A stretch of 64,000 nt of DNA from Sphingopyxis sp. QXT-31. Its GTDB lineage: Bacteria; Pseudomonadota; Alphaproteobacteria; Sphingomonadales; Sphingomonadaceae. The position numbers were made by a program, and so were the translations under genes. How positions within the stretch are numbered: the stretch's first letter is position 1; each line of letters begins with the position of its first letter. The notes under the pieces were generated by a model that was given only the letters and a program-made list of their open reading frames with translations, was not told the DNA's origin and searched no databases. The stretch lies in assembly GCF_001984035.1 (NCBI RefSeq), contig NZ_CP019449.1:62001-126000 (forward strand). Direction: 5' to 3'. Below are positions 1 to 64,000 of the stretch, piece by piece.

Positions 1-1
1 C

Positions 2-148
2 GCGCTCCAGCGCCAGATAGCGGGGCTCGAGGCGCGGATCGCCGACCAGGACGCCGCGCTCCGCCGCGTGCTTGATTTGTTGATCGATTGGGTCGAGCGT
101 GACCCCGCCGGGTCGCCCGATCCGGCGGCGCAGACCTGGGCCGCCTGA
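2..148 (+). CDS. C-terminal fragment, probable XrtA-locus ATPase
   Basis: An open frame enters from the left edge and stops at 146-148, leaving 48 residues. They are rich in Ala, Arg, Leu and Glu with a heptad-like pattern (short coiled coil) and end in a Trp-containing tail. In sphingomonad exosortase loci the gene just before the XrtA-type polysaccharide deacetylase usually encodes an ExeA-like AAA ATPase (TIGR03015 type) with such a charged C-terminal helix. That identity is inferred from position. No Walker motif lies inside the window, so the fragment alone cannot prove it. Confidence 0.45.
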   Translation, partial: ALQRQIAGLEARIADQDAALRRVLDLLIDWVERDPAGSPDPAAQTWAA

Positions 149-192
149 GGCGCCGGGTCGCCGCGCAAGCGGGCCGATGAAGGTGAGGAACG

Positions 193-1053
193 ATGCAGAA
201 CGGCCTGTCGGTCGACGTCGAGGACTGGTTCCAGGTCGGCGCCTTTGAGCGCACGATCGACCGCGACGACTGGCCGACGCTCGAATGCCGCGTCGAGGCG
301 AACAGCGACGCGGTGCTGCAAATCTTCGCCGACGCCGGGGTCAAGGGCACCTTCTTCACCTTGGGTTGGGTCGCCGAACGCTATCCCGCGCTGATCAAGC
401 GCATCGTCGACGCGGGCCACGAACTCGCAAGCCACGGCTACGACCACAAGCGCGTCTTCAACATGACCGCCGCGGAATTCGCGGCGGACCTCAGGAAAAC
501 GCAGGCGATCCTCGAAGACCTGGGCGGCGTCGCGGTGCGCGGCTATCGCGCGCCCAGCTTCTCGGTCGACACGCGTACCCCCTGGGCGCATGCGGTGCTC
601 GCCGAACAGGGCTATGCCTATTCGTCGAGCGTCGCGCCCGTCGTCCACGACCATTATGGCTGGCCGCAAAGTCCGCGCCATGCCTGGCGCCCCTTGCCCG
701 ACAGCGACCTCGTCGAATGGCCGGTCACCACTGCGCGCGTCGCGGGGCGCACGCTGGCGGCCGGGGGCGGGGGCTTTATGCGCCTTCTGCCCTATGGCTT
801 CACGCGCTGGGCGATCGCGCGCATGAACATCGAGGGGCATCCGGCGATCCTCTATTTCCATCCGTGGGAAATCGACCCCGGCCAGCCGCGCGTCGCCGAT
901 GCGCCGCTCAAATCGAAGATTCGCCATTACAGCGGCCTCTCGGCGATGGCCGGCAAGCTCCAGAAATTGCTCGCCGATTTCGAATGGACGCGCGCCGACG
1001 CCTTGCTTCCCGCGCAGCAGGATCGCGCTTTGCCGTGGCGCGCGGCGGCATGA
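193..1053 (+). CDS. XrtA-system polysaccharide deacetylase (NodB family)
   Basis: A 286-residue carbohydrate esterase family 4 protein, predicted to remove N-acetyl groups from the exopolysaccharide made by the exosortase locus. NodB motifs are visible: the D-V-E-D-W start (residues 8-12) with the catalytic Asp, the metal-binding H81-x3-H85, and the R119-A-P-S substrate motif. The very short N-terminus before the first motif and the D-V-E-D-W form are typical of the TIGR03006 subfamily found only with XrtA. A purine-rich ribosome site (gatgaaggtgagga) lies just before the ATG. The stop overlaps the next start (ATGA at 1050-1053), so translation is probably coupled. Confidence 0.9.
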   Translation: MQNGLSVDVEDWFQVGAFERTIDRDDWPTLECRVEANSDAVLQIFADAGVKGTFFTLGWVAERYPALIKRIVDAGHELASHGYDHKRVFNMTAAEFAADLRKTQAILEDLGGVAVRGYRAPSFSVDTRTPWAHAVLAEQGYAYSSSVAPVVHDHYGWPQSPRHAWRPLPDSDLVEWPVTTARVAGRTLAAGGGGFMRLLPYGFTRWAIARMNIEGHPAILYFHPWEIDPGQPRVADAPLKSKIRHYSGLSAMAGKLQKLLADFEWTRADALLPAQQDRALPWRAAA

Positions 1054-2093
1054 ACGCGCCGGCGCACGACTTCATGCCGCAGTCCGACGACGCGGGTTGG
1101 GACGCCTATGTCGACGCGCATCCCGCGGCGACGCCGTTCCACACGCGCGCCTGGTGCCAGGCAATCACCCGAGCCACCGGCCACAAGCATCACCTGATCG
1201 CGCAGCGCGACACCGCGGGCCGCATCGTCGGGCTGCTGCCGCTCCACCATGTCCGCTCGCCCTTGTTCGGGCAGGCGCTCGTCGCCAGCGGCTTCGCGGT
1301 CGGCGGCGGCATCCTCGCCGACAGCGACGACATCGCCGCGGTGCTCGCCGACGCCGCGGTCGACCTCGCCGCCTCGCTCGGCGTCCCCTCGATCGAACTG
1401 CGCGGCGGGCCCTTGCCCGATGGCTGGCATGTCGAGGATGAAGTCTACGCCGGCTTCGCCCGCGATCTCGCTGCCGATGAGGAAGCCGAACTCCTCGCCA
1501 TCCCGCGCAAGCAGCGCGCCGAAGTCCGCAAGGCGCTCGCCAGCGACCTCACCGTGACCGTGGGCACCGACGAAGAGCACCGAACGGCACATTATCGGGT
1601 CTATGCGACCAGTGTCCGCAATCTCGGCACACCTGTGTTCCCCAAGCCGCTGTTTTCGCATGTTCTTGATGCCTTCGGCTCCGATGCCGACATCCTCAAT
1701 GTGCATCAAGATGGCGAACCTGTGGCTTCGGTTCTGAGCCTCTATTGGCGCGGCACCGTGATGCCCTATTGGGGCGGCGGCCTCGCCTCGGCGCGCGGCC
1801 TGCGCGCCAACGAGCTTATGTACTTCGCGCTGATGAACCACGCGCGTTCGAAGGATTGCACGCGTTTCGACTTCGGCCGCTCGAAGCTCGGCACCGGCCC
1901 CTTCGCCTACAAGAAGAACTGGGGTTTCGAGCCCCAGCCGCTGACCTACGCCTGTTGGCTCGCCGCGGGCGAAACCCCGCGCGACACTAATCCGACCAGC
2001 GCCAAATACCGGCTGCAGGTCGATCTGTGGAAAAAGCTCCCGCTCTGGGCCGCCAACCGCATCGGACCGCTGATCGCGCGCGGATTGGGCTGA
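1050..2093 (+). CDS. XrtA-associated FemAB-family protein
   Basis: A 347-residue member of the FemAB/GNAT-fold aminoacyl- or acyltransferase group, matching the TIGR03019 type that accompanies exosortase A. Two tandem GNAT-like halves can be made out. The second contains the conserved run around K-x-G-T-G-P-F-A-Y-K-K-N-W-G-F near residues 280-300, typical of the family. The real substrate is not known; modification of exopolysaccharide or a cell-wall precursor is proposed from context. The start is the ATG inside the ATGA overlap with the deacetylase stop, and the stop overlaps the next start in a TGATG. Role: medium confidence; family: high. Confidence 0.88.
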   Translation: MNAPAHDFMPQSDDAGWDAYVDAHPAATPFHTRAWCQAITRATGHKHHLIAQRDTAGRIVGLLPLHHVRSPLFGQALVASGFAVGGGILADSDDIAAVLADAAVDLAASLGVPSIELRGGPLPDGWHVEDEVYAGFARDLAADEEAELLAIPRKQRAEVRKALASDLTVTVGTDEEHRTAHYRVYATSVRNLGTPVFPKPLFSHVLDAFGSDADILNVHQDGEPVASVLSLYWRGTVMPYWGGGLASARGLRANELMYFALMNHARSKDCTRFDFGRSKLGTGPFAYKKNWGFEPQPLTYACWLAAGETPRDTNPTSAKYRLQVDLWKKLPLWAANRIGPLIARGLG

Positions 2094-3298
2094 TGGCCGA
2101 GATTCTGTTCCTCGTCCACCGCGCGCCCTGGCCGCCCGACCGTGGCGACCGTATCCGCAGCTGGCACATGTTCGAGGCGCTGGCGAAGCTCGCCCCCGTC
2201 CACGTCGCCGCGCTCGCCGACAACGACGCCGACGCCGAAGCCGCGCGCGCGAAAATGGCACCGCTCTGCGCCAGCCTGTCGATCGAGGTTCGGAGCGCTT
2301 CGCGCCCGCTCGCGCTCGCGCAGGCGGTGCTCCACGGCGAGCCCGTCTCGAACCGCCTCTTTCGCAATGCCGCGCTCGCGCGTCACGTCGAGGCGCTGAT
2401 CGCGGGAGGCACGATCACCCACATCGTCGCCTTCTCGGGACAGATGGCGCAATATCTGCCCGGCACATTCGACGGACCGATCCTGATGGATTTCGTCGAC
2501 GTCGACTCCGCCAAATTCGCCACTTACGCCGCGCAGGACAAGCGTCAGCCGCTCCACTGGGTCCACGCTCGCGAAGCGCGCCGCCTCGCCGATTATGAAG
2601 CGCAAGTCGCCGCGCGCGCCAACGCCAGCCTGTTCGTGAGCGCCGCCGAGGCCGCGCTGTTCCGCGGCCGCAGCGGGCTCGACGATCGCCGCGTGCAGGC
2701 GGTCGAGAACGGCATCGACACCGAAAAGTTCGATCCCGCGCTTGCCTTCGAACCGGTCGGGCAGGGCGAAGGCCCGCTCGCGGTGTTCACCGGCCAGATG
2801 GATTATCGCCCCAACATCGACGCTGTGCGCTGGTTCGCCACCGACATATTGCCGCTCGTTCGCCGCGGCCACCCGCAGGCGCGCTTCGCGATCGTCGGCC
2901 GCGCGCCGACCGACGAGGTGAAGGCGCTCGCCGCGCTTCCCGGCCTGATCGTCACCGGCGAAGTTCCCGACGTCCGGCCCTGGCTCGCCGCCGCCGACGC
3001 GGTGGTCGCGCCGCTGCTGCTCGCGCGCGGCATCCAGAACAAGTTGCTGGAGGCGATGGCGATGGCGCGTCCCGTCGTCGCCAGCCCCGCCGCCGCCGAG
3101 GGCATCGACGCCGAGCCCGGAACCCACCTGCTCGTTGCCGACGGCGCCGAGGCGATCGCCGCCGCGGTCGGCATCTGCTTCGGCGATCCCGCGCGCGCCG
3201 CCGGGATGGGGCAGGCGGCGCGCGCGCGGATGATCACACGCTACGGTTGGGACGCACGCCTCGCGCCGCTCGGGCGCCTGCTGGGGCTCGCGGCGTGA
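2093..3298 (+). CDS. XrtA-system glycosyltransferase (TIGR03087 type)
   Basis: A 401-residue GT-B fold glycosyltransferase related to GT4 enzymes, presumed to add a sugar to the lipid-linked exopolysaccharide. The N-terminal R-A-P-W-P-P-D-R-G-D motif (residues 11-20) and the F-V-D-V-D-S-A-K-F stretch are hallmarks of the XrtA-linked subfamily. The C-terminal half carries the nucleotide-sugar site (TGQMDYRPN near 240, then GxxP and E-A-M-A near 320). The ATG at 2093 forms a TGATG with the preceding stop. An in-frame upstream ATG exists but would lie inside the FemAB gene, so it was not used. The stop overlaps the exosortase GTG. Confidence 0.9.
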   Translation: MAEILFLVHRAPWPPDRGDRIRSWHMFEALAKLAPVHVAALADNDADAEAARAKMAPLCASLSIEVRSASRPLALAQAVLHGEPVSNRLFRNAALARHVEALIAGGTITHIVAFSGQMAQYLPGTFDGPILMDFVDVDSAKFATYAAQDKRQPLHWVHAREARRLADYEAQVAARANASLFVSAAEAALFRGRSGLDDRRVQAVENGIDTEKFDPALAFEPVGQGEGPLAVFTGQMDYRPNIDAVRWFATDILPLVRRGHPQARFAIVGRAPTDEVKALAALPGLIVTGEVPDVRPWLAAADAVVAPLLLARGIQNKLLEAMAMARPVVASPAAAEGIDAEPGTHLLVADGAEAIAAAVGICFGDPARAAGMGQAARARMITRYGWDARLAPLGRLLGLAA

Positions 3299-4806
3299 GT
3301 GCCGCGGCGCTGACCCGGCCCGGCGAATGGACGCGCTGGCAGCGGCACCTGGCCGCGCTCGCCGCGCTGTCTCTCGCGATCCTGACGATCTTCCACCGCG
3401 ACGCGATCGGCATGGCCGGCATCTGGTGGAACAGCGCGCCCTTCACCCATTGCCTGCTGATGGTGCCGATGATCGGCTGGCTCGTCGCGCAGCGCGTGCC
3501 GCAGCTCAAGACGCTGACCCCCGCCTATTGGTGGCCGGCGCTGATCTGGCTCGGCGGCGGCGGCTTCACCTGGCTCGTCGGCGAGGCGGCGGGTGTCGGC
3601 CTGTTCCGCCAGCTCGGCCTGGTCCTCATGCTCCAAGGCGCGGTCGGCGCCGCGCTCGGCCAAAAGCTGGTGCGCGGGCTGCTCTTTCCGCTCGGTTACG
3701 CGTTGCTCCTCGTCCCGTTCGGCGAGGAACTGGTGCCCTTGCTCCAGACCTTCACCGCGAAGATCAGCATCGTCCTGCTCCACCTCGTGGGGCTCGATGC
3801 GCAGATCGAGGGCGTGTTCATCACCACCCGCGCGGGCTTCTTCGAGGTCGCCGAGGAATGTTCGGGGGTCAATTTCCTGATCGCGATGCTCGCCTATTCG
3901 GTGTTCGCCGCGCATCTGTGTTTCAAGAGCTGGACGCGGCGTATTGTCTTTGTCGCCGCCGCGCTCGCGACGACGATCCTCGCCAATGCGGTGCGCGCCT
4001 GGGCGACGATGGTTGCGGCCGGAATCTGGGGGATTGAGCGCGCGGGCGGGATCGACCATGTCATCTACGGCTGGGTCTTCTTCGGGCTTGTCATCCTGCT
4101 CGTGATGCTCGTCGCGAAACGCTGGTTCGACCGCCCGGCGAACGACGCCGCGGTCGATGTGACCGGCCTCGAAGGCAGCCCGCGCTTCGTCGGCCCCGCC
4201 AAGGCCGTGCTGCCCGCCGCCCTCGCGCTGCCGCTGGTCTTTGCCGGCTGGGCGGTGCTGGTGGGCGGCCGCGCGGCGCCGCTGCCCGCGACAATGGCGA
4301 TCGCCGCCCCGCCGGGCTGGGCCGAGGTCATCGTCGAGCGCCCCGACTGGTCGCCGCGCTTCGACGGCGCCGATCAGGTGCGCGTCCTTCACTTCACCGA
4401 CCCCGCACGGCGGCAGGTAACCGTCGCGATCGGCGGGTACGAGCGCCAGGCCGAAGGGCGCGAAATCGTCGCCTTCGGGCAGGGCGCGGTCGATCCCGAC
4501 AGCAAATGGGCGTGGAGCGCGGCGCTGCCCCCGATCGACGGCGGCAAGACCGAACGGCTGCTCCACCCCGGCCCGGTACTGCGCGACGCGGCGACCTTCT
4601 ATGTCGTCGACGGCGCCGTCACCGGCAGCCCGCGCGCCGCCAAGCTCGCGGGGCTCCGCGCGCGCCTGCTCGGCGGCGATCCGCGCGCGCTGTCGCTGAT
4701 CTTGTCGAGCGCGGAGGGGCAGGGGGGCGCGTCTGCGATCGCCGATTTCGTTTCCGCGTCGGGCGGAGCGCAGGCGATGGCTGACCGCGCGCTCGAAACC
4801 CGCTAA
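3295..4806 (+). CDS. xrtA: Exosortase A fused to EpsI domain
   Basis: A 503-residue polytopic inner-membrane transpeptidase that recognises PEP-CTERM tails of exported proteins. Residues 1-280 hold about eight membrane segments with the catalytic triad: Cys189 (in E-E-C-S-G), Arg234 (N-A-V-R-A) and His255 (D-H-V-I-Y-G). From about residue 300 a periplasmic EpsI (DUF3485) domain follows, as in other exosortase A proteins of exopolysaccharide loci. The start is a GTG at 3295 overlapping the previous stop (GTGA). A longer in-frame reading would start inside the glycosyltransferase. No PEP-CTERM substrate protein is encoded in this window, so the targets must lie elsewhere. Confidence 0.93.
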   Translation: MSAAALTRPGEWTRWQRHLAALAALSLAILTIFHRDAIGMAGIWWNSAPFTHCLLMVPMIGWLVAQRVPQLKTLTPAYWWPALIWLGGGGFTWLVGEAAGVGLFRQLGLVLMLQGAVGAALGQKLVRGLLFPLGYALLLVPFGEELVPLLQTFTAKISIVLLHLVGLDAQIEGVFITTRAGFFEVAEECSGVNFLIAMLAYSVFAAHLCFKSWTRRIVFVAAALATTILANAVRAWATMVAAGIWGIERAGGIDHVIYGWVFFGLVILLVMLVAKRWFDRPANDAAVDVTGLEGSPRFVGPAKAVLPAALALPLVFAGWAVLVGGRAAPLPATMAIAAPPGWAEVIVERPDWSPRFDGADQVRVLHFTDPARRQVTVAIGGYERQAEGREIVAFGQGAVDPDSKWAWSAALPPIDGGKTERLLHPGPVLRDAATFYVVDGAVTGSPRAAKLAGLRARLLGGDPRALSLILSSAEGQGGASAIADFVSASGGAQAMADRALETR

Positions 4807-4817
4807 GCCCCACGAAC

Positions 4818-6713
4818 ATGTGCGGGATCGCGGGCCTCTATCATCTGGACACGGCAAAGCCGGTCGACCCCGCGCGGCTGCGCGCGATGTTGCACCCGAT
4901 GAGCCACCGCGGGCCCGACGGCAGCGGCACCTGGACCGCGCCCGGCGTCGGCCTCGCGCACCTCCGCCTCTCGATCATCGACATCGCGGGCAGCCCGCAG
5001 CCGATGGCGAGCGACGACGAGGCGGTGACGCTCACCTACAACGGCGAAATCTACAATTTCCGCGAGCTGCGCGCCGAGCTCGAGGAGCGCGGCCACCGCT
5101 TTCGCACCAGCGGCGATACCGAGGTGATCATCGCGGCGTGGCGCCAATGGGGCGTCGAATGCCTCTCGCGTCTCAACGGCATGTTCGCCTTCGCGCTCCA
5201 CGATCACCAGCGCCAATGCCTGTTCCTCGCGCGCGACCGCTTGGGGGTGAAGCCGCTGCACCATGCGCGGCTGTCCGACGGCTCGCTCGCCTTCGCGTCC
5301 GAACTCAAGGGCCTCCTCCGCCACCCGCTACTGCGGCAGGAAGCCAATCTGTCGGCGGTCGAGGATTTCCTCGCGCTCGGCTATGTCCCGGACGACAATT
5401 GCATCGTCGCAGGCGTGCAGAAGCTGCCCGCCGGCCATTATCTGCTGCTCGAACGCGGCAAGCCCGTGCCCGCGCCGACCCGCTGGTGGGCGCCCGACTT
5501 CTCGAAACGCATCCGCGCGAGCGAAGGCGAGGCCGCCGAGCATCTCGTCCATCTGATGCGCGCCGCGGTGACCGATCGCATGGTCTCGGACGTGCCGCTC
5601 GGCGCCTTTCTGTCGGGCGGGGTGGACTCGAGCGCGGTTGTGGCGCTGATGGCCGAGGCGAGCAGCAAGGCGGTCAAGACCTGCACAATCGGCTTCGACC
5701 AGGCGGCGCTCGACGAGACCGCTTATGCGCAGCAGATCGCCGAGCGTTTTGCCACCGACCATCGCACGCGCACCGTGGCGGCGAGCGACTTCGACCTCGT
5801 CGACCGCATCGCCGACATGTTCGACGAGCCCTTCGCCGACGCGAGCGCGCTGCCGACCTACCGCGTGTGCGAACTCGCGCGCGAGGAAGTGACCGTGGCG
5901 CTGTCGGGCGACGGTGCCGACGAGGCCTTTGCCGGTTATCGCCGCCTCTTGTTCCAGCACCAGGAGGAGCGGCTGCGCGGGCTGATCCCTGGCGTGCTCC
6001 GCCGTAATATCCTTGGCCCGCTGGCGAAGATCTGGCCCCAGATGGACTGGGCCCCGCGCCCGCTGCGCGCCCGCGCGACGCTGGCTTCGCTCTCCACGAG
6101 CGGCGCCGAGGGCTATGCCGAGGCGGTCGGCGTCACCGGCCCGGACCAGCGCGCGCGATTGTTCAACGGCGCGGCCAAGACGGCGCTCGGCGATCATGTC
6201 GCCGAGGCGCGTTATTGGAAAGCAATGGCCGACGCCCCCGCGCGCGAAGCGCTGGACCGGGCGCAATATGCCGACCTGATGATCTGGCTGCCCGGCGACA
6301 TCCTGACCAAGACCGACCGGATGAGCATGGCGGTGAGCCTCGAGGCGCGCGAGCCCTTGCTCGACTATCGCCTGATCGAATTCGCCGCGAGCCTGCCCGC
6401 GTCGATGCGGGTGAAGGGCGGCACGGGCAAGGCGATCATGAAGCAGGCGATGGAACGCTATCTGCCGCACGACATCCTCTATCGCCCGAAGATGGGCTTC
6501 GTGACCCCCGTCTCGCACTGGTTCCGCGGCCCGCTGGTCGAGGCGGCAAAGGGGCTCGCGACCTCGTCGACGCTGGCGCGGTCGGGCTGGTTCGACATGG
6601 CCGAGATCGAACGCATCGTCGCTGCGCACCAGAGCGGCAAGCGCGACCATGGGCGGCTGATCTGGCAATTCTTCATGCTGGAGAAGTCGCTGGCGAAGCT
6701 GTTCGGGATTTAA
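4818..6713 (+). CDS. XrtA-system asparagine synthase-like amidotransferase
   Basis: A 631-residue class II glutamine amidotransferase (asnB-like, TIGR03108 type). Cys2 of the mature M-C-G-I-A-G start is the N-terminal nucleophile that frees ammonia from glutamine. The C-terminal synthetase domain has the PP-loop S-G-G-V-D-S-S (266-272) for ATP. Members in XrtA loci are thought to amidate a sugar acid or an unknown component of the exopolysaccharide rather than make free asparagine; this is inference from context. The ATG lies 11 bases after the exosortase stop, so it belongs to the same operon. It is the last gene of the run and is followed by a large palindrome. Confidence 0.88.
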   Translation: MCGIAGLYHLDTAKPVDPARLRAMLHPMSHRGPDGSGTWTAPGVGLAHLRLSIIDIAGSPQPMASDDEAVTLTYNGEIYNFRELRAELEERGHRFRTSGDTEVIIAAWRQWGVECLSRLNGMFAFALHDHQRQCLFLARDRLGVKPLHHARLSDGSLAFASELKGLLRHPLLRQEANLSAVEDFLALGYVPDDNCIVAGVQKLPAGHYLLLERGKPVPAPTRWWAPDFSKRIRASEGEAAEHLVHLMRAAVTDRMVSDVPLGAFLSGGVDSSAVVALMAEASSKAVKTCTIGFDQAALDETAYAQQIAERFATDHRTRTVAASDFDLVDRIADMFDEPFADASALPTYRVCELAREEVTVALSGDGADEAFAGYRRLLFQHQEERLRGLIPGVLRRNILGPLAKIWPQMDWAPRPLRARATLASLSTSGAEGYAEAVGVTGPDQRARLFNGAAKTALGDHVAEARYWKAMADAPAREALDRAQYADLMIWLPGDILTKTDRMSMAVSLEAREPLLDYRLIEFAASLPASMRVKGGTGKAIMKQAMERYLPHDILYRPKMGFVTPVSHWFRGPLVEAAKGLATSSTLARSGWFDMAEIERIVAAHQSGKRDHGRLIWQFFMLEKSLAKLFGI

Positions 6714-6719
6714 GCCCGA

Positions 6720-6900
6720 ATGACCTCCCCCTCGATGGGGGAGGCAGCGAGACTTACGAACTTGTTCGTTAGTCGCAGCGGTGGGGGTGGGCTCTCGGCC
6801 TGACCTGGCGGCGCATGGACGCACCATCACCCCCATCCAACGCCGCCTAATCGCTCCGCGATAAGGCTCCGTATCCTTCCCCCATCAAGGGGGAAGGCTT
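6720..6900. repeat. Large imperfect palindrome (type P, copy 1)
   Basis: The 235 bases between the amidotransferase and the next gene are mostly a composite palindrome. The left part contains CCTCCCCCtcgatGGGGGAGG, the middle a GGTGGGGGTG / CACCCCCATCC pair, and the right part CCTTCCCCCatcaaGGGGGAAGG. RNA from either strand could fold into nested hairpins and might act as a terminator or mRNA stabiliser. Related but diverged elements occur at 22770-22950, 29834-29975 and 56067-56203. No protein-coding signal is seen here. Confidence 0.7.
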
Positions 6901-6948
6901 AGCCCGCCAGCCACCTGATCTTAACCCCTGCCTGCTAGCCTGACCCCG

Positions 6949-8154
6949 ATGACGGTCCATCCCGCCTTTCCGGTCGACACCGCCCCCGTGTCCGCCGGCG
7001 CCGCGCCGCTGACGGTGCGCGTCGTCGATCCGCTCGCGCTGTCGCCGCCGCTCGCCGCGGCGTGGGATGCTTTGGCCAAGGCGGCGAGCGAGCCCAATCC
7101 CTTTGCCGAGCGCTGGTGCCTGCAATCGGCGCTGCACCTGCTCGACCCCGAGCGGCATACGCGGCTGGTGATGGTGCAGTGCGGCGCCGACGGCCCCGTG
7201 ATCGGCGTAATGCCGCTGGCCCCCGCGATGCGCTATGGCCGGCTTCGGCTGCGCCATGTCGCGGGCTGGGCGCATCCCAATCATTTCCACGGCGCTCCGC
7301 TCGTCCGTGCGGGTTTCGAAAGCCTCTTCTGGTCGATCCTGCTCGGCTGGTGCGATGCCGCGCCCTGGGCAAAGACCTTGCTCCATGTGTCGCGCCTGAC
7401 CGAGGACGGCCCGCTGCACCGCGCCTTGGTCGACGTCGCGCGCGGGCGCGGCGGCGAGGCCGAGGCGGTGCACCGCGAGGAGCGCGCGTTGCTCGAAAGT
7501 ATCCTGTCACCCGAGGCCTATTGGGAGGCCGCGGTGCGCGCGAAGAAGCGCAAGGAGCATCGGCGGCAGGCGAACCGCCTCGCCGAACAGGGCGCCGTCG
7601 CTTTCCGCCGCTGGACCGCGAACGAAGCGGTCGAGCCGTGGGCCGACGCCTTCCTCGATCTCGAGGCACGCGGCTGGAAGGGCCGCGCCGGATCCGCGCT
7701 CGCTAGCCATGGTGAGACCGAGGCCTGGTTCCGCGCCATTATCGCGGGCGCTGTCGAAGCGGGCCGCCTCGACATGCGCGCGCTCGACCTCGATGGCCGG
7801 CCGCTCGCGATGCTGATCAACTTCCTCGCCCCGCCGGGGGGCTTTTCGTTCAAGACCGCCTTCGACGAGGATTATGCGCGCTTCTCGCCCGGGGTGCTGC
7901 TGCAACAGGCGAACCTCGACCTGCTTGCCGACGAGCGCATCGCCTGGGTCGATAGCTGCGCCGCACCCGGCCATCCGATGATCGACAGCGTCTGGCGCGA
8001 GCGCCGCGCGCTGGTCTGGGTCAACGTCCCGCTCGGCGGCGCGGGCGACCGCCTGCGCTTCTCCCTGCTCACCAAAGCCGAAAAAGCCTGGCGCCGCTGG
8101 AAACGCGCCGAACCCGCGCCCGCCGAAACCCCTGAGGAACAGGATCAGCCATGA
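6949..8154 (+). CDS. GNAT/FemAB-like acyltransferase (CelD/BcsL type)
   Basis: A 401-residue protein of the Acetyltransf_6 group (GNAT fold, PF13480 type), the family once annotated as acetyltransferases involved in cellulose biosynthesis. Supporting stretches are the A-K-K-R-K-E-H-R-R-Q-A-N-R-L helix (about 198-211), which is typical of this family, and the later A-F-D-E-D-Y-A-R-F-S-P-G-V-L-L motif (about 304-318) that binds the acyl donor in relatives. Substrate unknown. It lies downstream of the XrtA locus but is separated by a palindrome, so membership of that pathway is only possible. The stop overlaps the cupin gene start (ATGA), suggesting the two products work together. Confidence 0.8.
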   Translation: MTVHPAFPVDTAPVSAGAAPLTVRVVDPLALSPPLAAAWDALAKAASEPNPFAERWCLQSALHLLDPERHTRLVMVQCGADGPVIGVMPLAPAMRYGRLRLRHVAGWAHPNHFHGAPLVRAGFESLFWSILLGWCDAAPWAKTLLHVSRLTEDGPLHRALVDVARGRGGEAEAVHREERALLESILSPEAYWEAAVRAKKRKEHRRQANRLAEQGAVAFRRWTANEAVEPWADAFLDLEARGWKGRAGSALASHGETEAWFRAIIAGAVEAGRLDMRALDLDGRPLAMLINFLAPPGGFSFKTAFDEDYARFSPGVLLQQANLDLLADERIAWVDSCAAPGHPMIDSVWRERRALVWVNVPLGGAGDRLRFSLLTKAEKAWRRWKRAEPAPAETPEEQDQP

Positions 8155-9017
8155 CCGCGCACCAAGTCTTCGACCGCCCCGTCTTTCCCGCCGAAACGCT
8201 GGAGACGATGGAGGCGCTCTATCCGCTGCAGGCCGGGCTGCTGCACCACCGCTTGCTTGACCATCCCCTGCTATCGCTCGAAGCGCTGGCGCTGCTCGGC
8301 GAGAGCCTGCCGGCCTCACAGGTCGAATATAATCCCGGCAATGTCCCGATCGGCATCTTGCCCGAAGAGATTCCCTCGAACGGCCTGTCGATCGGCGAGA
8401 CGATCCGTACGATCGATACCAACCGCAGTTGGGCGGTTCTCAAGAATATCGAGACCGTGCCCGACTATCGCGACCTGTTGATGCGCCTGCTCGGCGAACT
8501 CGAACCCGTCGTGCAGCCGCGCACCGGCGCGATGCTGACGCCGCAGGGTTTCATCTTCATCTCGTCGCCCGGATCGATCACGCCCTTCCACTTCGATCCC
8601 GAGCATAATATCCTGCTGCAACTGCGCGGCACCAAGGTGATGAACGTCTGGCCCGCGGGCGACGAGCGTTTCGCGCACCGCCGCGAGCACGAACGCTATC
8701 ACACCGGCGGCCACCGCAACCTGCCCTGGGACACGGGCTACGAGGGGGGGCAGCAGGCGGTGCCTCTTGTGCCCGGTGACGCCGTGCTGATGCCGGTGAT
8801 GGCGCCGCATTATGTCGCCAACGGCGACGCCCCCTCGATCTCGCTGTCGATCACCTGGCGCAGCGAATGGAGCTACCGCGAGTCCGAGGCGCATGCCGCC
8901 AATGCGGCGCTCCGACGTATCGGATTCGACCCCGCGATGCCGCCGCGCTGGCCGAGCTACGCCTGGTTCAAATCACTGGGCTGGCGCGTGGCGCGCAAGT
9001 TGCGGCTGGTCGAATAG
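8151..9017 (+). CDS. JmjC/cupin-like domain protein
   Basis: A 288-residue protein with a cupin (double-stranded beta-helix) core resembling JmjC-type Fe(II)/2-oxoglutarate oxygenases. Candidate metal ligands are the H-F-D of T-P-F-H-F-D-P-E-H-N (about 143-145) and a distal His in A-P-H-Y-V-A-N-G-D (about 221). The N-terminal 90 residues are helical and specific to this subgroup. Relatives are often named transcriptional regulators, but no helix-turn-helix is visible, so a hydroxylase or sugar-related role seems more likely. The ATG is in a four-base overlap with the acyltransferase stop. Function otherwise unknown. Confidence 0.75.
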   Translation: MTAHQVFDRPVFPAETLETMEALYPLQAGLLHHRLLDHPLLSLEALALLGESLPASQVEYNPGNVPIGILPEEIPSNGLSIGETIRTIDTNRSWAVLKNIETVPDYRDLLMRLLGELEPVVQPRTGAMLTPQGFIFISSPGSITPFHFDPEHNILLQLRGTKVMNVWPAGDERFAHRREHERYHTGGHRNLPWDTGYEGGQQAVPLVPGDAVLMPVMAPHYVANGDAPSISLSITWRSEWSYRESEAHAANAALRRIGFDPAMPPRWPSYAWFKSLGWRVARKLRLVE

Positions 9018-9075
9018 GAACCCCCTTGCTTTGAAATTTGCCTGCCTTATCCCGGGGTAACAATCGGGGGCGGGC

Positions 9076-11031
9076 ATGTCGGGTCGAGCAATATTGAAGT
9101 GGATTACGGGTGCATTGCTTCTGGCCGGCACCGGGCCGGGAGCGATGGCGGCTGAGCCGGCAGCGAAGGCGGCCGAAGAGCGTCCGGCGCGAATCGCGAC
9201 TGCCGATCTGGCGCAACTACCAGATTTTTCCGACGTGAAGCTGTCGCCCGATGGCCAGCGCATCCTCTATCGCGGCCGGGTCGGCGGAAAGCCGTTCATC
9301 GCCTATCGGCCCCTGAACGACAGCAACAAGGTGTCCTTCGGAATCCCCGACAAGGCAGAGGTGGCCTGGATTCGCTGGGCGGGCAACAGCCGGATCCTGA
9401 TCGCGGTGGGCATGAACGTCCAATATTTCGGCGAGGAAGCGCGCGGCACCTATCTGGTGCTCCACGATACGGTGACCGGGGTGTCGAGCGTCATCCGCCG
9501 CAAGGATCAGGGGCTCGAGGGCGACGACGTGCTGTATGTCGATCCCGAAGGGCAATATCTGCTCCTTTCGATCCAGAAGACCATCTACGACTATCCGTCG
9601 GTCTTTCGCGTGACGCTGCCCGACGGCAAGATGACCGAGATCGTCAAGGCCCGGCAGCCGGTATGGGAATGGTATGCCGACGAGGCGGGGATCGTCCGCA
9701 TCGGCGTCGGCTGGGAAGCCCGGAAGGCCAAATTCTTCTACCGCCGCGCCGCCGAGGAGCGCTTCGAGATGATCGGCGCGGTGCGGCCCGACGAAGAGGA
9801 CGACTGGATCGATGTCGCGCGCGTCGTGCGGGGATCGGACGAAGGCTATGTCCTCAGCGACAAGAAAACGGGGCGCAAGGCGCTGTATAAATTCAACTAC
9901 CGGACACGCGAGATCGGCGATCTCGTCTATGGCAACGAAAAATATGACATCGACGACTATTGGTTGAACGACGACGGCTCGGTGCTGGAGGGCGCATCCT
10001 ACACCGACGATCGCGACCGGGTATATTGGTTCGACGAGGCGAAGAAGAAGCAGCAGGTCCAGATCGACAAGGCGCTTGCCGACCAGCAGGCGTGGGTCAC
10101 CTCGCGCAGCCGCGACGGACAGCGGATGCTGGTGCTCGCGACGGCCCCGCACGATCCCGGCGCCTATTATCTGCTCGACAGGGCGACGCGCGAGATGGCC
10201 TTTCTGGGCGCGCTGCAGGCCAGCCTGCCGCCCGAGCAATTCGCGACGACCAAGGCGGTCTCGTACCGGGCGCGCGACGGCATGGAGATTCCGGCGTTCT
10301 TGACGCTGCCCAAGGGTCGCGACCCCAAGGGCTTGCCGCTGATCATCTTTCCCCATGGCGGACCCTATGGCGTACGCGACAAGCTGGAATATGACGCGCA
10401 GGTCCAGTTGATGGCCAATCGCGGCTATGCCGTGCTGCAACCCAATTACCGCGGGTCGGGGGGCTATGGCACCTCGTTCGACGACGCGGGGCGCGGCCAG
10501 ATCGGCGTCAAGATGCAGGACGATCTGGACGACGGGATGGACTGGCTGGCGGAACAAGGCGTCATCGACAAGAGCCGGGTGTGCGTCGTCGGCGCGTCCT
10601 ACGGCGGCTATGCGGCGCTATGGGCGGTGATGCGCAACCCCGAACGCTATCGCTGCGCCGCCAGCTTCGCCGGCGTCACCGACTGGGCGGCGATCCTGAA
10701 ATATGACCGGCGCTTCTTCTCGAAGAAGGGCCGGGCCAAATGGGAAGCGCGGGTGACCGGCGACGCCACGCTGGACCTGTCGTCGGTGTCGCCGATCCAG
10801 CAGGTCGCGCGGTTGACCCGGCCGGTGCTGATCGCGCATGGTGACGACGACAGCATCGTGCCGGTCAGCCAGTCGAAGAAGCTGGTGGCCGCGCTCAAGA
10901 AATCCGGAAACCTCGATTTCGAATATCGGGAATATCCGGGGGAGGGGCATGGCTTCTCGGATCCCGCGAACCAGAAGGACTGGTTCGACCGGCTCGACGC
11001 CTTCCTCGCGAAGCATAATCCGGCGGGGTGA
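9076..11031 (+). CDS. S9 family peptidase (prolyl oligopeptidase-like), secreted
   Basis: A 651-residue serine peptidase with an N-terminal signal peptide (about 1-26, ending A-M-A), so it acts in the periplasm or outside. Residues 40-380 form a beta-propeller with Tyr/Trp-rich blades. The C-terminal alpha/beta hydrolase domain has the nucleophile Ser508 in G-A-S-Y-G-G-Y, Asp592 in H-G-D-D-D-S-I-V and His625 in G-E-G-H-G-F. The G-x-S-Y-G-G motif places it with acylaminoacyl-peptidase/DPP-IV-like S9 enzymes, which are abundant in sphingomonads for peptide use. It stands alone between the cupin gene and infA. Confidence 0.93.
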   Translation: MSGRAILKWITGALLLAGTGPGAMAAEPAAKAAEERPARIATADLAQLPDFSDVKLSPDGQRILYRGRVGGKPFIAYRPLNDSNKVSFGIPDKAEVAWIRWAGNSRILIAVGMNVQYFGEEARGTYLVLHDTVTGVSSVIRRKDQGLEGDDVLYVDPEGQYLLLSIQKTIYDYPSVFRVTLPDGKMTEIVKARQPVWEWYADEAGIVRIGVGWEARKAKFFYRRAAEERFEMIGAVRPDEEDDWIDVARVVRGSDEGYVLSDKKTGRKALYKFNYRTREIGDLVYGNEKYDIDDYWLNDDGSVLEGASYTDDRDRVYWFDEAKKKQQVQIDKALADQQAWVTSRSRDGQRMLVLATAPHDPGAYYLLDRATREMAFLGALQASLPPEQFATTKAVSYRARDGMEIPAFLTLPKGRDPKGLPLIIFPHGGPYGVRDKLEYDAQVQLMANRGYAVLQPNYRGSGGYGTSFDDAGRGQIGVKMQDDLDDGMDWLAEQGVIDKSRVCVVGASYGGYAALWAVMRNPERYRCAASFAGVTDWAAILKYDRRFFSKKGRAKWEARVTGDATLDLSSVSPIQQVARLTRPVLIAHGDDDSIVPVSQSKKLVAALKKSGNLDFEYREYPGEGHGFSDPANQKDWFDRLDAFLAKHNPAG

Positions 11032-11055
11032 CAGACCGCTTCCCATCGCCCCGAT

Positions 11056-11086
11056 TTGCGGCTATGGGCGCGCATCCTGTTTATTA
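11056..11086 (+). promoter_or_regulatory. Possible infA promoter
   Basis: TTGCGG at 11056-11061 and TTATTA at 11081-11086 resemble -35 and -10 boxes for the housekeeping sigma factor. The spacing of 19 bases is longer than ideal. The 70-base gap upstream of infA is AT-richer than its flanks and is the only obvious place for a promoter of the infA-maf-RNase-yacG group. Confidence 0.3.
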
Positions 11087-11104
11087 CAGACCGTTTGAGG
11101 ATTG

Positions 11105-11323
11105 ATGGCGAAAGAAGAACTTCTGGAAATGCGCGGCCAGGTGGTCGAACTGCTTCCTAACGCGATGTTTCGCGTCAAACTGGAAAATGACCACGAGATT
11201 CTCGGCCACACGGCCGGCAAGATGCGCAAGAACCGCATTCGCGTTCTCGTCGGCGACGAAGTGCTCGTCGAACTGACCCCCTATGACCTGACCAAGGGTC
11301 GGATCACCTATCGCTTCAAGTGA
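11105..11323 (+). CDS. infA: Translation initiation factor IF-1
   Basis: A 72-residue S1/OB-fold protein, the exact usual length of IF-1. It starts M-A-K-E-E-L and contains the [14 protein letters not shown] core and the G-R-I-T-Y-R end. IF-1 binds the A site of the 30S subunit during initiation. A TTG one codon earlier is in frame, but the ATG at 11105 gives the canonical N-terminus. The stop overlaps the GTG start of maf. Confidence 0.97.
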
Positions 11324-11910
11324 GCGGCGCGGCTACGATGCCCGCGCTCGTTCTCGCTTCGACGTCGCCGCGGAGGCTCGAACTGCTCGCGCGCATCGGC
11401 GTGACGCCGGCGCGCATCGCGGCCCCCGAAATCGACGAAACGCCGTTGAAGGGCGAGCTGCCGCGCGCCTATGTCGCGCGGCTTGCGGAGGGCAAGGCGC
11501 TGGCGGTCGAACGCGCCGCGGACGAGGTCGTGCTCGCGGGCGACACCACCGTCGCGGTCGGTCGCCGTATCCTCGAAAAGCCCGCCGACGAGGCCGACCT
11601 CCGCCGCATGCTCGGCCTCTTGTCGGGGCGGCGGCACCATGTCTGGTCGGCGGTCTGTGTCGTCGGCCCCGACGGCAAGACGCGCGTGCGCACCGTCGAC
11701 ACGATCGTCGCCTTCAAGGCGCTGAGCTCCGCCGAGATCGACTGGTATGTCGCCAGCGGCGAGGGGATGGGCAAGGCGGGCGGCTATGCGATCCAGGGCC
11801 GCGCCGAAAGCTTCGTGCGCTTCCTGTCGGGCAGCCATTCGAACGTCGTCGGCCTGCCTTTGTTCGAGACGCGCAGCCTGCTCTCCGCCGCGGGCGTGGC
11901 TTTTGGCTGA
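11320..11910 (+). CDS. maf: Maf/YhdE-type nucleotide pyrophosphatase
   Basis: A 196-residue Maf-family nucleoside triphosphate pyrophosphatase, expected to hydrolyse non-canonical or modified nucleotides; the YhdE branch prefers dTTP/UTP. The N-terminal [10 protein letters not shown] motif, the D-T-T-V motif (about 70), the E-K-P stretch and the [11 protein letters not shown] motif (about 148-158) are all present. The start is a GTG overlapping the infA stop; an alternative ATG at 11338 would remove six residues and still keep the fold. The gene ends just inside the start of the RNase gene. Confidence 0.92.
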
Positions 11911-12877
11911 GTGGCTCTACGAGGCCGGGATCGGCGAGGCGCGCGCCGCGCTGGTCGCGGACGGGCGGATCGTCGAGGCCCGGATCGAGCGCGAGGGGGA
12001 GGGGCCGCGGATCGGCGCGATCCTCGAAGCAAGGCTGGCCGAGCCCGGCAAGCTGGTCCTCGATGCGCCGGGCGAACCCGTGGCGACGATTGCCGGGCTG
12101 CCGGCTGCCATTTCGCTGGGCAGCAAACTCACCGTTGAGGTGACCCGCATGGCGCTGCGCGAACGCGGTCGTGACAAACCGGCGCGCGCGCGGCTTGCCG
12201 AGCCGGGCGCGGTACTGGCCGACGGACCCGACCTGCGCGCGCGGCTGGCTGCGAGCGACATTCCCGTGACCGATATCGGCGCGCACGGCCCCGACCGGCT
12301 CGAAGCGGCGGGCTGGTCCGAACTGATCGACCATGTCCGCTCCGGCCACTGGCCCTTTCCCGGCGGCGCGCTCTGGGTCGATACGACCCCCGCGATGACG
12401 CTGATCGACATTGACGGCGAAGGCGATGCATTCGCGCTCGCTAGGGCCGGTGCCGTCGCCGCCGTGCAGGTCATCCGCTGCTGCGGCATCGGCGGGTCGA
12501 TCGGGATCGACTTTCCCTCGCTGCGCAGCCGGGCCGAGCGGCTGGCGGTCGACGCGCTGGTCGACGAAAACCTGCCGCAACCCTTCGAGCGCACGGGGAC
12601 CAACGGTTTCGGCCTGATGCAGATCATCCGCCGCCGCGAGCGCCCCTCGCTGGTCGAGCAGATCCGTTTCGACCCCGTCGCCACCGACGCCGCGCTCCTG
12701 CTGCGCCACGCCGAACGCGCGGTAAGGACGGGGGTGCTGACGCTGACCACGCGTCCGAAGGTCGCCGATCATATTGCGGCGCGCCCGGACTGGACCCATA
12801 TGCTGCAGACCCGCACCGGGCGCCCGGTCGGGATCGTCGCCGATTGTACCATCAAAGGACCGGGCCATGCCCAATAA
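11903..12877 (+). CDS. Short ribonuclease E/G family protein
   Basis: A 324-residue relative of the catalytic half of RNase E/G. The predicted catalytic Asp pair is kept: D169 in T-L-I-D-I-D-G and D203 in S-I-G-I-D-F-P, matching D303 and D346 of E. coli RNase E. The S1-like part near the N-terminus is reduced, and the C-terminal Zn-link (C-P-x-C) and degradosome scaffold are absent, so it is much shorter than RNase G (about 489 residues). The start chosen is a TTG at 11903 giving M-A-E-W-L-Y-E-A-G, overlapping the maf stop by eight bases; no ATG or GTG fits the family's N-terminus. It may trim rRNA or mRNA, or may have a specialised role. Confidence 0.82.
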   Translation: MAEWLYEAGIGEARAALVADGRIVEARIEREGEGPRIGAILEARLAEPGKLVLDAPGEPVATIAGLPAAISLGSKLTVEVTRMALRERGRDKPARARLAEPGAVLADGPDLRARLAASDIPVTDIGAHGPDRLEAAGWSELIDHVRSGHWPFPGGALWVDTTPAMTLIDIDGEGDAFALARAGAVAAVQVIRCCGIGGSIGIDFPSLRSRAERLAVDALVDENLPQPFERTGTNGFGLMQIIRRRERPSLVEQIRFDPVATDAALLLRHAERAVRTGVLTLTTRPKVADHIAARPDWTHMLQTRTGRPVGIVADCTIKGPGHAQ

Positions 12878-13061
12878 TGCATCCGCCTGGCCGCGTGCCT
12901 GCCCACTCTGCGGCAAGCCGCGCGCCGAGGAGCACAAGCCTTTCTGCAGCCGCGGCTGCCGCGACCGCGACCTGCTCAACTGGTTCGGCGAGGACTATCG
13001 CGTGCCCGCCGACCAGCCGCCCGACGGCATCGCCGACGTCGACAATTTCACCGACGAATAG
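12867..13061 (+). CDS. yacG: DNA gyrase inhibitor YacG
   Basis: A 64-residue zinc protein with C-P-x-C near the N-terminus and C-x3-C later (C-P-L-C and F-C-S-R-G-C), the four-cysteine zinc finger of YacG. The following R-D-R-D-L-L-N-W-F helix is also conserved. YacG binds GyrB and inhibits gyrase in E. coli. The ATG lies inside the end of the RNase gene (11-base overlap), as in other alphaproteobacteria with the maf-RNase-yacG order. It is the last gene of this group before tRNA-Phe. Confidence 0.93.
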   Translation: MPNNASAWPRACPLCGKPRAEEHKPFCSRGCRDRDLLNWFGEDYRVPADQPPDGIADVDNFTDE

Positions 13062-13155
13062 GCGCAAAATAAGCGCAACAAAGGTGCTGGACAGGACGCG
13101 AAGCCCTGCCTATAGCCGCCGCTCGCCAGCGGCCCGGTCGGTCCGCGAGGCCCGT

Positions 13156-13231
13156 GCCTGGGTAGCTCAGTTGGTAGAGCATGCGACTGAAAATCGCAGT
13201 GTCGGCGGTTCGATCCCGTCCCCAGGCACCA
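13156..13231 (+). tRNA. tRNA-Phe (GAA)
   Basis: A 76-base cloverleaf with acceptor stem GCCTGGG/CCCAGGC, D arm GCTCAGTTGGTAGAGC, an anticodon stem TGCGA/TCGCA around the loop CTGAAAA (anticodon GAA), a T arm GGCGG-TTCGATC-CCGTC with one G-U pair, discriminator A and an encoded CCA end. Position 8 is T and 9 is A as expected. Phenylalanine is assigned from the GAA anticodon. Confidence 0.97.
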
Positions 13232-13236
13232 TTATT

Positions 13237-13641
13237 TCAGGGCAAGGGCAATTTGGCTTCGGGCAGTGCAAGCAGCTCGTCCTTCGTCATCGAGGTGGCG
13301 AGATCGGTTTCATTGTCGCGGACGACGGTGGTGAGTCCGAGCACCGGCAGTTCGACATAGCGGTCGGGATTGCTCCCCTCGAGCTCGACCAGCAATCGAT
13401 CGACCTTTCCGTCAGGCGCCCGCAACACCTGCGCCACATCGCCGACTTCCTTGCCGTCGGCGCCGACGATATCGACGTTGAGCAGCTGCGCTTCGCTGAG
13501 TCCGAAAGCGGCGGGGACGGGTCCCGCAACCGTGGCACTTGTTTCGGCCGTCTTTTCGAGCCTTTCTTCGGCCGCATCGTCGGAATTGGTGCAGGCTGCA
13601 AGCAAGGTCGCCGAAGCGGCGAGAAGAATGAAGGTGCGCAT
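13237..13641 (-). CDS. PRC-barrel-like lipoprotein
   Basis: A 134-residue protein whose first 17 residues form a lipoprotein signal (M-R-T-F-I-L-L... ending L-L-A-A-C), so it is probably anchored to a membrane facing the periplasm. Residues 50-125 resemble a PRC-barrel domain (N-V-D-I-V-G-A-D-G-K-E-V-G-D-V, then V-E-L-E-G and the V-R-D-N-E block). The start at 13641 is preferred over an in-frame TTG six codons upstream, because the AGGA ribosome site lies between the two. The gene is convergent with tRNA-Phe and ends five bases from it. Function unknown. Confidence 0.72.
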   Translation of the reverse strand: MRTFILLAASATLLAACTNSDDAAEERLEKTAETSATVAGPVPAAFGLSEAQLLNVDIVGADGKEVGDVAQVLRAPDGKVDRLLVELEGSNPDRYVELPVLGLTTVVRDNETDLATSMTKDELLALPEAKLPLP

Positions 13642-14075
13642 GCGTTTGTCCTTTTGCAAAAAGATGACGCGAAAACGTCGCCTTCTCCGGCTTGGTTGCC
13701 GAGCATGTCAGGGGTGTCCCGTAGCGATACGGATCGGCATCCGAAAACCAGCGGCATCGCTGGGCCGATAGCGATGAAGCTAACCCCGACCGCGTTTCGC
13801 GCGACTTCTCCGCACCCTTCGTTAATCTCGCCGCATTCCCGGACGCGAGGCGCTGCCGTGGGGTAATTTGCGGCCGCCCAGTGTTGGCGTCGCTTTTCGC
13901 TTTATGTTGCGGTGCAAACTGTTGCTTTTTGGCCACTAATCCCCCGAAAAACTTTTGGGTGACGCCGCGCCGCGTTGACGCGGCGTACCGGGCGATTAGA
14001 GCGGCGAGTTCCCGTCGGAGCATCCCCTCCTTTGGCCGCAACGCCACGCTTCGCCGGGTTGGAGAGAGAGACCCC
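13642..14075. other. Intergenic region upstream of TonB receptor
   Basis: A 434-base gap between divergent genes. It holds no convincing coding region; an open frame running into the receptor from upstream lacks a ribosome site and has no signal peptide. Visible items are a hairpin with arms ACGCCGCG/CGCGGCGT (13962-13986) and an AT-richer stretch near 13895-13960 that is a likely promoter region. A GGAGAGAGAG ribosome site at 14061-14070 precedes the receptor ATG. Confidence 0.5.
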
Positions 14076-16745
14076 ATGACCTTGCGCAACATTTTGTTGG
14101 GCGCCACCATGCTGTGCGCCGCGACCACCCCCGCTTTCACCTATGCCCAGGAGGCCGCGCCGGCCGATGGCGCCGCCGCCGCCGTGGAAGACACCACCGA
14201 TTACGGCAATGAGATCATCGTCACCGCGTCGAAGCGGTCACAGACGCTGCAGGATACCCCGGTCGCCGTTTCGGTGACGTCGGCGGCGCAGCTCGAGGAA
14301 TCGCAGATTCGCGACCTCATCGACCTGCAAACGTCGGTGCCCAGCCTGCGCGTTTCGCAGCTGCAGTCGAGCGCCAATACCAACTTCATCATCCGCGGCT
14401 TCGGCAATGGCGCCAACAATGCCGGCATCGAACCGTCGGTCGGCGTCTTCATCGACGGCGTCTATCGCTCGCGTTCGGCCGCCCAGATCGGCGATCTTCC
14501 CAATGTCGAACGCATCGAGGTGCTGCGCGGCCCGCAGTCAACCTTGTTCGGCAAGAACGCATCGGCGGGCGTCATCAGCATCGTCACGCAAAAGCCGCAA
14601 TATGAGTTCGGCGGTTCGGTCGAGGCGACCTATGGCAATTTCGATGCGATCACCGTCAAGGGCGACGTCACCGGACCGATCGGCGACACCGTCGCCTTTT
14701 CGATCGGCGGCAGCTACAACCGCCGTGACGGTTATGCTCAGGACCTGAAGCTCGGCACCGACGTCAACGACCGCAACCGCTGGGGCGTGCGCGGACAGTT
14801 GCTGTTCGAACCGACCGATGCGCTGTCGATCCGCCTGATCGGCGATTACGACAAGATCGACGAGAATTGCTGCATCGCCGGCAACGTCATCGCCGGGCCG
14901 ACCGTCGCGATCACCAATGCGCTGGCCGGCGGCCCGAGCGTCGATGCCAACAATCCCTTCTCGTACGATGTGTACAACAACTTCCTGTCGTCGAACGAGA
15001 TCGAGAACTACGGCGGATCGGCGCAGATCGATTATGATCTGGGCAGCCTGGCGCTCACCTCGATCACCGCTTATCGTCAGGTGCGCGCGCTGACCAACCA
15101 GGATTCGGACTTCACCGGCGCCGACCTGATCGGCGAGAACAGCCAGGATCTGGGAATCGACACCTTCACCCAGGAGTTCCGCGTCACGTCGGACTTCGAT
15201 GGCCCGTTCAACTTCCTGCTCGGCGGCTATTATTTCAACGAGAAGATCGACCAGAAGAACGACATCCGCTTCGGCACCCAGTTCCGGCCCTATGCCGACC
15301 AACTGATCCGCGCGTCGAGCTCCAATGCGCTCAATGTCAATACGCTCGAGGCGTTGCTGAGTTCGGCGAACGGCACCAACTATACGGGCAGCTTCTTCCG
15401 TGCCGGTGACGGACTCGACGAAGCCTATACGCTGAAGGACGAAGCCTTCTCGATCTTTGGCACGGTTGATTTCGAAGTCACCGATCGGCTGACGCTGACC
15501 CTGGGCGGCAACTACACCAAGGATCGCAAGCGCTTCACCACCAACGTCATCAGCAGCGACGTATTTTCGGGCATCGACCTTGCCGGCTCGGGCGGACGAG
15601 TGCTGGCGCAGCAGGCGATCGCAACGCAGGTCGGCACCTTGCTTGGCCTGCCCGCCGGCCAGCTTGCCAGTGCCGCACAGATCCAGGCCTTTGCGCAGGC
15701 GCAGCCCGCCGGGTTTGGTCAGATCGTGGCCGGTGCCAACCAGTTCGGTGCGCTCAACGCCAATCTGACGACAGCGCAGGCCGCGGCCGATGGCAATCCG
15801 CTCACCGTCGGCAACCCGTTCCTGGCGCTGCGCCCGTTTCAGTTCCTGCCGCCGTTCCTCAACGTGCCGAACGCGGTCGAGCCCGGCAAGACGAACGACA
15901 GCGATTTCTCGTACAGCGTTCGCGCCGCTTATGAACTGACCGACACGGTCAACGTCTATGCGACCTATGCGACGGGCTTCAAGGCGAGCTCGGTCAACCT
16001 GTCGCGCGACAGCCGTCCGTTGGCGTCCGATCTGCCCGCGATCATCGCTGGCGGGCTTGGCGTGCCCAATCTGGGAACGGGTTCGCGTTTCGCCGATCCC
16101 GAAGAATCGACCGTTTACGAGTTCGGCCTGAAAGGCCAGTGGTCGGTCGCCGCGGTCAACGTCGCCGTGTTCAAGCAGTCGATCAAGGGCTTCCAGTCGA
16201 ACATCTTCACCGGAACCGGCTTCGCACTCGCCAACGCCGGCAAGCAGTCGACCTTCGGGATCGAGTTCGACGGTTCGGTGCGTCCGGTCGACGGGCTCAA
16301 CCTGACCCTCGCGGCCACCTATCTCGACGCCAAATACGACAGCTTCGTCAACTCGGCGTTCGGCGATCTCTCGGGCACCACGCCCGCCGGCATCCCTGAA
16401 TTGTCGATGTCGATCGGTGGCACCTACACCTATGAGTTCGCCGGCGGAACGCGCGCTGTGGCGCATGTCGACTATGCGTATGAAAGTCCGGTCCAGATCG
16501 TCGAAGGCCTCGGCAACGGCATTCCGCAGAGCGTCGCGCAGAATCTGAAGCGCGAAGTCAACTCGCTCAATGCGTCGTTCACCGTCAAGCTGAACAATGG
16601 CTTCGAGCTGGGCGTGTGGGGTCGCAACCTGACCAACGCGCAGTATCTGACGACCATTTTCCCGGCCGTCGCGCAGGCGGGCAGCGTATCCGGCTATCCC
16701 AGCCAGCCGCGCACCTATGGTGTCACCGGCCGCTTCAAATTCTAA
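14076..16745 (+). CDS. TonB-dependent outer-membrane receptor
   Basis: An 889-residue outer-membrane active transporter. A signal peptide of about 25 residues ends A-Q-E. The TonB-box region reads E-I-I-V-T-A-S-K-R, followed by the plug domain (R-G-F-G near 106, I-E-V-L-R-G-P-Q-S-T-L-F-G near 147) and a 22-strand barrel ending in Phe. Family: TonB-dependent receptor of the kind that sphingomonads use for carbohydrates, aromatic compounds or siderophores; the substrate cannot be told from sequence. The ATG follows a strong GGAGAG site. It faces another receptor and shares a terminator with it. An adjacent regulator or enzyme that would hint at a substrate is absent. Confidence 0.93.
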   Translation: MTLRNILLGATMLCAATTPAFTYAQEAAPADGAAAAVEDTTDYGNEIIVTASKRSQTLQDTPVAVSVTSAAQLEESQIRDLIDLQTSVPSLRVSQLQSSANTNFIIRGFGNGANNAGIEPSVGVFIDGVYRSRSAAQIGDLPNVERIEVLRGPQSTLFGKNASAGVISIVTQKPQYEFGGSVEATYGNFDAITVKGDVTGPIGDTVAFSIGGSYNRRDGYAQDLKLGTDVNDRNRWGVRGQLLFEPTDALSIRLIGDYDKIDENCCIAGNVIAGPTVAITNALAGGPSVDANNPFSYDVYNNFLSSNEIENYGGSAQIDYDLGSLALTSITAYRQVRALTNQDSDFTGADLIGENSQDLGIDTFTQEFRVTSDFDGPFNFLLGGYYFNEKIDQKNDIRFGTQFRPYADQLIRASSSNALNVNTLEALLSSANGTNYTGSFFRAGDGLDEAYTLKDEAFSIFGTVDFEVTDRLTLTLGGNYTKDRKRFTTNVISSDVFSGIDLAGSGGRVLAQQAIATQVGTLLGLPAGQLASAAQIQAFAQAQPAGFGQIVAGANQFGALNANLTTAQAAADGNPLTVGNPFLALRPFQFLPPFLNVPNAVEPGKTNDSDFSYSVRAAYELTDTVNVYATYATGFKASSVNLSRDSRPLASDLPAIIAGGLGVPNLGTGSRFADPEESTVYEFGLKGQWSVAAVNVAVFKQSIKGFQSNIFTGTGFALANAGKQSTFGIEFDGSVRPVDGLNLTLAATYLDAKYDSFVNSAFGDLSGTTPAGIPELSMSIGGTYTYEFAGGTRAVAHVDYAYESPVQIVEGLGNGIPQSVAQNLKREVNSLNASFTVKLNNGFELGVWGRNLTNAQYLTTIFPAVAQAGSVSGYPSQPRTYGVTGRFKF

Positions 16746-16827
16746 CAAACCGGGGAGAGTGAGGGGCGGTTTGTCCGCTCCTCTCTTTCGGGTCTTTGGG
16801 CTTTCGGTTCACCGCCTTCGGGCATGG

Positions 16828-16867
16828 AAAAACCCGGCCTCTCCGCCGAGAGGCCGGGTTTTCTTTT
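16828..16867. terminator. Bidirectional rho-independent terminator
   Basis: A perfect 15-bp stem of the form AAAACCCGGCCTCTC-cgcc-GAGAGGCCGGGTTTT, with A-runs on the left and T-runs on the right. It therefore gives a GC-rich hairpin plus U-tract on either strand. It lies between the ends of two convergent TonB receptor genes and can stop both transcripts. Confidence 0.95.
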
Positions 16868-16889
16868 GGGCGTCGCCGCCCGGGGAAGT

Positions 16890-19874
16890 TTAGAATTTCA
16901 CGCCTGCCGCGATGCCGTAGCGGCGCGGTTCGAGCGTGAAGATGTTGGTGTAGTTACCCGACGACTGGTCGGTGACGTACAGGCCGGTGACGCTGTTGGC
17001 GTCGAACAGGTTCTGGATGAAACCCTTCACATACCATTTGTCGTCGGTGCCGTTCAGCTGGATCTGCGCATTGACCTGGGCATAGCCTTTGATCTTGTTG
17101 ACGTTGCCGTTGAAGATGCTGCCATAGCTGTCGCCGGTATAGGCCAGGTCGAAGCGCGGCACGAGCGACATGCCGTTGTCGAAGCCGTTCGTATATTGCG
17201 CACCCGCCGAGAATTTATAGTTCGGCGCCTGCGGCAGCTTGTTGCCCTTCAGGTTGACGGGGATGCCGGCCGAGAAGACCTCGACTCCGCCGAAAGCCGG
17301 GCCGACGGTCGCCGCGGCAGCCTGCAGGATGCCGCAGATGCTGAACGCGCCGGTCGACGCGATGCCGCCATCCGACGGGAAAGGCGTCGTCCCCTGCAGC
17401 CCCGCGCCGCCGCGCACCCCGTTGGCAGCAAAGGCGCCCGCGTTGATCAGCGAGTTGATCTGGTTGACGTAGCCGTTGACCCCCGCGACGCTGCCCGAGG
17501 TCGAGGCGACGGCGCAGTTGGCCGCGTTGGTGATATCCTTGATGATCACCGCATCGGCGCGGCCACCGCCGAAATCGCGCGGGTTGCTGCTGAACTCGTC
17601 GCCGGCGACTTCGGTGTTCAGATAGCTGAAGCCGAGATTGACGACGAATTCCGGGACGGGACGAACGATCGCCTCGGCCTCGAAACCCCAGATGTTGGCG
17701 TTGATATTGTCATTGACCGCGGTACGGGCAACGATCTTGCTGAGCTGCAGATCCTTGTATTTATAGTAAAAGGCCGTGAGGTTCAGCTGCAGTTCGCCGT
17801 TGCCGAAGGTGTTTTTCGAACCGATTTCAAAAGCGTCGACCTGCTCGGGCTTGAAGCTCTCCGGCACCGCGAAAATCGGCTGCAGCGGCGGGTTGATGCC
17901 GCCCGATTTATAGCCGCGCGAATAGGAGACGTAGAGCAGATTGTCGTCGGTGACCTTGAAGTCGAGCACGGCGCGGCCCGTCAGCTTGTTGAACTTCACG
18001 CTGCGCGCTTGGATGATCTGGTTGCCCGGCGTGCCCGGATCGGCGTCGAACGATCCGACGAAGGGCGAGCCGAAGACGGTGTCGCTGTTCAGTCCGATCG
18101 GCGTCAGGAAGCTGGCCAGCGTCGATCGTGCCAGCACGCTCTTCTTGTCGTTGTTGTACCGCAGGCCGGCGGTCAGCTTCACGCGGTCGCTGAACTCGAA
18201 ATAGGCTTCGCCGAAGATGCCGTAGGAGGTGATCTTCAGGTCATCGGTGTTGTTGCGGAAGAACGGCGTCGCCAGGAACGATGGAGGCAAGCCGTTGGCG
18301 AAGCTGTTGAATGCGCCGAGAACGCCCGTCAGATAGTCGATCGGGAACGCGTTCACATAATAGCTGTTCTCGGTCAGGTGATAATCGGCGTAGATGCCGC
18401 CGAGCAGGAAGTTGAACGGCCCGTCGAGGTCGCTGCTCAAAATCGCTTCTGCCGACCAGCTTGTATTATACTGGTTCGAGCGGTCGAACTGCAGCGACGT
18501 CGCGTCGCAGATCTTGTTGCCGCCGAAGGAGCCGAAGCCAGTTTCCTCGGGAAGCGAGGTGCAGAGGTCGCCGTTCGGGCCGTTGGGAATGATCGCCGCG
18601 GCGACCGGCGCGAAGTAAGCGGCCGAACCCGGAACAAAGGCAGGCGCGGGCGCGGGCAGGCCTGTCGGAATGCCGTTCGCCGCGAAGAAGGCCAGCGTAT
18701 TCAGACCGCCGGCATAAAGGGCGCGGTTGCCGACATTGCTGTTGTAGTCCTGCATCGAGTCGAGCTTGACCTTCTGGTACTGGCCCGAAACCTGCAGCGA
18801 GACTGGCCCGAAATTATGCTCGATTTCGCCCTGCAGCGTCAGCTCGCTGGTGAAATATTGCGGCGTGAAAGCGGTGTTTACGACGCGCGGGTCGCTGGGG
18901 ATCGTCGTGTTGGCGTAAACGTCGGGGCCATAGAGGCTACCCAGCGCGAACGCCGTCGGGATGCCCTGGATCGCCAGGAACTCGCGCGAGGTCAGCGCGG
19001 CGGTGAAGGTCGCGTTGCCGTTGAACGGCGCATTGTCGCGGCGGGTGTTCAGACAGCCGAGGATGCCGGTCGGGTCGCGCTGGCACTGCTGTTTCTGGAT
19101 GCGCGTACGATTGTCGCGTTCGTGGAAATAGGAGGCGAGGAAATCGACCGTCGTGTCAGGGGTGGGTTCCCAGCGGATCGAACCGCGCACCGAATACAGA
19201 TCGCGGTCGTCGATGCGGTTGCCAAGGAACAGGTTCTTCGTATAGCCGTCGCGGTTGAGGTAAATGCCCGCCACGCGCAGCGCAAGGGTGTCGCCGATGG
19301 GAATATTCACCATCGCCTTGCCCTTCATCGAATCATAATTGCCATATTCGGCTTCGGCGGCGGCTTCGAAGGCGCCGAGCTTGGGCTTGGCGGTGATGAC
19401 GTTGACCACGCCCGAGGTCGCGTTGCGGCCGAACAAGGTGCCCTGCGGCCCGCGCAGCACCTCGATGCGCTCGAGGTCGAAGAATTCGGTTTCGAACAGG
19501 CGGGTGGAGAAGAGCGGGTCGCCGTTCAGATGGATCGCGGTCGCGCTGTCGCAGGTCGTGCCGACACAAAGGTCACCGATACCGCGGATCGTGAAGCTGG
19601 CGCCGGTGAAGTTGGTCTTGGTGAAGGTGACGTTGGGCAGGGTCAGCTGAAGATCCGACGGGGTCTTGATCTGCTGCGCCTCGAGGGCCTCGGTCGAAAA
19701 GGCGCTGACTGCGATGGGAACGTCCTGCAGGCGTTCGGATTGCCGCTGCGCGGTGACGACGATTTCGCCGCCGAAAGCATCGCGCTCGGTCTCGTCCGCC
19801 GCGTCCTGCGCGAACGCCGGGCTCGCGACCGACATCGCAAGGATCGAGGTGCCGATCAGTGCCTTGAACTTCAT
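16890..19874 (-). CDS. TonB-dependent outer-membrane receptor
   Basis: A 994-residue receptor with a signal peptide (M-K-F-K-A-L-I... ending A-F-A-Q), a TonB-box-like E-I-V-V-T-A-Q-R-Q, a plug domain with I-E-V-L-R-G-P-Q-G-T-L-F-G-R-N-A-T-S-G, and a long barrel ending G-V-K-F. A Cys pair within the plug (L-C-V-G-T-T-C) and long extracellular loops are notable. Substrate unknown. An upstream in-frame start would add 78 residues lacking a signal peptide; the ATG at 19874 has GGGAGG six bases before it and was chosen. It converges on the other receptor and diverges from folE. Confidence 0.93.
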   Translation of the reverse strand: MKFKALIGTSILAMSVASPAFAQDAADETERDAFGGEIVVTAQRQSERLQDVPIAVSAFSTEALEAQQIKTPSDLQLTLPNVTFTKTNFTGASFTIRGIGDLCVGTTCDSATAIHLNGDPLFSTRLFETEFFDLERIEVLRGPQGTLFGRNATSGVVNVITAKPKLGAFEAAAEAEYGNYDSMKGKAMVNIPIGDTLALRVAGIYLNRDGYTKNLFLGNRIDDRDLYSVRGSIRWEPTPDTTVDFLASYFHERDNRTRIQKQQCQRDPTGILGCLNTRRDNAPFNGNATFTAALTSREFLAIQGIPTAFALGSLYGPDVYANTTIPSDPRVVNTAFTPQYFTSELTLQGEIEHNFGPVSLQVSGQYQKVKLDSMQDYNSNVGNRALYAGGLNTLAFFAANGIPTGLPAPAPAFVPGSAAYFAPVAAAIIPNGPNGDLCTSLPEETGFGSFGGNKICDATSLQFDRSNQYNTSWSAEAILSSDLDGPFNFLLGGIYADYHLTENSYYVNAFPIDYLTGVLGAFNSFANGLPPSFLATPFFRNNTDDLKITSYGIFGEAYFEFSDRVKLTAGLRYNNDKKSVLARSTLASFLTPIGLNSDTVFGSPFVGSFDADPGTPGNQIIQARSVKFNKLTGRAVLDFKVTDDNLLYVSYSRGYKSGGINPPLQPIFAVPESFKPEQVDAFEIGSKNTFGNGELQLNLTAFYYKYKDLQLSKIVARTAVNDNINANIWGFEAEAIVRPVPEFVVNLGFSYLNTEVAGDEFSSNPRDFGGGRADAVIIKDITNAANCAVASTSGSVAGVNGYVNQINSLINAGAFAANGVRGGAGLQGTTPFPSDGGIASTGAFSICGILQAAAATVGPAFGGVEVFSAGIPVNLKGNKLPQAPNYKFSAGAQYTNGFDNGMSLVPRFDLAYTGDSYGSIFNGNVNKIKGYAQVNAQIQLNGTDDKWYVKGFIQNLFDANSVTGLYVTDQSSGNYTNIFTLEPRRYGIAAGVKF

Positions 19875-20311
19875 ATTGTGCCTCCCTTTTTCAGCCCGCG
19901 ACGCGGGCCGCCCAATTGCATCGTTCAATCGGGAGGGGATATGTCCAGATAGGGCTACAGGCGCCGGACCGCGTCGATCCGGCGCAGGCGCGCGCGCAAA
20001 CAAGTGTAGCCAGCTGTGCTGGGCATCGTCCTCTCCCACCGGCACCCGGGGACTGATACCGGCATCTCCGATCACGACCTGCTTCGGCAGGTTCTGTAAT
20101 GCCGGCAAAATTGCGCTTAGTTGACGAAAGCGTCAAGTCACTTGTTCAGCGATGTTGCACAGAAATATTCTTGCGCCTCGCCCGCCGGAAAAAGGTCCGA
20201 TTCCGCAACGTAAACTTGTTTTGCGACAGGAAATTCTTCGCGGGGCGGGGTTGCGTAATGGCACAATCGCGCCGAAATGTGCGACATGAAAGCAACAGTG
20301 AAGGCGCGCGG
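19875..20311. other. Divergent intergenic region (receptor / folE)
   Basis: A 437-base gap carrying the promoters for the leftward receptor and for folE. It includes a perfect TTGACG-AAAG-CGTCAA palindrome (20121-20136) and AT-rich segments at 20100-20135 and 20205-20235 suited to promoters. No credible small gene was found: open frames running through it have no ribosome site and no family resemblance. Confidence 0.5.
20121..20136. promoter_or_regulatory. Palindromic candidate operator
   Basis: TTGACGAAAGCGTCAA is a perfect inverted repeat with 6-bp arms and a 4-base spacer. It lies about 250 bases from the receptor start and 175 from folE. The size and symmetry fit a dimeric repressor site, but the regulator is unknown and no regulator gene is adjacent. 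Confidence 0.4.
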
Positions 20312-20908
20312 ATGAGCAAAGTGGAAGTGGGACCCGACGGCAAGGCGGTGGTGCCCGAGCATGTGCTCGATGCGGTCCGCACCCTCATCACATGGGCCGG
20401 CGACGACGTTACCCGCGAGGGACTGCTCGACACGCCCAAGCGCGTCGCGCGGGCGTGGCTCGAATATTGCCAGGGCTATGCCGAGGAGCCGGCGATCCAC
20501 CTGTCGCGCACCTTCGAAGAGGTCGGCGGTTATAACGAGCTGGTGCTGCTGAAGGACATTCCGTTCCAGTCGCACTGCGAGCATCATATGGCGCCGATCA
20601 CCGGCAAGGCGTCGATCGCCTATATGCCCAAGGACCGCGTCGTCGGCATCTCCAAACTGGCGCGCGTGCTCAACGGCTATGCGCGGCGATTGCAGGTGCA
20701 AGAGCGGCTGACGGCCGAAGTGGCGCGCTGCATCTGGGACAATCTGCAGCCGCACGGCGTCGCGGTGGTGATCGACGCGCAGCACGGCTGCATGACCGGC
20801 CGCGGCGTGCGCACCCCCGGGGTGGGCATGGTCACCAGCCGCCTGCTGGGCTGCTTTCTCGACGACGAGCGCAGCCGCAAGGAAGTGCTGGCGCTGATGG
20901 GTTATTGA
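20312..20908 (+). CDS. folE: GTP cyclohydrolase I
   Basis: A 198-residue type IA enzyme converting GTP to 7,8-dihydroneopterin triphosphate, the first step of tetrahydrofolate (and queuosine-precursor) synthesis. The zinc ligands are visible: Cys89 and His92 in S-H-C-E-H-H-M and Cys160 in H-G-C-M-T-G-R-G. The V-G-I-S-K-L-A-R motif follows at 111. The ATG at 20312 yields the normal family length. A longer frame opening at 20258 (M-A-Q-S-R-R) would add 18 unsupported residues. Its stop region overlaps the end of a small gene on the other strand by seven bases. Confidence 0.96.
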   Translation: MSKVEVGPDGKAVVPEHVLDAVRTLITWAGDDVTREGLLDTPKRVARAWLEYCQGYAEEPAIHLSRTFEEVGGYNELVLLKDIPFQSHCEHHMAPITGKASIAYMPKDRVVGISKLARVLNGYARRLQVQERLTAEVARCIWDNLQPHGVAVVIDAQHGCMTGRGVRTPGVGMVTSRLLGCFLDDERSRKEVLALMGY

Positions 20909-21210
20909 GACAGCGGGTTTGCGTTATGGTAATCGCTTAGCCGTTTTATCAGATCATCGAGCGCCACCGAATCCGACTCCCTTATCTCCTCGTCATCGGC
21001 CCACGAGCCATCGGATTGCAGAGTTCGAATAATGAACCAACGGTCGCGGGCTTCCCAAAGGAGTTGCCGCGCTGGCTTTCCTTTTTTTCTCACCTCGACG
21101 TACCAGTAGCCGAAGTTGATACCGTCGAACCGCGCGTGTGCGATCTGCAAGCCAGCATCATCCGATAGCTGGCATGCCCGGATGAAATCTTGGATTGAAT
21201 TGCGCGACAT
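20902..21210 (-). CDS. Uncharacterised 102-residue protein, lower GC
   Basis: Not recognised. A soluble, Asp/Glu/Arg-rich protein with no signal peptide or membrane segment. It has an aromatic-rich centre (F-D-G-I-N-F-G-Y-W-Y-V-E-V, about 28-40) and a charged C-terminal half (W-A-D-D-E-E-I-R-E-S-D-S). The base composition, near 54 percent GC by eye, is clearly below its neighbours, and the codons are less GC-biased, suggesting acquisition by transfer. The A-run AGAAAAAAAGG near its middle could be slippery. The start at 21210 is an ATG four codons inside a TTG-led frame. It could be a small immunity-like or stress protein; there is no direct evidence for either. Confidence 0.6.
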   Translation of the reverse strand: MSRNSIQDFIRACQLSDDAGLQIAHARFDGINFGYWYVEVRKKGKPARQLLWEARDRWFIIRTLQSDGSWADDEEIRESDSVALDDLIKRLSDYHNANPLSQ

Positions 21211-21283
21211 AATGGAACCCAACTATCATTTTCCAAGGCGCTTTCCCACGACAAAGCCGCCACCGCCCGACATCGCAGCCACC

Positions 21284-21323
21284 AAGAAAAAGGCCCCGGA
21301 ACAATCGTTCCGAGGCCTTTTCT
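21284..21323 (-). terminator. Terminator of the rpsF-rpsR-rplI operon
   Basis: Read on the minus strand, AAAAGGCCTCGGAAC-gatt-GTTCCGGGGCCTTTTT forms a long stem with one mismatch and a T-run, 25 bases after the rplI stop. This is a typical intrinsic terminator. The A-run on the other side would make it partly bidirectional. Confidence 0.9.
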
Positions 21324-21347
21324 GTCTGTGCGATGCGTGAAAGAAGC

Positions 21348-21977
21348 TTAGGCTTCTTCGCCCTCGTCCGCAGCCGGGATTTCTTCGGCGGCGCGTACCG
21401 AAGGCGGCGTCGCGTCTTCGAACTCGTCCTCGCTGTCGGGTTCCAGCGCCGTGGCAACCGCCTCGGCCTGTTCTTCCTCGAACATCGCGGCGATGACGTC
21501 GATGCCCTGCTTCTGCATTTCGGCTTCGTCGGGCGAGCGCGCGACGTTGACGCCGACGGTCACGGCGACCTCGGGGTGCAGCTTGACCTTGACGTCGACC
21601 AGGCCGAGCGACTTGATCGGGCGTTCGAGCTCGACCATCGCCTTGGTGACGCCGGTCACGCCGTCCTCGGCGAGCGCGTCGACGATGTCGCGCACCGAGA
21701 CCGAGCCATAGAGCTGGCCAGTGTTCGACGCCTGGCGGATCAGGACGACCTGCTTGCCGTCGATGTCCTTGGCGCGGCCTTCGGCGTCGCCGCGACGTTC
21801 GGCGTTGTCGGCCTCGATCTTCGAGCGGTTGGCTTCGAACAGCTTGCGGTTGGCTTCGTTCGCACGAAGCGCCTTGTTGTTCGGCAGCAGATAGTTACGG
21901 GCAAAGCCGTTCTTGACGGTGACGACATCGCCGATACCGCCCAGTTTCTCGATACGTTCGAGCAGGATGATTTCCAT
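21348..21977 (-). CDS. rplI: 50S ribosomal protein L9
   Basis: A 209-residue L9. The N-terminal RNA-binding domain has M-E-I-I-L-L-E and the G-F-A-R-N-Y-L-L-P signature (about 24-32), and a central helix joins it to the C-terminal domain ending near 150. After that comes an extra tail of about 55 residues that is strongly acidic and Ala-rich (E-E-E-Q-A-E-A, D-S-E-D-E-F-E-D), absent from the 149-residue E. coli protein but common in alphaproteobacteria. It is the last gene of the rpsF-rpsR-rplI operon, 14 bases after rpsR, and is followed by a terminator. Confidence 0.97.
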   Translation of the reverse strand: MEIILLERIEKLGGIGDVVTVKNGFARNYLLPNNKALRANEANRKLFEANRSKIEADNAERRGDAEGRAKDIDGKQVVLIRQASNTGQLYGSVSVRDIVDALAEDGVTGVTKAMVELERPIKSLGLVDVKVKLHPEVAVTVGVNVARSPDEAEMQKQGIDVIAAMFEEEQAEAVATALEPDSEDEFEDATPPSVRAAEEIPAADEGEEA

Positions 21978-21991
21978 CGGACCGGCCCTCC

Positions 21992-22216
21992 TTACTTCAC
22001 AATGTAGGGGAGCAGGCCGATGTGGCGCGAGCGCTTGATCGCCTTTGCCAGCTCACGCTGCTTCTTGGTGGACACCGCGGTAATCCGCGACGGGACGATC
22101 TTGCCGCGCTCCGACAGGTAACCCTGGAGCAGGCGGACGTCCTTGTAATCGATGACCGGTGCGTCCTTCTGGCTGAAGGGGCAGGTCTTGCGGCGGCGGA
22201 AAAAGGGTCGTGCCAT
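21992..22216 (-). CDS. rpsR: 30S ribosomal protein S18
   Basis: A 74-residue small-subunit protein, the usual size. It shows the basic start R-P-F-F-R-R-R-K and the conserved block I-D-Y-K-D-V-R-L-L, then the signature around [24 protein letters not shown]18 forms a heterodimer with S6 on the 30S platform, which fits its place 11 bases after rpsF. Confidence 0.98.
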
Positions 22217-22227
22217 GGTCGTGTTCC

Positions 22228-22605
22228 TTATTCTTCGCCGTCGCGGTCACGACCGCCACGTTCGCCGCGACCGCCGCGACGTTCCTGCTTGCGCATCATC
22301 ACCGACGGGCCCTTTTCGAGTTCGTCGACCTTGATCGTCATCCAGCGGATGATGTCTTCGTTGATCGCGGCCTGACGCTCGATCTCTGCGACGGCTTCGC
22401 CGGATACTTCGGCCGACAGCATCACATAGTGACCCTTGCGGTTCTTCTGGATCTTGTAGGCGAGCTGCTTCAGGCCCCAGGTTTCGGTCTTGTGAACCTG
22501 GCCCTTATACTCGCCGATGACGTTGGTAACGGTTTCCGCCAGCGCGTCGACCTGAGCCTGGCTCAGGTCCTGACGCGCGATAAAGACATGCTCGTAGAAC
22601 GGCAT
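22228..22605 (-). CDS. rpsF: 30S ribosomal protein S6
   Basis: A 125-residue S6 with the ferredoxin-like fold: [11 protein letters not shown] at the start and the block [14 protein letters not shown], plus [12 protein letters not shown] near the end of the core. The C-terminal 25 residues are an Arg/Gly-rich tail ([14 protein letters not shown]), as in many alphaproteobacteria. It is the first gene of the operon and is preceded by a structured leader. The ATG has the GGAAGCGCGACC stretch before it. In-frame upstream sequence comes from the neighbouring repeat and is not coding. Confidence 0.97.
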
Positions 22606-22737
22606 GGTCGCGCTTCCTTCATTTGGCCGATCGTTGACCTGCGCCAATCGCAGGCCCCTCCGGCTGTCGTCCTGCCCTGCAAAAATGGTGCAAAGCAAAC
22701 GGGGCGATGGCTCAAAGCCTCGCCCCGATGCGGGCCG
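22606..22737 (-). promoter_or_regulatory. Structured leader of rpsF, possible S6:S18 site
   Basis: The presumed 5' untranslated RNA of rpsF contains a strong hairpin at 22701-22726 (GGGGCGA-GGC-tttga-GCC-a-TCGCCCC on the minus strand). Nearer the start codon, a CCTGCG-attgg-CGCAGG hairpin follows a CCG trinucleotide. The S6:S18 autoregulatory leader known from many bacteria uses a bulged CCG beside a hairpin, so this is a reasonable candidate, but the consensus cannot be confirmed by eye. Confidence 0.4.
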
Positions 22738-22765
22738 CCTATACAGATTCGGCGGCGGAAAGCAA
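22738..22765 (-). promoter_or_regulatory. Probable rpsF promoter
   Basis: On the minus strand, TTGCTT (22765-22760) and TATAGG (22743-22738) are separated by 16 bases and resemble a sigma-70 promoter. It would start RNA near 22731, about 126 bases before rpsF, just downstream of the palindromic repeat. Confidence 0.5.
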
Positions 22766-22769
22766 GGGG

Positions 22770-22950
22770 AGTTGCCCCTCTCCCCTTGCGGGAGAGGGAT
22801 GTGGAGACTTGGCAGCTTGCTGCCTAGTCGAAGCTGGGTGAGGGGTTGCGGTCCAAGGGACCGCGCAAGCCGGAGGCTCGCAGACCCCTCATCCAACTGC
22901 GCCTAGGCGCTTCGCGCAAAGGCTTCGTATCCTTCTCCCGCAAGGGGGGA
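22770..22950. repeat. Large imperfect palindrome (type P, copy 2)
   Basis: A composite palindrome filling most of the gap between the rpsF promoter and the Mur ligase stop. Its parts include CCCTCTCCCcttgcGGGAGAGGG, a GGTGAGGGGT / ACCCCTCATCC pair around an inner GCGGTCC/GGACCGC hairpin, and a terminal CCTTCTCCCgcaaGGGGGGAAGG. It is related in design to the repeat at 6720-6900. It ends six bases from the ligase stop codon and could terminate that transcript. Confidence 0.7.
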
Positions 22951-22955
22951 AGGAA

Positions 22956-24335
22956 TTATCCCAGCTTCCCCAGCAATTCATGCCCGAAATCGGTCAGCGT
23001 ATCGTCGCGCGCGCCGAGGATGAGGATGCGGTCGCCGGGTTTCGCTTCGTCGAGCATCGCCGCGCCGCAATTGGCGCGCGTCGTCAGATGCACCGCATCG
23101 CCGCCGCCCGCGACGATGTCGGCGACCAGCGCCTCGCTGCCGATGCTGCGGTCGACGGTGCCGCCGAAATAGACGGGGTCGCAGACGTATAATTTGTCGC
23201 CGTCGCGCATGCCGCTGGCGAAGCTCGCCGCCAGTTCCTTGCCCATCTGGCGCAGCGGGCCGTAACCGTGCGGCTGGAAAAAGAGCAAAGCGCGGCCCGG
23301 CAGTTCGGCCACGGCCGCCAATGTCGCCGCCACCTTGTCGGGGTTGTGCGCAAAGTCGTCGATCACGGTCACGCCGCCCGCCTGTCCGAGCACCTCATAG
23401 CGGCGCGCGAGTCCGGTGAAATCGGCGAGCGCCGTCGCCGAATCGCCGATCGGAACGCCCAGCGCCCGGGCGGCCATCATCGCGGCGAGCGCGTTGGTGG
23501 CATTGTGGCGGCCCGGCATACGCAGCCGCACTTCGCGCGTCGTATGCGCAAAACTCACGGTGAAACGGCACCCGTCGGGCAGCGCCTCGAAATCGCTGCC
23601 GCGCATGCCGGCGGTTTCGCCGAAGCCGAAGCGCGCGACATTGGAGCCCGCGAGCAAGGGCGCCGATTCGGGATCGTCGGCGTTGACCACCGCGATCCGC
23701 GCCTTGGCGGCGAAATCGCCGAACAGCGCGTGCAGTTCGTCGAGGCTCTTGTGATCGAGGCTGATGTTGGTGATCACCGCGACCTCGGGGCGGTAGCGCG
23801 CGATCGAACCGTCGCTTTCGTCGACTTCGCTGACATAGGTCGCGGGGTCGCCGACCAGCGCGCTGGCGAAGGGCGTGGCTTCGCTCGCAAAGTTGCGCAT
23901 CACCGCGCCGTTCATCACCGTCGGCTTGTGACCGCTACGCTCGAGGATCCAGCCGATCATGCCGGTGACGGTCGACTTGCCGCTGGTGCCGCCGACGCCG
24001 ACCGCTTGGCTGGCCGAATTGAACAGCGCGGCGTTGAGGTCGGCGCGCGTCATCCGCGGCAGGCCGAGCTTATTGGCGGCGGCGATGTCGGGCACGCTGT
24101 CCTCGACCGCGGCCGAGGCGACGAGCGTCTGGCCGGCGGCGACGCCGCTGCCGTCCTGCGGCGCGAGCGATATGCCGCGGCTTTCGATCCACGCGAATTT
24201 GTCGGGGCTGCGCCCTTGGTCGCGGCTGCGGTCCGAGCCCGAAACCTTGGCCCCGCGCGCCGCGACGATCATCGCCAGCGGCAACATGCCCGACCCACCG
24301 ATGCCGCAAAAGAAATAGGATTTGTTTTCCGCCAT
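22956..24335 (-). CDS. MurC/Mpl-like Mur ligase (second copy)
   Basis: A 459-residue Mur ligase of the MurC/Mpl group: N-terminal Rossmann domain (F-C-G-I-G-G-S-G-M, residues 9-17), central ATPase domain, and C-terminal domain (D-D-F-A-H-N-P-D). It is distinct from the true murC in the dcw cluster (46852). The P-loop is G-T-S-G-K-S (116-121) instead of the usual G-T-H-G-K-T. Mpl joins recycled tripeptide to UDP-MurNAc; that role is suggested by the divergent LD-carboxypeptidase but not proved, because several Mpl-specific stretches differ. UDP-MurNAc:alanine ligase activity is the alternative. Some automatic annotations call such proteins MurC. Confidence 0.82.
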   Translation of the reverse strand: MAENKSYFFCGIGGSGMLPLAMIVAARGAKVSGSDRSRDQGRSPDKFAWIESRGISLAPQDGSGVAAGQTLVASAAVEDSVPDIAAANKLGLPRMTRADLNAALFNSASQAVGVGGTSGKSTVTGMIGWILERSGHKPTVMNGAVMRNFASEATPFASALVGDPATYVSEVDESDGSIARYRPEVAVITNISLDHKSLDELHALFGDFAAKARIAVVNADDPESAPLLAGSNVARFGFGETAGMRGSDFEALPDGCRFTVSFAHTTREVRLRMPGRHNATNALAAMMAARALGVPIGDSATALADFTGLARRYEVLGQAGGVTVIDDFAHNPDKVAATLAAVAELPGRALLFFQPHGYGPLRQMGKELAASFASGMRDGDKLYVCDPVYFGGTVDRSIGSEALVADIVAGGGDAVHLTTRANCGAAMLDEAKPGDRILILGARDDTLTDFGHELLGKLG

Positions 24336-24386
24336 GGCGCGGCGTTATGGCCTTGGCGAAGGGTTTGCAACACAGGGCGACATTCC

Positions 24387-24475
24387 CTTTCCGTTCGCAT
24401 CGAGCGAAGTCGAGATTCCCCTCGACTTGGCGCATGCCTTCGGGGTGTCTCGACTTCGCTCGACACGAACGGAAT
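24387..24475. repeat. Palindromic repeat, GTCGAGCGAAGTCGAG type (copy S1)
   Basis: Arms near 24389-24416 and 24446-24473 pair as inverted repeats with the core TCGAGCGAAGTCGAGA, separated by about 30 bases. It lies in the promoter region between the divergent Mur ligase and LD-carboxypeptidase genes, ending 13 bases before the latter's ATG. Sister copies are at 32494-32575 and 59899-59986. Confidence 0.85.
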
Positions 24476-24488
24476 TTGAAGGCCGGTC

Positions 24489-25316
24489 ATGCGCATCGGA
24501 ATCGTCGCCCCCTCGACCCCCATCCTGCCCGACGACGCCGAGGCGGTGCGGGCGCTCGCCAGCCTCGGTTATCCCGACATCGAACTCATCTTCGATCCGC
24601 AATGTTTCGCGGTCCACGGCCATTTCGCGGGCGAGGACGGGCATCGTTTCGCGGCATTGGTCGAGATGGCGAACCGCCCCGACATCGACGCGCTGTGGTT
24701 TGCGCGCGGCGGTTACGGCGCGTGCCGTATCGCCGAGGAGGCGGTCGCGGCGATGACCGATGTCGCGCGCGGCAAGGCCTTCCTCGGCTATTCGGACCAG
24801 GGCAATCTGCTCGCCTGTCTCTACCGCGACGGCTTCGACCATGTCGCGCATGGCCCGATGGTCGCCGACATCCGCCGCGAGGGCGGCGATGCGGCGGTGC
24901 TGCGCGCGCTCGACTGGCTCGTCGCGCGCGATCCCGCGGCGTGCGAGCCGGGGCTTCAGCATGGCGCGCGCCATGCAGCGTTCAACCTGATGACGCTATC
25001 GATGCTGCTCGGCACCCCGCTCGAACCCGACCTCGGCGGCCATATCCTGCTGGTCGAGGAGGTCAGCGAATATCTTTATGCGTTCGACCGCGCCTTCTTC
25101 CATATCGCGAGCTATCTCGGACCGCGCGGGCTCGCGGGGCTGCGGCTCGGGCGGGTGAGCGATATTCTCGACAACGATCGTCCGTTCGGCGCCGATGCCG
25201 AGGAGATCGCGCGCCACTGGTGCGCGCGCTGCGATATCCCGTATCTCGGCCGGGCCGACATCGGCCACGACGCGACGAACAAGGTCGTGCCCTTCGGCTT
25301 GCATCGCGGGGGGTGA
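24489..25316 (+). CDS. LD-carboxypeptidase (peptidase family S66)
   Basis: A 275-residue cytoplasmic enzyme that removes the terminal D-Ala from recycled muropeptide tetrapeptides, yielding tripeptide for re-use. The Ser-Glu-His triad of family S66 is visible: Ser102 in L-G-Y-S-D, Glu190 or Glu191 in L-V-E-E-V-S-E, and His260 in D-I-G-H-D. The N-terminal G-I-V-A-P-S motif is also typical. It lacks a signal peptide, as expected for LdcA. It is divergent from a Mur ligase of the Mpl group, so the two may form a murein-recycling pair. Confidence 0.92.
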   Translation: MRIGIVAPSTPILPDDAEAVRALASLGYPDIELIFDPQCFAVHGHFAGEDGHRFAALVEMANRPDIDALWFARGGYGACRIAEEAVAAMTDVARGKAFLGYSDQGNLLACLYRDGFDHVAHGPMVADIRREGGDAAVLRALDWLVARDPAACEPGLQHGARHAAFNLMTLSMLLGTPLEPDLGGHILLVEEVSEYLYAFDRAFFHIASYLGPRGLAGLRLGRVSDILDNDRPFGADAEEIARHWCARCDIPYLGRADIGHDATNKVVPFGLHRGG

Positions 25317-25361
25317 GGGAATAGGCGCGGCGCAATTCAAAATTACGCTAGGGGACGCAAT

Positions 25362-26300
25362 ATGCGCGCATTCATCTTTCCGGGTCAGGGCAGCCAGTCG
25401 GTCGGCATGGGCAAGGCGCTCGCCGACGCGTCGCCGGCGGCGCGCGAGGTGTTCCAGGAGGTCGACGACGCGCTGGGGCAGAAGCTGTTCCAGCTGATGA
25501 CCGAAGGCCCCGAGGACCAGCTCACCCTAACCGAAAACGCCCAGCCCGCGATCATGGCCAACGCCATCGCGACCTTGCGCGTGCTGGAGAAAGAAGGCGG
25601 CGTCACCCTCGCGGCCAAGGCCGATTATGTCGCCGGGCACAGCCTCGGCGAATATAGCGCGCTCTGCGCCGCGGGGGCCTTCGACCTCGCGACCACCGCG
25701 CGGCTGCTCAAGACGCGCGGGCAGGCGATGCAGGCGGCGGTGCCCGTCGGCATCGGCGCGATGGCGGCGCTGCTCGGCGCCGATATCGACACCGCGCAGA
25801 AACTCGCCGATGCCGCCGCCGAGGGCGAGGTCTGCACCGTCGCCAACGACAACGACCCGTCGCAGGTCGTGATCTCGGGCCACAAAGGCGCGGTCGAGCG
25901 CGCGGTCGCTATGGTAAAGGACTATGGCATCAAGCGCGGCGTGCTGCTGCCCGTCTCGGCGCCCTTCCATTGCCCGCTGATGCAGCCCGCCGCCGACGCG
26001 ATGGCCGAGGCGCTCGGCGCCAACCCGCCCGCCGCGCCGCTCGTCCCGGTGGTCGCCAATGTCATCGCGAGCCCGGTGAGCGACGCCGACAGCATCCGCG
26101 ACCTGCTCGTGCAACAGATCACCGGCCGCGTCCGCTGGCGCGAGAGCGTCGGCGCGATGGAGGACATCGGCGTCGGACATTTCGTCGAATTCGGCGGCAA
26201 GGTGCTCGGCCCGATGGTCAAGCGTAGTGCGTCGGGCGAGGTCGAGGTGATCAGCGTGATTTCGATGGACGACATCGAGGCGCTGCTGAAGGCGCTTTAA
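25362..26300 (+). CDS. fabD: Malonyl-CoA:ACP transacylase
   Basis: A 312-residue enzyme moving malonate from CoA to acyl carrier protein for fatty acid synthesis. The nucleophile Ser94 sits in G-H-S-L-G-E-Y-S, the catalytic His203 in S-A-P-F-H-C-P-L-M, and the N-terminal F-P-G-Q-G-S-Q motif forms the oxyanion region. The gene starts with a good GGGGA site 10 bases before the ATG. The usual partner fabG is 2.8 kb downstream, separated by unrelated genes and repeats; the first repeat base follows the TAA stop directly. Confidence 0.97.
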   Translation: MRAFIFPGQGSQSVGMGKALADASPAAREVFQEVDDALGQKLFQLMTEGPEDQLTLTENAQPAIMANAIATLRVLEKEGGVTLAAKADYVAGHSLGEYSALCAAGAFDLATTARLLKTRGQAMQAAVPVGIGAMAALLGADIDTAQKLADAAAEGEVCTVANDNDPSQVVISGHKGAVERAVAMVKDYGIKRGVLLPVSAPFHCPLMQPAADAMAEALGANPPAAPLVPVVANVIASPVSDADSIRDLLVQQITGRVRWRESVGAMEDIGVGHFVEFGGKVLGPMVKRSASGEVEVISVISMDDIEALLKAL

Positions 26301-26472
26301 GGGATTCGCGCAGAGGCGCAGAGGGCGCAGAGAAATTTGTTCACGCGGAGACGCGGAGAAGAAAAGAGAATTGGCGGCTTTGCCGCCCTTAATCCTTTTC
26401 CTCTGCGATCTCTGCGCCTCTGCGCGAATCCCCTCTCTTTCTTCTTTCCTTCTCCGCGCCTCCGCGTGAACC
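26301..26472. repeat. Two interleaved inverted repeats (A-B-A'-B')
   Basis: Arm A (26301-26332, core CGCGCAGAGGCGCAGAG) pairs with A' (26401-26432) at 30 of 32 positions. Arm B (26339-26360, GTTCACGCGGAGACGCGGAG...) pairs with B' (26451-26472) at 21 of 22. The order A-B-A'-B' means both stems cannot form as one simple nested hairpin. A short GGCGGC-ttt-GCCGCC hairpin lies in the middle. The A family recurs around the GxxExxY gene and at 32357-32440. The gap contains no gene. Confidence 0.85.
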
Positions 26473-26578
26473 GATAATCGCAGCATCGCCGCGCGGTGCC
26501 AACGTTGAAGATAAAGCCCTTTTCTCTACTGAAGTAATGATGTATCATCGCCCATCGGTTCAAGCCAAGGGAGAGGCG

Positions 26579-28537
26579 ATGGACGGTTTCACACGCATTT
26601 GGGCTTTCGGCCAATGGGCCATCGTCGGCGCGCTGATCGTGTCGCCGTTGTGGTCGGGCGCAGTGGCGCCCGTGGCGCAGCAGATCGCCGCCGCGACGGG
26701 CGCTTCGGGTCGTATGCGCGCCTTTGCCAGCGAGGCCGAACTCAAGGCCTTCGTCGCCAAGCGCCAGTCGGTCCAGAACCTCGCCGTGGCTGAATCGACC
26801 ACCGCCTCCGCCGACGCGGCCTCCGCCCCCGCCGAGCCGCCCCCCGCGATGGCGGTCGCGCTCGAGGAGCCCGCGCCCGCTGCCGCCAGGGTCGATCCCG
26901 ACGGCATCACCAACGTCCAGACCGCCGGGGTCGATGAGGGTGGCATCGTCAAGAAGCAGGGCGATTTGCTCATCGTGCTGCGTCGCGGGCGGCTGTTCAC
27001 GATCGACGCGTCGGGCGGCGGTATGCGGCCGATCGCCGCGGTCGACGTCTTTCCCGGCAAGACTGGCGAGCCCGACGGCACCTGGTACGACGAGATGCTG
27101 GTCAGCGGCGATACCGTCGTCGTGCTCGGCTACAGCTATGCGCGCAGCGGCACCGAGGTGAACCGCTTCGACCTCTCCGCCGACGGCAAGCTGACGTGGC
27201 GCGACACCCATTATCTGCGCTCGGGCGATTATTATTCGTCGCGCAACTACGCCTCGCGGCTGATCGGCGACAAGTTGATCTTCTATGCGCCGCTGCCGAT
27301 CTGGGGCGAGATCGACGAGGCGATGCCCGCGCTCGCCGAGTGGCGGAAGGGCAAGGTCGGCGCCTTCAAGTCCTTCACCGGCGCGCGCGACATCTATATG
27401 CCGCAGCCGTCGTGGGGCGACCCCGACCTCGCGGGCGACATGCTGCACAGCGTGATGATCTGCGACCTCGGCGACGACGACATGGACTGCGATGCGACCA
27501 ATGTGCTCGGCACCTGGTCGCGCAGCTTCTACGTCTCGCAAAACGCGGTCTATGTCTGGGCCGGCCTCGGCACGAGCTACGACAGCGACAATCGCGCGAT
27601 GCTCTACCGCATCCCGCTCGACGGCGGCGCACCGCAGGCAGTCGAGGTCGCGGGCATGCCGCTCGACCAATTCTCTTTCCGCGAGGAAGGCGACGGCTCG
27701 CTCAACGTCCTGACGATGGCCGAGGGCGGCGGCGATGCGATGTGGGCGCCCGAGCGCGACGACGAGGGCGACATGGCGCTGCTTCACCTCGCCGCGAACC
27801 GCTTCGGCGACGGCGGCGAAAAGGTGAAACCCGCCGACTTCCGCGCGCTGCCCGGTGTCGAGGGCTGGGAGCGCCAGAGCCGCTTCATCGGCGACTGGCT
27901 GCTCTACGCCGGCGGCCGCGTCCGCCGCGACCTGCGCAAGGAGGGCAGCGAGCAGGCCGCGCTCTACGCCGTGCCCGTCAAGGGCGGCAAGGTCGTGCCG
28001 CTCGATCCGGGGCACCAGGTCGGGCGCATCGACATGATGGGCCGCGACGCGATCATCGTCGGCTCGGGCGACGGCGGCGCGCTGACCTTCACCACCGTCG
28101 CGCTCGACGGCGCCCCGCGGCTCGCCAGCCGCTACGCCTTCCCCGCGGCGGCCGAGGGCGAGAACCGCAGCCATGCCTTCTTCTATCGCCCCGATCCGGG
28201 CAGCGAAGGCGACGACGGGCTGCTCGGCCTGCCGGTGATGCGCGGCAGCGACGACGGCACCAGGTTCCTCGGCAGCGCCGCGTCGATCCTCTACCTCCGC
28301 CGCGCCGCACGCGACCTGTCGCTCGCGGGCACGCTCGACGCGCGCCCGGGCGAGCGCGACGACCATTGCCTCGCCTCGTGCGTCGACTGGTACGGCAACG
28401 CGCGCCCGGTGTTTTTTGGCAATCGCATCTTCGCACTGATGGGCTATGAGCTTGTCGAGGGCCGCTGGCAGGACGGGAAGGTACGCGAAAAGACGCGTAT
28501 CGACTTTACGCCGCGTGGGGGTGGCCGGTCGGGATAG
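26579..28537 (+). CDS. Secreted beta-propeller domain protein (PF09826 type)
   Basis: A 652-residue protein with an N-terminal hydrophobic segment (about 9-32: W-A-I-V-G-A-L-I-V-S) that could be a signal peptide or anchor. It then has an Ala/Pro-rich linker and a large beta-propeller. The stretch T-N-V-Q-T-A-G-V-D-E-G-G-I-V-K near 113-127 is the hallmark of this family, which is distantly related to WD40 and found in archaea and some bacteria. Function unknown; extracellular or periplasmic scaffolding is likely. The ATG at 26579 has GGGAGAGG before it; an upstream in-frame ATG (26537) lacks one. It separates fabD from fabG. Confidence 0.82.
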   Translation: MDGFTRIWAFGQWAIVGALIVSPLWSGAVAPVAQQIAAATGASGRMRAFASEAELKAFVAKRQSVQNLAVAESTTASADAASAPAEPPPAMAVALEEPAPAAARVDPDGITNVQTAGVDEGGIVKKQGDLLIVLRRGRLFTIDASGGGMRPIAAVDVFPGKTGEPDGTWYDEMLVSGDTVVVLGYSYARSGTEVNRFDLSADGKLTWRDTHYLRSGDYYSSRNYASRLIGDKLIFYAPLPIWGEIDEAMPALAEWRKGKVGAFKSFTGARDIYMPQPSWGDPDLAGDMLHSVMICDLGDDDMDCDATNVLGTWSRSFYVSQNAVYVWAGLGTSYDSDNRAMLYRIPLDGGAPQAVEVAGMPLDQFSFREEGDGSLNVLTMAEGGGDAMWAPERDDEGDMALLHLAANRFGDGGEKVKPADFRALPGVEGWERQSRFIGDWLLYAGGRVRRDLRKEGSEQAALYAVPVKGGKVVPLDPGHQVGRIDMMGRDAIIVGSGDGGALTFTTVALDGAPRLASRYAFPAAAEGENRSHAFFYRPDPGSEGDDGLLGLPVMRGSDDGTRFLGSAASILYLRRAARDLSLAGTLDARPGERDDHCLASCVDWYGNARPVFFGNRIFALMGYELVEGRWQDGKVREKTRIDFTPRGGGRSG

Positions 28538-29012
28538 AAGATTTGCGCGCAGAGGCGCAGAGGACGCAGAGAGTTGGCGGGGGATGGGCGAGGCGGCGCT
28601 CCATATCGACCAAGTTACGCACGAGGTGATCGGCGTCGCGATGCGCCTGCACAGCGAGATCGGGCCGGGGCTTCTGGAAAGCGTCTATGAAACGATCCTT
28701 GCCGGGCGCTTGGCCTCGATGGGCTACAAGGTCGATCGGCAACGTCCGATCGACGTCATTTTCGACGGGATTGAATTTCGCGAGGTCGCACGGGCCGATC
28801 TGGTGATCGACGACCGGCTGGTCGTCGAGGTCAAATCCACCGAAAATTTGCACCCCGTGCACGCGAAACAGGTTCTCACCTATCTCCGGTTGCTGCATAT
28901 GCCCGTCGGCCTGCTCATCAATTTCGGGGAGCCGACGTTGAAGCAGGGAATTCGCCGTCTCGTAAACGACCATAAAGACTCTGCGTCCTCTGCGTCTCTG
29001 CGCGAAAATCTT
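28538..29012. repeat. 34-bp inverted repeats around GxxExxY gene
   Basis: The left arm (28538-28571) starts at the base after the beta-propeller stop codon. The right arm (28979-29012) is its reverse complement at 32 of 34 positions, with the core CGCAGAGGACGCAGAG. The 407 bases between them are almost wholly the GxxExxY gene. The same repeat family occurs without the gene at 26301-26432 and 32357-32440. The layout looks like a small mobile or mobilisable unit carrying its own nuclease-like gene. Confidence 0.85.
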
Positions 29013-29054
29013 GATATACCGACGTCCGGATCGACCGGACCATTGCAAGGATAG
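28584..29054 (+). CDS. GxxExxY protein, PD-(D/E)XK nuclease-like
   Basis: A 156-residue protein with the name motif G29-L-L-E32-S-V-Y35. A PD-(D/E)XK-like active site follows: D72 (A-R-A-D-L-V-I-D), then E82-V-K84, with Q96 four turns later (A-K-Q-V-L-T-Y-L). The family is placed in the PD-(D/E)XK nuclease superfamily (PF13366), but its biological role is not known. The GTG/ATG-rich start region was resolved to the ATG at 28584, which has GGCGGGGG before it. The last 25 residues are encoded by and beyond the right repeat arm (D-S-A-S-S-A-S-L-R-E-N), so the repeat supplies part of the protein. It ends four bases before fabG. Confidence 0.85.
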   Translation: MGEAALHIDQVTHEVIGVAMRLHSEIGPGLLESVYETILAGRLASMGYKVDRQRPIDVIFDGIEFREVARADLVIDDRLVVEVKSTENLHPVHAKQVLTYLRLLHMPVGLLINFGEPTLKQGIRRLVNDHKDSASSASLRENLDIPTSGSTGPLQG

Positions 29055-29058
29055 ACTG

Positions 29059-29799
29059 ATGTTCGATCTCACCGGCATGACTGCCCTCGTTACCGGCGCC
29101 TCGGGCGGTATCGGCTCGGCCATCGCGCACGCGCTTGCCGCCCAAGGCGCGCGGCTCGCGGTTTCGGGTTCCAATGCTGACAAGCTGAGTGCGTTTCGCG
29201 ACAGCCTCGGCGGCGATCATGTCGCGCTGCCGTGCAACCTCGGCGATGGCGCCGAAGTCGACGCGCTCGTCCCTTCGGCGGTCGAGGCGCTCGGCAAGCT
29301 CGATATCCTCGTCAACAATGCCGGCGTGACGCGCGACAACCTCATCCTGCGGATGAAGGACGACGAATGGTCGGACGTCATCCGCATCAACCTCGAGGCC
29401 AATTTCCGCCTCGCGCGCGCCGCGGCGAAGCCGATGATGAAGGCGCGCTTCGGGCGCATTATCTCGATCACCAGCGTCGTCGGCGCCACCGGCAACCCCG
29501 GGCAGGCCAACTATGCCGCATCGAAGGCGGGGGTCACCGGCATGACCAAGTCGTTGGCGCAGGAACTGGCGAGCCGCGGCATCACCGTGAACTGCGTCGC
29601 GCCGGGTTTCATCGCCACCGCGATGACCGCCGACCTGCCCGACGCGCAGAAGGAGGCGCTCAACACGCGCATCCCCGCGGGCCGCATGGGCGAGGGCGAC
29701 GATATCGCCGCCGCCGTCGTCTACCTCGCCTCGAAGGAAGCGGGCTATGTCACCGGCCAGACGCTGCACGTGAACGGCGGCATGGCGATGCTATCGTAA
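29059..29799 (+). CDS. fabG: 3-oxoacyl-ACP reductase
   Basis: A 246-residue short-chain dehydrogenase reducing 3-ketoacyl-ACP with NADPH in fatty acid elongation. It has T-G-A-S-G-G-I-G (12-19), N-N-A-G (86-89) and the catalytic Ser139, Tyr152 and Lys156 (Y-A-A-S-K). Context (fabD upstream in the same direction) and the V-T-R-D-N-L motif after N-N-A-G support the ACP reductase over other SDRs. The ATG follows the GxxExxY stop by four bases and uses an AAGGA site inside that gene's end, so its expression may depend on the inserted gene. acpP is not next to it. Confidence 0.95.
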   Translation: MFDLTGMTALVTGASGGIGSAIAHALAAQGARLAVSGSNADKLSAFRDSLGGDHVALPCNLGDGAEVDALVPSAVEALGKLDILVNNAGVTRDNLILRMKDDEWSDVIRINLEANFRLARAAAKPMMKARFGRIISITSVVGATGNPGQANYAASKAGVTGMTKSLAQELASRGITVNCVAPGFIATAMTADLPDAQKEALNTRIPAGRMGEGDDIAAAVVYLASKEAGYVTGQTLHVNGGMAMLS

Positions 29800-29833
29800 G
29801 GGGCTAGCATCGGGCGGAAGCGGTCGTTCCTAG

Positions 29834-29975
29834 TCCTCCCTGCGGCGAAGCCGTGGGGAGGGGGACCGCCGAAGGCGGTGGAGGGGCCGAGGCCTGAGAC
29901 CTCGGCCCAGGGCCGCTGCCCCTCCACCATGCTTCGCATGGCCCCCTCCCCATTGCTGCGCGACAGGGAGGATCA
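29834..29975. repeat. Large imperfect palindrome (type Q, copy 1)
   Basis: An inverted repeat with outer arms TCCTCCCTGCGGCGAAGC... and ...GCTGCGCGACAGGGAGGAT. Inner arms are GGGGAGGGGGACC-GCCGAAGGCGG-TGGAGGGG against CCCCTCCACC-ATGCTTCGCAT-GGCCCCCTCCCC, around a GGCCGAGGCCT/AGGCCTCGGCC-like centre. It is the same design as 56067-56203. It sits between the ends of the convergent fabG and ZnuD-like genes and may act as a transcriptional barrier. Nothing else is seen in this 266-base gap apart from the terminator at 30005-30036. Confidence 0.75.
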
Positions 29976-30004
29976 AGCCGGGTCGCCATAACTCCCAAAA
30001 TATC

Positions 30005-30036
30005 GGCCGGGTCCGGCGGCGGTGCCGGACCCGGCC
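30005..30036. terminator. Hairpin terminator of the ZnuD-like gene
   Basis: A perfect 13-bp stem GGCCGGGTCCGGC / GCCGGACCCGGCC with a six-base loop, about 30 bases after the minus-strand receptor stop. On the minus strand it is followed by GATATTTTGG, a weak U-tract. Most likely an intrinsic terminator for the receptor. Confidence 0.65.
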
Positions 30037-30065
30037 TCCCTCCCGAGCGACCCTTCGGAGAGGGG

Positions 30066-32198
30066 TCAGAAGCTCGCGCGGGCGGTCAGGCGGATGTCGC
30101 GGCCGGCGAGCGGCACATAATCCTTGGTAAAGCTCGCGTGGCGCCGCGCATCGACGTCGAAGATATTGTTCGCGGCGAGGGTCAGCGACAGATGCTTGGT
30201 CTCGGGCAGCGGACGCCAGGTGATCGACGCATTGACCAGGGTGAAGCCCTTGGTCGGCGTCTCGAACTGCGCGACGCGGTTCTGGTCGTCGGTCCATTCG
30301 ACCTCGGCGCGCGCGTCGAGGCGCTCGCCCTGCGCTTCCAGACCGCCGAGCACGCGCAGCGGCGGGATGCGCGGGACGTTGCGGTGGGCGCCCGCGCCCT
30401 TGATCGTCGCGCGCGTCATGTCGGCGGTGACGTCGCCGACGATGTTGAAGCCGCCGATCTGCGCGATCCGCGCGCTCGCCTCGGCCTCGAAGCCATAGAC
30501 CTTCGCGTCGCGCTGGAAATATTGGAAGACGGGGAGCTCGTCCTCTTCGGCGCCGGTCGCGGCCGAATAGATGAAGTCGTCGAACCAGTTCGAATAGCCG
30601 GTTAGGCTCAGGTTGAAGGCATCGGTCTTGAGCTTGAACGAGGCCTCGGCGCCCCAGCTCGCTTCGCGCTTCAAATTCGGATCGCCGAGCTCGAAGCTCT
30701 GCGTCGCGACATGGGGACCGTTCGAGAACAGCTCTTCGGCCGACGGCGCGCGCACGGCGCGCGCCACCGACACGCCGAACTTGGCGCTTTCGCTGATGTC
30801 ATAGGTCGCGCCGAGCGCGCCCGAGAAGCTGTCGAACTTGCGCTCGATGCCCAGCGCCGGGGCGCGGACGCTGGTCGTCTCGAAGCGGCCGGCGGCTTCG
30901 AGCCCGAGCGGGCCCGCCTCAAACTCCTGCAGCGTGAAGACCGCGAACTGGTCGGTCAGGTTGCGCGGTACGAAGGCCTCCGCGCCCACCGCGTCGAAAT
31001 CGCGGTGGCTATACTGCACCCCGCTCGCGCCGCGCCAGCCGCCGCGGTCGTTCTGCGCCAGCTCGAGCCGGCCCTCGACGCCCTTGTTGTAGAAGACGGT
31101 ACCGACCTCGTCGCCCTCGAACTCGGTGTGCTGGTAATCGGCATAGCCCGCGCGAATGCGCAATTTGTCGAAGAAACCGTCGCCCATCTCGACCTCGCCG
31201 CGCAGGTCGGCGCGCCACTGCTTCAACCCGATAGTGACTGGGCCTTCGCCATGCTCATGGCCGTGATCGTCGCCTTCCTCTTCGCCCTCATGCTCGTGCG
31301 CGGTGTTCGGGCGATCGGGCACGCCGTAATTGCTGTCATAATAGCTGACCGACACGCCGAGCTGGCCGCCATCGTTGATCAGCGACAGCCCGCCCGCGGC
31401 GGTCCAGGTTTCGCTCGCGGTGTTGGGGATTCTGCCGCGGCTGTTGGCCTGCGCGGTCAGTTCGGCGGCCTCGTCGGCATGGCCTTCCTCGATCTCGTGC
31501 TCGGCGAGGTGGAGCAGGTCGCCGCGGATGCCCGGCGCATAGACATAGCCGCCGGCGCGCGCGTCGCCGGTCTTGCGCCAGCTGCCGTCGACATGCGCGA
31601 CGAGGTTCGGCGCCAGCGCGACGTCGATCGAACTGCCGATGTTGCGGTCGTTCGCGTTGGTCGCATAGCCGCCGATCGCGTCGATATGGACATGGTCGGT
31701 CGGCACTTTCCTGGGAATCCGCCGGTCGAACAGGTTGACCGCGCCGCCGATGGCCTGGCTGCCGAACAGCAGCACCGCGGGGCCGCGCAATATCTCGATG
31801 CGCTCGACGGTCAGCGGGTCGATCGTGACGGCATGGTCGGCGGAGGTGTTCGACACGTCGATCGACCCGATGCCGTCGGTCAGCACGCGCACGCGCTCGC
31901 CCGAAAAGCCGCGCAGCACCGGGCGCGAGGCGCCGGGGGCGAAGCTGGTCGCCGACACGCCGGGCTGGCGGGTCAGCGTGTCGCCGATCTGCCCGCGGAT
32001 GTCGCGCGCCAGTTCCTCGCCCTCGAGCACCGAGACGTTGCCCAGGATATCGAGGCTGCGGACATAGGGCGCGGTGACGATGATCGGGTCGCCGGTGTGG
32101 ACATCGTCGTCGCTGCCGGCGGCGCCGCGCTCCTGCGCGAAAGCGGGGGCGGCGAGGACCAGCCCGAGGGAAAAGGCGGCGGAAGCAAGCAAGCGCAT
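30066..32198 (-). CDS. TonB-dependent receptor, ZnuD-like (zinc)
   Basis: A 710-residue outer-membrane receptor with a signal peptide (ends A-F-A-Q, residue 22), plug (R-G-F-S-G near 96, I-E-I-L-R-G-P-A-V-L-L-F-G near 135) and barrel ending A-S-F. Residues 301-318 are an extracellular loop rich in His, Glu and Asp (H-E-H-E-G-E-E-E-G-D-D-H-G-H-E-H), a metal-binding feature of ZnuD-type zinc receptors. Relatives may also take heme. A Zur-like palindrome lies just upstream, so zinc repression is inferred. The protein is 200-300 residues shorter than the other two receptors in the window, consistent with ZnuD. Confidence 0.88.
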   Translation of the reverse strand: MRLLASAAFSLGLVLAAPAFAQERGAAGSDDDVHTGDPIIVTAPYVRSLDILGNVSVLEGEELARDIRGQIGDTLTRQPGVSATSFAPGASRPVLRGFSGERVRVLTDGIGSIDVSNTSADHAVTIDPLTVERIEILRGPAVLLFGSQAIGGAVNLFDRRIPRKVPTDHVHIDAIGGYATNANDRNIGSSIDVALAPNLVAHVDGSWRKTGDARAGGYVYAPGIRGDLLHLAEHEIEEGHADEAAELTAQANSRGRIPNTASETWTAAGGLSLINDGGQLGVSVSYYDSNYGVPDRPNTAHEHEGEEEGDDHGHEHGEGPVTIGLKQWRADLRGEVEMGDGFFDKLRIRAGYADYQHTEFEGDEVGTVFYNKGVEGRLELAQNDRGGWRGASGVQYSHRDFDAVGAEAFVPRNLTDQFAVFTLQEFEAGPLGLEAAGRFETTSVRAPALGIERKFDSFSGALGATYDISESAKFGVSVARAVRAPSAEELFSNGPHVATQSFELGDPNLKREASWGAEASFKLKTDAFNLSLTGYSNWFDDFIYSAATGAEEDELPVFQYFQRDAKVYGFEAEASARIAQIGGFNIVGDVTADMTRATIKGAGAHRNVPRIPPLRVLGGLEAQGERLDARAEVEWTDDQNRVAQFETPTKGFTLVNASITWRPLPETKHLSLTLAANNIFDVDARRHASFTKDYVPLAGRDIRLTARASF

Positions 32199-32241
32199 GG
32201 GGAGATTTTTCCTGTTCTGGTTGGCGACTATTGCGGCGGCA

Positions 32242-32259
32242 GTAATGATATACTGTTAC
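32242..32259 (-). promoter_or_regulatory. Zur-like operator
   Basis: GTAATGATATACTGTTAC is an 18-bp near-palindrome (GTAAyrrTA / TAyyrTTAC) in an AT-rich patch about 45 bases upstream of the ZnuD-like receptor. Size, symmetry and the GTTAC/GTAAC ends resemble Fur-family (Zur) sites of alphaproteobacteria. Together with the His-rich receptor this points to zinc control, not yet shown. Confidence 0.55.
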
Positions 32260-32356
32260 AATGGCAAGGACCGGTTCGTGCGGTTCGTCGGGACCAGGGG
32301 GCCGTCCGTCGATGGAGAGGGGTGGTTTTCGGGCGGCAGGCGCCGAAGGCCATCAT

Positions 32357-32440
32357 GATATTCGCGCAGAGGCGCAGAGGCCGCAGGGAGGAAAAGCCAT
32401 CCTCTCTGCGGCCTCTGCGCCTCTGCGCGAATTGAATATT
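32357..32440. repeat. Solo palindrome of the CGCAGAGG family
   Basis: Left arm 32358-32389 (ATATTCGCGCAGAGGCGCAG...) and right arm 32401-32434 are inverted repeats separated by about 11 bases. The sequence matches the arms around the GxxExxY gene and the A arms after fabD, but contains no gene. It lies in the 469-base gap between the ZnuD-like receptor and cysK, a gap that otherwise holds the Zur-like site and a second repeat. Confidence 0.85.
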
Positions 32441-32493
32441 GGAGATGCGGTTCGGTCGCTTTCGGGCGTCAACGGACAAACTGCTCTATAAAT

Positions 32494-32575
32494 CCCGTTC
32501 GTGTCGAGCGAAGTCGAGACACCCATGGGGAGCGCATGCCTTCGCGTGTCTCGACTTCGCTCGACACGAACGGAG
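32494..32575. repeat. Palindromic repeat, GTCGAGCGAAGTCGAG type (copy S2)
   Basis: Arms 32495-32523 and 32546-32573 are almost perfect inverted repeats (CCGTTCGTGTCGAGCGAAGT...), separated by a 22-base loop. It sits about 90 bases before cysK. See the related copies at 24387 and 59899. It could form a hairpin in either direction. Confidence 0.88.
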
Positions 32576-32667
32576 AAAGAGGAAGGTCTGTTCGGCAAAG
32601 CCCGTCCTGCCCCCACCCAACACAAGCTGTCTTGCGACGCACGGGCCGCCGCCCTAGATCAGGCGCC

Positions 32668-33639
32668 ATGACCATTGCGCAAACCAGCCTCGAGCTGATC
32701 GGCAACACGCCGCTTGTCCTGCTCAAAGGCCCCAGCGAAGCCACGGCATGCGAAATCTGGGGCAAATGCGAATATGCCAACCCGGGCGGATCGGTGAAGG
32801 ACCGTGCCGCGCTCTATATCGTGCGCGATGCCGAGGCGAATGGCAGCCTGAAGCCCGGCGGCACGATCGTCGAGGGGACTGCGGGCAACACCGGCATCGG
32901 GCTGGCGCTAGTCGCCAACGCGTTGGGGTACAAGACGATCATCGTCATGCCCGACAACCAGAGCGCCGAGAAGATGGCGACGATCCGCGCGCTCGGCGCC
33001 GAGCTGGTGCTCGTGCCGCCCGCGCCCTTCGCCAACCCCGGCCATTTCGTCCACACCTCGCGCCGCATCGCCGAGGAAACCGACAATGCGATCTGGGCGA
33101 ACCAGTTCGACAATATCGCCAACCGCAAGGCGCATATCTTCGGCACCGCCGAGGAGATCTGGGAGCAGATGGACGGGCGCCTCGACGGTTTCACCTGCGC
33201 CGCGGGCACCGGCGGGACGATCGCGGGGACGGGGCTGGGGCTGAAAGCCAAGGACGAGGCGATCACCGTCGCGCTCACCGACCCGCATGGCGCCGGCCTC
33301 TATAATTATTACCAGTGCGGCGAATTGAAGCCCGAGGGCTCGAGCGTCGCGGAGGGCATCGGCCAGAACCGCATCACCGCGAACCTCGAAGGCGCGCCGA
33401 TCGACACCCAATTCCGCATCTCCGATGCCGAGGGGCTCGACGTGGTGCGCCAGCTGCTCGACGAAGAGGGGCTGTGCCTCGGGCTGTCGTCGGGGATCAA
33501 CGTCGCGGGCGCGATGGCACTCGCGCGCCAGCTCGGCCCCGGCAAGCGCATCGCGACGATCCTCTGCGACAGCGGCTTCCGCTATCTTTCGACGCTCTAC
33601 AATCCCGAATGGCGCGCATCGAAGGGGCTGGCGACATGA
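32668..33639 (+). CDS. cysK: Cysteine synthase A
   Basis: A 323-residue PLP-dependent O-acetylserine sulfhydrylase, catalysing the last step of cysteine synthesis. The PLP lysine is K44 in P-G-G-S-V-K-D-R. The phosphate/substrate loop reads T-A-G-N-T-G-I-G where most family members have T-S-G-N-T-G; the glycine loop G-T-G-G-T-I-A-G-T-G is near 187. An insertion around P-G-H-F-V-H-T-S-R (about 128-136) is shared by a subset of alphaproteobacterial CysK proteins, so a related activity (cystathionine or phosphoserine use) cannot be excluded. The ATG at 32668 gives the canonical length. The stop overlaps the next ATG. Confidence 0.9.
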   Translation: MTIAQTSLELIGNTPLVLLKGPSEATACEIWGKCEYANPGGSVKDRAALYIVRDAEANGSLKPGGTIVEGTAGNTGIGLALVANALGYKTIIVMPDNQSAEKMATIRALGAELVLVPPAPFANPGHFVHTSRRIAEETDNAIWANQFDNIANRKAHIFGTAEEIWEQMDGRLDGFTCAAGTGGTIAGTGLGLKAKDEAITVALTDPHGAGLYNYYQCGELKPEGSSVAEGIGQNRITANLEGAPIDTQFRISDAEGLDVVRQLLDEEGLCLGLSSGINVAGAMALARQLGPGKRIATILCDSGFRYLSTLYNPEWRASKGLAT

Positions 33640-34037
33640 ACATGAAGAAACCCCCGACCGCCGCCCCGCCACCCGAGCCTTGGGGGCCCAGCGATTCGAT
33701 GCGGCGGCTGCAGATCGGCATCGCCGGGGTGATGGCGGTGCTGCTGCTCGTCGGCCTCGCTGGACTGATCGGCGACCGCGCGCGCGAACAGGTCGCGGGG
33801 GAGGCGGCCGCGACCGCCAATGCCGCCGCTACGGGACAGGCCGACGCGGGCACCGGCGCGCCGCTCGAGGAACTCGGCGTCCAGCCGGTGACGACCCCCG
33901 CCGACGGCCAGACGCCCGCCGCCGCGACGGTCAACGCGCCCGCCAAGGCGGTGCCGCTGGCGCCGACGACGGCGAAGGTCCCCGACCTCGAACCCGACCC
34001 CGAACTCCAGCGCGCGCGGAACAAGACCGGCCAGTGA
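33636..34037 (+). CDS. Small single-pass membrane protein, unknown
   Basis: Not recognised. 133 residues: a Pro-rich cytoplasmic start, one membrane helix (about 27-46, I-G-I-A-G-V-M-A-V-L-L-L-V-G), then an Ala/Pro/Thr-rich tail likely in the periplasm. The tail is low in complexity, and its end (D-L-E-P-D-P-E-L-Q-R-A) is charged. The ATG overlaps the cysK stop (ATGA), and the next gene starts with a GTG overlapping its stop, so cysK and the two membrane genes form one translated unit. A role in the envelope is possible; nothing more can be said. Confidence 0.7.
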   Translation: MNMKKPPTAAPPPEPWGPSDSMRRLQIGIAGVMAVLLLVGLAGLIGDRAREQVAGEAAATANAAATGQADAGTGAPLEELGVQPVTTPADGQTPAAATVNAPAKAVPLAPTTAKVPDLEPDPELQRARNKTGQ

Positions 34038-35191
34038 GGCCGCGGCGTTTAGCGATGCTCCGGTGGCCGCTCGGCGCCGCGCTGCTCGCGCTCGTGCTGG
34101 CGTGGCTGCTCGGCGGGCAGATGCTGCTCGGGCGGATCGATCCGGCGCTGGTGATCCCCTGGCTCTTCGCCGCGCTGCTGCCGCTCGCCTGGTTCGGGCG
34201 CGGCGATGCGCCGCGCGATCGCATCCGCGCCAATCTGATTGCGCTGGCGGCGCTGTTAGTCGGGCAGGGTCTGCTGAGTCTCGCCCTCGCGGACAGCTTG
34301 CCGTGGGCACAAGTGGCCGTCACCGCACTCTCGGGCCTCGCCGCTGCTGCGCTAGCTGACTGGATCGTCCAGCGCGCGGCCAGGAGCCTCGTCGCCAAGG
34401 CACTCATCGCCAAGCTCGCCGCCATCCTCTGGTTCGCCGCCGGCCATGCCGCGCTCGCCGCGCTCTATGAGCAGCCCGCGTCCGACACCCCGGTGACCAT
34501 GCTCAGCGGCCTGCCGCTACGCTGGGCGGGGGAGGGCGATCTCGCGGCGATGCTCCAGCGCGGCGCCGCCGACGACCCGGCGCTCGTTCGCCTCGAACGC
34601 ACCCATCGCATCGCGCTGGTGGACAGCCTCGCCGACCATGTCCCGCCCGCGGGGGCGGCCCTGCTGCTCGCGCATCCGCGCGCGCTGGCGCCGCAGGATC
34701 TGGTCGCGATCGACGCCTTCGTGCGCGGCGGCGGGCGCGCTTTGATCCTCGCCGACGCGCTCTCGGGCTGGCCCGCGCCGCATCCGACGGGCGACAGCCG
34801 CAACCCGCCGGTCACCAGCCTGCTCACCCCGCTGCTGGGTCATTGGGGCATTACGCTGGGCGCCGCGCCTGCCGGCGAAACCGCGGCGCAAGCGATCGAT
34901 GTCGACGGCCGCCGCCTGCGTCTGTTCAGCGCCGGGCGCTTCGAGGCGCTGCCGTCCGGCTGCACCGCGCAGGCGGGCGCACAAATCCTCCGCTGCCGAG
35001 TCGGCGCGGGCGAGGCGTGGCTCGTCGGCGACGCCGACCTGCTTTTCGCCCCCCTCTGGCAACCGCTCGTCGGCGATCTGCCGCATTTGCGCCGCGCCGA
35101 CACGATCGAGTGGATCGGCGCCCGCCTCGACGGCCCCGACTATCGCGCGCCGCTCCTCCAGCCCGTCTGGATCGCCCACAAACCGCGCTAA
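34034..35191 (+). CDS. Polytopic membrane protein with GldG/DUF4350-like domain
   Basis: A 385-residue protein with about five predicted helices in the first 145 residues. A soluble domain follows, in which a Rossmann-like stretch (I-A-L-V-D-S-L-A-D-H, then A-L-L-L-A-H-P-R-A-L-A-P-Q-D-L-V-A-I-D-A-F-V, R-G-G-G-R-A-L-I-L-A-D) resembles the GldG/DUF4350 fold related to glutamine amidotransferases. Catalytic Cys and His are not evident. The start is given as GTG 34034 (GTGA overlap); ATG 34055 is an alternative that removes seven residues. Its place directly before the dcw cluster is notable. Function unknown. Confidence 0.65.
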   Translation: MRPRRLAMLRWPLGAALLALVLAWLLGGQMLLGRIDPALVIPWLFAALLPLAWFGRGDAPRDRIRANLIALAALLVGQGLLSLALADSLPWAQVAVTALSGLAAAALADWIVQRAARSLVAKALIAKLAAILWFAAGHAALAALYEQPASDTPVTMLSGLPLRWAGEGDLAAMLQRGAADDPALVRLERTHRIALVDSLADHVPPAGAALLLAHPRALAPQDLVAIDAFVRGGGRALILADALSGWPAPHPTGDSRNPPVTSLLTPLLGHWGITLGAAPAGETAAQAIDVDGRRLRLFSAGRFEALPSGCTAQAGAQILRCRVGAGEAWLVGDADLLFAPLWQPLVGDLPHLRRADTIEWIGARLDGPDYRAPLLQPVWIAHKPR

Positions 35192-35470
35192 TCCGCGCCT
35201 CTTGTAAATTTCGGCATTTTTTCCACAGCTTCGTCGCGGCGGGGCCCGTGCGTCGGCGCGCGGCCCTTTTCGACCGCTCACGCCCGATTTCACCCCATTT
35301 TGATGCCCGATTTTCCCGATCAGGCCCGAATTTACCCCTTTTCTCCCTAGCGGCTTGCTGATAGGCAGGAATCGGAGAGGGGCAATCTCCGCCTGAGCCG
35401 TTGGATTCGGAATTTCGCGATTCCGAGATCGGGGAAGTCTTGCCCGGGGTGTCAGGAAGGGGGCGGATCG
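35192..35470 (+). promoter_or_regulatory. mraZ promoter region with 10-bp-phased CCC repeats
   Basis: This 279-base gap precedes the dcw operon. Six CCC-containing pentamers (mostly CCCGA) start at 35283, 35293, 35306, 35315, 35325 and 35335, nearly one per helical turn. On the other strand they read TCGGG or TGGGG, like the TGGG-N5 repeats bound by MraZ in other bacteria. Two GATTC sites (35404-35408 and 35419-35423) lie inside a CGGAAT-ttcgcg-ATTCCG inverted repeat. An AT-rich patch at 35209-35232 may hold a promoter. A GGAAGGGGG ribosome site precedes the ATG at 35471. Confidence 0.45.
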
Positions 35471-35992
35471 ATGGCGGTTGTGACGCCCGGCAATTATTCG
35501 GGCACCGAATTCGCCGCGATCGATGGCAAGGGGCGCATCGCCGTCCCTTCGGAATTCCGCAACAATGTGCCCCTCAATGCGGAAAATCAGCGCGTGCTCT
35601 GGGTCGGCTATCACGAAGTGCTGCCCTGCCTCGTCGCCTATGGCCAGGATCAGTTCGACCGCCTCGCGCACGAGATCGAGCATGGTCGCCAGGTGATCGA
35701 AGGCCGCGGCGGCGATTTCGCCGAGGATGCCGCCTACAAGGCGCGCTACGACTTCACCAAGCCCTACACGCTCGACGACAGCGGCCGCTTTCTGCCGACC
35801 TTCTCGCACCGCGACAATCCCTATGACGAGGCCGAGCTCGCCTTCGACGGCGGCGCCTGCGCCTTCGTCGGCGCGGGGCGCCGCTTCGAAATCTGGTGGC
35901 TGCCCTTCATCGCGCAGTGCGACGAGGCCGACCCGCGCCTGCGCCGCGTCGCCGCCGCGTGGGACGCCAACAAGGGGAAGGGGCGCAAATGA
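35471..35992 (+). CDS. mraZ: Transcriptional regulator MraZ
   Basis: A 173-residue protein with two AbrB-like swapped-hairpin repeats (about 14-60 and 90-140), each with a D-x-x-G-R signature ([10 protein letters not shown] and L-D-D-S-G-R-F-L-P). MraZ forms a DNA-binding ring and controls its own operon in several bacteria; phased candidate sites lie just upstream. It is slightly longer than the 152-residue E. coli protein because of a charged insertion between the repeats. First gene of the dcw cluster; its stop overlaps rsmH (ATGA). Confidence 0.93.
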
Positions 35993-36981
35993 CCGACCTC
36001 TCCCCCAACGTCCTTCGCGATCCGCGCCATGACCCCGTGCTCCGCGAAGAGGTGGTCGCGGCGCTCGCGATCACTCCCGGCGAAACGCATGTCGATGCGA
36101 CCTTCGGCGCGGGCGGCTATACGCGCGCGCTGCTCGCCGCCGAGGCGAATGTCGTCGCCTGCGACCGCGACCCCGACGCGATCGCCGAGGGTCAGGCGCT
36201 GGTCGAAGAGGCCGGCGGCAAGCTGACTTTGATCCACGGCCGTTTCGGCGAGATCGACCGGTTACTTGCCGAACGCGGCATCGCGGGAGTTGACGGCATC
36301 GTCTTCGACATCGGCGTCTCGTCGATGCAGCTCGACCGCGCCGAGCGCGGCTTCTCGTTCCAGAACGACGGGCCCTTGAACATGACGATGTCGCAGGACG
36401 GCGAGACCGCCGCCGACTGGATCAACCGCGCCGACGAGGTCGAGATCGCCGACGTGCTCTTCCATTATGGCGATGAGCGCCAGTCGCGCCGCGTCGCGCG
36501 CGCGATCGTCGCCGACCGCCCCTTCACCCGCACCGCCGAACTCGCGACCACCATCCGCAAGGCGCTGCGCCACCCGCCCGGCGCGCCCAAGGACCCGGCG
36601 ACGCGCAGTTTTCAGGCCATTCGCATTCACATCAACGGCGAGCTCGACGAACTCGCCGCGGGGCTCGACGCCGCCGAACGGCTGCTCCGCCCCGGCGGAC
36701 GCCTCGCGGTCGTCTCTTTCCACAGCACCGAGGATCGCATCGTGAAGAATTTCCTGCGCGAACGCAGCGGTGGCGATGTCCGCGCTTCGCGCCACCGGCC
36801 CGCGCTGGCCCCTCCGGCGCGGGCCGCAACTTTCCTGACACCGGCGCGCAAGGTGCGCCCGGGCAAGGCCGAAGAAGCGCGCAACCCGCGTGCACGCTCG
36901 GCGACGCTTCGCAGCGCGGTGCGCACGGATGCGCCCGCCTGGTCCGACGGTTCGACGACGAAGGAGGCCTTGTCATGCTGA
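35989..36981 (+). CDS. rsmH: 16S rRNA (cytosine-N4)-methyltransferase
   Basis: A 330-residue SAM-dependent enzyme (old name MraW) that methylates N4 of C1402 in 16S rRNA. The SAM site is [10 protein letters not shown] (36-45), followed by D-R-D-P-D-A and later G-V-S-S-M-Q-L-D. The C-terminal [13 protein letters not shown] motif is also present. The last 50 residues are basic. The start overlaps mraZ and the end overlaps ftsL by seven bases, as in other dcw clusters. Confidence 0.96.
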
Positions 36982-37565
36982 TGGCCGCGCGCAAGCTTCA
37001 GGGGATCGGCTTGGTCCTCCTGGTGCTGATCTTTGCGATGATGCTCTATCCGGTGTCGCTCAAGGTCGCGGCGACGCGCAGCGAGCTCGCGCGCATCAAC
37101 CAGCAGATCGACCGGACCGAAAGCAATATCCGCTACCTCGAATCCGAACTCGCGGTGCGCGCCTCGATGCGCCAGCTCGAGCAATGGAATGCCGATACCT
37201 TCGGATATTCTGCCCCCTCGGCCAGCCAGTATCTCGAGAATGAGCGCCAGCTCGCCTCGCTCGGCCGGGTGCCGCGCGCGCGCGGCGCCAACGAGGTCGC
37301 GCCGGTGCTGATGGCGATGGTCTCGCCCGTCGCGATTCCCGACAAGGCCAAGCCTGCGGCCGCTAGCGATGCTCCCGCCGCCGCCGCGAAGCCCGCGCCG
37401 GTCAAGGTCGCCGCCGCGGTCCAGTCCGACGTCGCCCCCCGCATGGCGCCGACACGCCGCCGCGAACAGCTCAAGATGATCGAGGACCAGCTCCTCTCCG
37501 AAGCGACGCTCGCCGACCTCAAGCGCGCCGCCGCCGTCGAAGCAGGGGATAAGAAGGGCCGATGA
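36975..37565 (+). CDS. ftsL: Cell division protein FtsL
   Basis: A 196-residue bitopic inner-membrane protein: short cytoplasmic start, one transmembrane helix (about 8-27), and a periplasmic coiled coil with Leu/Ile heptads (about 35-75). FtsL joins FtsB and FtsQ in the divisome and links to FtsW/FtsI activity. The C-terminal half, an Ala/Pro/Lys-rich stretch followed by another helix, is longer than in E. coli (121 residues) but common in alphaproteobacteria. Recognition rests on position and topology because the family is poorly conserved. The stop overlaps ftsI (ATGA). Confidence 0.85.
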
Positions 37566-39253
37566 ACACGGTAGTCGTCCGTCCGACGCGCGTCCGTACC
37601 GCCGGGGTCCGGCAGCAACTGCTGCTGACTGCGCAGCAGCGGCTGATGATTCTGATGCTGCTGTTCATGGCGGCTATCTTCCTCGTTTCGGTGCGGCTGC
37701 TGTGGTTCGCGGCGTTCGACACCGGGCCGCAGCGCGGCGTCTCGACCGCCTTCGTCCCCGCGCGCGCCGACATCGTCGACCGCAACGGCGTGCCGCTCGC
37801 GCGTACGATCGACGGCTATTCGATCCGCGTCGTGCCGTCGAAGCTGCTCAACAACCGCCAATATCTCGCCGACGAGCTGGTCAAGATCTTCCCCGACACG
37901 ACGCGCGAGGAGTTTCTCGCCAAATTGAGCGGCCCGCGCGCGACCTATATCCGCCGCCGCGCGCTGCCCGACCAAGTCGCGGCGGTGAATGCGATCGGCG
38001 AGATCGGCTTCGACTTCCCGCGGGAGAAGGAGCGGCTCTACCCGCAGACCTCGCTCGCCGCGCATGTCCTGGGGTTCCTCAACGCCGAGGGGCAGGGGGT
38101 TACCGGGATCGAAGGCGCCTATGATGCGCGCCTGACCGACGCCGCAACGCGCGGCCAGCCGATGGCGCTGTCGATCGACGCGCGCGTTCAGGGCGTACTC
38201 GAAGCCGAAGTGAGCACCGCGGTGACCAACCTCGAAGCGCTCGGCGGGGCGGGGATCATCCTCGACGTGCATAGCGGCGAGGTGATGGCGATGACCTCGC
38301 TGCCGACCTTCAACCCGAACAAGCTCACCGGCAGCGACCCGGCGACGCGCCGCAATGCGGTGACCTATAATCTCTACGAGCTGGGCTCGACCTTCAAGCC
38401 GCTGACCGTCGCCGCGGCGATCGACGCCGGCACCGTCACCAGCATGGCGCGCCGCTACGACGCCACCGAGCCGCTGGCGATCGCGGGCTATCGCATCCGC
38501 GACAGCCACCCCTCGCGCCGCTGGCTCAACGTGCCCGAGACGTTGATCCACAGTTCGAACATCGTCACCGCGCGCATCGCCGACGAACTCGGCCGCGAGC
38601 ATATGGAGGCGATGTTCCGCAGCCTCGATTTCGACAAGCGCCCCGGCATCGAACTCAAGGAGCGCGCCTTCCCGCTGTGGCCCAAGGATTGGGGCCGGAT
38701 CACGACGATGACCACGGGTTACGGCCATGGCATCGCGGTGACCCCGTTGCACCTCGCCAGCGCCTATGCCGCGCTGGTCAACGGCGGCATCTATCGCCCC
38801 GCAACGATCCTCAAGCTCGGCGACAAGGCGCCGCCGCAGGGTCGCCGCGTGTTCAAGGCCGCGACCAGCGCGCGCATGCGCCAACTGCTCCGCCTGATCG
38901 TCTCCGACGGCACCGGCAAACAGGCCGAGGCGCCGGGCTTCCGCGTCGGGGGCAAGACCGGCAGCGCCGAGAAACCGGGCATCGGCGGTTACAACCGCAG
39001 CTCGGTCGTCGCGACCTTCTCGGCGGCTTTCCCGATGGACAATCCGCGCTATGTCATCGTCGTGATGATCGACGAGCCCAAGGGCAATGCCTACAGCTCG
39101 GGCCAGCGCACCGCGGGCTGGACCGCGGCGCCGGTGGTCAAGAAAGTGGTGATGCGCGCCGGCCCGATGCTCGGCGTCTTCCCCGATGAGACCCGCGACG
39201 TCGACGTGTCGGAACTGACCCCGCTGCTGTGGAGAAACGGGGAAGCGGAATAA
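37562..39253 (+). CDS. ftsI: Septal peptidoglycan transpeptidase FtsI (PBP3)
   Basis: A 563-residue class B penicillin-binding protein. One N-terminal membrane anchor (about 24-46) precedes the pedestal domain (R-N-G-V-P-L-A-R-T near 76), and the transpeptidase domain has S276-T-F-K279, S331-S-N333 and K465-T-G467-S. It cross-links septal peptidoglycan with FtsW. The protein's anchor lies after a basic 23-residue stretch. The last base of its TAA stop is also the first base of the murE ATG (TAATG), so the pair is tightly coupled. Confidence 0.96.
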   Translation: MNTVVVRPTRVRTAGVRQQLLLTAQQRLMILMLLFMAAIFLVSVRLLWFAAFDTGPQRGVSTAFVPARADIVDRNGVPLARTIDGYSIRVVPSKLLNNRQYLADELVKIFPDTTREEFLAKLSGPRATYIRRRALPDQVAAVNAIGEIGFDFPREKERLYPQTSLAAHVLGFLNAEGQGVTGIEGAYDARLTDAATRGQPMALSIDARVQGVLEAEVSTAVTNLEALGGAGIILDVHSGEVMAMTSLPTFNPNKLTGSDPATRRNAVTYNLYELGSTFKPLTVAAAIDAGTVTSMARRYDATEPLAIAGYRIRDSHPSRRWLNVPETLIHSSNIVTARIADELGREHMEAMFRSLDFDKRPGIELKERAFPLWPKDWGRITTMTTGYGHGIAVTPLHLASAYAALVNGGIYRPATILKLGDKAPPQGRRVFKAATSARMRQLLRLIVSDGTGKQAEAPGFRVGGKTGSAEKPGIGGYNRSSVVATFSAAFPMDNPRYVIVVMIDEPKGNAYSSGQRTAGWTAAPVVKKVVMRAGPMLGVFPDETRDVDVSELTPLLWRNGEAE

Positions 39254-40692
39254 TGCGTCTGGCGGCGCTGCTCGACAATCAGGATAAGCAAGGGGCCGAC
39301 CCCGTCGTCACCGGCCTCGCGATCGACCATCGCAAGGTTGCGCCGGGCACGATCTTCGGCGCTTTCGTCGGCGAGAAGTTCAACGGCGAGGACTTCATCG
39401 CCGCCGCGATCGAAGCCGGCGCCATCGCCATCGTTGCCCGCCCCGAGGCGAAGGTCGCGGGCGCGGTCCACATCGCCGACGCCAACCCGCGCCGCGCCTT
39501 CGCGCATATCGCCGCGCGCTTCTTCCACAAATTTCCCGCGACCTGCGTCGCGGTGACCGGAACCAACGGCAAGACCTCGACCGTCGAGATGACGCGCCAG
39601 CTGTGGCGCATGGCGGGGTTCCACGCCGCCTCAATCGGCACGCTCGGCGTCACCACCGGCGACGACCGCGTCGTCACCGGGCTTACCACCCCCGATATCG
39701 TGACCTTCCTGTCGAACATGTCGGGCCTCGCCGCCGAGGGCGTCACCCACGCGGCGTTCGAGGCGTCGAGCCACGGCCTCGACCAGTACCGCACCGGGGG
39801 GCTGCCGGTGAAGGCGGCCGCCTTCACCAATTTGAGCCACGACCATCTCGACTATCATGGCGACATGGTCAGCTATATGGCCGCGAAGATGCGGCTGTTC
39901 CGCGAGGTCGTCGACCCGGCGGGCGCAGTGGTGATCTGGAATGACGACAGCTGGTCGCCCGCCGCCGAGCATGAAGCGAAGCAGCGCGGCCTCCGCATCC
40001 TGACCGTCGGCCAGCACGGCGCGGACCTCCGCCTCGTCAGCCGCGAGCCGACCCAGCTCGGCCAGTCGCTGCTGATCCAGGCGGGGCCGCTCGCTCAGAA
40101 AGTCACGCTGCCGCTGATCGGCGCCTATCAGGTCGCCAACGCGCTCGTCGCCGCAGCGCTCGTGATCGCGACCGGCGGCGATGTCGGCCAGACGCTCGCC
40201 AATCTCGGCCGCCTCCAGCCGGTGCGTGGAAGGCTCGAACGCGCCGCGATCACCAAGGCGGGCGCGCCGGTCTATGTCGATTACGCCCACACCCCCGACG
40301 CGATCGAGGCCGCGCTCGACGCGCTGCGCCCGCACGCCGCGGGTCGCCTGATCCTCGTCTTCGGCGCCGGCGGCGACCGCGACAAGGACAAGCGCCCCGA
40401 AATGGGCAAGGTCGCCGCCGCCAAGGCCGACATCGCGATCATCACCGACGACAATCCGCGCGGCGAAGACCCCGCCGACATCCGCGCCGCCATCGCCGCG
40501 GGCGCGCCGGGCGCGCAGGTAATCGGCGACCGCCGCGCCGCCATCGCGGCTGCGATTGCGGAGGCGCGCGCCGAGGATATCGTGTGCATCGCGGGCAAGG
40601 GCCACGAACAGGGCCAGATCGTCGGCCGCGGCGACGAAATGCGCGTCATACCCTTCGACGACGTCAGCGTCGCGCGCGAGGCGGCGGCATGA
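39253..40692 (+). CDS. murE: UDP-MurNAc-tripeptide synthetase (meso-DAP adding)
   Basis: A 479-residue Mur ligase that adds meso-diaminopimelate to UDP-MurNAc-L-Ala-D-Glu. The P-loop G-T-N-G-K-T-S is near 105, the carbamoylated-Lys region is A-K-M-R-L-F near 213, and the D400-N-P-R403 motif marks the meso-DAP rather than lysine specificity. H-T-P-D-A follows the Y-A-H stretch in the C-terminal domain. Start ATG at 39253, overlapping the ftsI stop; a longer frame beginning 24 bases earlier would lie in ftsI. The end overlaps murF. Confidence 0.96.
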   Translation: MRLAALLDNQDKQGADPVVTGLAIDHRKVAPGTIFGAFVGEKFNGEDFIAAAIEAGAIAIVARPEAKVAGAVHIADANPRRAFAHIAARFFHKFPATCVAVTGTNGKTSTVEMTRQLWRMAGFHAASIGTLGVTTGDDRVVTGLTTPDIVTFLSNMSGLAAEGVTHAAFEASSHGLDQYRTGGLPVKAAAFTNLSHDHLDYHGDMVSYMAAKMRLFREVVDPAGAVVIWNDDSWSPAAEHEAKQRGLRILTVGQHGADLRLVSREPTQLGQSLLIQAGPLAQKVTLPLIGAYQVANALVAAALVIATGGDVGQTLANLGRLQPVRGRLERAAITKAGAPVYVDYAHTPDAIEAALDALRPHAAGRLILVFGAGGDRDKDKRPEMGKVAAAKADIAIITDDNPRGEDPADIRAAIAAGAPGAQVIGDRRAAIAAAIAEARAEDIVCIAGKGHEQGQIVGRGDEMRVIPFDDVSVAREAAA

Positions 40693-42065
40693 ACCCGCTC
40701 TGGACCGCCCGCGCCATCGCTGCTGCCACGAATGGCACCGCTAGCGCCGACTTCACCGTGCACGGCGTCGCCTTCGACTCGCGCGAGGTGGGCAAGGGTG
40801 ACCTCTTCATCGCGATGAAGGGCGAGGCGACCGACGGCCACAAGTTCATCGACCAGGCGATCGCCGCGGGCGCGTCGGGCATCGTCTGCGAAACCGAAAT
40901 CGACCACCCGCACGTCCGTGTCGCCGACAGCGTCGCGGCATTGAACGCGCTCGGTTTCGCGTCACGCGCGCGCTGCCATGGCCGCGTCATCGGGGTCACC
41001 GGCTCGGCGGGCAAGACCGGCACGAAAGAGGCGCTCTTCGCGGCGCTCGACCGTTTCCGCCCCGGCAAGGCGCATCGCTCGGTCAAGAGCTACAACAACC
41101 ATGTCGGCGTGCCGCTGAGCCTCGCGCGCATGCCCTCGACCGCCGATTATGGCGTGTTCGAAATGGGAATGAACCATGCGGGCGAGCTGGCCGCGCTGAC
41201 GCGCATGGTCCGCCCGCACGTCGCGATCGTCACCACCATCGCCCCGGCGCATATGGAATTTTTCGGCAGCGAAGAGGCGATCGCCGATGCGAAGGGCGAG
41301 ATTTTCGAGGGGCTCGAGCCGGGCGGCACCGCGATCGTCCCCTTCGACAGCCCGCATTACGAACGCCTCCGCGCCAAGGCCGAGCAGCACGCGGCGCATG
41401 TCGTGAGCTTCGGGCTCGGCGCGGGCGCCGATGTGCGCGCGGTCGACTGGCTCTCCGACGGGCGCGGCGGCTCGCTGGTCACCGCGCAGGTGCAGGACGC
41501 CTTGCTCTGCTTCACCATCGCGCAGGCGGGCGCGCATTGGGTGTCGAACGCGATGGCGGTGCTCGCCGCAGTGAAAGCCGTCGGCGGCGACCTCCCCGCC
41601 GCGGGGCTCGCCTTCGCCGAAATGGCGGGGCTCGCCGGGCGCGGCGCGCGCCACCGTCTGGCGGTTCCGGGCGGCCATATCCTGCTGATCGACGAAAGCT
41701 ACAACGCCAACCCCGCCTCGATGGCCGCGACGATCGGCCAGCTCGGCAGCGAAGCCGCGGGGCGCAAAGTGGCGATTCTCGGCGCGATGAAGGAGCTGGG
41801 ACCCGGCGGCGAGGCCTATCATGCGGGCCTCGCGGCTCCGCTCGTCGCAGCAGGCGTGCATTTCGCCTTGCTCGTCGGCGCGGAGATGGCGCCGCTCGCC
41901 AAAGCGCTTGAGGGGCGTATCGATTTCGCGCATGTGCCCGACCATCAGACCGCCAAAGCGCGGCTGAAAGACTTGATCCGCGCCGGCGACGCCGTGCTGG
42001 TCAAGGGGTCGAACAGCGTTGGCCTGTCCCACTTGGTGACGGCGCTGACCAACGGGGAATATTGA
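40689..42065 (+). CDS. murF: UDP-MurNAc-pentapeptide synthetase
   Basis: A 458-residue ligase adding D-Ala-D-Ala to the UDP-MurNAc tripeptide. The N-terminal domain ([14 protein letters not shown]) is followed by the P-loop [10 protein letters not shown] (about 104-113), the E-M-G-M-N-H motif (about 158) and D-E-S-Y-N-A-N-P in the C-terminal domain. The P-loop has G-S-A-G in place of G-x-x-G-K-T common forms but is normal for MurF. ATGA overlap with murE and TGATG with mraY. Confidence 0.96.
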
Positions 42066-43135
42066 TGCTGTACTGGCTGGCGGAATGGCTTGGCTTTCCG
42101 GGGGTCCTGAACCTCATCCGCTATCTGAGCTTCCGCTCGGGCGCCGCGGTCGCGACCGCGCTGATCATCGGCCTGTGGATCGGGCCGCGCTTCATCCTGA
42201 TGCTGCGCATGCGGCAGGGCAAGGGCCAGCCGATCCGCGACGACGGCCCGCAGAGCCATCTCGCGAAAAAGGGCACCCCGACGATGGGCGGGCTGATGAT
42301 CCTCATCTCGCTGATGATTTCGGCCCTGCTCTGGATGGACCTCTCGAACCGTTTCGTCTGGGCGTGCCTGTTCGTCACCGGCGGTTTCGCCGTCGTCGGT
42401 TTCCTCGACGATCTCGACAAGGTGACCAAGGCCAGCCACCGCGGCATTCCCGGCCGCATCCGCCTGCTGATCGAATTCATCATCGCGGGCGTCGCGGTGA
42501 CGCTGATCGTCTCGCGCACCGGCACCGACCTGTACCTGCCCTTTTTCAGCGGGATCGTGCTCGAACTCGGGCCGCTCTATTATGTCTTTGCGATGGTGAT
42601 GATCGTCGGTTTCGGCAATGCGGTGAACCTCACCGACGGGCTCGACGGCCTCGCGACCTTCCCCGTGGTCATCGCCAGCCTGACGCTTCTCGTCATCGTC
42701 TATCTCTCGGGCAACGTGAAATTCGCCGAATATCTCGGCATCCCGCATGTCCCCGGCGCGGGCGAACTCGCGATCTTCGCCGCGGCGATCATCGGCGCAT
42801 GCCTCGCCTTCCTGTGGTTCAATGCGCCGCCTGCGGCGGTGTTCATGGGCGATACGGGCAGCCTCGCGCTCGGCGGCGCGCTCGCGACCATCGCGGTCAC
42901 CGCGCAGCACGAACTGGTGCTCGTGATCATCGGCGGGCTGTTCGTGGTCGAGGCGCTGTCGGTGATCATCCAGGTCTTCTGGTACAAGCGCACCGGCAAG
43001 CGCGTCTTCCGCATGGCGCCCATCCACCATCATTTCGAGCAGCTCGGCTGGCCCGAATCCACGGTCGTGATCCGCTTCTGGATCGTCTCGATCGTGCTCG
43101 CGCTCGCGGGGCTCGCGACGCTGAAGCTCCGGTGA
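42065..43135 (+). CDS. mraY: Phospho-MurNAc-pentapeptide translocase
   Basis: A 356-residue polytopic membrane enzyme (about ten helices) that transfers phospho-MurNAc-pentapeptide to undecaprenyl phosphate, forming lipid I. It carries the D-D-G-P-Q-S-H and K-x-G-T-P-T-M-G-G motifs (about 59-78), the D-D-L-D-K (catalytic Asp pair, about 115), N-L-T-D-G-L-D-G (about 190) and the P-I-H-H-H-F motif (about 319-324). The true start is the ATG at 42065; the TTG one codon earlier is the murF stop context. The stop overlaps the GTG of murD. Confidence 0.97.
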
Positions 43136-44436
43136 TTACCTCGCGCGCCTTTGCCGGTCGCCGCTATGCGGTGCTGGGGCTGGCGCGCTCGGGGCTCGCG
43201 ACGGTCGAGGCGCTCGTCGCCAGCGGCGCGGGCGTCACCGCCTGGGACGACAAGGAGGAAGCGCGCGACGAGGCGATGGCGCTCGGCGCCGACATCGGCA
43301 ACCCGCTCGATATCGACCTGATCGGTTTCGCGGGCGTCGTCGTGTCGCCGGGCGTGCCGCTCAACCGCCACCCGATCGCCGCGCACGCGCGCGAGGCGCA
43401 TGTGCCGATCATCGGCGACGTCGAACTCTTCGCCGAAGCGCGGCACGACCTGCCGCCGCACAAGGTCGTCGGCATCACCGGTACCAACGGCAAGTCGACC
43501 GTGACCGCACTCGTCACCCACATGCTCGAAAGCGCGGGCATCCCCGCGCTGATGGGCGGCAATATCGGCCTGCCGATCCTGTCGCGTGATCCGCTGCCTG
43601 AAGGCGGCGTCTATGTGCTCGAACTGTCGAGCTACCAGATCGACCTCTCGCACAGCCTCGCCTGCGACATCGCGGTGCTCACCAACATCACCCCCGACCA
43701 TCTCGACCGCTACGACGGCTTTGCGGGCTATGCCGCCTCCAAGGCGCGGCTCTTCTCGCTCCAGCACCGCGATCAGGTCGCGATCGTCGCGGTCGACGAC
43801 GATCCGTCGAAGATGATCGCGGGGCGGATCAATCACCGCCTCCACCGCGTGTCGGGCAAGGACATCGATCCCGCCGACCAGCTGCGCTGGCCCGCGCTGC
43901 AAGGTCCGCACAACGCGCAGAACGCGGTCTGCGCGATCGCGGTGTGCCGGGTGCTGGGGCTCGACGACGAACAGATCGAACGCGGGCTCGCGACCTACAG
44001 CGCGCTGCCGCATCGCATGGAATGGGTCGGCGAAGTCGCGGGCGTGAGCTGGTACAACGACAGCAAGGCGACCAATGCCGCGTCGGCAGCGCCTGCGCTG
44101 GCGGCCTTTCCGCCGGCGCCGGACCAGCGCCTCCACTGGATCGCCGGCGGGCAGGCGAAGGGCGACGGGCTATCGGCCTGCGCGCCCTGGTTCGGGCACG
44201 TCAAGCGCGCCTATCTGATCGGCGAGGCGATAGAGGCTTTCGCGGCCGAGATCGGCGACGCGATCCCGGTCGACCGCTCGGGCGACCTCGCGACCGCGGT
44301 CGCGCGCGCCGCCGCGGCGGCGGAGCCGGGCGACATCGTGCTGCTGTCGCCGGCCTGCGCGTCGTTCGACCAGTTCAATAGCTATGAGGAACGCGGCGAC
44401 CGCTTCCGCAGCATCGTCAGGGCATTCGGGGCATGA
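43132..44436 (+). CDS. murD: UDP-MurNAc-L-alanine:D-glutamate ligase
   Basis: A 434-residue Mur ligase adding D-Glu to UDP-MurNAc-L-Ala. The N-terminal G-L-A-R-S-G-L-A nucleotide motif, the P-loop G-T-N-G-K-S-T (about 118-124), G-G-N-I-G-L-P, S-S-Y-Q-I-D and N-D-S-K-A-T-N (about 309-315) are all in place. The start is a GTG at 43132 that overlaps the mraY stop (GTGA). A much longer open frame runs back through mraY but belongs to no family. ftsW begins in the last four bases. Confidence 0.96.
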
Positions 44437-45674
44437 GCGGGGGTTTCGACAATATGGACGCAACGGGAGAAAAACCGGTCATTGCCACCACGACGCGCAC
44501 GGTGAAGCGGCGCGGGCCGCGGCTCAGCCGCGCCGACCGCACCCCGCTCGGCCTGTGGTTCTGGGAAATCGACCGCGTGCTGCTGCTGCTGGTGTCGATG
44601 CTCATCGCGATCGGGCTCGTCGCGGTCACCGCCGCCTCGCCCGTCGCGGCGCAGAAGCTCTCGACCTCGACCGCCAGCCTCGACCCGCTCTATTATTTCT
44701 ACCGCCAGCTGATGTGGGTGATCCTCGGCGTCCCCGTGATGCTCGGCGTGTCGATGCTGCCCAAGGCGCAGGCGCGGCGCTTCGCGATTTACGGTACCGT
44801 GACCTTCATGGTCCTGCTTTTCCTCGTGCCGCTGATCGGCACCGAAGTGAACGGCGCGCAGCGTTGGCTCGGCAGCGGGGTTTTCCGCCTCCAGCCGTCG
44901 GAGTTCCTGAAGCCCTTCTTCGCGGTGTCGCCCGCCTGGGTCCTCTCGCTCCGCCTCCACGACCAGAGCCTGCCCGTCGTGCCGCTGAGCTTCGTGCTCA
45001 CCGGCATCATCGCGCTGCTGCTCATGGGCCAGCCCGACCTCGGCCAGACGATCATTTTCGTCGCGACCTTGCTCGTCCTCGTGCTCGTCGCGGGCCTGTC
45101 GATGCGGATCATGGGCATGCTCGCGGGCGGCGGCCTCGCGGGCATCGTGCTCGCCTACTTCTTCTACCCAGTCGCGCAGCAGCGCATCAACATCTGGCTC
45201 TTCGCCGAGGGCGACAGCTTCCAGGTCGACAAGGCGCATGCCACGCTGACCGCCGGGGGCCTGATCGGTACCGGCCCCGGCGCGGGCCTCGCCAAGTTCC
45301 AGCTGCCCGAGGCGCACACCGACTATATCTTCTCGGTCATCGGCGAGGAGTTCGGCATGATCGCGTGCATGGCGATCGCGATCCTCTATCTCGCGATCAT
45401 CGTGCGCGTGCTCGTCCGCCTGCTCGACGAGGAGGACAGCTTCCTGATCCTCGCCGTCGCGGGGCTCGTCGCGCAATTCGGGGGACAGGCGATCATCAAC
45501 ATGGCGGTGAACACCCAGCTCTTCCCGTCGAAGGGAATGACCTTGCCCTTCATCTCCTATGGCGGTTCGTCGATGATCGCGCTGTCGATCGGCATGGGTT
45601 TGCTCTTGTCGCTGACTAGGCGGAACCCCTATGCCGCGCGGGTGTCGCTCACCCGCAACTGGAACAAGAAATGA
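44433..45674 (+). CDS. ftsW: Septal peptidoglycan glycosyltransferase FtsW
   Basis: A 413-residue SEDS-family polymerase with about ten membrane helices, partner of FtsI. Conserved stretches include N-G-A-Q-R-W-L, Q-P-S-E (P-S-E-F-L-K), Q-P-D-L-G, H-T-D-Y-I-F-S-V-I-G-E-E and S-Y-G-G-S-S near the C-terminus. Placement between murD and murG supports FtsW rather than RodA. The N-terminal 45 residues are a basic cytoplasmic extension. The start and end overlap murD and murG by four bases each. Confidence 0.95.
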   Translation: MSGGFDNMDATGEKPVIATTTRTVKRRGPRLSRADRTPLGLWFWEIDRVLLLLVSMLIAIGLVAVTAASPVAAQKLSTSTASLDPLYYFYRQLMWVILGVPVMLGVSMLPKAQARRFAIYGTVTFMVLLFLVPLIGTEVNGAQRWLGSGVFRLQPSEFLKPFFAVSPAWVLSLRLHDQSLPVVPLSFVLTGIIALLLMGQPDLGQTIIFVATLLVLVLVAGLSMRIMGMLAGGGLAGIVLAYFFYPVAQQRINIWLFAEGDSFQVDKAHATLTAGGLIGTGPGAGLAKFQLPEAHTDYIFSVIGEEFGMIACMAIAILYLAIIVRVLVRLLDEEDSFLILAVAGLVAQFGGQAIINMAVNTQLFPSKGMTLPFISYGGSSMIALSIGMGLLLSLTRRNPYAARVSLTRNWNKK

Positions 45675-46855
45675 CCGCAACCCGCCACTTCCTTCTCGCC
45701 GCCGGCGGGACGGGGGGACATATGCTGCCTGCCTACGCCCTCGCGGGCGAGCTGATTTCGCGCGGCCACCGCGTCGCGCTGGTCAGCGACGACCGCGGGC
45801 TCAATATCCCGGGCAAGCCCGACGAACTCGAGGCGCATGTCCTGCCCGCCGGGCGCGTCCACGGCGGCCCGATCGGCTGGGTCAAGGCCGCGCTCGCGAT
45901 CCGCAAGGGGCGGCGCATGGCGATCGACCTGATCGACGACTTCGATCCCGCGGTCGTCGTCGGTTTCGGCGGCTATCCCTCGCTCCCCAGCCTGCTCGCC
46001 GCCAAGGCGACCAAGCGCCCAAGCGTGATCCACGAACAGAACGCCGTGCTCGGCCGCACCAACCGGCTGATGGCGGGGCGGGTGAACGCCATCGCGGTCG
46101 CCTATCGCAACATCCACCGCTTCCCGCCCGCGCTCGTCGACAAGCGCCACCTCACCGGCAACCCGGTGCGCGCGGAAGTGATCGCGATCCGCGAGGAAGG
46201 CTATCCCCCGCTGCCCGAGGACGGCATCCTGCGCCTCCTCGTCGTGGGCGGCAGCCTCGGCGCCACGGTGCTCAGCGACGTCGTCCCCGCCGCGATCGCG
46301 ATGTTGCCGCGCGCGCTGCTCGACCGGCTGCAGATCGTGCAGCAGGCGCGCGAGGCCGATCTCGAGGGCGTGCGCGCCAAATATGCCGAACTCGGGGTCG
46401 CCGCCGAATGCGCGCCTTACTTTGCCGACATCCCCGATCGCATGCGCTGGGCGCATCTGGTGATCGCGCGCGCGGGTGCCTCGACCGTCGCCGAACTCGC
46501 CTGCGCCGGCCGCCCCGCGGTGTTCATCCCCTATCCGCACGCGATGGACAATCATCAGACCTATAATGTCGCCGACCTGGTCGAGGCGGGCGGCGCGGTC
46601 TCCTTCGCGCAGCCCGACTTCACCCCGGCGTCGCTCGCCAAGCAGATCCAGCGCATGGCGCTCGAACCCGGCGCGCTCGAGGAAGCCGCGAGCCGCGCCG
46701 CGAGCTGCGGCCTGCCCGACGCAACGCGCGACCTCGCGGACCTCGTCGAATCGCTCGCCGCGCCGCCGATGATGGACGTGATCCGCGTCGGGGCCTCGTC
46801 GCGCAGCGCCGCGGTCGCCGCCGGCGTCGCCGCCACCCGTTCGGGAGACAAATGA
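45671..46855 (+). CDS. murG: Lipid II synthase MurG
   Basis: A 394-residue GT28 glycosyltransferase at the inner face of the membrane; it adds GlcNAc from UDP-GlcNAc to lipid I. The N-terminal A-G-G-T-G-G-H motif (about 10-17), [10 protein letters not shown], and the donor-binding [15 protein letters not shown] block (here [11 protein letters not shown] near 266) identify it. The last 35 residues (Ala/Ser-rich) extend beyond the usual end. The ATGA overlaps link it to ftsW and murC. Confidence 0.96.
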
Positions 46856-48288
46856 TGCGCGGCGTCGCGACCGACATCGGCACCATCCACTTCATCGGCA
46901 TCGGCGGCATCGGCATGTCGGGCATCGCCGAGGTGATGCACAATCTTGGCTATCGGGTGCAGGGCAGCGACATCGCCGACGGCTATGTGATCGAGGGGCT
47001 GCGGGGGCGCGGGATCAAGGTCAGCATCGGGCATGAGGCGTCGAACGTCGACGGCGTCGCGGTGGTCGTGACCTCGACCGCGGTCAAGCGCGGCAATCCC
47101 GAGGTCGAGGCGGCGCTCGCCAGCCGTATCCCCATCGTCCGCCGCGCCGAAATGCTCGCCGAACTGATGCGCCTCAAATCGACCGTCGCCATCGCGGGCA
47201 CGCACGGCAAGACGACGACGACCAGCCTCGTCGCGGCGCTGCTCGACGCGGGCGGGATCGACCCGACGGTGATCAACGGCGGCATCATCAACAATTATGG
47301 CTCGAACGCGCGCCTCGGCGCGTCGGACTGGATGGTGGTCGAGGCCGACGAGAGCGACGGCAGCTTCCTGCGCCTCGACGGGACGATCGCGGTCGTCACC
47401 AACATCGATCCCGAACATCTCGACCATTATGGCAGCTTCGACGCGATCAAGGACGCCTTCGTCGAGTTCATCGAGAACGTCCCCTTCTACGGCGCTGCGA
47501 TGCTCTGCCTCGATCATCCCGAGGTGCAGGCGATCATCCCGCGCATCCGCGATCGCCGCATCGTCACCTATGGCTTCTCGGCGCAGGCCGACGTGCGCGG
47601 CACCAATGTGACGCCCGGCCCCGACGGCAACCGCTTCGACGTCGTGGTGCGCGACCGCGACGGCAACAGCCGGACGATCGAGGGCATCCACTTGCCGATG
47701 TCGGGGCGCCACAATGTCCAGAATGCGCTCGCCGCGATTGCCGTCGCGCTGCACATGGGCGTGACCGACGAAAAGATCGCCTCGGGCTTCAACGGTTTCG
47801 CCGGGGTCAAGCGCCGCTTCACCAAGGTCGGCGAGATCGCGACGGGTGAGGGCAATGTCACCGTCATCGACGATTACGCGCATCACCCCGTAGAAATCCG
47901 GGCGGTGCTTTCGGCAGCGCGCGAGGGCGTCGGCGCGGGGCGTGTCGTCGCAGTCGTCCAGCCACACCGCTTCACGCGCCTCCGCGATCATATGGACGAT
48001 TTCCAGCAGGCGTTTAACGACGCCGACATCGTGCTCGCTTTGCCGGTTTACACCGCAGGCGAGGCGCCGATCGAGGGCGTGTCGTCCGAAGCGCTCGTCC
48101 AGGGCCTCCGCGACCGCGGGCATCGGCAGGCCTCGACCGTCGCCGATGCGGCAGCACTGGCTTCGAGCATCGCCGCCAGCATCGCGGCGGGCGATCTCGG
48201 TGCGGGCGACAAGATCATCTGCCTCGGTGCCGGCGACATCACCGAGATGGCGGCGGGTCTGGCGGCGGTGTTTGAGGGGCGCGGATGA
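46852..48288 (+). CDS. murC: UDP-MurNAc:L-alanine ligase
   Basis: A 478-residue ligase for the first peptide addition in peptidoglycan synthesis. It has [10 protein letters not shown] (about 15-24), the P-loop G-T-H-G-K-T-T-T (about 119-126), E-A-D-E-S-D-G-S, and Y-A-H-H-P in the C-terminal domain. This is the canonical copy; a diverged homologue lies at 22956-24335. The ATG at 46852 overlaps the murG stop; a second Met follows at once and could also serve. Confidence 0.96.
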
Positions 48289-49277
48289 CCTCGGACCCCA
48301 AAACCGTTCGTCCTGAGCTTGTCGAAGGACCGTCCTCTTCTTCGGCGACGGAGAAAGGGAAGAACGGCCCTTCGACAAGCTCAGGGCAAACGGCATTTGA
48401 TAACGTCCGCGGCAAGCTGACGGAAAAGGCGCCGCTCGCCCCGCTCGTCTGGTTCAAGTCGGGCGGCCCCGCCGACTGGCTGTTCGAACCCAGGGACGCC
48501 GACGACCTCGCCGACTTCCTGCGCGACCTCGACCCCGCCATCCCGGTGATGGCGCTCGGCCTTGGTTCGAACCTCATCGTCCGCGACGGCGGCTTCCCCG
48601 GCGTCGTCGTGCGGCTGGGCAAGGCCTTCGCCAAGGTCGAGGCCATCGACGCGACCACGCTGCGCTGCGGCGGCGGCGCCTCGGGCATCCTCGTCTCCTC
48701 GACCGCGCGCGACGCGGGCATCGCGGGCATGGAATTCCTGCGCTCGATCCCCGGCACCGTCGGCGGCTTCGTGCGCATGAACGGCGGTGCCTATGGCGGC
48801 GAGGTCAAGGACATCCTCGTCGACGCCGACATCGTCCTGCGCTCGGGCGAGCGCCGCACGCTCGCGCTGCCCGACCTCGGCTACACCTACCGCCACAGCG
48901 AACTCCCCGAAGGCGCCGTCGTCGTCGGCGCGACCTTCCGCGGGCGCCCCGGCGAACCCGCCGCCATCCAGGCCGAAATGGACCGTATCTCGGCCAGCCG
49001 TGAGGCGTCGCAGCCCTTGCGCTCGAAGACCGGCGGCTCGACCTTCAAGAACCCTGACGGCCACAAGGCGTGGCAGCTCGTCGACGAAGCCGGCTGCCGC
49101 GGTTTCGCGGTCGGCGGCGCGCAGGTCAGCGAAAAGCACACCAATTTCCTGATCAACAGCGGCGAGGCGACGAGCGCCGACATCGAGGCGCTCGGCGAGG
49201 AAGTCCGCCGCCGCGTGAAGGCGAAGAGCGGCATCGAACTGCAGTGGGAGATTCAACGCGTGGGAGTGGCGAAGTGA
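48285..49277 (+). CDS. murB: UDP-N-acetylenolpyruvoylglucosamine reductase
   Basis: A 330-residue flavoenzyme making UDP-MurNAc. The FAD-binding motif G-L-G-S-N-L-I-V (about 89-96), R-S-I-P-G-T-V-G-G (about 150), the catalytic S-x-N block (T-G-G-S-T-F-K-N-P) and the C-terminal Glu region are present. The start is unusual: residues 7-36 are encoded by a palindromic repeat (48304-48393, 90 bases, a multiple of three), giving V-R-P-E-L-V-E-G-P... and G-P-S-T-S-S-G-Q-T. The native protein seems to resume at V-R-G-K-L-T. Reading frame and start (ATGA overlap with murC) are kept. Confidence 0.94.
48304..48393. repeat. In-frame palindromic repeat inside murB
   Basis: Left arm 48304-48333 begins CCGTTCGTCCTGAGCTTGTC. 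The right arm 48364-48393 is its reverse complement at 27 of 30 positions, with a 30-base loop between. The same kind of repeat (GAGCTTGTCGAAGG) is common between genes in many proteobacteria. Its 90-base length keeps the frame, so it is translated. Confidence 0.92.
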
Positions 49278-50197
49278 GCCGGGGTCCGTGGCATGTCGCC
49301 GTCCTGATGGGCGGCTGGTCCGCCGAACGCGATGTGTCGCTGATGAGCGGCAACGGCGTCGCCGACGCGCTCGAAAGCCGCGGCCATAAGGTCACGCGCA
49401 TCGACATGGACCGCAACGTCGCTCGGAGGCTCGCCGACGCCAATCCCGATGTCGTGTTCAACGCCCTCCACGGCGTCCCCGGCGAGGACGGGACGGTGCA
49501 GGGCATGCTCGACCTGATGGGCCTCAAATATACCCACAGCGGCCTCGTCACCTCGGTGATCGCGATCGACAAGGAACTGACCAAGCAGGCGCTCGTCCCG
49601 CATGGCATCCCGATGCCGACGGGCACGATGGTCGATAGCGAAAGCCTGTTCGCCGTCGACCCGCTGCCGCGCCCCTATGTGCTGAAGCCCGTCAACGAGG
49701 GCTCGTCGGTCGGGGTCGCGATCGTCAAGGACGACAGCAATTACGGCAATCCGATCGCGCGCGAGGCGGTCGGCCCGTGGCAGGAGTTCGACCGCCTGCT
49801 CGCCGAACCCTTCATCAAGGGCCGCGAGCTCACCGTCGCGGTGCTCGGCGACCAGGCGCTCGGCGTGACCGAACTCCGCGTCAAGTCGGGCTTCTACGAC
49901 TATGGCGCCAAATATACCGAAGGGCTGACCGAACATGTCTGCCCCGCCGAGGTGCCGGAAGAAGTGGCGCTACGGATGAAGGACCTCGCGGTCCAGTCGC
50001 ACCGCCTGCTCGGCTGCAAGGGCGCCTCGCGCTCCGATTTTCGCTGGGACGACGAACATGGCCTCGCGGGCATCTTCCTGCTCGAGGTCAACACGCAACC
50101 GGGGATGACGCCGCTCAGCCTCGTGCCCGAACAGGCACGCGCGATCGGCATGGACTATGCGGAACTGGTCGAGCGCATCGTGGGGGAAGCATTATGA
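49274..50197 (+). CDS. ddl: D-alanine:D-alanine ligase
   Basis: A 307-residue ATP-grasp enzyme joining two D-Ala for the pentapeptide made by MurF. The N-terminal L-M-G-G-W-S-A-E-R-D-V-S motif, H-G-x-x-G-E-D-G (H-G-V-P-G-E-D-G near 62), K-P-V-N-E-G-S-S-V-G (ATP-binding, about 139) and E-V-N-T-Q-P-G-M-T near the end are the family signatures. The GTG start at 49274 overlaps the murB stop (GTGA). An in-frame earlier start would fall inside murB. The stop overlaps ftsQ (ATGA). Confidence 0.96.
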   Translation: MSRGPWHVAVLMGGWSAERDVSLMSGNGVADALESRGHKVTRIDMDRNVARRLADANPDVVFNALHGVPGEDGTVQGMLDLMGLKYTHSGLVTSVIAIDKELTKQALVPHGIPMPTGTMVDSESLFAVDPLPRPYVLKPVNEGSSVGVAIVKDDSNYGNPIAREAVGPWQEFDRLLAEPFIKGRELTVAVLGDQALGVTELRVKSGFYDYGAKYTEGLTEHVCPAEVPEEVALRMKDLAVQSHRLLGCKGASRSDFRWDDEHGLAGIFLLEVNTQPGMTPLSLVPEQARAIGMDYAELVERIVGEAL

Positions 50198-51132
50198 GCC
50201 AGAAGATCAAGCGGCCGACCTCGGCCCCGCGCCGCCCGGCGCGCGCGCCCAAGAAGCGCAAGACGATCCGGACGTCGCGGATCGACGCGCTGATCAACGC
50301 GCTGCCGATCAGCCCGCAGCGGCTGCAGCAGGTCGCCAACTGGACGATCGGCCTCGGCCTCTTCGCCGTCGTCGGCCTCGCCGCGCACGCCACCGGCGTC
50401 ACCGCCAAGGTGCAGGAGGAATATGCCCAGGCGGTCGGCCGCGCGGGTTTCCAGGTCAAGAAGGTCGAGGTCGTCGGCGCCGACCGCATCGACCGGCTGA
50501 AGGTCTATGACATCGCGCTCGCGCAGAAGGACCGCTCGATGGCGGCGCTCGACCTCGAAGGGGTGCGCGCCGACCTCATGAAATATGGCTGGATCAAGGA
50601 TGCGCGCGTCTCGCGCCGCCTGCCCGACACGCTCGTCGTCGACATCGTCGAGCGCACCCCCGCGGCGATCTGGCAGCATAATAATCGCCTGTCGCTGATC
50701 GACGAAAAGGGCGTCGTGCTCGAACCCGTCACCATCGCGACGATGCCCGACCTGCCGCTCGTCATCGGCCCGCGCGCCAACACCCGCGCGCAGGACCTCG
50801 ACCGCCTGCTCGCCGAAGCGAGCTCCCTCAAGGAATTGCTCGCCGGCGCGACCTGGGTCGGCGACCGCCGCTGGGACCTCCGCTTCCGCAGCGGCGAGAC
50901 GCTGTCGCTGCCCGAGGGCGAGGGCGAGGCCAAGAAGGCGCTCGCCAAATTCGCGCATATGGACGGCGCCAACCGGTTGCTCGGGCGCGGTATATTGCGT
51001 TTCGACATGCGCGACCCCGCGCGTTTCGTGCTACGCTTGCCGCACGAAGGGCAGGTGGCGCCCGCCAAGCTCGAGGGCGCGCGCGCCGCCGCCGACGCAC
51101 TGGCCGCCGCGACCGCGGCCGAGGAAGGATAG
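50194..51132 (+). CDS. ftsQ: Cell division protein FtsQ
   Basis: A 312-residue bitopic divisome protein. A long, very basic cytoplasmic start (about 1-30) is followed by one membrane helix (about 50-68), a POTRA domain (about 87-155, F-Q-V-K-K-V-E-V-V-G) and the beta domain that binds FtsB/FtsL. The basic start and short conserved blocks (R-R-L-P-D-T-L-V-V-D-I-V-E-R-T-P) are typical of alphaproteobacterial FtsQ. ATGA overlap with ddl; five bases separate it from ftsA. Confidence 0.92.
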   Translation: MSQKIKRPTSAPRRPARAPKKRKTIRTSRIDALINALPISPQRLQQVANWTIGLGLFAVVGLAAHATGVTAKVQEEYAQAVGRAGFQVKKVEVVGADRIDRLKVYDIALAQKDRSMAALDLEGVRADLMKYGWIKDARVSRRLPDTLVVDIVERTPAAIWQHNNRLSLIDEKGVVLEPVTIATMPDLPLVIGPRANTRAQDLDRLLAEASSLKELLAGATWVGDRRWDLRFRSGETLSLPEGEGEAKKALAKFAHMDGANRLLGRGILRFDMRDPARFVLRLPHEGQVAPAKLEGARAAADALAAATAAEEG

Positions 51133-51137
51133 GAGCC

Positions 51138-52394
51138 ATGGCCCCGCCGCGGATCGAAAAGATCATCACCGCGCTCGACGTCGGGTCGTGGAAGGTGTGC
51201 GCCTTGATCGCGGGGCAGACCGCCGACGGCGCGCTGCACGTGCTCGGCACCGGCCAGCGCGAGAGCCGCGGCGTCCAGCGCGGCTATGTCGCCGACATGG
51301 AACAGACCGAGCATGTCGTGCGCGAGGCGATCGAACAGGCCGAGCGTATCGCGGGGCTCAACATCGACGACGTCTGGGTCGCCTTCTCGGCGGGCAGCCT
51401 GCTCAGCGACGTCGCGCCGATCGAAAGCGAGCTCGGCGGCCATCGCATCGAGCAGGAGGATGTCGACGACCTCCTCGCCGCGGGCCGCGCGGGCATCGAT
51501 CCCGAGGGCCGCATGATCCTGCATGCCCAGCCCGCGCTCTACACGCTCGACGGCCTCACCGGGGTCAAGAACCCGATCGGGCTCCACGCCGACCGCCTGG
51601 GCGTCGACATCCACATCATAATGGCCGACGGGGCGCCGGTGCGGAACCTGGAGGCTGCTGTTCGGCAAGCGCATCTCGACGTCAACGCGGTCGTGGCGTC
51701 GCCGATCGCCGCGGGCCTTTCGTGCCTCTCCGACGAGGAACGCGACCTCGGCGTCGCGCTGGTCGAACTCGGCGCTGCGGTGACTACCGTGTCGCTCTAC
51801 GCCGGCGGCATGCTCGTCGAGATGGCGTCCTTGCCCTTCGGGGCGAGCGACATCACCGACGACATCGCCTCGGCCTTCGGCATCCGCCGCAGCCAGGCGC
51901 AGCGCCTCCAGCATTTCTACGGCTCGGCCTCCGCCAGTCCGCGCGACAATAACGAGGTCATCGACCTCGAACCCGGCGCCCCCTCGGGCTCGGAATCGCC
52001 GCGCATCAACCGCGCGCAGCTCGTCTCGGTCATCCGCCAACGCCTCGACGCGATGATGGGAGAGATCGGCAGGACGCTGAAAGACTTGCATTTCGTCGGC
52101 CCGATCGGGCGCCAGGTGGTGCTCGTCGGCGGCGGCGCCGATTTGAAAGGCATCGCCGATTACACTCAGAGCGCGCTCGGCCGCGCGTCGCGCGTCGGCC
52201 GGCCCAAGGGGCTGATCGGGCTGCCCGACGCGCATGCCGGACCCGCCTTTGCGACGCTCGCGGGGCTGGTGCTCTACGCCGCGTCGGACCCCGTCGACCT
52301 CCGCGACCTGCCGATGATGTCGCAGGATGTCTATCGTCCGCGCAGCACCGGAATCATCAACCGCCTGATGGCGGCACTGAAAAGCAGTTTTTGA
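51138..52394 (+). CDS. ftsA: Cell division protein FtsA
   Basis: A 418-residue actin-like ATPase that anchors the Z ring to the membrane. The phosphate-1 motif (A-L-D-V-G-S-W-K-V near 12-20), the 1C domain, the adenosine loop (V-L-V-G-G-G-A-D-L near 330) and the C-terminal amphipathic helix (I-I-N-R-L-M-A-A-L-K-S-S-F) are recognisable. Its first residues (M-A-P-P-R-I-E-K) give the normal start. It is followed by a 150-base gap that probably holds an ftsZ promoter. Confidence 0.95.
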   Translation: MAPPRIEKIITALDVGSWKVCALIAGQTADGALHVLGTGQRESRGVQRGYVADMEQTEHVVREAIEQAERIAGLNIDDVWVAFSAGSLLSDVAPIESELGGHRIEQEDVDDLLAAGRAGIDPEGRMILHAQPALYTLDGLTGVKNPIGLHADRLGVDIHIIMADGAPVRNLEAAVRQAHLDVNAVVASPIAAGLSCLSDEERDLGVALVELGAAVTTVSLYAGGMLVEMASLPFGASDITDDIASAFGIRRSQAQRLQHFYGSASASPRDNNEVIDLEPGAPSGSESPRINRAQLVSVIRQRLDAMMGEIGRTLKDLHFVGPIGRQVVLVGGGADLKGIADYTQSALGRASRVGRPKGLIGLPDAHAGPAFATLAGLVLYAASDPVDLRDLPMMSQDVYRPRSTGIINRLMAALKSSF

Positions 52395-52544
52395 ATTCAG
52401 AAGCGCCGAAAGTGTTAATTTTTTGGGTGATTCTAGCGTCACAATAGTGCAATGCGTTAATAGAATTGGGGGCGGCGGGACCACCGCCCATGGGTCGCAA
52501 GGTGAGGAAGCGGCAAAGGTTCGCCGCTGCAGGGAGATTGTTTG
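52395..52544 (+). promoter_or_regulatory. AT-rich ftsZ upstream region
   Basis: The only gap in the dcw cluster longer than five bases. It is visibly AT-rich for this genome (52410-52470) and contains one GATTC (52429-52433), a GANTC site of the kind used by CcrM/GcrA in Caulobacter cell-cycle promoters. A clear -35/-10 pair was not assigned. An AGGGAGA ribosome site precedes the ATG at 52545. No full CtrA box (TTAA-N7-TTAA) was found. Confidence 0.4.
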
Positions 52545-54008
52545 ATGAGCATCAATATTGGCCCGCCGCAGGTCGATGAGCTGAAACCGCGGATCGCGGT
52601 GATCGGCGTCGGCGGAGCGGGCGGCAATGCCATCGCCAACATGATCGCGGCGCGCGTCGAAGGGGTCGATTTCGTCGTCGCCAACACCGACGCGCAGGCG
52701 CTCAACGCCTCGCCCGCCGAACGGCGCATCCAGTTGGGGACGCAGATCACCCAGGGGCTGGGCGCGGGCTCGCGGCCCGAGGTCGGGCGCGCCGCGGCCG
52801 AGGAAAGCATCGCGCAGGTCGAGGACGCGCTCGACGGCGCGCATATGTGCTTCATCGCCGCTGGCATGGGTGGCGGCACCGGCACGGGTGCGGCACCCGT
52901 CATCGCCAAGGCGGCGCGCGACCGCGGCATATTGACGGTGGGCGTCGTGACCAAGCCCTTCATGTTCGAAGGCGCGCGGCGCATGCGCTCGGCCGACGCC
53001 GGCATCGCCGAACTGCAAGAACATGTCGACACGCTGATCGTCATCCCGAACCAGAATCTCTTCCTCGTCGCCAACCCGAACACGACCTTCAAGGAAGCGT
53101 TCACGATGGCGGACGAAGTGCTGCAGCAGGGCGTGCGCGGAATCACCGACCTGATGGTCATGCCCGGCCTCATCAACCTCGACTTCGCCGACGTGCGCAG
53201 CGTGATGCGCGAAATGGGCAAGGCGATGATGGGCACCGGTGAGGCCGAAGGCGATGGCCGCGCGCTCGAAGCCGCGCAAAAGGCGATCGCCAACCCCTTG
53301 CTCGACGGCGTTTCGATGGCGGGAGCCAGGGGCGTCATCATCTCGATCACCGGCGGCGAAGACATGCGCCTGATGGAAGTCGACGAGGCCGCGAACCACA
53401 TCCGCGAGCTGGTCGATCCCGACGCCAACATCATCTGGGGCAGCGCCTTCAACGACGCGCTTGACGGCAAGATCCGCGTGTCGGTCGTCGCGACCGGCAT
53501 CGACGGCACCGGCGAGGCGGCACCCGCGCCTGCCGCGACGCGCAGCTTCTCCTTCGCCCCGGCGCGCAGCGCGGCACCCGCCGCGCCGGTCGTCGAGGAA
53601 CCGGTCGAACAGGCCGCCTATGAGGCGCCTGCCGAACCCGATCCGACGCCGGGCTTCTCGCTCGGCGATACGGCCCCGGTCGAAGAGCCCGCGGCCCCCG
53701 CGGCGAGCTACGACGACGAGCCGATGGAGCTGTCGGACGTCGCTGCGACCTACGACGATACGGCGGACGAGCTCGTCCTCGACGCGCCCGAAGCGACCCC
53801 CGATCCGTGGCAGCAACCCGCTGCCGCCAACCCGGCGCCGGCGCCGGCTCCCGCCGAGGACGCGCCGTCGCGCAACATCGGCGGTGGCACCCTGTTCGAG
53901 CGGATGTCGCGCCTGTCGCGCGGCGCGGCGCCCGCCGAGGGCGAGGAAGGGGGTAAGGAGGACGGGGTCGACATCCCGCGCTTCCTCGGCCGCCAGAACA
54001 ACCAGTAA
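52545..54008 (+). CDS. ftsZ: Cell division protein FtsZ
   Basis: A 487-residue tubulin homologue that forms the Z ring. It contains the G-G-G-T-G-T-G tubulin signature (109-115), the synergy loop N-L-D-F-A-D-V and the T7 region. Residues 1-317 are the GTPase core. The long linker (about 318-475, rich in Ala, Pro, Glu and Asp) is much longer than in E. coli and typical of alphaproteobacteria. The C-terminal peptide [12 protein letters not shown] binds FtsA and other partners. The TTG one codon before the ATG was not used. Confidence 0.97.
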
Positions 54009-54020
54009 CGGGGCGTATCA

Positions 54021-54044
54021 GGCCGCCGCCAGGGCAGGGCGGCC
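54021..54044. terminator. GC hairpin after ftsZ (weak terminator or attenuator)
   Basis: GGCCGCC / GGCGGCC arms with a 10-base loop, 12 bases after the ftsZ stop. No T-run follows, so it may slow or partly end transcription or protect the mRNA rather than act as a full intrinsic terminator. Confidence 0.3.
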
Positions 54045-54069
54045 CGGAAATCGGGATGTGAATGTGCCC

Positions 54070-56046
54070 ATGCGGCGATCGATGAAGACGCGTGGTGTGC
54101 GCATAGGTCCGGGACGCGTACGGCAGGGCGCCGCCGCGTTCGCGGCCTTGCTGCTCGGCGCGACCGCGCTCGTGCCTGCCGCCTCGGCACAGGTCACGCC
54201 GCCCGACGCCGCGACGCGCGCGGCGATGGAAAAGCGCACCGCGGCGCGGACCCTGCTGTCGTCGGCGCTCGCGCGCATCGCCGCGAACAGCAAGGACGGC
54301 GCCGCGCTGCTCGACGCCGGGCGCGCCTCGGTCGAGCTCGAGGATTATCGCGCCGCGCTCGGCTTCCTGACCCGCGCCGAACAGGCGAACCCGCGCGACG
54401 GCGCGGTCAAGGCGGCGATGGGCTCGGCGATGGTCCATATGGAAAATCCGACTCGCGCGCTCGACTATTTCGGCGAGGCGCAATTGCTCGGCGCGCCCGA
54501 ACGGCTGTTCCTTTCCGACCGCGGGCTCGCGCGCGATCTGCTCGGTCAGCAGGATGCGGCGCAGCGCGACTATCAGCTTGCCCTATCGCTCGCGCCCAAT
54601 GACGAGACGCTGCGCCGCTATGCGCTGTCGCTCGGCATCGCGGGCGAGGCCGACCGCGGCGTGCAACTGCTCGCGGGCCAGCTGCGCGCGCAGGATCGCG
54701 GCGCGTGGCGCATGCGTGCGATGATCCTCGCGATCGCCGGCCGCAACGGCGAGGCGACCGAAATCGTCAACGCGACGATGCCGCCGCAGCTCGCGCAGAA
54801 TATCCTGCCCTATCTCACCCAGATGAACCGCCTCAACCCGGCGCAGCAGGCCGCCGCCGCGCATTTCGGGCGCTTTCCCTCGGGCAATCTCGGTCCGCCG
54901 CGCAGGCCCGTGCAGGTCGCCGCCGCGACCCCGCCGCCCGCCGCGACGCCGGCTCCGGCCAGTGCGAAGCCCGACCGCCGCCGCCCGAGCGAGCGCGACC
55001 GTGCGCGCGGCACGCTGACCCCTGCCACCGCGACCCCGCCCGCAGTGAGCGTGCGCCGCCAGCCCGATCCGCCGCCGCCCGCCGCGGTCCCGCCGCGCCA
55101 GCCGCCGACCGTGCAGGTCGCCGCAGCAACGCCGCTACGCCCGGCGCCGACGCCCGCGCCGACCCCGGCGCCGCGCGCCGCGCCGCCGCCAGCCCCGGCA
55201 GCAACACCGCCGGCGACCGTTGCCGGAACTTCGACGCTGCCGGCGGCGATCCTGCCGAGCCCGGCGCCGACTCCGAGCCCGACACCCGCTCCACCGCCCG
55301 CCGCCACGCCGCCCGCCGCAACGCCGCCGCCCGCTGCCCCGATCGGCGTGGCGATCCGCGACAGCGGCCCCGTCGGCCCCGGCTTCTCGATCTCCGACAT
55401 CGGCCAACCCGCCACGGTCGCAACCCCGGCCCCGACGCCCGCGCCCGCCGCATCGACGCCGCAGCCGGTCGAGCTCGCCGCCGCCGAAGCCGCACCCCCG
55501 CCAGCCTCGGCGGTCTCCGCCGCGCCGACTTTCGCGCCGACCCCTGCGGCACCGCTCGCCTCGCTCGCCGACATCGTCGGCGCGCTCGAAATCCCCGCCG
55601 AGGAAATGGCGGCCTCTATCGACGCGGTCGACGCCGCGACGCTCGCCAAGCTGCGCGAGGACAAGCGCAAGGCCGAAGCGGCGGCCGAAGCCAAGCGCGT
55701 CAAGGATGATGCCGCCGCCAAGGCCAAGGCGGAAGCCGATACGAAGGCCAAGGTCGAAGCCGCTGAAAAGAAAGCCAACCCCGCGCGCCTCTGGGTCCAG
55801 ATCGCCACCGGCGCCAACGCCAAGGCGCTGGCCTTCGACTTCAACAAATTTGCAAAGAAGAACCCCGCGCTCTTCAAGGGCAAGGCGGGCGCCAGCACCG
55901 AATGGGGCCGCACCCGCCGCCTGCTCGTCGGGCCCTTCCCGAACAAGAAGGGCGCCGACGCCTGGCTCGCCGATTACAAGAAGGCCGGCGGCGACGGCTT
56001 CCTCTTCAACAGCGACGCGGGCCAGGAAGTCGCTCCGGTCAAATGA
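54070..56046 (+). CDS. TPR and SPOR domain protein, periplasmic
   Basis: A 658-residue protein. Signal peptide about 1-40 (ends P-A-A-S-A-Q); TPR-like helical repeats about 60-230; a long Pro/Ala/Thr-rich linker (about 280-520, repeated A-P-T-P-A-P-type runs); a charged helix (about 535-577); and a C-terminal SPOR domain (about 580-655: R-L-W-V-Q-I-A-T-G-A, L-L-V-G-P-F-P). SPOR domains bind denuded glycan at the septum, which fits a gene directly after ftsZ. The start ATG at 54070 was preferred over GTG 54058 and ATG 54082; all keep the signal peptide. A divisome or cell-wall role is inferred. Confidence 0.8.
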   Translation: MRRSMKTRGVRIGPGRVRQGAAAFAALLLGATALVPAASAQVTPPDAATRAAMEKRTAARTLLSSALARIAANSKDGAALLDAGRASVELEDYRAALGFLTRAEQANPRDGAVKAAMGSAMVHMENPTRALDYFGEAQLLGAPERLFLSDRGLARDLLGQQDAAQRDYQLALSLAPNDETLRRYALSLGIAGEADRGVQLLAGQLRAQDRGAWRMRAMILAIAGRNGEATEIVNATMPPQLAQNILPYLTQMNRLNPAQQAAAAHFGRFPSGNLGPPRRPVQVAAATPPPAATPAPASAKPDRRRPSERDRARGTLTPATATPPAVSVRRQPDPPPPAAVPPRQPPTVQVAAATPLRPAPTPAPTPAPRAAPPPAPAATPPATVAGTSTLPAAILPSPAPTPSPTPAPPPAATPPAATPPPAAPIGVAIRDSGPVGPGFSISDIGQPATVATPAPTPAPAASTPQPVELAAAEAAPPPASAVSAAPTFAPTPAAPLASLADIVGALEIPAEEMAASIDAVDAATLAKLREDKRKAEAAAEAKRVKDDAAAKAKAEADTKAKVEAAEKKANPARLWVQIATGANAKALAFDFNKFAKKNPALFKGKAGASTEWGRTRRLLVGPFPNKKGADAWLADYKKAGGDGFLFNSDAGQEVAPVK

Positions 56047-56207
56047 GCGTGGCTAGCGCCACGATAAATCCTCCCCATAGCGAAGCTTTGGGGAGGGGGA
56101 CCGTCCGCGAAGCGGATGGTGGAGGGGTCGGCAACGTCGGCGCCATTACCCCTCCGTCAGCGCTTCGCGCTGCCACCTCCCCATCGCTTCGCGTGGGGAG
56201 GATCTGA
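56047..56207. repeat. Large palindrome (type Q, copy 2) supplying a ribosome site
   Basis: A CGTGGC-tagc-GCCACG hairpin follows the SPOR gene stop, then a composite palindrome (56067-56203) with outer arms ATCCTCCCCATAGCGAAGC... and ...GCTTCGCGTGGGGAGGAT and inner arms around CCGTCCGCGAAGCGGATGG. The right end contains GGGGAGGA (56195-56202), which lies five bases before the dGTPase ATG and serves as its Shine-Dalgarno sequence. It matches the repeat at 29834-29975 in layout. Confidence 0.8.
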
Positions 56208-57380
56208 ATGAGCGTCGCCGCCTGCGCCAGCCGTCCCGAACTAAGCCGCGGGCGGCTGCACGAGGAGGTCGGCCGCGTCGTGCGCGGGCCGCGCGACGAT
56301 TTTCAGCGCGACCGCGACCGCATCATTCATTCGATCGCCTTCCGCCGCCTGCGCCACAAGACGCAGGTCTTTGTCGCCCCCGACGGCGACCATTATCGCG
56401 TCCGCCTGACCCACAGCATTGAGGTCGCGCAGATCGGCCGCGGCATCGCGCGCGCGCTTGGGCTTAACGAGGACCTCACCGAGGCGCTCTGCCTCGCGCA
56501 CGACATCGGCCACCCGCCCTTTGGCCATGCCGGCGAGGACGCGCTCAAGGCCGCTATGGCCGACCACGGCGGTTTCGACCATAATGGCCATACGCTGCGC
56601 ACGCTGGCCTGCCTCGAATGCCCCTATCCGCGCTTCGACGGGCTCAACCTGACGTGGGAGACGCTCGAGGGGCTCGCCAAGCATAATGGCCCGGTGACGA
56701 ACCCCGGCTGGGCGCTCGCCGAAATCGACGCGCGCTTTGCGCTCGACCTCGACAGCCACGCCAGCCTCGAGGCGCAGATCGCGGCGGTCGCCGACGACAT
56801 CGCCTATGATAATCACGACATCGACGACGGGCTGCGCGCGGGGCTGCTCGATTTCGACCAGCTGATGGCGCAGCCCTTCGTCGCCGCCAATTTCGCCGGC
56901 GTCGAAGAACGCTTCCCCGGCGCGCCGCGCGAGCGGCTGCTGCGCGAACTGGTGCGCGACCAGATCGGGGTGATGGTCAACGATGTGATCGCCGCGACGA
57001 CCGCCAATGTTGCCGATGCGGGCGTCGCGAGCGCCGACGAGGTGCGCATGGGGGGCCGCACGCTTGGCGGCTTCTCGCCCGAACTCGCGGCGGCGGAGCG
57101 CGACCTCAAGCGTTTCATGTACGCCAATCTCTACCACCACCCCGAACAGCTCGCCGCCGCCGAGGCCGCGAACCAGGTCATCGCGCGCCTGTTCGATGCC
57201 TATGCCGCCGACCCGCGGCTGATGGGCGCCGACTGGTCCGCCCGCCTGCCGCACGAAAAGGGCGCAACCGTGCGCCACATCGGCGACTATATCGCCGGCA
57301 TGACCGACCGCTTTGCGATCGACCGCTACGCTGAAATCTTCGGGCGCGGCGACGTGCCGGAAGCGCTGGCGCACGCCTGA
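56208..57380 (+). CDS. dgt: Deoxyguanosinetriphosphate triphosphohydrolase-like protein
   Basis: A 390-residue HD-domain enzyme of the dGTPase type 2 group, splitting dGTP or other dNTPs into nucleoside and triphosphate. HD metal ligands are visible: His69 (T-H-S), H98-D99 in L-A-H-D-I-G-H-P-P-F-G-H, and the later D of D-D-I-A-Y-D-N. The N-terminal F-R-R-L-R-H-K-T-Q-V-F motif is characteristic. E. coli Dgt is longer (505 residues); this shorter form is usual in alphaproteobacteria. Its start codon follows a repeat that supplies the ribosome site. Confidence 0.92.
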   Translation: MSVAACASRPELSRGRLHEEVGRVVRGPRDDFQRDRDRIIHSIAFRRLRHKTQVFVAPDGDHYRVRLTHSIEVAQIGRGIARALGLNEDLTEALCLAHDIGHPPFGHAGEDALKAAMADHGGFDHNGHTLRTLACLECPYPRFDGLNLTWETLEGLAKHNGPVTNPGWALAEIDARFALDLDSHASLEAQIAAVADDIAYDNHDIDDGLRAGLLDFDQLMAQPFVAANFAGVEERFPGAPRERLLRELVRDQIGVMVNDVIAATTANVADAGVASADEVRMGGRTLGGFSPELAAAERDLKRFMYANLYHHPEQLAAAEAANQVIARLFDAYAADPRLMGADWSARLPHEKGATVRHIGDYIAGMTDRFAIDRYAEIFGRGDVPEALAHA

Positions 57381-57400
57381 AAACCCATTAGACTGGCGCC

Positions 57401-58054
57401 ATGACGACGCCCAGCACCCTGCTCCTCGGCGCGACCGGCATGGTCGGGCAGGCGGTGATCGCCCAGGCCGGCGACCGCTCGCTCACCATCCTCGCGCGGC
57501 GTGAGATGGAGGGCCTGCCCGAACAGCACGCGCTGCTCGTCGCGCCGCCCGAGCGCTGGGCGGATATCGTCGCGGTCGAGCGCCCCGCGACGCTCGTCTC
57601 GTGCCTCGGCACGACGATCCGCCAGGCAGGATCCAAAGCAGCTTTCCGCGCGGTCGATCACGACCTGATCCTCGCGGCGGCGCGCGGCGCGCGGATGGCG
57701 GGCACGCGGCAGATGATCGTCGTGAGCTCGGTCGGCGCTTCGGCGAAGAGCCGCAACTTCTATCTGAAGACCAAGGGCGAGACCGAGGATGGCCTGCGCG
57801 CGCTCGGCTTCGAGCGGCTCGACATCTTGCGCCCCGGGTTGCTGATGGGCGAACGCGCCGGGCCCACAAGGCTGGGCGAGGGGATTGCCGCGGCCGCGGC
57901 CCCGCTGACCGACGCTTTGCTCCACGGCAGCCTGCGCCGCTATCGCTCGATCCGCGGCGAAACGGTCGCGCGCGCGATCGTCGCGCTGATCGGCATCGCC
58001 CAGCCCGGCGTACGAATCCACGAAAATGACGCGATGCGGCGGCTCGCCGATTGA
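57401..58054 (+). CDS. NAD(P)H-binding SDR-like protein
   Basis: A 217-residue atypical short-chain dehydrogenase of the NAD(P)H-binding (NmrA/HTATIP2-like) group. The dinucleotide motif G-A-T-G-M-V-G (about 9-15), V-S-S-V-G-A and the Y-L-K-T-K (YxxxK, about 124-128) are present. Such proteins are often oxidoreductases or cofactor sensors with unknown substrates. The gene starts 20 bases after dgt and ends just before the glycine riboswitch; it probably belongs with dgt. Confidence 0.8.
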   Translation: MTTPSTLLLGATGMVGQAVIAQAGDRSLTILARREMEGLPEQHALLVAPPERWADIVAVERPATLVSCLGTTIRQAGSKAAFRAVDHDLILAAARGARMAGTRQMIVVSSVGASAKSRNFYLKTKGETEDGLRALGFERLDILRPGLLMGERAGPTRLGEGIAAAAAPLTDALLHGSLRRYRSIRGETVARAIVALIGIAQPGVRIHENDAMRRLAD

Positions 58055-58114
58055 CTCTGCCTTGGGCGCCCGCCAAGGCTCGGGCGTCTGTCGCATCCTC
58101 CCAAGGGATTCGAC

Positions 58115-58318
58115 CGGCCGCGCGGGAGAGCGCGAGGGCGGGGCAACCCGCGCCTCGCCACCGAAGGAGCAACCGCCCCGGAAACTCTCAGGTCAAGCGG
58201 ACCGCGCAGGCTGGAACGGACACTCTGGAAAGCGTTCCGGCTCCTGCTGGAACCACCGAAGGGGTAACCCCATGATATCATGGGGGAAAACTCTCAGGTT
58301 CCCGTGACAGAGGGGGCA
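58115..58318 (+). ncRNA. Tandem glycine riboswitch upstream of gcvT
   Basis: Two glycine aptamers in a row. Aptamer 1 (about 58118-58210) has GGGAGAG, CACCGAAGGAGCAA and GGAAACTCTCAGG with the closing GGACCGCG. Aptamer 2 (about 58217-58314) has GGACACTCTGGA, CACCGAAGGGGTAA and AAAACTCTCAGG closing with GTGACAGAGG. The core words ACCGAAGG and AACTCTCAGG are each present twice, which is diagnostic. Glycine binding normally switches on the gcv operon. An ATGA-type start for gcvT lies 58 bases beyond. The 321-base gap holds nothing else. Confidence 0.95.
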
Positions 58319-58375
58319 TGGTCGAAACCGCGGCACCCCGCCGTGCGTTCGCCATGTCAACCACGGGAGACTGAC

Positions 58376-59518
58376 ATGACCGAAATTGAACAGACGGGCG
58401 AGGAAGCGGCCCCCACCGCGACCCTGCCGCTCGACGCCTGGCACCGCGATCGCGGCGGCCGGATGGTCGCATTCGCCGGTTACTGGATGCCGATCCAATA
58501 TGAAGGCATCATGGCCGAGCATCTGTGGGTCCGCGAAAATGCCGGCCTGTTCGATGTCAGCCACATGGGCCAGCTCTACCTGTTGGGCGAAGGCCTCGAC
58601 GACGCGCTCGAAGCGGTGCTGCCCGGCGACGTGAAGGGTCTCGCGGTCGGGCGCATGCGCTATTCTCTGCTGCTCGCCGAGGATGGCGGCATTCTCGACG
58701 ATCTGATGCTGAGCCGCTGGCCCGAGGGCATCTATATGGTCGTCAACGGCGCGGTGAAGTGGGAGGATATCGGGCATCTGCGCGAAACCCTGCCCGACGC
58801 GATCACGATCAACCATCTCGAAGACCGCGCGCTGCTCGCGCTGCAGGGCCCCAAGGCCTTCGACGCCCTCAAGCGTCACACCACCGGCCAATGGCCGCTC
58901 GAAGCGCTCGTCTTCATGATGGGCGGGCCGTATCAGATCGGCGGCGTCGATGCGTGGATCAGCCGCTCCGGCTATACCGGCGAGGACGGCTTCGAAATCT
59001 CGGTCGATGCCGACAAGGTCGAACAGGTGGCTAACCTCCTCTGCGGCGCGCCCGAGGTGAAGCCCATCGGTCTCGGCGCCCGCGACAGCCTGCGCCTCGA
59101 AGCCGGGCTGCCGCTCTACGGCCACGACCTCGACCCCACGATCGACCCGATCGAAGGCGACCTCGGCTTCGCGATCCAGAAGCGTCGCCGCGTAGAAGGC
59201 GGTTTCCCGGGCGCCGCCCGCATCCTCGGCCATTATGAGGACGGCCCGCCGCGCAAACGCGTCGGCCTGCTCGTCGACGGCAAGCTGCCCGTGCGCGAGG
59301 GCGCCAAGCTGTTCGACGGCGAGGACGAGATTGGCGTCGTGACGTCGGGCGGCTTCGCCCCCAGCGTCGGCGCCCCCATCGCCATGGGTTATGTCCCGCG
59401 CGACCATGCCGTCCCCGGCAAGTCGGTCGCCGCCGAAGTTCGCGGCAAGCGCGTGCATTGCACCGTGACCGCGATGCCGTTCGTTCCACACCGCTATGTG
59501 CGCAAACAGGGAGGCTGA
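58376..59518 (+). CDS. gcvT: Glycine cleavage system T protein
   Basis: A 380-residue aminomethyltransferase that passes the methylene group from the H protein to tetrahydrofolate. G-E-F-x-V-S-H-M-G (here L-F-D-V-S-H-M-G-Q near 58), the S-R-S-G-Y-T-G-E-D-G-F-E block (about 195) and G-L-G-A-R-D-S-L-R-L-E-A-G-L (about 230) are conserved. The ATG at 58376 follows CACGGGAGA; an upstream frame through the riboswitch is not coding. First gene of gcvT-gcvH-gcvPA-gcvPB; the lpd gene for the L protein is elsewhere. Confidence 0.96.
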   Translation: MTEIEQTGEEAAPTATLPLDAWHRDRGGRMVAFAGYWMPIQYEGIMAEHLWVRENAGLFDVSHMGQLYLLGEGLDDALEAVLPGDVKGLAVGRMRYSLLLAEDGGILDDLMLSRWPEGIYMVVNGAVKWEDIGHLRETLPDAITINHLEDRALLALQGPKAFDALKRHTTGQWPLEALVFMMGGPYQIGGVDAWISRSGYTGEDGFEISVDADKVEQVANLLCGAPEVKPIGLGARDSLRLEAGLPLYGHDLDPTIDPIEGDLGFAIQKRRRVEGGFPGAARILGHYEDGPPRKRVGLLVDGKLPVREGAKLFDGEDEIGVVTSGGFAPSVGAPIAMGYVPRDHAVPGKSVAAEVRGKRVHCTVTAMPFVPHRYVRKQGG

Positions 59519-59521
59519 CCG

Positions 59522-59893
59522 ATGCCGCGTTATTATACCGAAGAACATGAATGGATCGACGTTGACGGCGACGTCGCCACGGTGGGCATCACCGACTTCG
59601 CGCAGGGCCAGCTCGGCGACATCGTCTTCGTCGAGGTTCCCGACACCGGCGCCGAACTCAGCCAGGGCGGCGACGCCGCGGTCGTGGAATCGGTGAAGGC
59701 GGCAAGCGACGTCTATGCCCCGGTCGACGGCACCGTCACCGAAGGCAATGGCCAGCTCGAGGAAGACCCGGCGCTCGTCAACAGCGATCCCGAGGGCGAA
59801 GGCTGGTTCTTCCGCATGACGCTCAGCGACAAGAGCCAGCTCGACGCGCTGATGAATGCGGCTGCGTACAAGGCCTTCTGCGACGATCTTTGA
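59522..59893 (+). CDS. gcvH: Glycine cleavage system H protein
   Basis: A 123-residue lipoyl carrier. The modified lysine is Lys59 in E-S-V-K-A-A-S-D-V, with the flanking G-D-I-V-F-V-E-V-P. It shuttles the aminomethyl group between P, T and L proteins. It starts three bases after gcvT. A palindromic repeat follows the stop before gcvPA. Confidence 0.97.
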
Positions 59894-59898
59894 CCAAA

Positions 59899-59986
59899 CC
59901 CGTTCGTGTCGAGCGAAGTCGAGACACCCTGAAGGAATGCGCTGCCCAAGCGCATCTCGACTTCGCTCGATGCGAACGGAATTTTT
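59899..59986. repeat. Palindromic repeat, GTCGAGCGAAGTCGAG type (copy S3), possible terminator
   Basis: Arms 59900-59927 and 59952-59980 are inverted repeats with the core TCGAGCGAAGTCGAGA; the loop is 24 bases. A TTTTTT run follows at 59982-59987, so it resembles an intrinsic terminator between gcvH and gcvPA and could lower expression of the P-protein genes. Sister copies are at 24387 and 32494. Confidence 0.85.
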
Positions 59987-60010
59987 TGCTCCTCCGGAGT
60001 TTGACTAATC

Positions 60011-61369
60011 ATGCGTTACCTCCCGCTCACCGCCGACGACCGTTCGGCCATGCTCAGCGTCATCGGTGCCACGACAATCGACGACCTGTTCGTCGACGTC
60101 CCCCCCGAGGCGCGGCTCGACGGCCCGATTGCCGATCTGCCAAATCAGGCCAGCGAGCTGGCGGTCGAGCGCCACATGGGTGCGCTGGCGCGGCGCAACC
60201 GCGCGGCGGGCGACGGGCCCTTCTTCCTCGGCGCGGGCGCCTACCGCCACCATGTCCCGGCGAGCGTCGATCACCTGATCCAGCGCGGTGAGTTCCTCAC
60301 CGCCTACACGCCCTACCAGCCCGAAATAGCGCAGGGCACGCTGCAGATGCTGTTCGAGTTCCAGAGCCAGGTCGCGCGCCTGCTCGGCACCGACGTCGCC
60401 AACGCGTCGATGTACGACGGCTCGACCGCTTGCTGGGAAGCGGTCGTGATGGCGCGGCGCATCACCAGGCGCGCGAAGGCGCTCTTCTCGACCGGCGTCC
60501 ACCCGCATTACCGCAGCGTCGCGCGGACGATGGCCAAATATACCGGCGATGTGCTCGTCGAGGGCGACCCCGAGCTGGTCCCCGGCACCGACTGGGCGGA
60601 TCTCGCCGCGGCGGTCGACAAGGAGACCAGCTGCGTCGTCGTCCAATATCCCGACATCCTCGGCCGCATCGACGACATGGCGGCGCTTGCTAAGGCGTGC
60701 CAGGCATCGGGCGCGCTGCTGATCGCGGTCGTCACCGAACCCGTCGCGCTCGGCCTCATCAAGGCGCCCGGCGAAATGGGCGCCGACATCGTCGTCGGCG
60801 AGGGGCAGTCGATCGGCGTCGGCCTGCAGTTCGGCGGGCCCTACGTGGGCCTCTTCGCATGCAAGGCCAAATATGTCCGCCAGATGCCCGGGCGCCTGTG
60901 CGGCGAGACCGTCGACGCCAATGGCAAGCGCGGCTTCGTGCTGACCCTCTCGACGCGTGAGCAGCATATCCGCCGCGAAAAGGCGACGAGTAATATCTGC
61001 ACCAACTCGGGGCTTTGCGCGCTGGCCTTCAGCATCCACATGACCTTGCTCGGCGAGGCTGGGCTGCGCCAGCTCGCGTCGATCAACCATGGCCGCGCGC
61101 TGGCGGCCGCCGGGCAACTCGCGAAGGTGCCGGGCGTGTCGGTGCTCAACAGCGCCTTCTTCAACGAATTCACCCTGCTGCTGCCGGCCGCCGCGCGGCC
61201 GGTGGTTCATCAGCTGGCCGAGCGCGACATCCTCGGCGGCGTGTCGCTCGGCCGCCTCTACCCCGAGAACGCGGGCCTCGAAAACGGCCTCGTCGTCGCG
61301 GTCACCGAAACCTGCACCGCGGAGGACATCGCCGCCTTTGCCGCGGCGCTGAAGGAGGTGCTGGCATGA
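60011..61369 (+). CDS. gcvPA: Glycine dehydrogenase (decarboxylating) subunit 1
   Basis: A 452-residue alpha subunit of the split P protein, homologous to the N-terminal half of the one-chain enzyme. It has the [12 protein letters not shown] motif (about 74-85), T-A-Y-T-P-Y-Q-P-E and M-Y-D-G-S-T-A (about 137). It lacks the PLP lysine, which is in subunit 2. ATG 60011 is preceded by CTCCGGAG. The stop overlaps gcvPB (ATGA), in keeping with a two-subunit complex. Confidence 0.96.
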
Positions 61370-63006
61370 GCACGCCCAACGCATCCGGCTGGCGCCCCGA
61401 AATGAACGCGGGCGGCGCCGACGATACGACGACCTTCACCGGCAACCGCGCGCTGATGCTCGAAGAGCCGCTGATTTTCGAGATCGGCTCGACCGAGACC
61501 ACCGGCGTCGATTTCGACCAGGAGGATGGCCTGCACGCCTCGCTGGGCGGGGTCGTCGAGACCGAGTGGGACGCCGTCTCCGACCGCGTCGATGCGCTGC
61601 GCCGTACCGACAGCATCGGCCTGCCGGGGCTCAGCGAAGGCGAGACGATCCGCCACTACACCCGCCTGTCGCGCCAGAATTACGCGATCGACCTCGGCCT
61701 CTTCCCGCTCGGGTCGTGCACGATGAAGCACAACCCGCGCCTCAACGAAAAGGTCGCGCGGATGCCGGGTTTTGCCGACATCCACCCGCTGCAGCCGCAG
61801 GAAACGGTGCAGGGCGCGCTGGCCGTCATCAACGAACTCGCGATGTGGCTGATCAAGCTCACCGGCATGCACGGCGTCGCGATGACCCCCAAGGCGGGCG
61901 CGCATGGCGAGCTTTGCGGTATTCTCTGCATCAAGGCGGCGCTCGAGGCGCGCGGCGAGGACCGGCGCGTGCTGCTCGTCCCCGAGAGCGCGCATGGCAC
62001 CAACCCCGCGACCGCGGCCTTTGCGGGCTTCAGCGTCGAGGATATCCCCGCGACCCCCGAAGGGCGCGTCGACCTCGAAGCGCTGAAGGCACGCCTCGGC
62101 CCCGACGTCGCGGGCGTGATGATCACCAACCCCAACACCTGTGGCCTGTTCGAGCGCGACATGAAGGCGATCTCCGACGCGGTGCATGCGGTGGGCGGCT
62201 ACGTCTATTGCGACGGCGCCAACTTCAACGCGATCGTCGGCAAGGTGCGCCCCGGTGACCTCGGCGTCGACGCGATGCACATCAACCTGCACAAGACCTT
62301 CTCCACCCCGCACGGCGGCGGCGGCCCCGGCTCGGGCCCGGTCGTGCTGTCGGAGGCGCTCGCTCCCTTTGGCCCGATTCCCTATGCGGCGCGCTATGCC
62401 GACGGCTCGTTCAAGCTGGTCGAGGAGGAAAGCGCGGGCGCCGAGCATCCCGACACCTTCGGCCGCATGACCGCCTTCCACGGCCAGATGGGCATGTTCA
62501 CCCGTGCGCTGACCTATATGCTCAGCCACGGCGCCGACGGGCTCAAGCAGGTCGCCGAGGATGCGGTGCTCAACGCCAACTATATCCTGCGCAGCCTCGA
62601 CGATGTGCTCGAGGCGCCCTTCGGCGGCTCGGGTCCGTGCATGCATGAGGCGCTGTTCACCGACAACGGCCTCGCCGAGGGTTTCTCGACGCTCGATATC
62701 GCCAAGGGGATCATCGACGAGGGTTATCACCCGATGACCGTCTATTTCCCGCTCGTCGTCCATGGTGCGATGTTGATCGAACCGACCGAGACCGAGAGCA
62801 AGGCGGTGCTGGACCAGTTCATCGGCGCGCTGCGCAGTGTCGCATTGCGTGCGAAGAACGGCGATCCGGCGCTCAAGTCGGCGCCGCATTTCGCCCCGCG
62901 CGCGCGGCTCGACGAAACGCTGGCGGCGCGCAAGCCCGTGCTGGCATGGAGCGAACCGGCGGTCGTGCCGGGCACCCCCTCGCTGAGCGAGATCGGCGGC
63001 AGTTGA
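61366..63006 (+). CDS. gcvPB: Glycine dehydrogenase (decarboxylating) subunit 2
   Basis: A 546-residue beta subunit with the PLP lysine K310 in H-I-N-L-H-K-T-F-S, followed by the G-G-G-G-P-G-S-G-P loop. [12 protein letters not shown] near 117 and S-A-H-G-T-N-P-A-T near 207 are conserved. Together with subunit 1 it decarboxylates glycine and loads the aminomethyl group on GcvH. The start chosen lies in the four-base overlap. The next gene starts with TTG overlapping its stop. Confidence 0.96.
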
Positions 63007-63341
63007 GCGAGCCCGCGAGCAGCGGCCCGCCGCGCGGCGCCATGGGCTGCCTCGCCGCGGGGGCGCTGTTCGCGGTCGTTTTCGTGGCGGTCTGGCTCAC
63101 CGCGATCACCCTCTACGGCCTCGTCGTCGAGCAGTGGGAGCTGGTCCGCGTGCGCCGCGAGTTCAGCTACGACTGGGCGTTCCTGTGGGCGCCACTGATC
63201 TCCTTCGGTGCTGCTACCGCCGCCGGTTTCGCGGCAACGCGGCGGCTGTCGGCGGCGCGGCTGACCTTGCTGATCGTCGTCACCGGCCTGATCGCGCTGT
63301 TCGGCGCGCTCCTGCTCTTCGGGCTTGGCGGGCTGCTCTAG
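63003..63341 (+). CDS. Small three-helix membrane protein, unknown
   Basis: Not recognised. 112 residues with three predicted membrane helices (about 17-41, 58-77 and 86-109). The start is taken as the TTG at 63003, which overlaps the gcvPB stop (TTGA) in the style of its neighbours. ATG 63042 is possible but has no ribosome site. Short hydrophobic proteins like this are often accessory or transport-related; no function can be assigned. Confidence 0.55.
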   Translation: MSEPASSGPPRGAMGCLAAGALFAVVFVAVWLTAITLYGLVVEQWELVRVRREFSYDWAFLWAPLISFGAATAAGFAATRRLSAARLTLLIVVTGLIALFGALLLFGLGGLL

Positions 63342-63373
63342 CGCTGGCAAGAAGCGCGCGAGGGGGAAGGAGC

Positions 63374-63790
63374 ATGACCAGCGGACAGGACCGGCTCGAC
63401 GCGTTCACCGATGCGGCCTTTGCCTTTGCGGTCACGCTGATGGTCGCGGGCACCGGCGGCATGGCGCCCGACTATCGCCAGCTCGAGGCGACGCTTGCGG
63501 GTGCGCCGAGCTTCGTCATCGCCTTTGCGATTATCGCGATGTTCTGGCTTGCGCATGTCCGCGCGCGGCGCAACCCGGCCCTCGACGCGCAGGGACGGCG
63601 CGAAGCCTATGGCCAGGTGATCATCTGGGCGATCCTCGCCGCGACCGGGATCGTGTCGACCGGCATGACCTTTTTCCGCGCCACCGTGCCTTTTGCGCCG
63701 ATGGTCTATGCGACGCTGCCGCTGACCATCGGGCTTTTCGCGGCCCGCTATCGCTGGGCCGAACCCACCGAACAAGGACATGACGCATGA
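63374..63790 (+). CDS. TMEM175 family membrane protein
   Basis: A 138-residue polytopic protein of the TMEM175 (DUF1211) family. The signature R-L-D-A-F-T-D-A-A-F-A-F-A-V-T-L (about 7-22) corresponds to the R-x3-F-(S/T)-D pore-lining motif of the first helix. Bacterial members form tetrameric potassium-selective channels; only half the usual two-repeat length is present, as in other prokaryotes. ATG 63374 follows GGGGGAAGG. The stop overlaps the next start (ATGA). Confidence 0.82.
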   Translation: MTSGQDRLDAFTDAAFAFAVTLMVAGTGGMAPDYRQLEATLAGAPSFVIAFAIIAMFWLAHVRARRNPALDAQGRREAYGQVIIWAILAATGIVSTGMTFFRATVPFAPMVYATLPLTIGLFAARYRWAEPTEQGHDA

Positions 63791-64000
63791 GCTGGGATAC
63801 GCTGTTTCTGCTGGCCAATTATTACGCCTTCCTCTCGTGGATCGCGCTCGCCGCGCTGCCGCGCGGGCCAAAGGTCCTGGCGTTCATCCTCTACGCCGGG
63901 GTGTTCCTGCTCTGCCTCGCCTATACCGTGCTGCTGGTCGGTTTCCTGACCGGCTCGATCGACCAGGGCGGCGCCGGCGGCGGCAGCTTCACCACGCTCG
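63787..64000 (+). CDS. ABA4-like (DUF4281) membrane protein, 5' part
   Basis: The first 71 residues of a membrane protein running off the right edge. Two or more helices (about 5-25 and 30-52) and the stretch G-G-G-S-F-T-T-L are those of the DUF4281/ABA4-like family, whose plant member is needed for neoxanthin synthesis; bacterial function is unknown. The ATG is in a four-base overlap with the TMEM175 gene, so both are probably co-translated. Confidence 0.68.
   Translation, partial: MSWDTLFLLANYYAFLSWIALAALPRGPKVLAFILYAGVFLLCLAYTVLLVGFLTGSIDQGGAGGGSFTTL

Follow-up and report, generated by a model that had tools for sequence, protein, structure and literature searches.

The GxxExxY locus and its inverted arms

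In the window, by which the whole stretch of 64,000 nucleotides analyzed here is meant, a short gene of the GxxExxY family lies between two inverted copies of a dispersed repeat, and the question raised by this locus is whether the gene and the repeat belong to one system. The genome from which the window is taken (G000) consists of one contig of 4.29 Mb. The features of the locus are the following:

25362..26300, + strand: fabD, upstream partner of a recurrent insertion site (context; locus comparison)
28538..28571, + strand: left inverted arm, AGAG type, directly ahead of the GxxExxY gene (1 mismatch to the 18-nt grammar given below)
28584..29054, + strand: GxxExxY (TIGR04256 / PF13366) gene for a predicted PD-(D/E)XK nuclease of 156 aa (open reading frame, profile matches and model)
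28979..29012, − strand: right inverted arm, within the 3' end of the GxxExxY coding sequence (0 mismatches to the 18-nt grammar)
29059..29799, + strand: fabG, downstream partner of the recurrent insertion site (context; locus comparison)

The stop codon of the GxxExxY gene is located 4 nt ahead of the start codon of fabG. The arms are 34 nt each, 407 nt apart and complementary at 32 of 34 positions (94%), which confirms the layout described in the initial annotation; when the 7-kb region was shuffled six times (order-1 Markov), inverted 34-nt matches reached 25–27 of 34 at best. The right arm encodes a tail of the protein, residues 132–142, that is of low confidence in the predicted model. Directly upstream of the cassette, in the window (26537-28537) as well as in L002 and L008, there is a gene which we take to be of the beta-propeller type, and in L003 and L004 the cassette follows fabD directly, so this gene has been gained or lost at the fabD–cassette junction.

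The GxxExxY protein

The window protein matches TIGR04256 (E = 1.3e-37, 128.8 bits against a cut-off of 35) and PF13366, PDDEXK_3 (E = 3.9e-37, 127.6 bits against a cut-off of 22), and thus belongs to the GxxExxY family. The PD-(D/E)XK-like site proposed in the initial annotation holds across 47 relatives, with D72 and E82 invariant and K84 present in at least 90%, which places the protein in the PD-(D/E)XK superfamily. The conserved columns of this alignment are E32, D72, E82-x-K84 and Q96-xxx-Y100, and no cysteine is found among the invariant or nearly invariant ones. The QxxxY motif is a mark of the Cas4/lambda-exonuclease/RecB-type group of PD-(D/E)XK enzymes. The fold matches of the predicted model (pLDDT 87.6) are mostly DNA nucleases, with SSO0001, presumably a Cas4, as the best, followed by MGME1, lambda exonuclease and AdnAB. 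The protein is a predicted PD-(D/E)XK nuclease resembling Cas4/lambda-exonuclease folds. It is like the Cas4/lambda-exonuclease/RecB-type nucleases in predicted fold and in the columns listed above, and unlike them in being short, single-domain, free of conserved cysteines and tied to flanking iterated arms. In profile searches it matches PD-(D/E)XK families only, and no Y1/HUH transposase of the RAYT kind. A sequence search of the PDB with the protein returned 0 matches.

The gene is under purifying selection and the family is very large; in one search, 7905 of the 7990 candidates scored were relatives with E-values of 1e-3 or lower. It was found in 0 of 50,697 phage records, in 8 of 72,556 plasmid records and at 1 locus among virus contigs; an 880-kb plasmid record of Sphingomonas parapaucimobilis carries the order fabD–GxxExxY–fabG. 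An identity as a defense system was considered and rejected, as PADLOC gave weak matches only, to RT-associated PDDEXK and Cas4. In the loci looked at, no helicase or cas partner lies beside the gene. Several members of the family appear in public records as iron complex / Fe3+ hydroxamate ABC transporter substrate-binding protein, a name that seems to be a misannotation.

Inverted arms at GxxExxY genes of other bacteria

By inspection, the arms are non-palindromic runs of boxes of ~8 nt (NNAGRCRC) that share a grammar, TC-RCRC-NNAG-RCRC-NNAG, with varying letters. Among 60 relatives of the window's genome, GxxExxY is present in 18 genomes at 30 loci (1–4 matches per gene-bearing genome of the window's genus), and a first look, made without a control, found an inverted pair near the gene in 30 of 30 loci of the genus. 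With a fixed test, both arms were within two mismatches of the grammar at 39 of 40 Sphingomonadales loci, compared with 0 of 200 chance windows. At these 39 loci, the left arm starts 91–117 nt ahead of the conserved G codon (132 nt in one), and the right arm ends 343–365 nt past it.

The expectation that most GxxExxY genes would have such arms was borne out on a wider sample, where inverted arms scoring above the 99th percentile of shifted control windows were detected at 73 of 88 loci in Pseudomonadota, Bacteroidota and Gemmatimonadota (29/30, 10/10, 21/28, 8/11, 4/8 and 1/1 by group), 2 of 90 loci having been set aside for flanks that were too short. Among the 234 control pairs, the highest scored 30, within the Gemmatirosa record's own repeats, and only 11 of the 88 loci lie above it; the second-highest scored 17, with 68 loci above it. 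The windows of this final test were set from the conserved G29 codon. Earlier windows cut at tblastn ends gave 23/30, 9/10, 22/28, 8/11, 4/8 and 1/1, an undercount because right arms can lie inside the coding sequence. The 15 failing loci include those of Fusobacteria, Persicobacter, Prevotella and Treponema, and worn arms are still visible by eye at several of them. L018 fails both arm tests, yet an inverted pair is seen beside its gene, and the failure arises because probably only part of the gene was matched.

Outside Sphingomonadales, the arms are of the same style with other box spacing. In family f43, which includes Mariprofundus as judged by names, they consist of ~9-nt units (ACCGCAGAGTACGCAGAGTT) or 10-nt units (GCCACAGATAAACGCAGATGAACACAGAT), and an arm of Bacteroides finegoldii reads ACCACAGAGGACGCAGAGG. 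By eye, an f43 subfamily with GFLEKVYENA in place of GLLESxYE (L172, L174, L176, L185 and L189) pairs with CGCAGAT/CACAGAT/CGCGGAT boxes at ~10-nt spacing rather than with CGCAGAG boxes. In two plasmid records, L225 (Fusobacteria bacterium ZRK30) and L227 (Prevotella nigrescens), the repeats at GxxExxY appear by eye to be direct, not inverted.

The simplest objection is that the gene came by accident to lie between copies of a common repeat. The repeat family is indeed common in the window's genome, with 57 matches to the arm pattern and 0 to a reversed control pattern, but arms at 73 of 88 genes in several lineages, at nearly fixed distances and matched to each other, already refute an accident. 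With regard to the matching, the two arms of one locus differ by a mean of 0.79 nt, as against 2.48 nt when right arms are shuffled among loci of the same site, and the observed value was never reached in 20,000 shuffles.

Gene-less arm pairs

Arm pairs also occur without the gene, and these are referred to here as solos. The following were located in the window by an inverted-repeat search:

26301..26335, + strand: left AGAG arm of a gene-less composite 3' of fabD
26339..26367, + strand: left GGAG-type arm, interleaved with the AGAG pair of the composite 3' of fabD
26398..26432, − strand: right AGAG arm of the same composite
26443..26471, − strand: right GGAG-type arm of the composite 3' of fabD
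32360..32392, + strand: left arm of a short solo hairpin between a TonB-receptor gene and cysK
32400..32432, − strand: right arm of the short solo hairpin before cysK, with 7 nt between the arms

The gene-less copies that the initial annotation had placed after fabD (26301-26432) and before cysK are thus real, the former being a composite with a second arm family. Such composites recur, with AGAG- and GGAG-type pairs interleaved or overlapping (A, B, GGCGGC hairpin, A', B') in a manner that simple nesting does not explain; copies are found in the window (26301-26471), in L075, L076 and L077, and in G000:C1 at 3291320-3291496 and 3295977-3296105. The AGAG/GGAG composite is a dispersed unit in its own right.

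Gene-less arm pairs form hairpins of ~150 nt. In one relative, G032, which has 129 arm matches, 13 solos of 142–180 nt fold at −73 to −100 kcal/mol with hairpin-rich spacers, values given with no shuffled comparison. The best-aligned solo pairs from different places are 74–87% identical, and most ends of the best alignments fall within ~12 nt of the element edges (~30 nt further for L064/L065). Where arms face each other at a distance of 400–460 nt, the places listed coincided, on inspection, with GxxExxY genes. The idea of a RAYT-like full unit with empty derivatives stands as a pattern; it does not stand as a derivation, since the solos are not simple deletion derivatives and their spacers are a separate, hairpin-rich sequence.

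Both the gene and each of the five gene-less sites examined have alleles that lack the element. A block of nearly 300 nt with the pre-cysK solo and another inverted repeat is absent in 7 of 7 relatives, and four further solos also have alleles without them. At four solo sites with filled and empty alleles, neither a target-site duplication nor an exact junction could be read because the species are too diverged at the flanks. In several relatives, the intergenic position of a solo is occupied by other palindromes.

The stability of the solos brings in a reading at the level of RNA or host regulation, in which the arms serve as folded mRNA hairpins or as binding sites that the protein trims or senses, and spread occurs by ordinary recombination and gene conversion instead of through the nuclease. 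The folding energies of the 13 solos suit it, as do the position of the gene in operons and the purifying selection expected of a useful gene. It is nevertheless quite unlikely, as the fold matches of the protein are mostly DNA nucleases, no Rfam family matched in six loci and the window stretch, and units of ~150 nt that are present or absent as a whole at unrelated places call for some means of dispersal.

As for other cargo between arms, in L242 (G034:C11:888700-890600) facing arms 1504 nt apart surround an M20-peptidase-like ORF in a genome in which no GxxExxY was detected, and these are perhaps two separate solos; an M20 peptidase gene also neighbors one GxxExxY site (L013). Genes for the four-helix bundle of 23S rRNA intervening sequences (PF05635) were found as arm cargo in 0 of 60 genomes, a count that is uninformative because 14 control genomes were also silent.

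Dependence and co-variation of gene, arms and solos

The initial annotation proposed testing whether the copy number of solos depends on possession of the gene, and solos are indeed much commoner with the gene in two clades. In the genus, after subtraction of two matches per GxxExxY gene, the median number of arm matches is 24 in 18 genomes with the gene and 0.5 in 18 without (P = 5.8e-6), and in 24 genomes from other genera of the order there are neither genes nor arms. For family f43, medians of 18 in 35 gene-bearing genomes and 0 in 22 others were obtained (P = 3.0e-6), and the dependence holds when labels are permuted only within genera (P = 7e-4). Three f43 genomes have solos with no gene detected (G088, 25; G191, 17; G306, 13); such solos may be remnants or fossils, or the genes may have been missed.

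Solos also tend to resemble the arms of the gene in their own genome, at a mean of 1.81 mismatches in 18 as against 3.09 under re-assignment across eight genomes. Only 2 of 40,320 permutations were as good as the observed matching, namely the observed one and its twin, which equals it because two genomes share the same arm. The test covers 8 of the 18 gene-bearing genomes, leaving out G032, G033 (2 solos) and eight others; four genomes were taken from the TTC-only pattern and four from the broader one, and for G012 the 18 solos were typed among the matches listed. The matching is imperfect. The own arm set is the best of the eight in four genomes, G005 (a tie), G022, G027 and G030. For G000, G004 and G012, in contrast, the four-arm set of G022 gives a better fit to the solos, and for G029 the set of G030 is slightly better. 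Of the 56 solos in the window's genome, 19 differ from the arms of its own gene by at most one mismatch, and solos of other types are carried there without their matching genes.

Distances between arms correlate with distances between the proteins (Mantel r = 0.58, 39 loci), and the relationship persists at the fabD–fabG site when host distance, taken from FabD, is allowed for (partial Mantel r = 0.63, P = 1e-4, 16 loci); L018 was left out of both tests, and L006 (neighboring second arm picked) and L008 (a locus without fabD) were also left out of the latter. At that site, two Sphingopyxis with 93% identical FabD have GxxExxY proteins only 57% identical and different arms, whereas in one Sphingopyxis–Sphingomonas pair FabD identity is 79%, GxxExxY identity is 78% and the arms are the same. 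The simplest reading of these comparisons would be joint exchange of the gene with its arms. The GxxExxY gene, its arms and the dispersed hairpins co-vary as one system.

This co-variation bears on the view that an unrelated transposase moves the repeats as ordinary MITE/REP elements and that GxxExxY is a passenger which by chance lies between two of them. REPs moved by RAYTs share the layout, according to the part of the source consulted (PMC2817692), and a Y1 transposase is present in 5 of 18 gene-bearing genus genomes and in none of the 18 that lack it. Co-variation with the arms is not what one would expect of a passenger, however, and the window's genome has its 57 arm matches with no match to Y1 (PF01797), the only transposase type looked at. 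The Y1/RAYT transposase was rejected as mover, as it is also absent in 13 of the 18 gene-bearing genomes, and the five genus genomes with one all carry GxxExxY. The passenger view, already disfavored, is very unlikely.

Insertion sites

The 30 loci of the genus occupy five shared sites (fabD–fabG, and beside RNase R-type, M20 peptidase, TPP-enzyme and saccharopine dehydrogenase genes) and one single. GxxExxY precedes fabG at 11 of 80 Sphingomonadales fabD loci, and in L090 a solo is located at the same place. Users of the fabD–fabG site belong to Sphingopyxis, Sphingobium, Sphingomonas and Novosphingobium and differ in arm type. Empty alleles, suggested by the initial annotation, exist here, as the gene is absent at seven of the eight closest junctions after strain HIX (L082-L089), leaving a gap of 27–29 nt. 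The trpD–trpC junction holds 14 of the 30 loci of family f43. Each protein clade of the genus stays at one site, and hence the gene itself moves rarely; the sites are fixed within the genus, yet the type swaps at one of them, fabD–fabG.

Such a distribution is what a homing-type cassette could produce, with the nuclease cutting empty fixed sites or those of another arm type, host recombination through the flanking genes copying the cassette in, and the hairpins being by-products or a separate family bound by the same protein. The concentration of 30 loci on so few sites, the use of fabD–fabG by four genera with different arm types and of trpD–trpC in f43, and the joint replacement of gene and arms all fit. 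In terms of site distribution only, the likeness to homing endonuclease genes extends to recurrence at the same conserved site in several genera and to empty alleles; the matched inverted arms and the gene-less copies at many unrelated sites are unlike them. Homing leaves the gene dependence and the arm matching of solos at unrelated sites unexplained, and fixed sites could also come from old vertical inheritance with frequent loss. It is an unlikely account.

A probable repeat-associated nuclease system

We favor, as a probable reading, a repeat-associated nuclease system whose cassette consists of the GxxExxY gene and its arms; the nuclease would act on the arms and thereby spread the hairpins. 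The initial annotation had suggested the protein as the mobilizer; from the RAYT-like pattern we likewise infer cutting of the arms and spread of the hairpins by the nuclease. The protein would recognize the arm boxes and cut at the arms, probably when these extrude or turn single-stranded, and repair of the cuts would copy short hairpins to other intergenic sites. The same process may more rarely move or replace the gene cassette within core-gene operons such as fabD–fabG and trpD–trpC, where the operon position would supply transcription. Several points count against this explanation. PD-(D/E)XK nucleases are not known to join DNA ends alone, which weighs against spread by the nuclease, as do the rare movement of the gene itself and the lack of a readable target duplication. 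The imperfect type matching, with the window's genome not among the four of eight best fitted by their own set, also counts against it, together with the solos in genomes with no detected gene, the 15 of 88 failures of the arm test and the control pair scoring 30.

The system would work like REPIN/RAYT with an unrelated enzyme. In the parts of the RAYT literature consulted (PMC2817692, PMC8049555), the gene lies between two inverted repeat copies, the repeats form hairpin pairs and are commoner with the gene, and gene and repeats co-vary; the genes are few per genome and rarely on plasmids. GxxExxY is similar in lying between two inverted copies of a dispersed repeat, in paired arms that form hairpins with a diverse spacer, in the larger number of repeats in gene-bearing genomes of two clades, in the co-variation of gene and repeat, and in a low copy number per genome with rare occurrence on plasmids. 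It differs in the enzyme, PD-(D/E)XK instead of HUH/Y1, in arms that are non-palindromic runs of 8–10-nt boxes without a GTAG/CGTC head rather than palindromic REPs, and in its position inside core-gene operons at fabD–fabG and trpD–trpC. The kinds of evidence that defined RAYTs in those parts of the literature (flanking inverted repeats, dispersed hairpins, gene dependence and matched trees; PMC2817692, PMC8049555) are found here with an unrelated nuclease. MITEs and insertion sequences share terminal inverted repeats and the coexistence of gene-bearing and gene-less units, but the GxxExxY unit codes for no DDE or Y1 transposase, the spacer of its solos does not derive from the gene by deletion, and no target-site duplication was read. 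In the accessible literature, with preprints and most subscription papers outside its scope, no role for GxxExxY and no tie of GxxExxY, TIGR04256 or PF13366 to repeats was found; within the same scope, the arm strings matched only unrelated papers, and no nuclease–repeat link was described.

More broadly, and with somewhat less than even confidence, GxxExxY may represent a second, RAYT-independent class of repeat-mobilizing enzymes, that is, stand-alone Cas4/lambda-exonuclease-like nucleases of several phyla that recognize iterated boxes and multiply hairpin DNA without DDE/HUH chemistry; box sequence and box spacing (8 to 10 nt) would differ from clade to clade. The present observations tie a very large family to a defined DNA partner, arms whose sequence can be read beside each gene. 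They would account for a class of dispersed repeats, extend the RAYT/REPIN story to an unrelated enzyme and provide naturally matched nuclease–site pairs for studies of specificity.

Other repeats and inserts of the region

Directly before cysK, the window carries a perfect 28-nt inverted repeat of a different family (32495-32573, CCGTTCGTGTCGAGCGAAGTCGAGACAC), which is not in the aligned relatives. The fabD–fabG gap holds a different insert of ~780–850 nt in 12 of 80 Sphingomonadales loci (L091, L092, L093, L099, L101, L103, L104, L107, L112, L117, L138 and L159). On the 3' side of fabG there is a 41-nt inverted repeat (window 29834-29972) that is 78% complementary and belongs to another palindrome family, and a palindrome similar to it by eye occurs at one solo site in the relative L213.
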